Source of the DNA: Methanolobus sp.
Lineage (GTDB): Archaea > Halobacteriota > Methanosarcinia > Methanosarcinales > Methanosarcinaceae
Reading direction: 5' to 3'
DNA length: 35,103 nt
NCBI RefSeq assembly: GCF_030682845.1
Contig: NZ_JAUXNK010000028.1
Span: 1 to 35,103 of the forward strand
Position 1 is the first letter of the stretch, and each line of letters begins with the position of its first letter. The translations under genes and the position numbers were made by a program. Below, in pieces: positions 1 to 35,103 of this stretch. The notes below the pieces were generated by a model. That model worked only from the letters and a program-made list of their open reading frames with translations. It was not told the origin of the DNA and did no database searches.

Positions 1-2
1 CA

Positions 3-248
3 TGGAGTTCGTTTGTAACCATGCTGGAATATAAGGCAAAATGGATTGGAAAAACAATACTCCGCATAGGACGATTTGAGCCATCAACTAAAATCTGTAA
101 TGTGTGCGGAATCCACAACGGAAAATTAACACTTGCAGATAGGGAATGGCAATGTCCTGAATGCAAAACCAAGCATGACAGGGATATTAATGCCGCTATT
201 AATATCAAAAAGTTTGCTTTAGATAAGCAAAATCAAATTGGAATGTAA
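3..248 (+). CDS. tnpB: TnpB (IS200/IS605-type RNA-guided nuclease), 3' end only
   Basis: The reading frame is open from the window edge, so the gene starts upstream of the window and only about 80 C-terminal residues are seen. The visible part has the TnpB C-terminal zinc finger (CNVC, then CPEC about 20 residues later) and the final RuvC motif with its catalytic Asp (HDRDINAAINI). TnpB is an ancestor-type relative of Cas12 that cuts DNA under guidance of an omega RNA made from the element's right end. The right end follows immediately. No tnpA can be judged because the left part is outside the window. The ATG at 21 is internal, since the frame upstream reads as conserved TnpB sequence. Confidence 0.9.
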   Translation, partial: WSSFVTMLEYKAKWIGKTILRIGRFEPSTKICNVCGIHNGKLTLADREWQCPECKTKHDRDINAAINIKKFALDKQNQIGM

Positions 249-342
249 CACCGTTGGAACTACGGGAAGAGCCTGTGGACTTGTCCTCAAAAGAGGAAAG
301 AATGAAGCAGGAAGCCACCCTATTCATAGGGTGGTAGTTCAC
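249..342 (+). ncRNA. TnpB element right end / putative omega RNA scaffold
   Basis: After the tnpB stop the sequence ends in a perfect hairpin, CCACCCTAT (315-323), TC loop, ATAGGGTGG (326-334), followed by TAGTTCAC. This is the layout of IS200/IS605-type right ends, which also form the 3' scaffold of the omega RNA. The guide would then be the flanking DNA from about 343 (TCAAATGAACC...), which runs into the end of the DUF2173 gene. The exact boundary is inferred from the resemblance to the second tnpB right end in this window (TAGTCAC after its hairpin). Confidence 0.6.
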
Positions 343-353
343 TCAAATGAACC

Positions 354-704
354 TTAACAAACTTCCAGAGCCCTTAGGAGTTGCTTGAGATCCGCCTTGG
401 TGCTCTCGACGAAAACACCCCTTGTACCTGAAATGATGATGGTCCAGTCCCCGCCGCTGTACATCCAGTTATGCTGGGGTACCCAGTCCATCTTATAAAG
501 TTCAGTATAAGCGCTTGCCAGAGCATCGAACATCATATTCACCGCTCCGCAGAACTTGGCGGTCGTCTGGGCCATTTCTTTTGGCATTTCCATCTTGGCC
601 TTATAATCCACAAGTTTTCCTTCCGGGCTGAAGATACCGGCTGCCATTACGCCTTCAAATTTCAGAAGCTCATCTAACGATAGGTTGCACTCTTTTCTTT
701 CCAT
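354..704 (-). CDS. DUF2173 family protein (roadblock-like)
   Basis: A 116-residue protein resembling the archaeal/bacterial DUF2173 family (COG4831): an N-terminal helix with LDELLKFEGVMAAG, a conserved GKLVDYK, a central helical stretch with a Met-Met-Phe, then YSGGDWTI and a RGVFVE motif. The family has a roadblock/longin-like fold; its biochemical role is not known. I prefer the ATG at 704 over the earlier in-frame codon at 722, because a GGGGTAAG stretch lies just upstream of it. The gene is monocistronic between uvrA and the TnpB right end, and its promoter region holds two dyads (728-743 and 754-797), suggesting tight control. Confidence 0.75.
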   Translation of the reverse strand: MERKECNLSLDELLKFEGVMAAGIFSPEGKLVDYKAKMEMPKEMAQTTAKFCGAVNMMFDALASAYTELYKMDWVPQHNWMYSGGDWTIIISGTRGVFVESTKADLKQLLRALEVC

Positions 705-727
705 ACTCTTACCCCATTTCAAATTAA

Positions 728-743
728 GATGATTTTAATCATC
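728..743. promoter_or_regulatory. Short palindrome GATGATT-TT-AATCATC near the DUF2173 start
   Basis: Perfect 7-base arms with a two-base spacer, between the TATA-spanning dyad and the start codon at 704. It would lie at or just downstream of the transcription start, a typical archaeal repressor position. Function is inferred only from symmetry and place. Confidence 0.35.
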
Positions 744-753
744 CCTATCAAAA

Positions 754-797
754 TAGAGGCATATTGCCGTATATAAGTATATGGCAGTGCACCTCTA
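754..797. promoter_or_regulatory. 44-bp interrupted palindrome spanning a TATA box (putative operator)
   Basis: TAGAGG (754-759), 5 bases, TGCC (765-768), 14 bases, GGCA (83 bases upstream of 866, i.e. 783-786), 5 bases, CCTCTA (792-797). The two halves match exactly at both blocks with equal spacing. The 14-base centre contains TATATAAG-type sequence that can act as the TATA box of the minus-strand DUF2173 gene, which starts at 704. A dimeric regulator binding here would block or aid TBP. The uvrA stop is 63 bases away, so a terminator role is the other option. Confidence 0.5.
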
Positions 798-859
798 ATT
801 TTCTAAAATAAGTTCGTTGTAGGTGTAACCTATTTCACGGGCCTGCAATGTGGGAATTC

Positions 860-3691
860 TCACTTCGCCAGCACTTTCCTCAGGAACTGCCCCGTATAGG
901 ATACCTCGTTCTTTGCAATCTCCTCGGGTGTCCCTTCTGCAATAACCTCTCCGCCTCTGGCACCGCCCTCGGGTCCCATGTCAATGACCCAGTCTGCAGT
1001 CTTTATCACATCGAGGTTATGCTCGATGACTATTACGGTATTGCCTGCTTCCACAAGTCTCTGGAGAACTTCGAGGAGCTTCTTCACGTCATCGAAATGC
1101 AGTCCTGTGGTAGGTTCGTCAAGGATGTATACTGTCTTGCCCGTGGAGCGCTTGCTCAGCTCGGTCGCCAGCTTGACCCTCTGGGCCTCGCCGCCTGACA
1201 GGGTTGTGGATGACTGGCCGAGTTTTATGTATCCCAGGCCCACATCGTAAAGTGTCTGAAGCTTACGGTTAATGGCCGGTATGTTCTCAAGAAATCCGAG
1301 GGCCTCCTCAACGGTCATATCCAGTACCTCGGCTATGTTCTTATCCTTGTAAGTGACCTCCAGGGTCTCACGGTTGTAGCGCTTCCCGTGGCACACTTCA
1401 CAGGGTACGTACACATCCGGCAGGAAATGCATCTCGATAGTGATTATCCCGTCGCCGGAACATGCCTCGCACCTGCCGCCGCGGACATTGAAACTGAAAC
1501 GGCCTGCCTGGTATCCTCTTGCACGGGAGGTCTTTGTCTGCGCAAAAAGCTCCCTTATGGGTGTAAAGAGATTAGTATAGGTAGCGGGATTTGATCTTGG
1601 AGTCCTTCCGATAGGTGACTGGTCAATGGTTATGACCTTATCCACGTGCTCAAGGCCCTCTATTTCCCTGAACTTTCCTGGTATTTCCCTGGCCCTGTTA
1701 AGTCTTTTCGCAAGCACCTTGTTCAGGGTCTCATTGATTAACGTGCTCTTGCCAGAACCGGATACCCCGGTAACGCAGACAAGTATGCCCAATGGGAACG
1801 AGACGTCCACATCTTTGAGATTATTCTCGCCGGCTCCATACAGCATAAGCATGTTCCTGGACTTACGTCTCTTCTCCGGGATATTGATCTTTAGTTTGCC
1901 GCTCAGGTATTTTCCGGTGTTGGAGTCTTCATTATCCATTATCTCTTCGGGGCTGCCTTCTGCAACTATTTCTCCTCCATGGATACCAGCTCCCGGGCCC
2001 ATATCAACTACGTGGTCCGCGCTGCAGATAGTTTCCTCATCGTGTTCCACCACAAGTACGGTGTTGCCGATGTCCCTCAGGTGCCTGAGGGTGTTGATGA
2101 GCCGCAGGTTGTCCCTCTGATGCAGGCCGATACTGGGTTCGTCAAGGATGTACAGCACTCCCATCAGGCTTGAGCCGATCTGGGTTGCAAGCCGGATACG
2201 CTGTGCCTCCCCTCCGGAAAGGGTTGCAGCCGACCTGCTCAGAGTCAGGTAATCCAATCCTACATCCACCAGGAATCCAAGCCTGGCCTTTATCTCTTTC
2301 AGGATAAGGCGGGCAATGGCATATTCACGTTCGTTGAGCTTGGTTTCCAGCATCTGGAAGAAGTGCAGGCATTCTTCGACCGACATCCCGGTAACTTCAA
2401 TGATGTTGTAGCCATCAACCTTTACCGCGAGGCTGGCAGGCTTGAGCCTTTTTCCCTGGCAGACAGGGCAGGGTTTCGTACTGATGTATCGTTGCATCCT
2501 GTCCTTGTTGCTCTCGGATTCCGTTTTCTCAAATACCTTGGACAGATTTGCAATAACTCCCTTGAACCTGCCAGTATGCTTCCAAGTGCCACCGTTCCTG
2601 CCAGTGTGGGAGAAGGGTATGGGTTCCTCGCTGCCGTAGAATATGAGATGCTGCATCTCCGGGTCCAGTTTGCTAAACGGTACGTCCATGGAGAATTTCT
2701 TGTACCTGGCAAGGGATTCCAGGGATTGCATGTAGTAGCCGTCCTTGGTCTTGCTGTCCCAGGGTTCGATGGCACCCTGAGCCAGGGTCAGTGTCTTATC
2801 CGGCACTATCAGGTCCGGGTCGAATTCCATTGAAGTGCCAAGTCCGTGGCATTCCGGACATGCACCCTGCGGACTATTAAATGAGAATGCTGCAGGCTCC
2901 ATTTCTTCAAAGCCGATGCCACATTCTGAGCAGGCCAGGTTCTCGCTGAAGGTCATTTCCTCGCCATCAACTATCTGCACAGTAAGAGTGCCTCCGCCCT
3001 TTTCAAGAGCAGTTTCCACTGATTCCGATAGCCTTTCCTCGATGCTTTTCTTTATTACAAGCCTGTCCACAAGTACTTCGATATTGTGCTTGACATAGCG
3101 TTCAAGATCGATACTGTCCACATCTTCCAGCGAGTGGATCTCGCCATCTATACGTGCCCTTGTGAAGCCGTCGGCAAGCAGGTCAGCGAGCAGTTTCCTG
3201 TACTCGCCTTTCCTTTCCCTTACAACCGGAGCAAGCACATGTATCTTTGAATCCTCCGGGAGTTTCATTATGCTGTCCACTATCTGGTCCACGCTCTGGG
3301 TCTCAATGATCCTTCCGCATTGTGGACAGTGCCTGATGCCTATTCTTGCATAGAGCAGTCTGAGATAATCGTATATCTCGGTCACCGTACCCACAGTTGA
3401 CCTGGGGTTTTTGCTTGTGGTCTTCTGTTCAATGGATATGGCCGGGGACAAACCCTCTATGTATTCTACATCAGGCTTTTCCATAAGCCCCAGGAACTGC
3501 CTGGCATAAGCTGAGAGCGACTCCACATACCTTCTCTGCCCTTCGGCGTAGATGGTATCAAAAGCAAGGGACGATTTCCCTGAACCGCTGAGCCCTGTTA
3601 TCACAATAAGCTTATCCCGGGGCAACGTCAGGTCAAGGTTCTTAAGGTTATGTTCCTTTGCACCTTTTATTACTATATTACTTAAGGACAT
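860..3691 (-). CDS. uvrA: UvrA, excinuclease ABC subunit A
   Basis: 943 residues, the normal length for UvrA. This ATPase finds bulky DNA damage with UvrB in nucleotide excision repair. Two ABC ATPase halves are visible: Walker [10 protein letters not shown] near residue 34 and GVSGSGKST near residue 643; ABC signatures [11 protein letters not shown] near 490 and [11 protein letters not shown] near 833. Zinc-binding CxxC pairs are seen (CPQC, CSEC/CPEC, CPVC, CEAC/CEVC), including the UvrA zinc fingers. UvrABC is of bacterial origin and found in some mesophilic archaea including Methanosarcina. uvrB and uvrC are not in the window. No good Shine-Dalgarno precedes the ATG; an A/T-rich stretch lies directly upstream, so a short or leaderless transcript is possible. 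Confidence 0.98.
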
Positions 3692-3917
3692 GTCTATATT
3701 TTCATAAGGTGGTTAGTAAGTAAAGTTTGCGGTAACTATTCTTTGAAATTAATTTCACAGACTTATGTTATCTGTTGTCTGGCAAGACACCTCCGAATGA
3801 AAGAAATAAGATATGTTCATGGTTCAACAAAACTTTTCCTGATAAAAGGTTATATCATGTAAAACCCTATAAACCAGAATCATATATGATACAAAAGATA
3901 AGACCGAGGCGTCAATC

Positions 3918-4796
3918 ATGGTAAAATGGAAAAGGGATCTGGGACTGGAAGGAAGAATGGTCCTGACGATGTTCCTGCTGGCTGCAGTGTATCTGCTCTT
4001 TTTGGCATTCCTCGCTTCTATGGGGACTTCGATGGGAGTCATGCTACTCTTTATAGGTCTGTTCATGGGGCTGCAATACTATTATTCTGACCGGCTTGTC
4101 CTGTGGTCCATGAAAGCTACAGTGGTCACAGAAGAAGAGGAACCTAAACTTCATCAGACCGTGACACGGCTTTGTGCTATGGCCGACCTGCCAAAACCCC
4201 GGATAGCTATTGTAAGGACTCCTGTGCCAAATGCCTTTGCTACCGGAAAGAGTCCGAGCAGTGCTGTCGTTGCAGTCACTACCGGATTGATGGACAGGCT
4301 CAACCAGGGAGAACTTGAGGCCGTGCTGGCTCATGAGCTGAGCCATGTCAAGAACCGGGATATGGCCATACTGACCATAGCCAGTTTCCTCTCTACTGTC
4401 GCCTTCTTTTTTGTGAGGTACAGCATGTATTTTGGAGGTTTCGGGAACAACAGGAAAGGCGGAGGCAATATAATTGTGATCTGGCTCGTCTCTATCGGCG
4501 TATGGCTGGTCAGTTTCCTGCTCATACGTGCTCTTTCCCGCTATCGTGAATTCGCTGCTGACAGGGGTGCGGCCATTATCACCGGAAATCCTGCCAACCT
4601 CACCTCCGCATTAATGAAGATAAGCGATGTTATGCCACGGATACCCACGGACGACCTGAGAAAGGTCGAAGGAATGAATGCATTCTTTATCATCCCGGCG
4701 GTCTCGGGTTCTGTCATGAACCTCTTCTCCACTCACCCTTCAATGGAAAAGCGCATAGCCGCACTTGAAAAGATACAGAGGGAGATGGAGTCCTGA
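3918..4796 (+). CDS. htpX: HtpX-family membrane zinc metalloprotease
   Basis: 292-residue M48 peptidase. Two hydrophobic segments near residues 13-55 anchor it in the membrane. The zinc motif HELSH is at about residues 139-143, and the third ligand is likely the Glu of REFAADR near 210. Two more hydrophobic stretches lie between (around 150-165 and 187-205). HtpX degrades damaged membrane proteins during envelope stress. A GAGGCG site precedes the ATG and a TATA-like CATATATGAT lies about 30 bases upstream. The stop overlaps the start of pspAB (TGATG), so the two are translationally coupled, as expected for an archaeal Psp stress module. Confidence 0.93.
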   Translation: MVKWKRDLGLEGRMVLTMFLLAAVYLLFLAFLASMGTSMGVMLLFIGLFMGLQYYYSDRLVLWSMKATVVTEEEEPKLHQTVTRLCAMADLPKPRIAIVRTPVPNAFATGKSPSSAVVAVTTGLMDRLNQGELEAVLAHELSHVKNRDMAILTIASFLSTVAFFFVRYSMYFGGFGNNRKGGGNIIVIWLVSIGVWLVSFLLIRALSRYREFAADRGAAIITGNPANLTSALMKISDVMPRIPTDDLRKVEGMNAFFIIPAVSGSVMNLFSTHPSMEKRIAALEKIQREMES

Positions 4797-5368
4797 TGGG
4801 ACTGCGCGATATGCTTGATTCCGTGCTTGGAAAGAGCAAACTGCCTAAAGCAAATAATGACCGCCTCTTTGCGATATCTACTGCCGTAGTGACCATGGAG
4901 CTGAACCTGAACCTGGTGCCTTCAAGCTCTGCAGGTATCTGCTTCAAGTCCATGGCTATGTCAAGTTACCAGGCGGTCAGGGAAGAGATAGAAGGCCTGC
5001 TTAAGCACAGTGCGGCTGAAACAGGCACTGACTACAGACTTGAGAAGGATGAGTACAATTTTCTCTGGGTGATTCTCAAAGACCCTGATTTTGAAGACCT
5101 TGTAACGACTATACACATGGTTTCCCAGACACTCATAGAGAGCGACTTCGGTGAACAGTTGCTGTGTGCCGTGTACAGGTTCGAGAGCAACGGTCCTGTC
5201 TACTGGATATATAACTTCAAACAGGGAAGCTACTATCCCTTTGTACCCCGCGAAAAGAACAAAAGGGACAACTCCATGGAAATGAGGCTCAAATCTCTCA
5301 TAGAGAAAGAACTGCCCGTTGAGAAAAATCTGGAAAAATGGCATCCTCTCTGGGGAATGCCATTCTGA
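4796..5368 (+). CDS. pspAB: PspA-associated protein PspAB
   Basis: 190-residue soluble protein matching the PspAB family, found in archaea and actinobacteria alongside HtpX and PspA. Family features seen are the N-terminal GLRDMLDSVLGKSKL, followed by a conserved core reading LFAISTAVVTME, and a central region with WVILKDPDFEDLVTTIH. No membrane segment or catalytic motif is visible, and the molecular role is not established for the family. It is coupled to htpX by a one-base overlap and ends five bases from the stop of the convergent pspAA gene. Confidence 0.85.
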   Translation: MGLRDMLDSVLGKSKLPKANNDRLFAISTAVVTMELNLNLVPSSSAGICFKSMAMSSYQAVREEIEGLLKHSAAETGTDYRLEKDEYNFLWVILKDPDFEDLVTTIHMVSQTLIESDFGEQLLCAVYRFESNGPVYWIYNFKQGSYYPFVPREKNKRDNSMEMRLKSLIEKELPVEKNLEKWHPLWGMPF

Positions 5369-5373
5369 GCAGT

Positions 5374-5652
5374 TCAGCCTTCAAGCAAGCCGTCGCCTGT
5401 AAAGATCTCCCTTGCCTCTTTCAGGGTCAGGTCGTCCGGCGGGACGATGACGTCTGATTCCCTGATGTCGGCGTCATCAAGTTTCTTTCCATTTGAACGA
5501 ATGCAGTTTAACAGATTTAAGAGTTCGGCCTTGTACTCTTTTTCATTTCCACTGGCCACAAGTTCCACTATTCTGTTGTCAATGACGTTTAATTCATCAA
5601 AGAGACTGCTTGGCACCAGGTATTGTCCTTCTTCGGATATCCGTATTATCAT
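5374..5652 (-). CDS. pspAA: PspA-associated protein PspAA
   Basis: 92 residues beginning MIIRISEEGQYLV, typical of PspAA, a small partner of PspA in archaea and actinobacteria. It has an N-terminal strand/helix part, then a segment DADIRESDVIVPPDDLTLKE that is characteristic of the family. Its ATG overlaps the stop of pspA (ATGA), and the Shine-Dalgarno GGAGG sits inside the end of pspA, so PspA and PspAA are co-translated. Its stop faces that of pspAB at five bases. Confidence 0.85.
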   Translation of the reverse strand: MIIRISEEGQYLVPSSLFDELNVIDNRIVELVASGNEKEYKAELLNLLNCIRSNGKKLDDADIRESDVIVPPDDLTLKEAREIFTGDGLLEG

Positions 5653-6347
5653 TTCCCTGCCTCCCTCTTCAGTCTTGCAAGCTCACTGTCCACACCTGAT
5701 TGTGCATTGATCTTTGCAAGCTCCCGGTCTATGTCATCACCGCTGCTTGTGAAATCTTCCAGTGTGCCGGCTTCGATGAGTTCATCAAGTGCTGAAGCGC
5801 GGGCCTTCATATCTTCTGTCTTGTTCTCGGCACGATCTATCGCAAGACCGATATCAGCCATTTCCTCGCTTATCCCTGAAACAGACTCACTTATCTTGAC
5901 CTGGGCCTCAGCAGCAGAGTACTGTGCCTTGATGGTTTCTTTCCTGGTCCTGAAGACCTCTACTTTGGTCGAAAGGCGCTTCTCGGCTGCGACAAGTTTC
6001 TCCTGCTCCTTTTCCAGTTCCTCTATCTGTGTATCGAGGCCCTGGATCTGGATACTCAATGAGCTCTTTCTTTCAAGTGCCAATCTTGCCAGGTCCTCCC
6101 TGTCGGCATTGATGGCTTCCTTTGCCTGTGTGTCAAGTTTCTCCATGCTTTGCTGGAGCTTTGAGCGCTGCAACTGGAGCCTCTTCTTTGAGGTCGCTAC
6201 TTCAGCAACTCCCCGTTTAACATTCTGCAGCATCTCAAGCTGCTTCTCGTAAGAATAATCAAGCGTTTCTCTCGGGTCTTCCATCTTATTGACCAGCTTG
6301 TTCATTTTAGACTTAACCACGATTCCCATTCTGTTGAATAAACCCAT
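5649..6347 (-). CDS. pspA: PspA/IM30 (ESCRT-III-like) phage-shock protein
   Basis: 232 residues from the ATG at 6347, which has a strong GGAGGAAG site; the in-frame codon at 6377 is less likely. The start MGLFNRMGIVVKSKMNKL is the amphipathic membrane-binding helix of PspA/Vipp1, followed by the family hallmark MEDPRETLDYSYEKQLEML and a long coiled coil to about residue 170. PspA polymerises on damaged membranes to limit leakage. It is translationally coupled to pspAA and convergent with htpX-pspAB. A pspC gene lies at 17668, so the stress system is split over two sites. Confidence 0.95.
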   Translation of the reverse strand: MGLFNRMGIVVKSKMNKLVNKMEDPRETLDYSYEKQLEMLQNVKRGVAEVATSKKRLQLQRSKLQQSMEKLDTQAKEAINADREDLARLALERKSSLSIQIQGLDTQIEELEKEQEKLVAAEKRLSTKVEVFRTRKETIKAQYSAAEAQVKISESVSGISEEMADIGLAIDRAENKTEDMKARASALDELIEAGTLEDFTSSGDDIDRELAKINAQSGVDSELARLKREAGK

Positions 6348-6622
6348 TTTCTTCCTCCAAGTGATTTTCTCAAGCACTGATATTGGCTCATCCTGTATCT
6401 GTCTGTCGGATATTTCAAATTCTCTTTTAGTAGATATCCTATGAAGTCACAAAAGCATAATACCTTTATCCTGCAAAAGATATTGCTGTTTCACACATCA
6501 TCATTCCTTGGCAGATGGGTCACTATTTTGTACTTTCCCAAATCCGGTGTATTTTTGTAACGCTCATCTATATTAATATGTAGAAGCCAAACATAGAATA
6601 CCAACTAAAAGAAGGAATCGAT

Positions 6623-7120
6623 ATGAAAACACTGGTAACATACATGTCACAGAGCGGAAATACAAAGAAAGTAGCTGAAGCGATCTATGGGGAGCTTGCA
6701 GGGGAAAAAGAAATTAAAGCATTATCCGAGGTTAAGAGCCTTGAAGGTTATGATCTTGCTTTCATAGGTTTCCCTGTATTGCAGTTTGACATTCCTCCCA
6801 AAGTGAAAGAATTCTTATCCGGGAATACAAAAGGCAAAGACATTGCAATATTCATGACCCACGCTGTTCCCGAAGGATTTGAAGCTATCCATTCGTGGAC
6901 AGGCTCAGCCAGGCAAACAGCAGCAGATGCAAATTTCCTTGGAACATTCGACTGTCAGGGTGAACTTGCCCAGCCTGTTATCGATATGCTGCTAAAAGCA
7001 GAAGACCCCCAGATGAAAGCATTCGGTGAGATGGGTCCGTCCACCAAGGGGCAGCCTGACGAAAGCCGTCTCCAGAAGGCACGCGAGTTTGCCAGGGACA
7101 TTCAGGCCAAGCAGAAATAA
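6623..7120 (+). CDS. Flavodoxin-family protein
   Basis: 165 residues. The FMN phosphate loop is the N-terminal MSQSGNTKK after a beta strand (MKTLVTY); a second loop with IGFPVLQFDIPP and a third strand IAIFMTHAVPEG complete the flavodoxin fold. Such proteins carry electrons through FMN. AAGGAA precedes the ATG, and a TATA-like TATATTAATA is about 50 bases upstream. The next gene (7144), a small Cys-rich protein, follows after 23 bases and is probably in the same transcript. A decayed copy of the same pair follows at 7453, so the two genes evolved as a unit. Confidence 0.88.
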   Translation: MKTLVTYMSQSGNTKKVAEAIYGELAGEKEIKALSEVKSLEGYDLAFIGFPVLQFDIPPKVKEFLSGNTKGKDIAIFMTHAVPEGFEAIHSWTGSARQTAADANFLGTFDCQGELAQPVIDMLLKAEDPQMKAFGEMGPSTKGQPDESRLQKAREFARDIQAKQK

Positions 7121-7143
7121 GCAACTCCGTGTGGAGGTATAAT

Positions 7144-7353
7144 ATGGCAGACCAGAAAAAAGCTCCAGTCTTCTGCGAGAACTATTGCTTTATCTGCAAA
7201 GGTGCAAGATCCGGTAATAGCATCTGCAAGACACTGCAGAACATCGAGTTGAAGATAGTCGGGAAGAATGGGTGCATATGGGGTAAGGCAAGGACAAAGT
7301 ATTATGGTGTCACGCCTGATAAGCCTATACCCGCAGATCACATGAAACGATGA
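7144..7353 (+). CDS. Small Cys-rich protein, unknown function
   Basis: 69 residues starting at the ATG at 7144, which has a clear GGAGGT site; the GTG at 7129 overlaps that site and is unlikely. Five cysteines: CENYCFIC (C-x3-C-x2-C) then two more (SIC, NGC), followed by a basic KAR segment. The spacing suits a metal or Fe-S site, but I do not recognise the family. It follows the flavodoxin closely and could be its redox partner. The decayed paralogue at 7546-7704 keeps CLIC and two later cysteines but has Ser in place of the first Cys. Confidence 0.7.
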   Translation: MADQKKAPVFCENYCFICKGARSGNSICKTLQNIELKIVGKNGCIWGKARTKYYGVTPDKPIPADHMKR

Positions 7354-7452
7354 GTAGACTACATCCTGTTTCATACTATTTTTTGAATACCATGTCTTTA
7401 TCAATTCGAACTAATACTTCTTGAAAAAGTTAAACAGGCGGTTTAAGCGGGA

Positions 7453-7704
7453 ACATTAGTCGCTTGTATGTTATAGGCCGGAGACACAAAGAAAATAGCA
7501 GAAGCTGTTTATGGAGAAATCAAGGGTGAGAAACACATCGAATATATGGTTACGGTTGACAATCCTCTGGTATTCTCTGAGAAATCTTGCCTTATCTGTA
7601 AGGTAGCTCTTGCCGGTAACGTCCTTTGCAAGTCAGTGCAGAATCTCACACTCAGGATATTAGGAAAGAACTGCTGCATATAGGGCAAGGCAAGAAAAGA
7701 ATAA
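7453..7704 (+). pseudogene. Decayed flavodoxin/Cys-rich gene pair (fused remnant)
   Basis: One frame reads TLVACML, a TAG stop (7474-7476), then AGDTKKIAEAVYGEIKGEK, clearly the first 35 residues of the flavodoxin at 6623. From the ATG at 7546 it passes straight into a copy of the Cys-rich protein (VFSEKSCLICKVALAGN..., LRILGKNCCI), meets a second TAG at 7681 where the intact gene has TGG (Trp), and goes on with GKARKE to a double TAA. About 130 flavodoxin codons are missing. There is no start codon at the homologous place. It is therefore a duplicated pair that lost most of its first gene by deletion. Confidence 0.8.
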
Positions 7705-7833
7705 TAAAGTGTATAAACCTGATGAGCTTATTCCAGAATAAGGTTTAGAATTAGGCTTGTAGAAAACCTGTTCTGGCATGTCCTGCTAGCTGCTTTACGC
7801 TATTTTAAAATACATTCCTATCAATCTCATATT

Positions 7834-8112
7834 ATGGATGTCTATCAAACAAGGGGAGAAGCTGAGATATTTCCCCAAAAAGGTGGTTGGGTATACGTGA
7901 GGGTTCCCATTGGGATCACGGAGCAACTGCTTCATATGGCCCAAAGGGGATTGATACCCATCAGGGCAAGTGTCGGGAGCACCTCATGGGATACTTCGCT
8001 CCTGCCCATGGGAGACGGTACCCATTTCATTGCATTGAATGCAAAAGTGAGAAAAAAGGAAGATATTGAGGTTGGAAACGACATAACGGTCTCATTTCAA
8101 CTGAGAGAGTGA
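7834..8112 (+). CDS. DUF1905 domain protein
   Basis: 92 residues. It fits DUF1905, a small beta-rich domain: an aromatic GGWVYVRVP strand, then GLIPIRASVGSTSWDTSLLPMG, then a RKKEDIEVGNDITVSFQL end. Function of the family is not established. No Shine-Dalgarno is seen; a TATA-like TTTTAAAATA lies about 25-30 bases upstream, which suggests a leaderless transcript. A run of eight T follows the gene. Confidence 0.75.
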   Translation: MDVYQTRGEAEIFPQKGGWVYVRVPIGITEQLLHMAQRGLIPIRASVGSTSWDTSLLPMGDGTHFIALNAKVRKKEDIEVGNDITVSFQLRE

Positions 8113-8141
8113 GTAGTTATGATTGCTGTTCCATATCCTTC

Positions 8142-8149
8142 TTTTTTTT
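8142..8149 (+). terminator. Oligo-T terminator after the DUF1905 gene
   Basis: Eight consecutive T on the coding strand, 30 bases after the DUF1905 stop. Archaeal RNA polymerase stops at such T tracts. It lies exactly at the end of the convergent oxidoreductase gene. Confidence 0.5.
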
Positions 8150-11100
8150 CAGTTCGCCTTGATATACTCTATCATCTTCGGTGTTAGCAGCGGTGCTATC
8201 TGAGGCAGCATGTTGGGCATCAGGTTCCCCATTGCCGCAGGCATTAGGTCAGGCATCTGCTCCTTCATGTGCGGAGGCATGGGCACTCTCTTCTCAACCG
8301 CCACAAGCATCTTTGGCATCACCTTGGGCATCAGGGACGGCATGAGCAGGGGCATCATCCTTGGCATCATGGGTTTCATGAGCGCATCCATTCCAGGGAC
8401 ATACTTGACCGTCTTCATCATGGCCCTCATGTATGAAGGCATCGCACCTATCATGTCAGGCAAGAGCTCCACCATCATCTCTGTCATGTTCTCCGGCTCC
8501 ATGAGCTCGATCATCTTCTCGAATGTAACCCATGCCTCAAGTGCCACATTGGTTGTATCCGGTATGTCGTATCCAAGGCTGCGGGCTGCAAGCGCACCAA
8601 GATCCTGTATCTCTATGTTTACGTTGTTATCCTTTGCAGCGACCCTGAACTGCACAAGGCAGCAGGGGCAGAGCGCGGCCATGATGTCGGCTTTCTGGTC
8701 TTTTGCCTCCTGGAGGCGGACATTGCCTATCTTGCTTGCCACCTCCGGCTCATCGATAAGGGTCACAACTGAGCCGCAGCACAGAGCTCTTTCCCTGTTG
8801 TGTTCCATTTCCCTGAACTCTACTCCCGGTATGGCTTTGAGGAGCTCACGGGGAGCATCGTATATGCCAGCACCCGCCCTGCCGATGTGGCATGAGTCGT
8901 GCCATGCTACTACTTTATTCAAAGGCTGCTTGAACTTAGGCCTGAGCACGTCCAGCTTATCCACCAGTATCTCTGAGTAATGCTTTGCTTCAATACCATA
9001 ATCTATTCCCAGCTTTTCCGCCCATTGGGGATATATAGTTCTCCACATGAGCAGGCATGCGGGACATGATGTGACAACCGTCTTCACTCCCTTCTTTTGC
9101 ATATTGGCGGTGTTCATTCTCATTATCTTCTCAAAGAGGTCCCACTTTCCTGCGACAAGCATCGGTATGCCACAGCATGATTCCTTGTCCCCGAGATATG
9201 TGAATTCCACTCCTGCTTCGTCAAGAAGGCGCACGGTGCCTACAGCCACATCCTTCTCGACAAATGATGCAGTGCATCCCGCAAAATAGGCTACCTCGGA
9301 CTTGTCCTTTATTTTGGCCCTGATATCATCCGGCAGCCACATGTCCCTGTCTTTCTTGTAATTAGCCCAGATGTTCCTTTCTCTCTCAAGGCTCTGTGCC
9401 ATAATCTCGAAAGGCGGGATGGTCATCATCTTCTTCTTTTGGACAAGGTTCTCCCTGAGGGTCATCCAGGAGCGTTCGATAGGCAGGTCAAGCTGGCAGT
9501 AATGGTCGCACATCTCACATGTGGTACACGCAAGGAAAGTATCAGCCTGTTCCTGGTCAAGTTCCATCCTTCCTGCAAAGTACTCCTTAAGGAAGAACCA
9601 TTTTCCTCTTGGTGACTGGGATTCCCACCCCCTTCCATAGTACTGGTCACACTCGTTAACACAGTAACCACACTGTGCACAGGTGAAAGCATGTGAGATG
9701 ATATCGCCAGGTATGCCCTTCTCTTCCCTGAAATCCTGCTGGCTGACCCCTGACATATTGCCCATGGCGCGTGCCATTGGTTCAAAGGCCTTTGCAAATG
9801 AGAGCCCTGTCTGCATCAGCGGCTTGCCTGTCAGTGTCTCAGGATTCATGATGTCATTGGGGTCTGTACTCTTCTTGAGCTCCCGTATCTTTGCCAGCCT
9901 TTCACCGAAAACCTTCTCTGCCTGTTTCGAAAAGTAAAGTCCCGAGGAATAGATCCTTCCTCCGTTGTCCTCTGCTATCTTCACGATGCTCAGGGCCAGT
10001 GGGAATGCAAGGTTGTACCTGAAAGACCTTTCCGAATGGGGCATGAAGCATAGCATGACAGCTTCATCGCCTTTCACGACCATACCTTCCACCAATACCG
10101 GAAGACCTATCTTCCTGCCGATATCATCGAATACGGATCCGATCTTGTTCACAGGCACGACCACTTCTGCAGGGATAAAGGACGGGCCAAGTCTCTTGAC
10201 CTTCATAGACCTGAACCATTCCTGTATCTCATGCTCTGCTATCTCTTGCGGCAGTACTTCTCCACCTGTCTCTCTGATGATATCCTGAAGGCCACTGACA
10301 TCTCTTGATGCAGGGTACACGAAATTGCATATGTATGACTCAGGCAGCTGTGGCCTGTGATCGTCCACCGGCTCTCCATAGTGAGTTTTAGGCGGAGCCT
10401 GGTTTTTCATATTTGCCCATTGCGGGTTAAGGAAAGAGATAGCCCATATCGGGATCTTTTTCTGGCCAACTTTTCCGATGGCTGCCTGCATGCTTTGAGC
10501 ATCCGGGAATTGTGCTGAAATGGCAGCGTTCTTCTCATGCTCTCTGACCCGCAGGGTTACCTGTGTAATTATCCCGACAGTTCCCATTGTACCAACGATC
10601 TTCCCAAGCTCGTCACCTGAGAAGTCCCTGACCTCACCGTCTGGCAGTACCACACGTGCAGACTCCATGGTGTCCTGCGACCAGCCGTACTCATAACTCC
10701 CATAACCTACCCCATTCTGGGCAAGCCAGCCACCGACAGTTGCGGATAATGCACTTGACGGAACGGCCTGTACTGACAGTCCTTCTTCATTCAGTTTTGT
10801 TTCGAGGTCATACCAGATGATCCCCGCTCCTACAGTGACTCTGAGGTTTCCTTTATCGATGCTGATTATTTTCCTCATTGGGGTCACATCGGCTATTATG
10901 CCTCCCTTTGTGGGAATGACGCCTCCATAGCCGGAAGAAGCGCCTGCTCTTGGCACAAGGGGAATACTGTGCTGGCGTGCGAAGTTCACAAGCCTGACAG
11001 CATCCTCCTCGTTCAATATTTTAACAATTGCAGCAGGTTTTGTATTGCCAAGCATCTTTTTCACAAGAGATGGCAGTGCACCCACATCATGGGTGTAGAA

Positions 11101-11196
11101 ATGCCTTTCCTTTTTACTGAAATTAACCCCTTTCCCAAACATGGATGAAAGCTCTTGTTTTTGTTCATCCTTTAACTCATAGGTCGTATTTGCCAT
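8149..11196 (-). CDS. FAD-binding / Fe-S / CCG-domain oxidoreductase (D-lactate dehydrogenase-like) with Met/Pro-rich tail
   Basis: 1015 residues. Order of parts: PCMH-type FAD domain (about 50-220, with VPRAGASSGYGG), FAD-oxidase C domain (about 230-470), two [4Fe-4S] motifs CAQCGYCVNEC (near 505) and CTTCEMCDHYC (near 559), then two CCG domains (CTASF... SCCG near 640-672; HDSCHIG... LCCG near 768-805). This is a GlcD/GlpC fusion, as in D-lactate dehydrogenases and glycolate oxidases that pass electrons to a membrane or quinone-like acceptor. Substrate cannot be read from sequence. The last ~110 residues are a run of MP and MMP motifs with short hydrophobic links, unlike the core. The gene is divergent from pyruvate kinase, which would suit lactate/pyruvate metabolism. 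Confidence 0.88.
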   Translation of the reverse strand: MANTTYELKDEQKQELSSMFGKGVNFSKKERHFYTHDVGALPSLVKKMLGNTKPAAIVKILNEEDAVRLVNFARQHSIPLVPRAGASSGYGGVIPTKGGIIADVTPMRKIISIDKGNLRVTVGAGIIWYDLETKLNEEGLSVQAVPSSALSATVGGWLAQNGVGYGSYEYGWSQDTMESARVVLPDGEVRDFSGDELGKIVGTMGTVGIITQVTLRVREHEKNAAISAQFPDAQSMQAAIGKVGQKKIPIWAISFLNPQWANMKNQAPPKTHYGEPVDDHRPQLPESYICNFVYPASRDVSGLQDIIRETGGEVLPQEIAEHEIQEWFRSMKVKRLGPSFIPAEVVVPVNKIGSVFDDIGRKIGLPVLVEGMVVKGDEAVMLCFMPHSERSFRYNLAFPLALSIVKIAEDNGGRIYSSGLYFSKQAEKVFGERLAKIRELKKSTDPNDIMNPETLTGKPLMQTGLSFAKAFEPMARAMGNMSGVSQQDFREEKGIPGDIISHAFTCAQCGYCVNECDQYYGRGWESQSPRGKWFFLKEYFAGRMELDQEQADTFLACTTCEMCDHYCQLDLPIERSWMTLRENLVQKKKMMTIPPFEIMAQSLERERNIWANYKKDRDMWLPDDIRAKIKDKSEVAYFAGCTASFVEKDVAVGTVRLLDEAGVEFTYLGDKESCCGIPMLVAGKWDLFEKIMRMNTANMQKKGVKTVVTSCPACLLMWRTIYPQWAEKLGIDYGIEAKHYSEILVDKLDVLRPKFKQPLNKVVAWHDSCHIGRAGAGIYDAPRELLKAIPGVEFREMEHNRERALCCGSVVTLIDEPEVASKIGNVRLQEAKDQKADIMAALCPCCLVQFRVAAKDNNVNIEIQDLGALAARSLGYDIPDTTNVALEAWVTFEKMIELMEPENMTEMMVELLPDMIGAMPSYMRAMMKTVKYVPGMDALMKPMMPRMMPLLMPSLMPKVMPKMLVAVEKRVPMPPHMKEQMPDLMPAAMGNLMPNMLPQIAPLLTPKMIEYIKAN

Positions 11197-11350
11197 GTTT
11201 ATCTCCCATTATTTGTCGTTATGCAATCTCTGTAATTATTTTCAATGAAGTTTAATTTAAGTCCTGCCTATATAAATGCGCTTGAATACTGCAGAATAAG
11301 CCTTAATTCAATCAGTTCCATATTGCGTAATATCAAGGGTGTGAAAGAGG

Positions 11351-12802
11351 ATGAATGAAACTATGCATTTGCCGGATAACAAAACCAAGATCGTCTGTAC
11401 TATAGGCCCCGCCTCTTCCTCAGAAGAGGTGTTGAAGGAATTGATAATTGAAGGCATGAATGTGGCGCGGCTGAATTTCTCACATGGTGAGATGGAGGAG
11501 CAGCGGGAAGTGATCTGGCGGATACGCAAGATATCCGCAGAGTTGAACAGGGTTGTGGCAATAATGGCAGACCTGCCGGGGCCCAAGATAAGGGTAGGTA
11601 CTTTTGAGAAGGAGCCTGTGTTTCTTAAAAAAGGGGAGCAAGTAATCCTCACATCACGGGATGTCATAGGGACTGAGTCGCTCATCCCGGTTAACTACGA
11701 CCGGTTATCGCACAGTGTGCAGGCTGGCAAACCAATCTATCTCAATGACGGCTTCATACAATTGCAGTGCACGGGCACAGAGGGTGAGGATGTCTATTGC
11801 GATGTGGTAGTGGGCGGCCCCCTGTCATCCAACAAGGGCCTGAACCTTCCGGGAGCTCGCATATTTATTGACCCTGTCACAAAGAGGGACCTGGAAATAG
11901 TCGATTTTGCACTTGATGAGGGCCTGCACATCTTCGGTGTATCTTTTATCGAATCAGGGGAAGATATCAGGAAACTACGTGAGCACGCAATAAGGCGGGG
12001 GAATGATATATTCATTGTTTCCAAGATCGAACGGGAAAAAGCTGTCAGGAATATTGACAGCATCATAAGGGAAAGCGACGGCATCATGATAGCGCGCGGG
12101 GATCTGGGTGTGGAGATTCCTATACAGGATGTGCCTATCGTCCAGAAGGATATCATACATAAGGCCAACCTGCTCAGCAAGCCTGTGATAACAGCGACCC
12201 AGATGCTTGAATCCATGATAGAGAACATACGCCCCACAAGAGCGGAAGCAACGGATGTTGCAAATGCAATCATTGACGGCACTGATGCTATCATGCTATC
12301 TGCAGAGACTGCAGTTGGCAAGTACCCGCTAGAGACTGTCAGGATAATGGTAAAGATAGCAAGATCTACCGAGGCATGGAGAAGCAATACAAAAGAAGGT
12401 CTCACTCTCATGAAAAAGGCCCTGAACCGTATGAATCCGGGTGTAGATGACATGATATCCATGCAGGTAAATGATGCGCTGCAGGTCCTTCCGGTCCGAT
12501 ATGTGGTGACTCCCACGGTTTCAGGGAAGACTGCAAGGAATGTTTCCCGTTTCAGGCCAGACAAATGGATACTTGCATTCAGCCGTAACTCTCAGACATG
12601 TGAGCAACTGGCACTTCAATACGCTGTTCACCCAACATTTGTCAGTGAACTCAAGGACGACTGGGAGATCATGGTCATCGACTATCTGAAGAAATCCGGA
12701 GCAGCAGGTGCGGGTGATATGTTCATTCTGACACAGGGACAGCCTTCCGGGCGAGGCCGGCCGGGCGGTACTAACATGCTGAAGTTCATTCATGTGGAAT
12801 AA
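11351..12802 (+). CDS. pyk: Pyruvate kinase
   Basis: 483 residues, normal for the enzyme that makes pyruvate and ATP from phosphoenolpyruvate. Seen are the N-terminal KTKIVCTIGPASSS and MNVARLNFSHG, the catalytic Lys region ADLPGPKIRVG, the metal/PEP site ARGDLGVEIP, and the signature ATQMLESMIENIRPTRAEA. The C-terminal domain is present but the last 15 residues are Gly-rich (GQPSGRGRPGGTN). The ATG at 11351 touches its AGAGG site; the ATG at 11363 has better spacing and leaves the conserved core intact, so the true start may be there. Confidence 0.97.
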   Translation: MNETMHLPDNKTKIVCTIGPASSSEEVLKELIIEGMNVARLNFSHGEMEEQREVIWRIRKISAELNRVVAIMADLPGPKIRVGTFEKEPVFLKKGEQVILTSRDVIGTESLIPVNYDRLSHSVQAGKPIYLNDGFIQLQCTGTEGEDVYCDVVVGGPLSSNKGLNLPGARIFIDPVTKRDLEIVDFALDEGLHIFGVSFIESGEDIRKLREHAIRRGNDIFIVSKIEREKAVRNIDSIIRESDGIMIARGDLGVEIPIQDVPIVQKDIIHKANLLSKPVITATQMLESMIENIRPTRAEATDVANAIIDGTDAIMLSAETAVGKYPLETVRIMVKIARSTEAWRSNTKEGLTLMKKALNRMNPGVDDMISMQVNDALQVLPVRYVVTPTVSGKTARNVSRFRPDKWILAFSRNSQTCEQLALQYAVHPTFVSELKDDWEIMVIDYLKKSGAAGAGDMFILTQGQPSGRGRPGGTNMLKFIHVE

Positions 12803-12879
12803 CAAGAAATACCGGATGCACAATATCGAATGAACTCCTACTTTCATCTTTTTATCGTAATCGACTTATATACACAATT

Positions 12880-12893
12880 ATATTTATATATGG
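12880..12893 (+). promoter_or_regulatory. TATA box of the histidine kinase gene
   Basis: ATATTTATATATGG, with a second TATA-like CTTATATAC at 12865-12873. Transcription would begin near 12915, giving a leader of about 50 bases. There is no clear Shine-Dalgarno before the kinase start. Confidence 0.4.
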
Positions 12894-12969
12894 ATATAGC
12901 TATTTTACCAGTTGATAGTAACGCGTAAGAATCTCATGTCTCTTACCACCACAAGAGTTGCATACTGTA

Positions 12970-14700
12970 ATGAAGCTACATCCAATAGTCGCCCGGTTTT
13001 CTTTGCTTCTGATGCTCTTTGGCCTTCTTTTCCTGCCAATTGCATCGTGTGAAGAAAACGTTTATGTGATAGGGATACTTTCCCACAGAGGTCCGGACCA
13101 TTCCCTGAACACGCTGGCCAAAACGGCAGAATACCTCTCCGATGAGGTTCCGGAATGTAATTTTGAGATAATGCCTTTGGATTATGACGAGATATTTGAT
13201 GCAGTAAGCAATGAGGAAGTCGATTTTGTCCTGACAGATCCCTTCCTGTATGTGGAACTGGAATCCACTTACGGGATTAACAGGATAGCTACATTGAAGA
13301 ACCGTTGGGATGGTAACGCCTACACAGAGTATGGCGGGGTTATCATTACCAGATCTGATAACACTAATGTCAATGAGCTCAGTGACCTTAAGGGCAAGTC
13401 GTTGATGGCAGTGGATGAGCATTCATTTGGAGGGTTCTGGATAGCTGTGCGAACCATGGAACAGAGTGGTATTGATCATAGGAGAGACTTCAGCCACATA
13501 TCTTTTGGAAAGACACACGATGCCGTAGTCTATGCAGTGAGGAGCGGGAGTGTCGATGCAGGTGTTATCAGAACTGATGTGCTGGAGCAGCTTGAAGCGG
13601 AAGGGAAGATAAACCTTTCGGAATTCAAGGTGATCAATCAGCAATATGTGGAAGGTTTTCCTTTCCTGCTCAGCACTGAGCTCTATCCCGAATGGGCATT
13701 CTCAAAAGCGAGTTCTACATCCCTTGACCTTTCAGAAGAGGTAGCAATTGCGTTGCTCAGTATGCCCTCTGATAATATTGCGGCACAGTCAGGTAATTAT
13801 GCAGGCTGGACTATCCCTCTTGATTATGCGCCAGTGCATGATCTCATGAGGGAATTGCGCCTGGGTCCTTATGAGAACTACGGCAGAGTTTCCCTGGATG
13901 AGGCTATAGCGCAGCACTGGTACTGGGTGGTTCTCTTCTTCATGCTGCTGGTGCTGATAGTCACATACGACCGCCTTACGACAGAGAAGATAAAAAAGGC
14001 AGAACTTGAAAGGTCTAACAAACTCAAGGACCTCTTTACGGATATAATGCGGCATGATCTCCTGAACCCGGCCGGAGCTATCAAAGGTTTCAACGATGTG
14101 TTATACTTTAAAGAAGAGGACGATGAGAAAATAAAGATCATTAAAACTATCGACCGGCAAACCGACAAGCTGATATCCATGATCGACTCAGCCGCAAAGC
14201 TTGCAAAACTTGAATCCTCTAATGAACTGGAACTGAGTAAGAAGGATTTAGGAGCTGTAATAAGGAATGTGGCTGAGAGCTTTGATCACGGCCTCATGGA
14301 GAAGAACATCACATTGGAGCTTGCAACTCCTGGTAAATATCCCTCCAGGGTCAATGAGATCATAGAAGAGGTATTCTCTAACCTTATGTCTAATGCTATC
14401 AAATACAGTCCTGAGGGAAGCAGGATAAAGGTAGAGATCATCGATGCGGGAGCTTACTGGAAGGTCCATGTCATCGATAATGGCGATGGTGTGATCGATG
14501 AGAACAAATCACGCATATTCGAGCGTTTTACACGGGCCGACAGGAAGGGTATAAAGGGTTCAGGTCTTGGACTTGCTATCGTCAAAAGGATTATCGATCT
14601 GCATAACGGGTTTGTTGGCGTGAACGACAATCCGGAAGGCAAAGGTTCCGTGTTCTGGGTCGCCCTCAAAAAATGCGATCATGGTGCAGGTATGCATTAA
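12970..14700 (+). CDS. Sensor histidine kinase with PhnD/TtrS-like extracellular domain
   Basis: 576 residues from the ATG at 12970. A signal peptide/anchor (about 1-27) leads to a PhnD-type periplasmic binding domain (about 35-305; VIGILSHRGPDHSL, DFVLTDPFLYVE, GKSLMAVDEHSFGGFWIA), like that of the tetrathionate sensor TtrS. A membrane segment (about 316-337) connects to the kinase core: H box MRHDLLNP with phospho-acceptor His near 362, N box NLMSNAIKYSPEG, DNGDGV, F box and GSGLGLAIV. The HDLLNP form is common in archaeal kinases. The ligand is unknown; the family binds small oxyanions or organophosphonates. No response regulator lies next to it. Confidence 0.9.
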   Translation: MKLHPIVARFSLLLMLFGLLFLPIASCEENVYVIGILSHRGPDHSLNTLAKTAEYLSDEVPECNFEIMPLDYDEIFDAVSNEEVDFVLTDPFLYVELESTYGINRIATLKNRWDGNAYTEYGGVIITRSDNTNVNELSDLKGKSLMAVDEHSFGGFWIAVRTMEQSGIDHRRDFSHISFGKTHDAVVYAVRSGSVDAGVIRTDVLEQLEAEGKINLSEFKVINQQYVEGFPFLLSTELYPEWAFSKASSTSLDLSEEVAIALLSMPSDNIAAQSGNYAGWTIPLDYAPVHDLMRELRLGPYENYGRVSLDEAIAQHWYWVVLFFMLLVLIVTYDRLTTEKIKKAELERSNKLKDLFTDIMRHDLLNPAGAIKGFNDVLYFKEEDDEKIKIIKTIDRQTDKLISMIDSAAKLAKLESSNELELSKKDLGAVIRNVAESFDHGLMEKNITLELATPGKYPSRVNEIIEEVFSNLMSNAIKYSPEGSRIKVEIIDAGAYWKVHVIDNGDGVIDENKSRIFERFTRADRKGIKGSGLGLAIVKRIIDLHNGFVGVNDNPEGKGSVFWVALKKCDHGAGMH

Positions 14701-15677
14701 TCGGCTTTTCTCAGGACTATGGACCCGTCGCGCATACGTACTTCTATATATTTTTCCTTTTCAGGCTCAAGCTCATATTTGTTGTACAGGGCAGCGTCTA
14801 TCCTGCCAGCTTCCATTATTTTGTGCATTAGTGCAGCGTCTTCTCTCCCCATCCTTACCTTCCCTACAGGTGGGTTTGTCTTCACCCTGCTTCTGGAATA
14901 TATGGTGCCGCGTGTCATCCCTGCGCCGATGTAGCCCTTAGCATCCTTAAAGGCAAGAATGCCGCATTTCATATAGGCGCCTGCAAACTCACCTACGCTT
15001 CCAAGGACAGCCACCGTTCCTCCATTAAGGTGCGATCCGGTATTCATGCCGGCATTACCATTGACAATGACCATGCCTTCACGCATGAGCACACCTGTGC
15101 CATTGTACGCATCACCTTCTACGCGGATGGTTAGGGGCCTGGTGCAGCGTGCTCCTATCGTTCCCCTGAGGATGCCGTCGTTGAGTAAAAGTGTCCTTTC
15201 ATCTGGGTTGTAGCTGTTTGACACAAGGAAGTCCTTTCCAGGGCCGTTGCAGACGATGTCGGTTATAGAGCGGAACTTTCGATAGTTTTCAATATCTGAC
15301 CTGACTTCGATGATATTTCCCAATGGCTCGCTGATACTGCCCGATACATAGAGTGTGCCTGCAACCATTCCCATAGCAGCCTCAGGTCCGACATCCCCAT
15401 CCACAAATATCCGGCCTGCACTTTCCAAATTGCCGCTCCCCCCCAGGTGCTGCACGTCAACTCCTGCACTGTAGGCGAAGTTCCTGCCGACATTTCCTGT
15501 TATTTTAACATCTTTTCCGTTTTTCAGTGCCATTACAAGGTCCCGATATCTCACTTTGGTATCTTTCTGGAAAGGAATTAAACTATCAGGATCTAATGAC
15601 TTGTTGTGCCAGTGAAAATTGAAAGTATAGTCCAGCAGGTAGTCTGCACTGGCTGTTAATTCTATTTTGACCGGCAT
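14697..15677 (-). CDS. GXGXG-motif protein related to FwdC / glutamate synthase GXGXG domain
   Basis: 326 residues. From about residue 55 to 260 it is a right-handed beta-helix of Gly-rich turns (VKITGNVG, IFVDGDVG, LYVSGSIS, IRVEGDAYNGTG, VIVNGNAGMNTG, VAVLGSVGEFAG, GYIGAGMTRG), as in formylmethanofuran dehydrogenase subunit C and the C-terminal domain of glutamate synthase. No cofactor motif is visible; in both relatives this domain is structural, so here it may scaffold redox partners. It starts six bases after the ferredoxin stop, as last gene of the sulfite reductase cluster. It is not next to other fwd/fmd genes, so true FwdC function is unlikely. Confidence 0.8.
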   Translation of the reverse strand: MPVKIELTASADYLLDYTFNFHWHNKSLDPDSLIPFQKDTKVRYRDLVMALKNGKDVKITGNVGRNFAYSAGVDVQHLGGSGNLESAGRIFVDGDVGPEAAMGMVAGTLYVSGSISEPLGNIIEVRSDIENYRKFRSITDIVCNGPGKDFLVSNSYNPDERTLLLNDGILRGTIGARCTRPLTIRVEGDAYNGTGVLMREGMVIVNGNAGMNTGSHLNGGTVAVLGSVGEFAGAYMKCGILAFKDAKGYIGAGMTRGTIYSRSRVKTNPPVGKVRMGREDAALMHKIMEAGRIDAALYNKYELEPEKEKYIEVRMRDGSIVLRKAD

Positions 15678-15683
15678 ATTACT

Positions 15684-16052
15684 TTATCCATGTATCAGCT
15701 TTGGAAGGCATCGTGTGCATACCCATATGCTTTCCATCTTGTGTCTGGCAGGCATAAGATACGCTTTTTCCTCTCCGCAGCCGCAACTGAAGCACTGGAT
15801 GGATGTATCGGTCTTCTTAGGTTGTGCATGGGCTTTTTCAGGATTGAATTCCAAGGTATGCCTCTGCTCTATGGTAATTGCTCCAACAGGGCATAGTCCT
15901 ATACAAAACCCCATTCCATCGCAGAGATCATCAGAAACCACCTTTGCCTTGCCATTGACAAGCTCTATTGCTCCCTCGGCACATGGTGATATGCATTTTC
16001 CGCATCCTGTGCATTTCTCCTCATCGATTTTAACTATTGATCTTTTAGCCAT
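15684..16052 (-). CDS. Two-cluster ferredoxin with C-terminal Cys-rich module
   Basis: 122 residues from the ATG at 16052, which has GGGGGA eight bases before it; the longer reading to 16148 overlaps the CGGC gene and is rejected. First cluster motif CTGCGKCISPC is a full [4Fe-4S] site. The second, CDGMGFCIGLCP, has Met at the usual second Cys, so it may hold a [3Fe-4S] cluster or use another ligand; this form is known in related ferredoxins. A C-terminal CFSCGC ... CTRC module could bind Zn or another Fe-S centre. It probably supplies electrons to the sulfite reductase upstream. Confidence 0.85.
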   Translation of the reverse strand: MAKRSIVKIDEEKCTGCGKCISPCAEGAIELVNGKAKVVSDDLCDGMGFCIGLCPVGAITIEQRHTLEFNPEKAHAQPKKTDTSIQCFSCGCGEEKAYLMPARHKMESIWVCTRCLPKLIHG

Positions 16053-16072
16053 GTTAAATTCCCCCGGACATC

Positions 16073-16393
16073 TTAATGATGTGTTCCCGCAACCAGTTTT
16101 ATATTTGCATTGGTAATAGTCCTTTTTATCTCTTCGATATGAGGACATACAGGGTAATTATCCATCTGCATGCAGGAACTTAGATGGATGACATCCACTC
16201 CATGTTTCAGGAGGGATTTTACCAGCCTGTGGACCCTGCGCCCGGAACATCCGCCGCACGTAAAGACTGCTATCATCTCGACATTCTGGCTGTAATTGCT
16301 GAAATGCACCGTGCGCCTGTTGAAAGCCTTGAGGCAACCCACGCCCGGACATGTATCTGATACGATATTGCATCTTATTACTGCTATCTTTGT
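16073..16393 (-). CDS. CGGC-domain protein with no visible start codon
   Basis: The frame reads IAVIRCNIVSDTCPGVGC, then VFTCGGCSGRR, LLKHGVDVIHLSSC and CPHIEEIK: the full set of conserved Cys/His of the CGGC domain, a small family thought to bind metal or Fe-S. The family normally starts with Met just before the K-I-A-V-I-R-C strand; here that codon is ACA (16391-16393). The frame stays open upstream to a TAA at 16448-16450 with no ATG, GTG or TTG. The only standard start, GTG at 16342, would remove the first two conserved Cys. It lies between sulfite reductase and ferredoxin on the same strand. Confidence 0.65.
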   Translation of the reverse strand, partial: TKIAVIRCNIVSDTCPGVGCLKAFNRRTVHFSNYSQNVEMIAVFTCGGCSGRRVHRLVKSLLKHGVDVIHLSSCMQMDNYPVCPHIEEIKRTITNANIKLVAGTHH

Positions 16394-16471
16394 CGCAGGT
16401 TCAATATCTACGATAACATCAGCTCCGCTTTTAAGAAGTTTGATACATTAAATAAAAGAAGGAGAAGGGTA

Positions 16472-16487
16472 ATTTTCCCCGGAAAAT
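16472..16487 (-). terminator. Dyad with pyrimidine-rich tail after sulfite reductase
   Basis: ATTTTCC-GG-GGAAAAT on the minus strand, ten bases past the sulfite reductase stop and followed by a C/T-rich stretch (CCCTTCTCCTTCTTTT). It could attenuate transcription into the three downstream genes, giving more reductase than partner proteins. Confidence 0.4.
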
Positions 16488-16496
16488 GCTTATGAC

Positions 16497-17156
16497 TTAT
16501 AAGCCGATCTCTTTCTTGAAACTATCAATGCCCATCTCATCGATGGCTCTGCCCAGGCGGTGCTTTGAACCGTTGGTCTTGCAGAAGCTGATGATCTTGT
16601 CAACAAGCTTGAGTACTTCATCCTCTGTCAGTTCATCTGCGATAACATCAGCAAGTCTTGGCTTGATGGCTGCATTTCCTCCAACCATGACAGTGTATCC
16701 CTTAGGGGTACCCATGACTCCGATATCCTTTATGGCAGGTTCAGAGCATGAGTTCGCACATCCGGAAACAGCCATCTTGAATTTGGATGGAAGTGGCATT
16801 CCGTGATATAATTCATCAAGTTTCAGTCCGAGACCGACAGCGTCCTGCTGTCCGCGCTTACAGAATGTCGTACCAGGGCATATCTTGATGCTCCTTACAC
16901 ATAATCCGATGGCTGCACCTGGTTTTATTCCAAGTTCTTCCCATGCATTATCGAGATCCTCTTCTTTCAACCCTACAATAGCAACTCTCTGGGATGAAGT
17001 TACTTTCAATGTTGCAGCGTTATACTTCTCTGCAACATCTGCAATCTTGCGAAGCTGCTGAGCTGAAACAATTCCACCGGGTATATGTGGCGCGATAGCG
17101 TACGTTTCCTGGTCTCTCTGGAGGATAGCTCCTTTTTCAAGTAGGTCTTTTGACAT
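16497..17156 (-). CDS. Small siroheme nitrite/sulfite reductase
   Basis: 219 residues from the ATG at 17156 (GAGGAG nine bases before). One ferredoxin-like half domain (HIPGGIVSAQQLRKIADVAEKY) is followed by the siroheme-[4Fe-4S] ligands CPGTTFC (C-x5-C) and SGCANSC (C-x3-C). This is the low-molecular-weight type known from Methanosarcina barkeri P590, about half the size of ordinary assimilatory enzymes. It reduces sulfite (or nitrite) by six electrons; whether for assimilation or detoxification is not settled, since methanogens are poisoned by sulfite at methyl-CoM reductase. It heads a four-gene minus-strand cluster and is divergent from an HxlR regulator. Confidence 0.92.
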   Translation of the reverse strand: MSKDLLEKGAILQRDQETYAIAPHIPGGIVSAQQLRKIADVAEKYNAATLKVTSSQRVAIVGLKEEDLDNAWEELGIKPGAAIGLCVRSIKICPGTTFCKRGQQDAVGLGLKLDELYHGMPLPSKFKMAVSGCANSCSEPAIKDIGVMGTPKGYTVMVGGNAAIKPRLADVIADELTEDEVLKLVDKIISFCKTNGSKHRLGRAIDEMGIDSFKKEIGL

Positions 17157-17202
17157 ATAATTCACTCCTCATCCAAAATTAATTATGGACTACTGCTATA
17201 TT

Positions 17203-17224
17203 AGGATAGGGACATATATATCCT
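17203..17224. promoter_or_regulatory. Inverted repeat AGGATA-N10-TATCCT over the hxlR TATA box
   Basis: Perfect six-base half sites flank GGGACATATA. The TATA-like ACATATATAT (17211-17220) lies inside, about 25-30 bases before the HxlR ATG at 17245, so the HxlR message would be nearly leaderless and the repeat would cover TBP. The same 88-base gap must hold the sulfite reductase promoter. A site for the HxlR protein itself is the simplest reading. Confidence 0.5.
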
Positions 17225-17244
17225 GTAGTTTCCTATTGGATACT

Positions 17245-17601
17245 ATGAAAGACTGTACCATCTACAAGACAGTTGATATGGTTGGGAAAAAATGGTCCCT
17301 GTGCATCATGCATGAGTTATACAAAGGTGAAAGCAAGCACAAGCGGTTTAATGAGCTCAAGAACCAATTGCAGGATGTCACCCCCAAGACCCTTTCGGCA
17401 AGGCTGAAAGAACTGGAGGAGAATGGCCTTGTAGAGAAGTGTGTTGATAATTCGGTATTCCCCGTCAAATGCGAGTACTCGCTTACTGAGAGCGGAGAGG
17501 AATTCCTTTTTGTCCTGCAGGACATCAAGAAATGGGGGCTCAAATGGAAATTCGAGAATATCGAATGTGAGAACTCTAACTGCCAAAGATGCCAGTTATG
17601 A
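17245..17601 (+). CDS. HxlR-family winged-helix regulator
   Basis: 118 residues from the ATG at 17245, which gives the typical HxlR start MKDCTIYKTVDMVGKKWS. The Cys near residue 4 is often a thiol/electrophile sensor in this family. The recognition helix and wing follow (TPKTLSARLKELEENGLVEK). A Cys-rich tail (ECENSNCQRCQL) adds three more cysteines, which could sense redox or sulfur species. The start upstream at 17185 would overlap the promoter dyad and is less likely. It is divergent from the sulfite reductase cluster and probably controls it. Confidence 0.88.
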   Translation: MKDCTIYKTVDMVGKKWSLCIMHELYKGESKHKRFNELKNQLQDVTPKTLSARLKELEENGLVEKCVDNSVFPVKCEYSLTESGEEFLFVLQDIKKWGLKWKFENIECENSNCQRCQL

Positions 17602-17667
17602 TCAGGTGATTTCGAGCAGGCTTAATTAATGCTTAAGTAAGGATGAGTCATTTTCATTTGTGATCTT

Positions 17668-17856
17668 ATGGTTAAACTGTTAAGAAGGCCCAAACATGAC
17701 AGGATGATCGCAGGCGTATGCAGCGGTGTCGGGGAGTACCTCGGTGTTGACCCTGTAGTCATAAGGTTGATTGTGGCCGCTGCAACTTTAATGGGTTTTG
17801 GGTCAGGCCTGCTGGTCTACCTTATTGCATGGGTGATCATACCTGAAGAAGGATAA
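17668..17856 (+). CDS. pspC: PspC domain protein
   Basis: 62 residues: a basic, Arg-rich N-terminus, the PspC core MIAGVCSGVGEYLGVDP, then one membrane span (about 36-58). PspC is a membrane partner or toxin-guard of the phage-shock response. It lies 11 kb from pspA-pspAA and htpX-pspAB, with no stress gene next to it here. A GTGATC sequence lies just before the ATG. Confidence 0.88.
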   Translation: MVKLLRRPKHDRMIAGVCSGVGEYLGVDPVVIRLIVAAATLMGFGSGLLVYLIAWVIIPEEG

Positions 17857-17999
17857 GGACTTTCATTTGCCTTTACTGCAGAAAGGTGTCAGGAAAGCCA
17901 TTATCTCTTTTAATTACCAAAACCATAAATAGACAGTTGTTCATTTATAAATGGGGATAAATAAGCAGCTCGTAGTAAACCGGGCACAGGTGGTAGGGT

Positions 18000-18584
18000 G
18001 TGGATAAGCTTTCAAAAACGCTTCTGGTATTCCTGTTGATACCATTGTTTTTCATAATGGTGACCGGATGCATGGGGAGCAATGATACCGGACCACAGGC
18101 TGATACTGCCGGTTCGGATAATGAGCTGTATAAAGGCCCTGGGGAAGACAGTATGATGATCTCAAGCAGTGCTTTTGAGAACGGTGGGCTGATACCTATA
18201 CGCTATACATGTGACGGCGAGAATGTCAATCCTTCTCTTGAAGTTGAAAATATACCAGAGGGAACAGAAAGTCTGGTTTTACTAGTGGATGACCCCGATT
18301 CTCCTTCAGGCAGTTTCACTCACTGGTTGGTATGGAACATACCGCCGGGATCGCAGATAAATGAGAACAGCATTCCAGGAATAACAGGAAAGAATAGCTT
18401 CGGACAGGCTATATACGGAGGCCCGTGTCCATCTGCAGGGACACACCGATATCATTTTAAGGTATTTGCACTTGATAAGGAACTTGATCTGCCAGGCGGG
18501 TCAGGGATAGAGCAGGTCGAGGAGCTAATGCAGGGTCATATCCTCGCACAGGGACAGATGACAGGTAAATATGGCAGAGCTTAA
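18000..18584 (+). CDS. YbhB/YbcL (PEBP / Raf-kinase-inhibitor-like) lipoprotein
   Basis: 194 residues from a GTG start with AGGTGG upstream. A signal peptide ends in the lipobox VTGC (near residue 24), so the mature protein is probably lipid-anchored outside the cell. The PEBP domain has its two signature blocks: DDPDSPSGSFTHWLVWNIPP and GPCPSAGTHRYHFKVFALD. PEBP proteins bind phosphorylated or anionic ligands; the prokaryotic role is unclear. Glycerate kinase starts 36 bases later and may be co-transcribed. Confidence 0.88.
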   Translation: MDKLSKTLLVFLLIPLFFIMVTGCMGSNDTGPQADTAGSDNELYKGPGEDSMMISSSAFENGGLIPIRYTCDGENVNPSLEVENIPEGTESLVLLVDDPDSPSGSFTHWLVWNIPPGSQINENSIPGITGKNSFGQAIYGGPCPSAGTHRYHFKVFALDKELDLPGGSGIEQVEELMQGHILAQGQMTGKYGRA

Positions 18585-18620
18585 AGGTTTATCGTACTAT
18601 TATTTCAAGAGGATTCGTTA

Positions 18621-19949
18621 ATGCAAAGCAATTTAAGATCAGATGCCATGGGAATTGTATCACAGGCTATCGCTGCTGTGAATCCATACGCATGTGTTCA
18701 GCGGTCCGTGCAGAGGAAAGGCGACATTTTACACATCGGAAGCAGATCTTATGACATCTCATTATATGATCATATTTACACAGTAGCTTTTGGGAAAGCT
18801 TCTACCTCCATGTCTGCTGCGCTTGAGGATATACTGGGTGACGAAATCACCGAAGGCTACGCTATAACCAAGTATGGTTTTGCAGGTTCCCTTAAAAAGA
18901 TAAAAGTGATGGAAGCAGGCCATCCTATACCTGACGACAACGGAGTTCTCGCGGCAAAGAAAATACGTGATTTCCTTGAGAAGACCGGTCCGAAAGACCT
19001 TATATTCTTTTTAATCTCAGGCGGCGGCTCGGCGCTTATGACCCTTCCCCGCAAAGGCATTGCACTTGCAGATATCGTTAATCTCACGGATAAGCTCCTT
19101 CGCGTCGGAGCCACCATCGATGAAGTAAACACTGTACGAAAACATCTTTCTGCTGTAAAGGGCGGGGGGCTTGCAAAGATTGCATACCCTTCCGAATCCG
19201 TGAGCCTCATTCTTTCGGATGTGGTGGGCGACCCTCTGGATGTCATAGCCTCAGGTCCGACTGTGCCCGACAGGTCAACATTTGATGATTTCCAGGAAAT
19301 AGTGCTCAGATATGGCCTGCATCTTTCCCCGGCGGTCCAGGGTTTGCTGGAAGACGGTCTTGAAGGTGTTATAGAAGACACTCCCAAGCTGGACGGGCTC
19401 ATATTTGAGAAATGCTATAACTATCTGGTAGGCAATAACTTCCTTGCACTTATGGAAGCCACAAAAAAAGCAAATGAACTTGGCTATAACACGCTGTTGC
19501 TGACATCCTCACTTGCTGGTGAGGCAAAGGAGGTTGCAAAGGTGATCGCATCCATCGCAAAGGAGGAAAGGTCAAAGGCAATACCGTTACCTTTGCCGGT
19601 GTGTATCCTTGCAGGCGGGGAGCCTACTGTAACTATCAAGGGCAGGGGTAAAGGCGGAAGATGCCAGGAGCTGGCTCTTTCTTTTGCTCTGGAGGTCGAG
19701 GGACTGGAAAACATGCTGCTCCTGGCCGCAGCGACAGATGGGAATGACGGCCCAACAGACGCAGCGGGTGCTTTTGCAGATGGGGATACTGTTGATAAAG
19801 GACGGGATGTGCACATGGAAGCGAGGGTTATGCTACAACATAATAATTCGTACCAGTTCTTCAAGGAAACAGAGGACCTTTTTATCACAGGTCCTACGGG
19901 AACTAATGTAATGGACATATACGTCCTGCTCGTAAGAGCGGATATTTGA
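18621..19949 (+). CDS. gckA: Glycerate 2-kinase (MOFRL family)
   Basis: 442 residues. Glycerate 2-kinase makes 2-phosphoglycerate from glycerate and ATP. Seen are the N-terminal DUF4147 part (VAFGKASTSM, EAGHPIPD, FLISGGGSALM, NTVRKHLSAVKGGGLA, LSDVVGDPLDVIASGPT) and the C-terminal MOFRL part (LAGGEPTVTIKGRGKGGRCQE, AATDGNDGPTDAAGA, TGPTGTNVMD). AGAGGA precedes the ATG. With pyruvate kinase nearby, the product can feed lower glycolysis or gluconeogenesis. Confidence 0.94.
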   Translation: MQSNLRSDAMGIVSQAIAAVNPYACVQRSVQRKGDILHIGSRSYDISLYDHIYTVAFGKASTSMSAALEDILGDEITEGYAITKYGFAGSLKKIKVMEAGHPIPDDNGVLAAKKIRDFLEKTGPKDLIFFLISGGGSALMTLPRKGIALADIVNLTDKLLRVGATIDEVNTVRKHLSAVKGGGLAKIAYPSESVSLILSDVVGDPLDVIASGPTVPDRSTFDDFQEIVLRYGLHLSPAVQGLLEDGLEGVIEDTPKLDGLIFEKCYNYLVGNNFLALMEATKKANELGYNTLLLTSSLAGEAKEVAKVIASIAKEERSKAIPLPLPVCILAGGEPTVTIKGRGKGGRCQELALSFALEVEGLENMLLLAAATDGNDGPTDAAGAFADGDTVDKGRDVHMEARVMLQHNNSYQFFKETEDLFITGPTGTNVMDIYVLLVRADI

Positions 19950-19961
19950 TCTTGTTATTTC

Positions 19962-20804
19962 TCAGATCTCTATGTCCACACTATAGACCTTTTCAGGGTT
20001 CTCCTTGTGGATCTTCCAGAACATATCCTCACCATACTGCTCTGCAAGTTTGAGTGTCCTTTTCGGGATGGTTTTTGGCCCCAGCACAGCTCCCGGCCTC
20101 TCCGGGTCATCGATGTAGTCTGTTTCCATCATGAACCTTGTTCCCTGCTGCAAGGCTTCTTCAATGGCACCCTTCCCTGCAAGCACCCCGGGGAATATCC
20201 CTAGTTTCTCACACACGCTGACCAGAGGCGGAGCGTAGTGTTTGACAACCCTGTGCAGTTTTATTCCTGTCTTTTTCGCACGCTCGGTGATATCGATTAG
20301 TTCCGGCTCTCCTACGCTTTCCGTATGTAACTGCACGGCACAGTCCAGGTCTGCAGCCAGTGTGAAGGCATGCTCCATGACCTCATTGGAGGCATCCCAT
20401 ACCTCAGGACTTACAGGGTAGTGTGGTCTTCCGCTTTTGAGTCCCACGGCCAGCCCCTTTTCCACATAACCGGCGGCAATGTCCAGACCTCCCTTCATGG
20501 TCTCCACGGCTTTTTCAAGTTCCATGTATTCTGTGAGTTTTGTGATCTCTGCAGGATGGACTCCCAGCACAGGGAATGACGTTACCCCTGTCTCGTTTAT
20601 CTGCTTTGTGATATCGACTGTTTCCTCAAAGACAGCTATATGGTCTTCGGGTCTTGTGACCCTGATACCAAGGGTCCAGCTTGGCTTCATGACCAGGAAA
20701 ATATGCGTTCCTCCTGCGTTCTGGAATTCTTTGACCGCTTTGAGGCCCTTTGCGCGGAGGTCTATGTGCATGTGTTCATCGGTAATAGGGAAACTTTGTG
20801 TCAT
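19962..20804 (-). CDS. TatD-like metal-dependent hydrolase
   Basis: 280 residues of the archaeal TatD-related group (COG1099). TIM-barrel metal ligands visible: DEHMHID near residue 10, a Glu in VEKGLAVG-GLKSG region, H in QLHTES near 155, H in VKHYAPP near 180, and the final Asp in METDYIDDP near 227. Relatives are DNases or other phosphoesterases; the substrate here is unknown. It is convergent with the glycerate kinase, with 12 bases between stops. Confidence 0.85.
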   Translation of the reverse strand: MTQSFPITDEHMHIDLRAKGLKAVKEFQNAGGTHIFLVMKPSWTLGIRVTRPEDHIAVFEETVDITKQINETGVTSFPVLGVHPAEITKLTEYMELEKAVETMKGGLDIAAGYVEKGLAVGLKSGRPHYPVSPEVWDASNEVMEHAFTLAADLDCAVQLHTESVGEPELIDITERAKKTGIKLHRVVKHYAPPLVSVCEKLGIFPGVLAGKGAIEEALQQGTRFMMETDYIDDPERPGAVLGPKTIPKRTLKLAEQYGEDMFWKIHKENPEKVYSVDIEI

Positions 20805-20812
20805 GCTTCCAT

Positions 20813-21093
20813 CTATGATCGTGTTCTATCTAAAAAGACACGGTTCTTCTGCATCCACCAGGAATAGAGATCGCATGGAAGTCCTTTGAGGTTATCTATC
20901 TCGGGGCTCACATCGGCTGCGCACCATTCATGGGTGTTCGACATGTACTCATCTTTCTCATCGAACAGAAATATGTATGCTCTGCTTGCACCACATAAAT
21001 TATCGATACGAGAAAGCGAGATGTTTATTGCTTTATCGAGGTCTGGTAGCTGGTTTGATGGCCTTTGTCAAGTGGGATGGATTGTTTGGTCAT
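20813..21093 (-). pseudogene. Fragment of a GAF-domain signalling protein
   Basis: On the minus strand an ATG at 21093 with AGAGGA upstream begins MTKQSIPLDKG, then the frame is lost. In a second frame from about 21043 the sequence reads DLDKAINISLSRIDNLCGAS, RAYIFLFDEKDEYMSNTHEW and CDLYSWWMQKNR, ending at TAG 20813-20815. This is the first half of a GAF domain as found in Methanosarcinaceae sensor kinases. The frameshift and the lost remainder mark it as a dead, truncated gene. Confidence 0.75.
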
Positions 21094-21127
21094 GATTTTC
21101 CTCTTGTAACTGAATAGCTGGTCAGGA

Positions 21128-22099
21128 TTATAGCAGAAAATCAAGTATGGAAGTTAGCCCCCTTTTAGTCCAGAATAACCATGTATCTTCAGTCATTTCC
21201 GGTTCAAAGCGGAATGTAATCTCTTTGGAAGCGGCATTTCCACACAAATCATATGCAATTACCTCTATAGTATTCTCCCCATAATCAAAAGCATAGTTTT
21301 TAACTGGAATTTCAAAGCTTCCATCTTCATTGAAGGTCATGGATTTCATGGTTCCATCGTTAACTATGAAATATGCACTTCTAAGCTGAACATTGTCATT
21401 CATACTCCCGGCCAAAGTTATTTTTGTATCCCTGTAAACTTCGTTTTCCTGAAGACTTGTTATCTGTATTTCGGGTGCTGTTGAGTCATCAGTCAAGTCC
21501 CAAAGTTCTCCGAAACACGAGGCATAACCGGGTTTTGAAATTTTAAACCGCAGATCTTCTTTTTCTTCTTCATAAAATACAGCATATCCTTTTTCATCGG
21601 TGAAGTCTGTATTCTCATTAAGAAGAACGCGGGCTCCATCAATAGGCATTTCTTTTTCATTTGTTATCAGAAGTGCAATTAAATTGCTGTTGCTTGAGAA
21701 ATATGCCATTTTTATATCAGGGCTGGATCTTCTTCCTACTATGAAAAACTCCTCATCTTCATAGATTTGATCCGTATCTTCCTCAGTTATGATAGCTATA
21801 TGGTGAGTTCCATTTTCAACCGCAGTTAAGCTTGAATAAAAACAACCGGTTCCGGTTTTTGTCTTTGGGAGAATTTCGGTTGTACCGTCGGGATACGTAT
21901 GCTCGATTTCAAAATTACATTCAAAATAATTCCTATTATTGTCTTTGCAACTTGCATTTATATTAATGGTCTCACCGGGATCGTATATCATTTGGTCTGT
22001 TACTAAATATATGATACCATCGGTAACATCTGCACTTCCTATTGTCGTAAATGGAATTAAGATTAGTATCGCGAAGAGAAAGTACTTTCTAACGTCCAT
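21128..22099 (-). CDS. Secreted Ig-like domain protein, unknown function
   Basis: 323 residues. A signal peptide (MDVRKYFLFAILILIPFTT..., about 1-23) is followed by a beta-rich first domain with one or two Cys (CKDNNRNYFEC), a carboxypeptidase-regulatory-like middle part (IDGARVLLNENTDFTDEKGY), and a C-terminal bacterial Ig-like domain (LAGSMNDNVQLRSAYFIVND, GENTIEVIAYDLCGNAA). It ends in a hydrophobic LTSILDFLL. Base composition is more A/T-rich than its neighbours, suggesting later arrival. It is probably a cell-surface protein; no catalytic motif is seen. Confidence 0.72.
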   Translation of the reverse strand: MDVRKYFLFAILILIPFTTIGSADVTDGIIYLVTDQMIYDPGETININASCKDNNRNYFECNFEIEHTYPDGTTEILPKTKTGTGCFYSSLTAVENGTHHIAIITEEDTDQIYEDEEFFIVGRRSSPDIKMAYFSSNSNLIALLITNEKEMPIDGARVLLNENTDFTDEKGYAVFYEEEKEDLRFKISKPGYASCFGELWDLTDDSTAPEIQITSLQENEVYRDTKITLAGSMNDNVQLRSAYFIVNDGTMKSMTFNEDGSFEIPVKNYAFDYGENTIEVIAYDLCGNAASKEITFRFEPEMTEDTWLFWTKRGLTSILDFLL

Positions 22100-22238
22100 G
22101 ATATTGTTTTCCTCTCTTCAACTGATGAAGTACATACATAAAAAGTTAGTGATGCTTTGAAGTTATTTATGAGGAGGACTTCGATTAACCATGCACTATA
22201 TATTAAAATATAAATAATAGTCAAATTAATTAATACTC

Positions 22239-22415
22239 ATGGACGTTTTAACTGACTTTGTCCTCTATGACAAATATAAACGTCTCTAATCTGTTAGATA
22301 CCTTCTTGCAGAAATTGAATCCTTAATTGAATGGACACCCTTTCGTCCAATTCCGGAAACAATGTACAATAATAGAACCGTTTCATGAGGCGGACCTGAA
22401 ACGCAAGGAAGGGGA
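22239..22415 (+). pseudogene. IS5-type transposase N-terminal remnant
   Basis: The frame from ATG 22239 reads MDVLTDFVLYDKYKRL, stop, then LLAEIESLIEWTPFRPIPET and MYNNRT, stop, GGPET. This matches the start of IS5-family transposases of methanogens (an EIE..I.W..FRPI..MY.N pattern followed by GGRP). Two in-frame stops and loss of the rest of the gene show a dead fragment. No terminal repeat was found. Confidence 0.65.
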
Positions 22416-22423
22416 TTGTTTTG

Positions 22424-22552
22424 TTATATTTGCCCTTTTTCAATTTTAGAGATAATATCTGTGTAATTTTCTTCATCTGGTTTTGGCTTTGGATCTATTG
22501 TTAGCATCTATTCAATAGCAACAGGTTCACCTTTCAGATCATTTAGTTTCAT
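22424..22552 (-). pseudogene. ParB-N-like fragment with an in-frame amber codon
   Basis: ATG at 22552 with AGGATG upstream, then MKLNDLKGEPVAIE, TAG (22508-22510), MLTIDPKPKPDEENYTDIIS, KIEKGQI, TAA. The part after the amber resembles the start of ParB/Srx-like domains (I-DP-P-P-EE-Y-I---I---GQI). The frame ends where the IS5 fragment begins, so the gene was probably cut by that insertion. The amber could be a nonsense change of AAG/CAG or, in a pyrrolysine-using organism, readable. Confidence 0.4.
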
Positions 22553-22603
22553 ATACCATCCTTAAATAAATATGTCTTACCTATTAATAATATATATCTA
22601 TAA

Positions 22604-22865
22604 ATGGGTAGGACATCAATACCTGTCTATGAACATGAAGCCCTTTTTGACAAGGAGATAGGTATGGCTTAGTCTGCTTTCTTTACTGGGTCAGTTGATA
22701 ATTGTAGCCATTGCTTCTTTTATGCTGTTCTATACTGATGTGTCATTTGAGAAGGGTGTTGTTCTGGTGCTTGTACTTATTGGATTTACTTTTGTTATTG
22801 CTGTGACACTTCTTAGGTTGGTTGACCTTGCGAAGAAAACTGGTTTGATCAGGGATAATAACTGA
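22604..22865 (+). pseudogene. Broken gene for a small two-span membrane protein
   Basis: A TATAAATG-like start region gives MGRTSIPVYEHEALFDKEIG in one frame. The next frame, from 22662, reads VWLSLLSLLGQLIIVAIASF, then a second hydrophobic segment (VLVLVLIGFTFVIAVTLLRL) and a DLAKKTGLIRDNN end before TGA. Joining the two needs one base change, so I read it as a frameshifted gene. Family not recognised. Confidence 0.35.
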
Positions 22866-22965
22866 AGCTATCCTGATCAAAACACAATGGCAGCAACGAC
22901 TATTACCCATGCATTAGGATGCAGTCTGACGGGGTTAAGAATACTCAAAATACAAACCATGTTTA

Positions 22966-22996
22966 CTTACTGATCAATAGCTTACTGTTCAGTAAG
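22966..22996. repeat. CTTACTG direct repeat with perfect dyad (operator-like)
   Basis: CTTACTGATCA begins at 22966 and CTTACTGTTCA at 22981; the second is completed to CTTACTG-TT-CAGTAAG (22981-22996). A 15-base spacing puts both on nearly the same helix face offset. It looks like a pair of TetR-type sites, but no regulator gene is beside it. Confidence 0.35.
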
Positions 22997-23356
22997 ATAC
23001 TATAATCATAGTCTGCAGAAAAATAACTGAAAGCACCCGATTGTTTCTTCATCTTTTCGGACCGTACCGGCTTCGCCGGACCCTTCGGGCTGGTTTAAGC
23101 TATTCATGGCTTCCGGTTAGTAAAACATTTTGTTCTCTGCTCCTTGTGTTTCTGATAATTCTACAAAAAAATATTGCCAAAAAAAGAAAATTTTGGTCAT
23201 TGAAATTGTTGAGTACAAAGTAAGAATTTGCAGAATTTCTAGAGAAAACTGAATTCGAATTTTATGAACGGGATTAAGAGATGAATCACATTTCAGTTCT
23301 GGGTATGACATATATATGATGCTGTCGTCAATAAAGCAATTTGTACTTAGCTTGCA

Positions 23357-23370
23357 TTTTATAATATTAA
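23357..23370 (+). promoter_or_regulatory. TATA box of the broken icd gene, now upstream of the foreign IDH
   Basis: TTTTATAATATTAA, about 25 bases before the icd ATG at 23390; another TATA-like CATATATATG is at 23309-23318. AAGG precedes the ATG. No other archaeal promoter is evident before the monomeric IDH at 23514, so it probably drives that gene now. Confidence 0.45.
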
Positions 23371-23389
23371 ATTATCAGAAGGTTGAAAT

Positions 23390-23464
23390 ATGACAGGATC
23401 AGCAGCAGTGATCAAGAGCGATGGAGTCGGCCCTGACCTTGTCTGTCAAATTACAATTTGTTAA
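23390..23464 (+). pseudogene. icd: 5' remnant of the native isocitrate dehydrogenase gene
   Basis: ATG with AAGG upstream, then MTGSAAVIKSDGVGPDLV: the N-terminal strand and nucleotide/substrate loop (I-x-DGVGP-x-L) of the isocitrate/isopropylmalate dehydrogenase family. After codon 18 (GTC, ending 23443) the similarity stops and six unrelated codons lead to TAA at 23462-23464. The rest of the same gene reappears at 27227-27573. It now forms a 24-codon upstream frame before the foreign IDH. Confidence 0.8.
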
Positions 23465-23492
23465 AAAAGGTATTGATTTTGAGCAATATTAA

Positions 23493-25739
<2,247 letters not shown>

Positions 25740-25760
25740 TTTTATTGTTGACACAAAAGG

Positions 25761-25788
25761 AAAGCCCCGGTTTCGGCCAGGGCTTTTT
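25761..25788 (+). terminator. Bacterial-type intrinsic terminator of the monomeric IDH
   Basis: Stem AAAGCCC (25761-25767) with GGGCTTT (25780-25786), GC-rich loop, then T to 25788, 22 bases after the IDH stop. Rho-independent terminators of this form are a bacterial trait, so it likely travelled with the gene. Confidence 0.75.
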
Positions 25789-25898
25789 AGGAAGAAGAAA
25801 GGGCTAATCCCCTCCTTTTCAAAGGTGGGATACAGCCCGCCAACTTTCCATAGAAGCGTTAAAATATATGTGCCACGTTTGATAATTGAGAGATATTT

Positions 25899-27002
25899 TT
25901 GAACAAAGTGTTTCGTTATCGTATTTATCCCACAAAAGCACAAATAATTGTTCTTGCTGACACACTTGAGCTTTGCAGATGGACATACAATGAAACACTG
26001 GCATTAAGGAAGAACGCATGGGAGTTCGAGCAAGAGAACATTGGATACTATGAGTCCAAGAAGATGCTCCCTGGCTGGAAAGTGATCAAACCCGAACTTA
26101 AGAATGTACACTCACAGGTGTTACAGGATGTTGTCAAGCGAGTAGACCTTGCTTTTCAGGCATTTTTCAGACGATGCAATGATGGAGAGAATCCAGGTTA
26201 TCCAAGGTTCAAGGGTAAGAACAGATACGACAGTATCACTTATACTCAATCTGGTTTTCAACTGCAGGATAATAAACTCTGGTTGTCAAAGATAGGTGCG
26301 ATTAAGGTAAAACTGCACAGGCCCATTGTCGGAGATATCAAGAGACTTACTATTCGAAGAACATGTACAGGGAAATGGTTTGTATCTTTCCTTGTTGATA
26401 CTGATGTTCAGCAAACAATACCATTAACAGGACAATCTGTTGGAGTGGACGTAGGTATTAAAAGTTTCCTCACTCTTTCCAATGGTCAGGATATCCCAAA
26501 TCCCCGATTCTTTGTTACTGAAGAAAATACTCTGGCAAAAGCACAAAGAAAACTATCTAAAGCTGTCAAAGGTTCACCTGAATGGAAGAAAGCACTCAGG
26601 ATCGTTGAGCATATTCATGAAAGAATCGCGAATAAGCGACAAGATTTCGTGCACAAAGTGAGTTTGGAACTTGTCAGGGCATATGACCTGATAGTCTTCG
26701 AGGATTTGAACATCAAAGGAATGCTCAGAAATCATTGTCTTGCAAAGCACATTGCAGATGTTTCCTGGAATAAGTTGATAAATATCACTACTTACAAGGC
26801 AGAATGGGCCGGTAAGCATGTTGAACTTGTCAACCCCGGAAACACCTCTCAGATGTGTTCTGGTTGTGGTCAGATAGTCAGAAAAGACCTGTCAGAACGA
26901 ACACACAAATGTCCTTTCTGTAGTCTTGTTCAGGACAGAGATCAGAACGCGGCTATTAATATACTCAGACTGGGACTACAGTCTGTAGCACAAAAAGCTT
27001 AG
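25899..27002 (+). CDS. tnpB: TnpB, complete (IS200/IS605-type RNA-guided nuclease)
   Basis: 367 residues from a TTG start. N-terminal helix-turn-helix part (FRYRIYPTKAQ, CRWTYNETLALR), then the three RuvC motifs with Asp in GVDVGIKSF, Glu in VFEDLNIKGM and Asp in QDRDQNAAINI, plus the zinc finger CSGC ... CPFC. All catalytic residues are present. No tnpA is nearby, so the element depends on another transposase or is stranded. A TATA-like TTAAAATATA is about 35 bases upstream. The 3' hairpin is split by a MITE (27018-27134). The element sits in the gap of the broken icd gene, beside the foreign IDH. Confidence 0.95.
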   Translation: MNKVFRYRIYPTKAQIIVLADTLELCRWTYNETLALRKNAWEFEQENIGYYESKKMLPGWKVIKPELKNVHSQVLQDVVKRVDLAFQAFFRRCNDGENPGYPRFKGKNRYDSITYTQSGFQLQDNKLWLSKIGAIKVKLHRPIVGDIKRLTIRRTCTGKWFVSFLVDTDVQQTIPLTGQSVGVDVGIKSFLTLSNGQDIPNPRFFVTEENTLAKAQRKLSKAVKGSPEWKKALRIVEHIHERIANKRQDFVHKVSLELVRAYDLIVFEDLNIKGMLRNHCLAKHIADVSWNKLINITTYKAEWAGKHVELVNPGNTSQMCSGCGQIVRKDLSERTHKCPFCSLVQDRDQNAAINILRLGLQSVAQKA

Positions 27003-27005
27003 ATG

Positions 27006-27155
27006 CCCTCCACTTCACAGGCTGTCCAACAATTCAATTTCATCGAAAAAACAGAGAAAATGAAGGTCTATAAAGCCTTTAAATTGGAAAAAAAGGAAAT
27101 AACCTATTACTGTTAGTAATTGTCGGACAGCCTGTTCAGTGGAGGGAGTAGTCAC
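27006..27155 (+). ncRNA. Right end / omega RNA scaffold of the second TnpB, split by a MITE
   Basis: CCCTCCAC (27006-27013) and GTGGAGGG (27139-27146) form a perfect eight-base hairpin with TTCA loop once the insert is taken out, followed by AGTAGTCAC. It matches the first TnpB right end (CCACCC hairpin then TAGTTCAC). The guide would begin near 27156. The insert may disable the omega RNA. Confidence 0.6.
27018..27134. mobile_element. 117-bp MITE with 17-bp inverted repeats and TTCA duplication
   Basis: Terminal repeats CAGGCTGTCCAACAATT (27018-27034) and AATTGTCGGACAGCCTG (27118-27134) match at 16 of 17 positions. Perfect TTCA copies flank it (27014-27017 and 27135-27138). The inside is A/T-rich with no reading frame. 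The parent transposase is not in this window and I cannot name its family. Confidence 0.85.
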
Positions 27156-27226
27156 TATCTAAATAAGCAATGTGATTAGGGAGCTAAAGCTTCCGCCTCT
27201 GCTTGGGTTGGGAAGACAGATACGTC

Positions 27227-27573
27227 TTCTATCATGAAATCGAGGTATGGGAATACCACATTGACAACATCGCCCAGCAGCTCATCAAGAACCCGCAGAT
27301 CTTCAACAACAAGATCCTGCTCTCAACGAACCTGTTCATGGTTCCGTACCAAAGTACGCAGGTCAGGACAAGGTCAACCCCGTTGCCACTATCCTTGCAG
27401 GTGCATGGATGCTTGACTATCTGGGTGAGAAGGAGCAGGCAAAGACAATTTTCAGCGCCACCGAGAAGGTAATCACAGAAGGCAAATACCTTACTTACGA
27501 TCTGGGCGGCAGTGCCAAGATGAGCGAGATGACTGACGTCATTGTCAGGTATGTTGAAGCAGAGATGAAGTGA
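27227..27573 (+). pseudogene. icd: 3' remnant of the native isocitrate dehydrogenase gene
   Basis: One frame reads HEIEVWEYHIDNIAQQLIKN, PQIFNNKILLSTNLF; the next, from GAA at 27328, reads EPVHGSVPKYAGQDKVNPVA ... YLTYDLGGSAKMSEMT and ends EAEMK at TGA 27571-27573. These are the C-terminal third of the IDH/IMDH family (FEPVHGSAPKYAGK and TYDLGG motifs). The join lost roughly 30-40 codons and shifted the frame, across a shared GAACCTGTTC. It continues the gene begun at 23390. Confidence 0.88.
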
Positions 27574-27638
27574 TTTCATCTCTATCTTTTGCTTAATCTT
27601 TTCTTTTTGGTTTGTAATGAGTAGAGAGTGAGATTATC

Positions 27639-28361
27639 TTAAATGTCTCCAAGTTCTGCCATGAGCGGCATATGGTCACTCTTGAGGGGGCGCCAGTCAG
27701 CATATTTGCCAACGGAGAATGATTTCATATTTTTGATTATTTCTGCTGATGCAAACATATAGTCTGTATGATATGGTTTCTGTTCATTGAATGTGAGAAA
27801 GAACGTAGGGTCTTTTTCATCACCAAAGTCTAGATTGTTGTATGTATGATACATGCTATGAATGTTATATCGTTCTAGTAAATCACGTACGTCTGCAAAT
27901 GTACCGTTTAATGGAGCATCGTAGTCATTGTCCATTCTGATATTCCAGTTGAAGTCTCCTGCAATTATTACCGGAGATTTAAGTATGTCCTTATAGTAAT
28001 CCAATGCACCCCAAACCTCCCCAATATATCGTCTGTTGAGGTCTTCTTTGTTGTTTTGTGACCAGATGGCAATGAGGTTTACTTTTCTTTGACTCTTCGG
28101 ATTAATGATTTCGATAGGAACAATATACCTAAAATCATCCCTATATGAGTCGTGTATTTTTATGCCAATGTCATTAAAACTGAATACTCCCAAGCCTTTG
28201 TTACCATTGTTCCCGACCCATATATCCTGATGATAGAATTTTGTGTCACTTTCATCACTTTTCTCACATTCAGGTATAATCAATAAATCCGGATCATAGC
28301 GAAGAAGATGAATATACTTCTTTTTGAAAGCTCTGCAACAATTCCAAGTGATGAGTTTCAT
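27639..28361 (-). CDS. Endonuclease/exonuclease/phosphatase (EEP) family protein
   Basis: 240 residues starting MKLITWNCCRAF, the EEP first strand with its Asn. Further motifs: metal Glu in IIPECE (near 31), GDFNWN (near 145), and C-terminal SDHMPLMAE. These are the catalytic set of Mg-dependent phosphoesterases such as exonuclease III and sphingomyelinases. No signal peptide. The substrate cannot be told. It is A/T-richer than the citrate synthase gene beside it and lies between the broken icd and that gene. Confidence 0.85.
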   Translation of the reverse strand: MKLITWNCCRAFKKKYIHLLRYDPDLLIIPECEKSDESDTKFYHQDIWVGNNGNKGLGVFSFNDIGIKIHDSYRDDFRYIVPIEIINPKSQRKVNLIAIWSQNNKEDLNRRYIGEVWGALDYYKDILKSPVIIAGDFNWNIRMDNDYDAPLNGTFADVRDLLERYNIHSMYHTYNNLDFGDEKDPTFFLTFNEQKPYHTDYMFASAEIIKNMKSFSVGKYADWRPLKSDHMPLMAELGDI

Positions 28362-28538
28362 ACCAAAAAATGATTCGTGAATGTATTAAATCTTATTCAC
28401 TTGCATGATTATTCGGTATTTATTTTCCACCGGCACACTCCGTTTAAAAGCAGATATGTCGGAAAACAACTACAAAAAGGACAATAATCAAAAAATAGTT
28501 CTCAACTGCCATCTCTCGACAGCAGCCGAAAAATAATC

Positions 28539-29891
28539 TCAGTCGATCATGTCATGCATCTTGCGTTTCTGGTCCAAGGAGGACTCATCAGCATCGCATT
28601 CGTTCTCGGCGTTCTCATCATCCTGCCGGTGCATCTCCTTGCTTACCATCGGATTGAACATGAAGTATTTTTTGACGTACGCAAGGATCTCTTCATCGGA
28701 AATACAGGAAACCCTTTTATCATCGTTATAGAGTTTCTGGATCTCCGCCTGTATTTCCCGGAGGCGCTTATCGTTCTTTTGTACTTCTATCTGCACATTC
28801 ATCAGTTCATTGAGGGCTTCCTGGACTTTGTACCTGAGAACCTCGATGCCCGATGAATCGCCTATAAGGAATGTTCTCTTCCCTCCTACAATCTCAGGCG
28901 GGAAGGGCTCATAGGTGAAAGGATTCTTTATTACTCCGGCAGTATGGATGCCTGACTCGTGAGCGAACACATTGTTCCCGACAACGGACTTATTCCTGGG
29001 AACGCGGATGCCTATCTCCTTCTCCATGAACTTGCCAAACTCCACAAGGCACTCCAGATTGTACTTATCAAAGCCTTCGATACGCCTCATCAAAAAGAGC
29101 AGGAGCTTCTCCATCTCTGCATTGCCTGCCCTTTCCCCGATACCAAGGAAAGTGACGTTGGACCAGTTGGCTCCGTGCCAGTATCCTGCAAGGGAATTAG
29201 GAACCGCCAGCCCGAAATCATCATGGCAGTGAGTTTCAATGTTCTTTACATTCAGCTCATTTTTCAGGTGCTTGATAATGGATGGCAGGCCGTAAGGCTC
29301 ATCCACACCTTCAAAGGGCACACCGAATCCAATGGTATCACATATACGTATGGTACAGTCGGAGTCGATGTCCATTATCTTTTTAACAAGCGGGAACACG
29401 AAATTATAGTTATCGGCACGTGTCATATCCTCAATATGCGCCCTGGTCCTGAGACCGTGGTCAACAGCATACTGAAGAGCATTCAGGTATTTATCTTCCG
29501 CAGCCTCACGGCTCTTAAGGCCCATCTTGTCAAAGATATGTGGGTCGGATACAGACATGAGGATACCTGTTTCCTCAATACCGTCAACATCAAGGACCAT
29601 GTCTATATCTGCAGGATTTGCACGGGCCCACCCTGTAATTTCCGGGAATTCATATCCCAGGTCCTGCATGAGTTTTATGGCTTTCCTGTCTCTCTCATTA
29701 TAGACGAATGTTTCCAGTTTTTCAATGCCAATCCTGTGCAGATATTCATATATCTTTACCTTGTGTTGGCTTCTAATAACTATGCCCGGCATCTGGGCAC
29801 CATCGCGTATCGTACTGTCACTGATAGAGACTTCCTGCCCATGTGGCAGTTTTATCTTTGGAAGGTCATCGTAGTCCCTGTATATCTTCAT
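28539..29891 (-). CDS. Homocitrate/isopropylmalate synthase family; candidate Re-citrate synthase
   Basis: 450 residues. DRE-TIM metallolyase barrel: ISDSTIRDGAQMPG near 25 (metal Asp and catalytic Arg), ETHCHDDFGLAVPN near 225 (HxH metal ligands), GIGERAGNAEMEKLL, and HESGIHTAGV. The size, and a tail without the LeuA regulatory domain, resemble Re-citrate synthase of Clostridium kluyveri, which has homologues in methanogens. It would make citrate from acetyl-CoA and oxaloacetate. GGAGGA precedes the ATG. The C-terminal 40 residues are acidic and Asp/Glu-rich. Nearness to isocitrate dehydrogenase favours citrate over homocitrate. Confidence 0.75.
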   Translation of the reverse strand: MKIYRDYDDLPKIKLPHGQEVSISDSTIRDGAQMPGIVIRSQHKVKIYEYLHRIGIEKLETFVYNERDRKAIKLMQDLGYEFPEITGWARANPADIDMVLDVDGIEETGILMSVSDPHIFDKMGLKSREAAEDKYLNALQYAVDHGLRTRAHIEDMTRADNYNFVFPLVKKIMDIDSDCTIRICDTIGFGVPFEGVDEPYGLPSIIKHLKNELNVKNIETHCHDDFGLAVPNSLAGYWHGANWSNVTFLGIGERAGNAEMEKLLLFLMRRIEGFDKYNLECLVEFGKFMEKEIGIRVPRNKSVVGNNVFAHESGIHTAGVIKNPFTYEPFPPEIVGGKRTFLIGDSSGIEVLRYKVQEALNELMNVQIEVQKNDKRLREIQAEIQKLYNDDKRVSCISDEEILAYVKKYFMFNPMVSKEMHRQDDENAENECDADESSLDQKRKMHDMID

Positions 29892-30148
29892 TATGTTCCT
29901 CCTTCATAGAGCAAGTTTCTTAGTTCCCGGAATAAGCGACTTTCTCTAGAAACGGCAGGATTGTTTTTGGCCTGAGTAACGACTGTTTTAACTCCGGGTA
30001 AACGTGCGTTATTCAATAACCAGTCTGTTCTAATAGACAACTTAATCCTTAAAATGCTTTTCTTTCATCCGGCTACTGCCAGGTTTACATTCTTATATAG
30101 GTGGACTAACCTTATATCTTTATAATTTAAGGTGGTAACAGGATAGTT

Positions 30149-30652
30149 ATGTGGAGTCTACTGCTCAAAAAGTTCGAAAAACACCCTGCGCAACAGAAGG
30201 TCCTCAGACTCATGTTCGAGCGCGGCTTCCAGGTTAACAATGAAGGCAAAGTTACTTCCGGCAAAATAGAGATAGCTCACACCCAGCTCGCAAAAGAGGC
30301 AGGTGTTGACAGGCGCGTTGTTGATTCAACTACCGAGGTCATACTGGGTGATGATCTCCTGAGGAATATATTCCAGAATGTAAAATCCATTCCTCTCCTG
30401 CGCGAAGTTGCTCCTCTCCTTGGCCTGGGCGTCATTATAATAACACCTGATGATGCAGCTCATACCGGAATAATAGCTGATGTGTCAACAGTTATCGCGC
30501 GCCATAAGATAAGCATCAGGCAAGCGGTCTCAGATGATCCCTTTTTCACAGCGGAACCCCGCCTGACAATAATCACCGATGCAAAGGTCCCCGGAAGCAT
30601 TGTTGAGGAGCTACTGGACCTGGATAGTGTAAAATGTGTGAGCATTTACTGA
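30149..30652 (+). CDS. ACT-domain regulator of amino acid metabolism (COG2150-like)
   Basis: 167 residues. N-terminal winged-helix part (about 15-75; LAKEAGVDRRVVDSTTEVIL) and a C-terminal ACT domain (about 95-167; GIIADVSTVIARHKISIRQA, LTIITDAKVPGSIVEELL). It is typical of archaeal predicted regulators that sense an amino acid. It is divergent from the citrate synthase candidate over 257 bases, so regulation of that gene by an amino acid such as glutamate is a natural guess. A TATA-like TTTATAATTTAA is just upstream. Confidence 0.85.
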   Translation: MWSLLLKKFEKHPAQQKVLRLMFERGFQVNNEGKVTSGKIEIAHTQLAKEAGVDRRVVDSTTEVILGDDLLRNIFQNVKSIPLLREVAPLLGLGVIIITPDDAAHTGIIADVSTVIARHKISIRQAVSDDPFFTAEPRLTIITDAKVPGSIVEELLDLDSVKCVSIY

Positions 30653-30670
30653 AGAGGACGTTCAGAGCTG

Positions 30671-31876
30671 TCAGAGCACAGCCTTCGCAAAAGCCCTGAA
30701 TACTCCTAAAAGATGTCTGGAGTTGGCAGGGTTCAGCATTTTTTTGATCAGTATGGATGGGTGGTCCATGTCCCCGTAGGCAGTAATGGTTTCGAGCATC
30801 GAAGGCTTGTTCATCGAGGCAAGCAGGTCATTCATCTCTTTATCTTCGAGCCCGCCCAGGAACTCATGGATCTTCATTCCTATGGCAAGTTCCCGTCCCA
30901 GTTTTGTCCTCCATCTCCGGTCGTATTCTGCAAGCCTGTCCGCTGATGTATCGTTCTCCAGCGCTGCTGCTGCTGCCACCTCCCCAGCTATCTTTGCACA
31001 GACTGCACCTGTATATATGCCGCCGCCTGATGTGGGTTTGATTTGCCCGGCTGCATCGCCTGCAATAAGTACTCCTTTGGCATAGGTTTTGCTCAAGGGG
31101 CCTATAGGTATGCCCCCAATCACAAAGTCAAGCTTGCCTCCACCGTACCTGGAAGCCACATGAGTGTTATTTTTCAGAAGTCTTTCAAGGTAGTCCAGGG
31201 CACATTCGGAGTTTTCGCAATCTATGGCCAATCCAATGCGGGCTATTTCCTCGTTCACAGGGACAACCCAACCAAAGAAACCAGGGGCCTGCGAGCCGAC
31301 GAACAGTTCCACAAAATCCGGGTCAGCACTTCGGTAGGTAGCTTCTATCTGTATGCCCGGGAGGATTTTTCTTACCTGCCCAAGTCCTGCCATCCTTGCG
31401 ATGCCACTGCGTACACCATCGGCACCAATGACAACTTTCGTTTCCAGCTGCAGGTTAACTCCATTCCTTATTACTGACAGGAGCTGGCTATCTCCCTTAT
31501 TTTCAAGGCCAACTGCCTGGGTGTTCATCGAGATATCAGCCCCGGCTTCGAGTGCCATGGACGCGAGGGTGCGGTCAAATATCTTTCTTGAAACCACATA
31601 GGCCTTTGTCTCTTTGCCATCTATGGGAAGGCAGGCGCCGTCCATCGAGTGCACGAGAGCACCGCGAACCTTGTTCAACACAAAGTTTTCCGCAGGTCTC
31701 ACACCACACTCTTCCAGTGCCCGTTTGCTCAGAAGTCCTGTGCAGCCCACCGGTGATCCGATAGATGCGTGATCCTCTATCATCAGCACTCTTGCTCCAT
31801 GCTGGGCAGCATACCTGGCTGCAGTGGAACCCACAGGTCCTGCTCCTACAACAATGACATCATACTCTGTTTTCAT
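30671..31876 (-). CDS. Geranylgeranyl reductase family flavoprotein
   Basis: 401 residues. FAD Rossmann motif VVGAGPVGSTAARYAA at 10-25, the family block SPVGCTGLLSKRALEECG, GADGVRSGIARMAG, and the second FAD motif GVLIAGDAAGQIKPTSGGGI near 270. Enzymes of this family saturate geranylgeranyl chains of archaeal ether lipids (digeranylgeranylglycerophospholipid reductase) or menaquinone/quinone tails. Several paralogues usually exist in Methanosarcinaceae, so the exact substrate is open. The ATG overlaps the HAD gene stop (ATGA), so the two are co-translated. Confidence 0.88.
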   Translation of the reverse strand: MKTEYDVIVVGAGPVGSTAARYAAQHGARVLMIEDHASIGSPVGCTGLLSKRALEECGVRPAENFVLNKVRGALVHSMDGACLPIDGKETKAYVVSRKIFDRTLASMALEAGADISMNTQAVGLENKGDSQLLSVIRNGVNLQLETKVVIGADGVRSGIARMAGLGQVRKILPGIQIEATYRSADPDFVELFVGSQAPGFFGWVVPVNEEIARIGLAIDCENSECALDYLERLLKNNTHVASRYGGGKLDFVIGGIPIGPLSKTYAKGVLIAGDAAGQIKPTSGGGIYTGAVCAKIAGEVAAAAALENDTSADRLAEYDRRWRTKLGRELAIGMKIHEFLGGLEDKEMNDLLASMNKPSMLETITAYGDMDHPSILIKKMLNPANSRHLLGVFRAFAKAVL

Positions 31877-32547
31877 TCCTTACCGTCCATTACAACCCTT
31901 AGCAGGTCGCTGAAGCTGTTGAGTATATGGTCCGGCTTTTCCTTGATGGGTGCCCTATCCCGATCGGAGTTCCTGTCCCCATAAACTGCATAGGCTGCCA
32001 TCATCCCAAGCTGCTTGGAGGGTGCGATATCGCGTCTTAAACTATCGCCTACAAAAAGTGTCTCATGAGGCTTTAACCCCATCGAGTCCAATGCATGTAC
32101 AAATGTCTTGTGGGAAGGCTTCTTCCAGCCGGTTATGTCGTAGGTGAAGAGAGAGTCAAAGAGTGGATAAAGCCCAACTTTTTCCAGCCTTGCTCTTGCA
32201 TTACGCATTTCTGCATCTGTAAGGAGGCCAAGCAGGATATTCTTCGATCTAAGTTCCAGAAGAGTGTTCTTTACACCTGGGTACAGCTCAACTGACCTGA
32301 CCTTCTCTTCCTCATATATCCTGCAGCAGTCAAGGAAGATATCCTGTGAGAAGCAGCTGTTATCTCTCAGGTAATCGCTGATGTTCTTCACGTTCTCAAA
32401 TCCGTGTATCTCCCGGCGGAAATAGTTGAATAGCTCATGAGCATCACCTTTTCCCAGATGCTCCACGATGGATGTGCAGGCAAAGATCTTGGCATGGACG
32501 AAATCAAAAAGGGTGTTATCCATATCAAAAAGAATGCCTTTTATTAT
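31873..32547 (-). CDS. HAD-superfamily phosphatase with a non-standard start codon
   Basis: About 224 residues when read from ATA at 32547. Motif I is LFDMDNTLFDF; its first Asp, the nucleophile, lies before the ATG at 32523, so that ATG cannot be the start of an active enzyme. Motif II/III and IV: LLTDAE, KPSHKTFVHALD, VGDSLRRDIAPSKQLGM. GGAGGAG (32554-32560) is well placed for ATA at 32547 or ATT at 32550; TGA precedes at 32551-32553 and no ATG/GTG/TTG is available. It is followed by the geranylgeranyl reductase with a four-base overlap. The substrate is unknown. Confidence 0.85.
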   Translation of the reverse strand: MIKGILFDMDNTLFDFVHAKIFACTSIVEHLGKGDAHELFNYFRREIHGFENVKNISDYLRDNSCFSQDIFLDCCRIYEEEKVRSVELYPGVKNTLLELRSKNILLGLLTDAEMRNARARLEKVGLYPLFDSLFTYDITGWKKPSHKTFVHALDSMGLKPHETLFVGDSLRRDIAPSKQLGMMAAYAVYGDRNSDRDRAPIKEKPDHILNSFSDLLRVVMDGKE

Positions 32548-32600
32548 AATTCACTCCTCCTTTTCAACTGTTCTTGCCTCAAATAAACAATACTTGGCGG

Positions 32601-32612
32601 GTATATATTTAA
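32601..32612 (-). promoter_or_regulatory. TATA box of the HAD-geranylgeranyl reductase operon
   Basis: On the minus strand TTAAATATATAC. Initiation about 25 bases downstream leaves a leader of roughly 30 bases that carries the GGAGGAG site. Confidence 0.45.
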
Positions 32613-32848
32613 TGTATCCCTTCAGGTAAACACAACAGAATGCGTCCTTTATAAGGCAGTTTTTATTATTGGCGTAAGAGGTTTGAGGAAATACCAATTG
32701 CTTTTGCAAATCCTTTACTGTTAGTTCATTCCTATACTAAACAGAAGGTAGAGACAGGTTTGTTTTTATTTCATCAGGTATAACTACTATTTGTACACGT
32801 CTTGACAACCTCAACCAACCGAATTTTCAGATGATGTGTACTGACCAC

Positions 32849-32873
32849 TGAAGCACCTCTTGCAGGTGCTTCA
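32849..32873. repeat. Perfect hairpin TGAAGCACCT-N5-AGGTGCTTCA
   Basis: Ten-base arms, five-base loop, about 70 bases past the stop of the FilR1-type regulator on the minus strand. No T run follows it on either strand, so it is not a classic intrinsic terminator. It may be an RNA structure or a protein site. Confidence 0.5.
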
Positions 32874-32945
32874 AAAACCCGTTTGCTTTTAAAGGACCTT
32901 TTTTTTCAGCTTCATCCGGCTTTGTTCATACTTACTGTCATGTTC

Positions 32946-33821
32946 TTATACCGCCAGATATTTTTTTGCAAGGCTTTGCTTGTCCAGACCCTCCGACCTG
33001 TCCATATAGTATTGAAAAAGTTCCTCTCCCCATTGCAAGGCTCTTGGCCTGGAACTGACAATAATACGATTTGTGTATCTGCCATTTCTGTCCATGAGGG
33101 ATAGGGAGAGTAGCCTGTCAGTGACTATGATACTCACTGGCCTGATATCCTCTCTATATATAAAAATGTGCGAGCTGCCGTTCTTAAAAAGAGCCTCTAT
33201 CTCCTTTTCATAATCTTTCCTCATAGACAGGGACAAAGGATTCTCGCTGGGTAGATCCCCACTATCCCTGATCATGTCATCCTTCAGGATATCATACACC
33301 TGTTCGGTCATTATTACACTTACTTTGATTCCTTTTTCCAGATAACTGGAAAAAGGCAAAAAGTAGGAGGGATGATAAACAGAGATGAATGCTGATATTC
33401 TGCTGGAGCCGCTTATTCTTTTGAGTATCTCGTCCTGTTGCTCGAATATACTTGGGATGTTTGGCTCAAGAACCTCGGATTGTTCCAGTTCCCCTATTCT
33501 GTAAAGCAGTTCCCTGGGTATGGGGCTTAGGTCGTGGTCAGACCAATACTCAAGCTTCTCCTCATGCACATTGAGGCTCATCAGAAGGTTTTGCATGTTC
33601 TCGACAATAGCCTCTCCTGTCGGAGTAAGGGAATAGATATCGTTCTCATAGGTCAAAAGATTCCACTCAAGCAGTTTCTTGATCTGGGGAATCATGGATT
33701 TCCATGGAAAATCAAAATTCTCTCTTATCTCTTCTTTAGTTTTCCCACCTTCCTTTAAAAACAGCAAAAGGTCCTTCCTTTTCTCTGAAAGGAATATAGT
33801 GTCAAGTAAAGAACACCTCAT
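32946..33821 (-). CDS. FilR1/Msr-type winged-helix regulator (DUF1724)
   Basis: 291 residues. ArsR-like winged helix at about 8-75 (LLLFLKEGGKTKEEIRENFD, LTYENDIYSLTPTGEAI) and a C-terminal FilR1/DUF1724 ligand domain (about 120-285) with VYHPSYFLPF and RPVSIIVTDRLLSLSL. This family is nearly confined to methanogens; the Msr members in Methanosarcina control methyltransferase genes for methanol or methylsulfide use. GAGGGG lies six bases before the ATG and a TATA-like CATATAAAG about 30 bases up. The target is not evident from the neighbours. Confidence 0.85.
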   Translation of the reverse strand: MRCSLLDTIFLSEKRKDLLLFLKEGGKTKEEIRENFDFPWKSMIPQIKKLLEWNLLTYENDIYSLTPTGEAIVENMQNLLMSLNVHEEKLEYWSDHDLSPIPRELLYRIGELEQSEVLEPNIPSIFEQQDEILKRISGSSRISAFISVYHPSYFLPFSSYLEKGIKVSVIMTEQVYDILKDDMIRDSGDLPSENPLSLSMRKDYEKEIEALFKNGSSHIFIYREDIRPVSIIVTDRLLSLSLMDRNGRYTNRIIVSSRPRALQWGEELFQYYMDRSEGLDKQSLAKKYLAV

Positions 33822-34031
33822 TACAACCCCTCTTACCTATTTGCTTTATATGAATATAAACTATTCCGAAAGCTGCCTTCCAATAAGTTACCTTGTATCC
33901 TTTTTGTGCTGAAAGAAAGTTCAGTAGCATTAATGAGTAATTAGGTCTGCTAATGATAATATTGAGAATTATCTACATATTATGTCCTAATAAATAAAAT
34001 AATATTACGTTATAAACTCCATATATAGTTG

Positions 34032-34583
34032 TTAACTTAACATTTTTAACTTATTTTTCAGAAACGTTTCAATCCATTTTCTTGCGAAGCTAATCTTTGA
34101 TGAACAACTAATAAACGTCTCAGCAATCAGATTTTTCATATGGGCAAGATCTTTCACAAAATGACAGGAAATTATTCTTTTGACGCTCTTCCAGATGAAT
34201 TCTATTGGATTCAAGTCTGGTGAATATGGAGGTAAATAGACCAATTCGATATCATTTGCCTGTGCATAATCCAATGTATCTTTTGCTCGATGTGATCTGA
34301 AATTGTCGAGAATGATTACAATTCTCTTTCCCATGTTACTGTTTTTGACAGCTGATAGAAACGAACATACATCCTCTTTAGTTGAATGTTCCTTGAAATC
34401 AATAACAGAATTACCATTCAGTGCATAAAACCCGAATGAATTTGCTTTTATCCGGGTTGTGTTTTTGAAGATAACAGGTTTATTGAAAGACCATAAACGA
34501 ACTGTATTTGATGTTGTTTGGGGAGATGATTCATCAAGAAAGCCGATAACGCAACCATCATCGATTAACGGTAAGTTTTTTTT
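34032..34583 (-). CDS. IS630 transposase, frame B (DDE catalytic part)
   Basis: Read from the A8 run: LPLIDDGCVIGFLDESSPQT, FGFYALNGNSVIDF, then IVIILDNFRSHRA and YLPPYSPDLNPIEFIWK. The acidic triad is Asp in FLDE, Asp in ILDN and Glu in NPIEF, as in IS630/mariner enzymes. It has no start of its own before the frame join except an internal ATG at 34334, which would lose the first catalytic Asp, so it is made by -1 frameshifting from frame A. Confidence 0.85.
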   Translation of the reverse strand, partial: KKNLPLIDDGCVIGFLDESSPQTTSNTVRLWSFNKPVIFKNTTRIKANSFGFYALNGNSVIDFKEHSTKEDVCSFLSAVKNSNMGKRIVIILDNFRSHRAKDTLDYAQANDIELVYLPPYSPDLNPIEFIWKSVKRIISCHFVKDLAHMKNLIAETFISCSSKISFARKWIETFLKNKLKMLS

Positions 34584-35053
34584 AAACGGTCTTCTGCATC
34601 TTCTGGTCTTCGATAATCATGTGTATAAGGTTTGGCATGATGCATGCCAAACTTTTTCAAGATTACTAATATTTGCTTAATGGTGTATTGAACTTTAAAC
34701 TCATTATAAATGAGTTCTTGGACTTCTTTTGTAGACCAATCATCTCTTTCATGTAGCATGGCCTTTAGTTTTTCTTTTTGATAATCAGTGAGTTTGGAAG
34801 GGCAACCTCCTGAAAACCGGGGCTTCAATCCTTCATATCCATCTTGATTCCACCGTTCTTGCCATTGATATGCAACGGGTTTTGATATCCCTACAAGTTT
34901 AGCTGCTTCATCAACTGAAGCACCTTCATAACGGTGTTTAACAAAATACAAACGTTGTAGCACTCTTGTGTCTTTCTCTAACGACTTAATATGTTTAAGC
35001 AATTCCTCTGATGAAAGATGATGCTCTATCAGAATTTGTTCTGGTTTAGCCAT
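34565..35053 (-). CDS. IS630 transposase, frame A (DNA-binding part)
   Basis: 162 residues with paired helix-turn-helix regions: VDEAAKLVGISKPVAYQWQE and a second at DWSTKEVQELIYNEF. It ends shortly after an A8 run (minus strand, 34583-34576). A -1 slip there joins it to frame B to give about 340 residues, the usual IS630 transposase length. Confidence 0.88.
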   Translation of the reverse strand: MAKPEQILIEHHLSSEELLKHIKSLEKDTRVLQRLYFVKHRYEGASVDEAAKLVGISKPVAYQWQERWNQDGYEGLKPRFSGGCPSKLTDYQKEKLKAMLHERDDWSTKEVQELIYNEFKVQYTIKQILVILKKFGMHHAKPYTHDYRRPEDAEDRLKKTYR

Positions 35054-35103
35054 GAAATATAGTTATACTTATTAAGTAATAAATGTTTGGTTAATAACTA
35101 TAA

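Follow-up and report, generated by a model that had tools for sequence, protein, structure and literature searches.

A small siroheme reductase gene cluster of Methanolobus shares a predicted operator with hcp, suggesting a stress regulon under an HxlR-family regulator

The small siroheme reductase (SiR) gene in the window, the whole 35,103-nucleotide stretch of Methanolobus DNA analyzed here, and the genes behind it for a CGGC-domain protein, a ferredoxin, and a GXGXG β-helix protein probably form the siroheme-reductase arm of a Methanosarcinaceae stress regulon under one HxlR-family regulator, with hcp co-regulated. This assignment, made by sequence comparison, is given a probability of about 0.6. 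The cluster appears to belong to a regulon that defends against nitrogen stress (or redox stress more broadly) and does not look like a stand-alone sulfite unit. Comparison across genomes finds the genes linked, one HxlR type accompanied by one DNA element, and that element predicted at both SiR and hcp; this shared genome-specific element ties the small siroheme reductase to Hcp and names a candidate regulator. If correct, the regulon would define a reactive-nitrogen response for methane-producing archaea, with relevance to the suppression of methanogenesis by nitrate and nitrite.

Table 1. Features of the cluster and its predicted operator in the window
Feature	Position	Strand	Basis
GXGXG / FwdC-like β-helix protein, 326 aa	14697..15677	-	Profiles and structure model
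Ferredoxin, 122 aa	15684..16052	-	Profile search and homolog alignment
CGGC-domain protein, ~113 aa	16073..16414	-	PF08821, 112 bits (gathering cut-off 27)
Small siroheme reductase, Group I Dsr-LP / alSir type, 219 aa	16497..17156	-	PF03460 and PF01077
Divergent promoter/operator element (predicted)	17179..17243	-	GTATC ... GAAAC ... TATATA ... GTATC-type repeats; common to the hcp promoter
HxlR-family regulator, 118 aa	17245..17601	+	PF01638, 82.5 bits; Cys4 and C-terminal CX4CX2C

All five genes are judged real from profile searches and homolog comparison. The HxlR start was corrected to 17245 (not 17185) and the ferredoxin start to 16052 (not 16148) since upstream of these positions the sequences of relatives either contain stops or show no homology. 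For SiR the ATG at 17156 is preferred to the GTG at 17165, as residue 3-4 is where the alignment of most relatives begins.

The order of HxlR facing SiR-CGGC-ferredoxin-GXGXG is kept in 23 of the 26 Methanolobus genomes carrying the cluster and, with an extra DUF166 gene inserted, in 11 of 11 Methanococcoides genomes. A preliminary description of this DNA had proposed a sulfite-handling unit with a scaffold protein, an idea that would fall if the genes were not neighbors in other genomes; they remain adjacent in most Methanolobus and in Methanococcoides, and linkage at this locus is far above chance expectation in the neighborhood comparison across genomes. Outside these two genera the cluster is modular. 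Methanosarcina-like genomes keep the unit without GXGXG, so the scaffold protein is not obligate, and Methanohalophilus, Methanomethylovorans, and ANME-3 have CGGC-ferredoxin-GXGXG without SiR. What stands of the proposal is a conserved redox set of reductase, ferredoxin, and β-helix protein facing a Cys-rich HxlR, and what finds no support is sulfite handling as its defining function. The partners had been called undescribed, and no paper on them was found; likewise, literature searches on the CGGC domain with methanogens and on HxlR with Methanosarcina and hydroxylamine reductase returned no earlier description of the regulon. In some Methanolobus genomes (G054, G049) the SiR cluster is absent or decayed, which, together with the predicted stress-type co-regulation with hcp, makes it highly improbable that SiR runs in reverse and supplies sulfite for coenzyme M synthesis with incidental partners, a role proposed for alSir in the part of PMC6286981 drawn on here.

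The operator model, R1 (68 nt), was trained on HxlR-adjacent promoters with the hcp-only sites left out. Across the 2.87-Mb genome of the window it matches three places only, the HxlR/SiR promoter (E 2.6e-9 over the whole genome) and two sites at the hcp locus on contig C59, the better of which (E 1e-7) lies 24 nt ahead of hcp. The element is present at both SiR and hcp, and therefore the two share one predicted regulator. The identity of hcp was established with TIGR01703/NF003658 at two loci individually and genome-wide, and in 38 genomes the predicted site lies 18-41 nt from the start of hcp, with a median of 26 nt. The predicted element is conserved across genera, being present in 97 of 112 genomes, the remaining 15 of which have no HxlR orthologue or only weak paralogues, and it precedes DUF166-CGGC-ferredoxin-GXGXG in seven of eight Methanohalophilus genomes. 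Because HxlR-adjacent sites exist by common descent, independent evidence comes from the trans sites alone; these could themselves descend from an ancestral HxlR-hcp divergon. Counting against the model, G054 has an hcp site with the HxlR orthologue missing from its draft assembly, and in Methanomethylovorans a site lies upstream of a CooS-like gene that is not obviously nitrosative. A by-eye search upstream of the second SiR context, the orphan SiR of Rbr-SiR-hdrED, saw no operator. An ordinary archaeal promoter was judged not to account fully for the element, since hardly any other loci come up in the scan.

The HxlR protein is assigned a winged helix by PF01638 and its PDB relatives. Cys4 and the C-terminal Cys108-x4-Cys113-x2-Cys116 are invariant in an alignment of 12 sequences, and the pattern occurs in 96 of 100 distinct copies; of the other four, those inspected are cut by the locus end. 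The HypR/YodB/HxlR redox regulators of Bacillus belong to the same fold family, and Cys4 aligns with Cys14 of the YybR (HypR) structure 4a5m. However, the alignment has no equivalent of Cys49, the second residue of the HypR Cys14-Cys49 pair, and the window-type HxlR has the invariant CX4CX2C instead. HxlR of the same Cys type adjoins hcp in Methanohalophilus, g6, g9, and g12, and an Fsr-type reductase gene faces HxlR in g2 (L304). Elsewhere Hcp occupies the usual place of SiR, as Hcp-CGGC-ferredoxin (L140) or as Hcp-CGGC facing HxlR (L141/L364). A general oxidative (O2 or peroxide) stress regulon, not specific to nitrogen, would fit Cys4 at the HypR Cys14 position, CGGC-ferredoxin placed after rubrerythrin and an FprA-type flavodiiron protein in g9/g12, and the rubrerythrin-SiR pairs of several genera; this is doubtful, as the scan of the window genome turned up no trans target other than Hcp, and none of the sites inspected has a gene for catalase, superoxide dismutase, or peroxiredoxin.

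For the regulon linking SiR to Hcp, we infer that HxlR is the protein binding the element, probably as a repressor on a ~65-nt operator overlapping its own promoter and that of SiR-CGGC-ferredoxin-GXGXG, and that it also acts in trans on the hcp-cupin promoter. Its conserved cysteines (Cys4 and CX4CX2C) may be reactive toward the signal or may bind a metal or an Fe-S cluster, and nitrosative or oxidative challenge would induce the regulon. Hcp would then remove NO or hydroxylamine, SiR would reduce nitrite or hydroxylamine (or sulfite) with electrons from the adjacent ferredoxin, and the CGGC and GXGXG proteins may be electron-delivery or assembly partners.

The bacterial HcpR regulon comprises hcp, frdX, and a gene for a putative sulfite/nitrite reductase, and its hcp-frdX and reductase operons are reported to be up-regulated in nitrite stress (Rodionov et al. 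2004, PMC545781). In both systems one regulator serves hcp, a ferredoxin, and a sulfite/nitrite reductase-like gene from a common operator, here as predicted sites, and the regulator gene is often beside hcp; the inclusion of CODH-associated genes in Desulfovibrio vulgaris (PMC545781) is a further likeness. HcpR is a CRP/FNR-family protein with an 18-bp palindrome, whereas the adjacent regulator here is an HxlR winged helix protein with a different, longer element, in an archaeal system that adds the CGGC and GXGXG genes. An archaeal counterpart of the HcpR regulon, with HxlR sensing NO or nitrite via a metal or Fe-S site at Cys4 and CX4CX2C and with electrons delivered to either SiR or Hcp by a CGGC-ferredoxin(-GXGXG) module, is put forward tentatively. 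A half-size siroheme protein, DEACI_1836, is co-induced with AsrABC and Hcp on nitrate (PMC10949509). Counting against the regulon model, what Hcp does in methanogens is itself a matter of debate (PMC10210160).

SiR is one half-repeat of 219-222 aa (NIR_SIR_ferr 67.6 bits, NIR_SIR 106 bits) and no other NIR_SIR gene was found in the window genome, which has a single PF01077 match. Only PF03460 and PF01077 score above cut-off, with no ferredoxin domain, unlike Group III Dsr-LP. The translated sequence contains the C-x5-C ... C-x3-C motifs of Group I Dsr-LP / alSir as CPGTTFC ... CANSC. The closest NCBIfam profile is the nitrite reductase NirB (177 bits; sulfite_red_C 67 bits), and in the set of three or four sulfite-binding Arg/Lys residues the first Arg position appears, from a reading of the sequence, to be Ser. 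Lys-Phe-Lys precedes the second Cys motif, which we take to be a sulfite-reductase-like feature counting against the nitrogen-stress model. A profile search of the 222-aa SiR found no N-terminal F420H2 dehydrogenase domain as in Fsr; F420-dependent Fsr and FsrII (FNiR) are also siroheme nitrite/sulfite reductases of the order, but the window enzyme is without their F420H2-oxidase domain. The FsrII of ANME reduces nitrite and hydroxylamine (PMC9295563). The parts of PMC3448663 and PMC6286981 used here describe Group I Dsr-LP / alSir as a similar single siroheme-4Fe4S half-repeat of ~220 aa with no ferredoxin domain, without these neighbors or their regulation, and the latter calls the physiological role of small siroheme reductases unclear.

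Sulfite detoxification or assimilation, in which SiR would use electrons from ferredoxin to convert sulfite to sulfide and protect Mcr while Hcp is co-induced because sulfite and oxidant exposure are coupled, is unlikely. Sulfite reduction is reported for Group I Dsr-LP (alSir) enzymes (cited in the portion of PMC6286981 used), which counts against the nitrogen-stress model; methanogens are inhibited by sulfite and Fsr relieves the inhibition (PMC3448663, in part); and GXGXG adjoins Group III Dsr-LP, a class reported as up-regulated on sulfide exposure (PMC12138975), in three Methanoperedens loci. According to the same portion of PMC6286981, however, sulfite still inhibits Methanococcoides burtonii, which carries alSir, and a full sulfate-assimilation route is missing from most species with alSir. 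The similarity to NirB, the operator before hcp in this genome and many relatives, and the pairing in other genera of HxlR and CGGC(-ferredoxin) with Hcp and of CGGC-ferredoxin with the flavodiiron protein also speak against the sulfite-handling label.

The first cluster motif of the ferredoxin, CTGCGKCISPC, is complete for 4Fe-4S, and in the second, CDGMGFCIGLCP, Met replaces the second Cys (CDGMG motif). This Cys is missing in 14 of 14 aligned sequences, one of which has Leu, and the C terminus has CX2C...CX2C. The GXGXG gene begins 8-25 nt past the ferredoxin reading frame in Methanosarcinaceae genomes having both. Its product (model pLDDT 87.6) has its best profile and fold matches in FwdC/FhcC and the glutamate-synthase GXGXG β-helix, but it is only distantly FwdC-like, below every curated cut-off (TIGR03122, 62.3 against 130.65 bits; PF01493, 24.7 against 32.5 bits) and with a TM score of ~0.3 to these nearest folds; a separate FwdC-like match is on contig C20. 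A further GXGXG subfamily, located next to cytochrome-c-maturation genes, was treated as paralogous and left aside. In 13 Methanoperedens loci GXGXG has upstream of it a gene for a 325-aa protein that looked like a second reductase, but the one scanned is FtsZ.

The CGGC protein has the invariant motifs FTCGGC-G-RR and CM...CP, and its structure model shows a generic α/β fold with no fold match at E <= 0.001. In the window and nearly all Methanolobus its frame has no ATG, GTG, or TTG before the conserved N terminus. The gene appears to start at a conserved non-AUG codon, probably the ATC at 16414-16412, which has GGAG 8 nt upstream.

Profile searches recovered all five genes of the preliminary description where it had located them, with the starts of the ferredoxin (Fd) and HxlR genes corrected by comparison with relatives. 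The small siroheme reductase (SiR) is a siroheme enzyme with one half-repeat and is the single PF01077 match in a genome-wide profile search of the window genome. The CGGC protein is a strong PF08821 member with a generic α/β predicted structure, Fd combines one full 4Fe-4S motif with a second motif, CDGMG, that misses one cysteine, and HxlR is a clear member of its family. The GXGXG protein (GX, 326 amino acids) is a distant FwdC/GXGXG relative with a confident predicted structure (pLDDT 87.6), the best PDB matches of the model being FhcC, FwdC, and glutamate synthase (TM about 0.3). The FwdC-like β-helix claimed earlier is thus upheld by the model, yet GX is not FwdC itself, and the scaffold role proposed for it is plausible only. 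Convergent with the GX gene is one whose product joins a histidine kinase and a phosphonate-type periplasmic binding domain in a single fusion protein.

Positions of the unit, the operator sites, and associated features
Feature	Sequence	Position	Strand	Remark
SiR	window	16497-17156	-	
CGGC	window	16073-16414 (probable start)	-	
Fd	window	15684-16052	-	start corrected to 16052
GX	window	14697-15677	-	
HxlR	window	17245-17601	+	start corrected to 17245
Binding domain-histidine kinase	window	12958-14700	+	
CGGC apparent non-AUG start and ribosome site	window	16412-16426	-	
R1 site, HxlR/SiR promoter	C28	17179-17243		E 2.6e-9, rough
R1 site, hcp locus	C59	27431-27496		E 1.0e-7, rough
R1 site, hcp locus	C59	27114-27178		E 4.8e-6, rough
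hcp	C59	27521-29200		cupin downstream
R1 site, Methanomethylovorans	L400	4229-4289		
R1 site, Methanomethylovorans	L401	4276-4340		

On the HxlR side, the intergenic DNA shows strong conservation between genera, with GTATCnAnnTAGAAACTnnCnAnTATATAAATnAGTATCnnTAATATACTnAGTATCnAAAAGATACT as its consensus. A sequence-only operator model of 68 positions, R1, built from 21 HxlR-adjacent sequences and scanned over whole genomes, gives only three sites in the window genome at E 0.1 (the model is short-calibrated and E-values are rough), one at the HxlR/SiR promoter and two at the hcp locus of a second contig, C59; HxlR was not found in the C59 stretch read. The weaker C59 site (L350) is closely followed by a short Hcp-like remnant, behind which the intact hcp lies, and genome G044 has the same double arrangement. 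Across the family, 97 of 112 genomes have a site at a rough E ≤ 1e-4, HxlR-adjacent sites not being independent of HxlR, and the 15 without one are those with no HxlR orthologue or with weak paralogues only, G054 being the reverse exception. Site coordinates place the element 18-41 nucleotides (median 26) before hcp in 38 genomes. A site also occurs at the DUF166-CGGC-Fd-GX locus in seven of eight Methanohalophilus genomes (two read at sequence level). In Methanomethylovorans, two sites (L400, L401) lie ahead of a gene that, judged from its sequence, would encode a CO dehydrogenase catalytic subunit, a relative of Hcp. Further sites are listed at G003:C117, G048:C146, and G067:C22.

HxlR is itself divergent to hcp in Methanohalophilus (L300, L305) and in the genera g9 (L301), g12 (L302, L303), and g6 (L308, L309, L141/L364), the hcp genes of L300 and L301 scoring 733-868 bits versus hydroxylamine-reductase models; in genus g2 (L304) HxlR faces an Fsr-type protein. 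Hcp occupies the slot held elsewhere by SiR at L140 (Hcp-CGGC-Fd) and L364 (HxlR facing Hcp-CGGC). Because of this linkage and the sites in trans, SiR-CGGC-Fd-GX and hcp are very probably co-regulated (probability roughly 0.85), the best-supported statement here and one that concerns co-regulation alone. Cys-4 and a CX4CX2C pattern are kept in HxlR whichever gene it adjoins (SiR 77, Hcp 10, CGGC 7, and 2 with none recognized by the probe set used, one being the Fsr case). The C-terminal pattern is missing in four further copies, those inspected being cut by the locus end. In a PDB comparison Cys-4 aligns with Cys-14 of YybR/HypR, whereas the second YybR/HypR cysteine has no aligned counterpart.

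The genes are adjacent in other genomes, and by its own refuting test the preliminary description therefore stands, but the set is modular, with CGGC-Fd as the core and GX and SiR variable. SiR is present in 26 of 27 Methanolobus genomes and the whole row, HxlR facing SiR-CGGC-Fd-GX, in 23, with successive alignment gaps of about 77-99, 58-125, 32-50, and 8-25 nucleotides. Among these 23, the GX frame is broken in G052 and CGGC is split in G059. A contig end interrupts the row in G048, and in G056 an insertion of 8.3 kb separates CGGC from Fd; in G049 CGGC has decayed to a remnant and Fd and GX are lost, and G054 is without the unit. G052 and G049 (loci L015 and L138) are cases of a decaying unit within Methanolobus. 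All 11 Methanococcoides genomes have the same row with ∼900 nucleotides between SiR and CGGC, an interval that contains a DUF166 gene in L121 and L122. Genus g13, taken to be Methanosarcina, and genus g5 have HxlR facing SiR-cupin-CGGC-...-Fd without GX, several with HxlR-SiR duplicated in tandem, and Methanomethylovorans has HxlR facing (cupin)-CGGC-Fd-GX. CGGC-Fd-GX is present in Methanohalophilus, ANME-3, and family f3, and the ANME-2 family f4 has Fd-GX-rubrerythrin-SiR.

In the SiR tree, where many deep forks are weak, unit-linked and orphan copies of Methanolobus, Methanococcoides, Methanohalophilus, Methanomethylovorans, and ANME-3 form one group, and the Methanosarcina unit copies, tandem paralogues included, fall in another clade. 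This grouping is consistent with a gene that is old in the family and has changed its context. A second context, (rubrerythrin)-SiR-hdrED-like, occurs at L310, L312, L315, L317, L148, and L150; the HxlR operator was not seen at the loci of this type inspected.

The signal of the regulon may be nitrosative, as suggested by Hcp among the predicted targets, by NirB as the family closest to SiR, and by the location of CGGC-Fd behind an FprA-type flavodiiron protein and rubrerythrin. Precedents pointing the same way are the HcpR regulon (PMC545781), A. acetoxydans, in which a half-size siroheme protein and Hcp are co-induced on nitrate (PMC10949509), and FsrII, a nitrite/hydroxylamine reductase (PMC9295563). 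Sulfite is a possible alternative; sulfite activity is reported for the SiR enzyme class, the role of which is called unclear (PMC6286981).

The CGGC gene has no ATG, GTG, or TTG ahead of its conserved N terminus in all 11 copies from Methanococcoides and in almost all of those from Methanolobus; an in-frame GTG or TTG occurs in a few copies, mostly within the conserved part. At the position of the Methanosarcina ATG, Methanolobus has ATC (ATA twice), and Methanococcoides has ATT one codon further on, each preceded by a GGAG/GGTGA-type ribosome site. The simplest reading of these sequences is a conserved non-AUG start.

GXGXG homologues were also observed in Methanoperedens, right behind Group III Dsr-LP at three loci (L203, L204, L209) and behind an FtsZ-type gene at 13 others. 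L144-L147 carry a GXGXG gene of a second subfamily (about 47% identity), which adjoins cytochrome c maturation genes in L144-L146.
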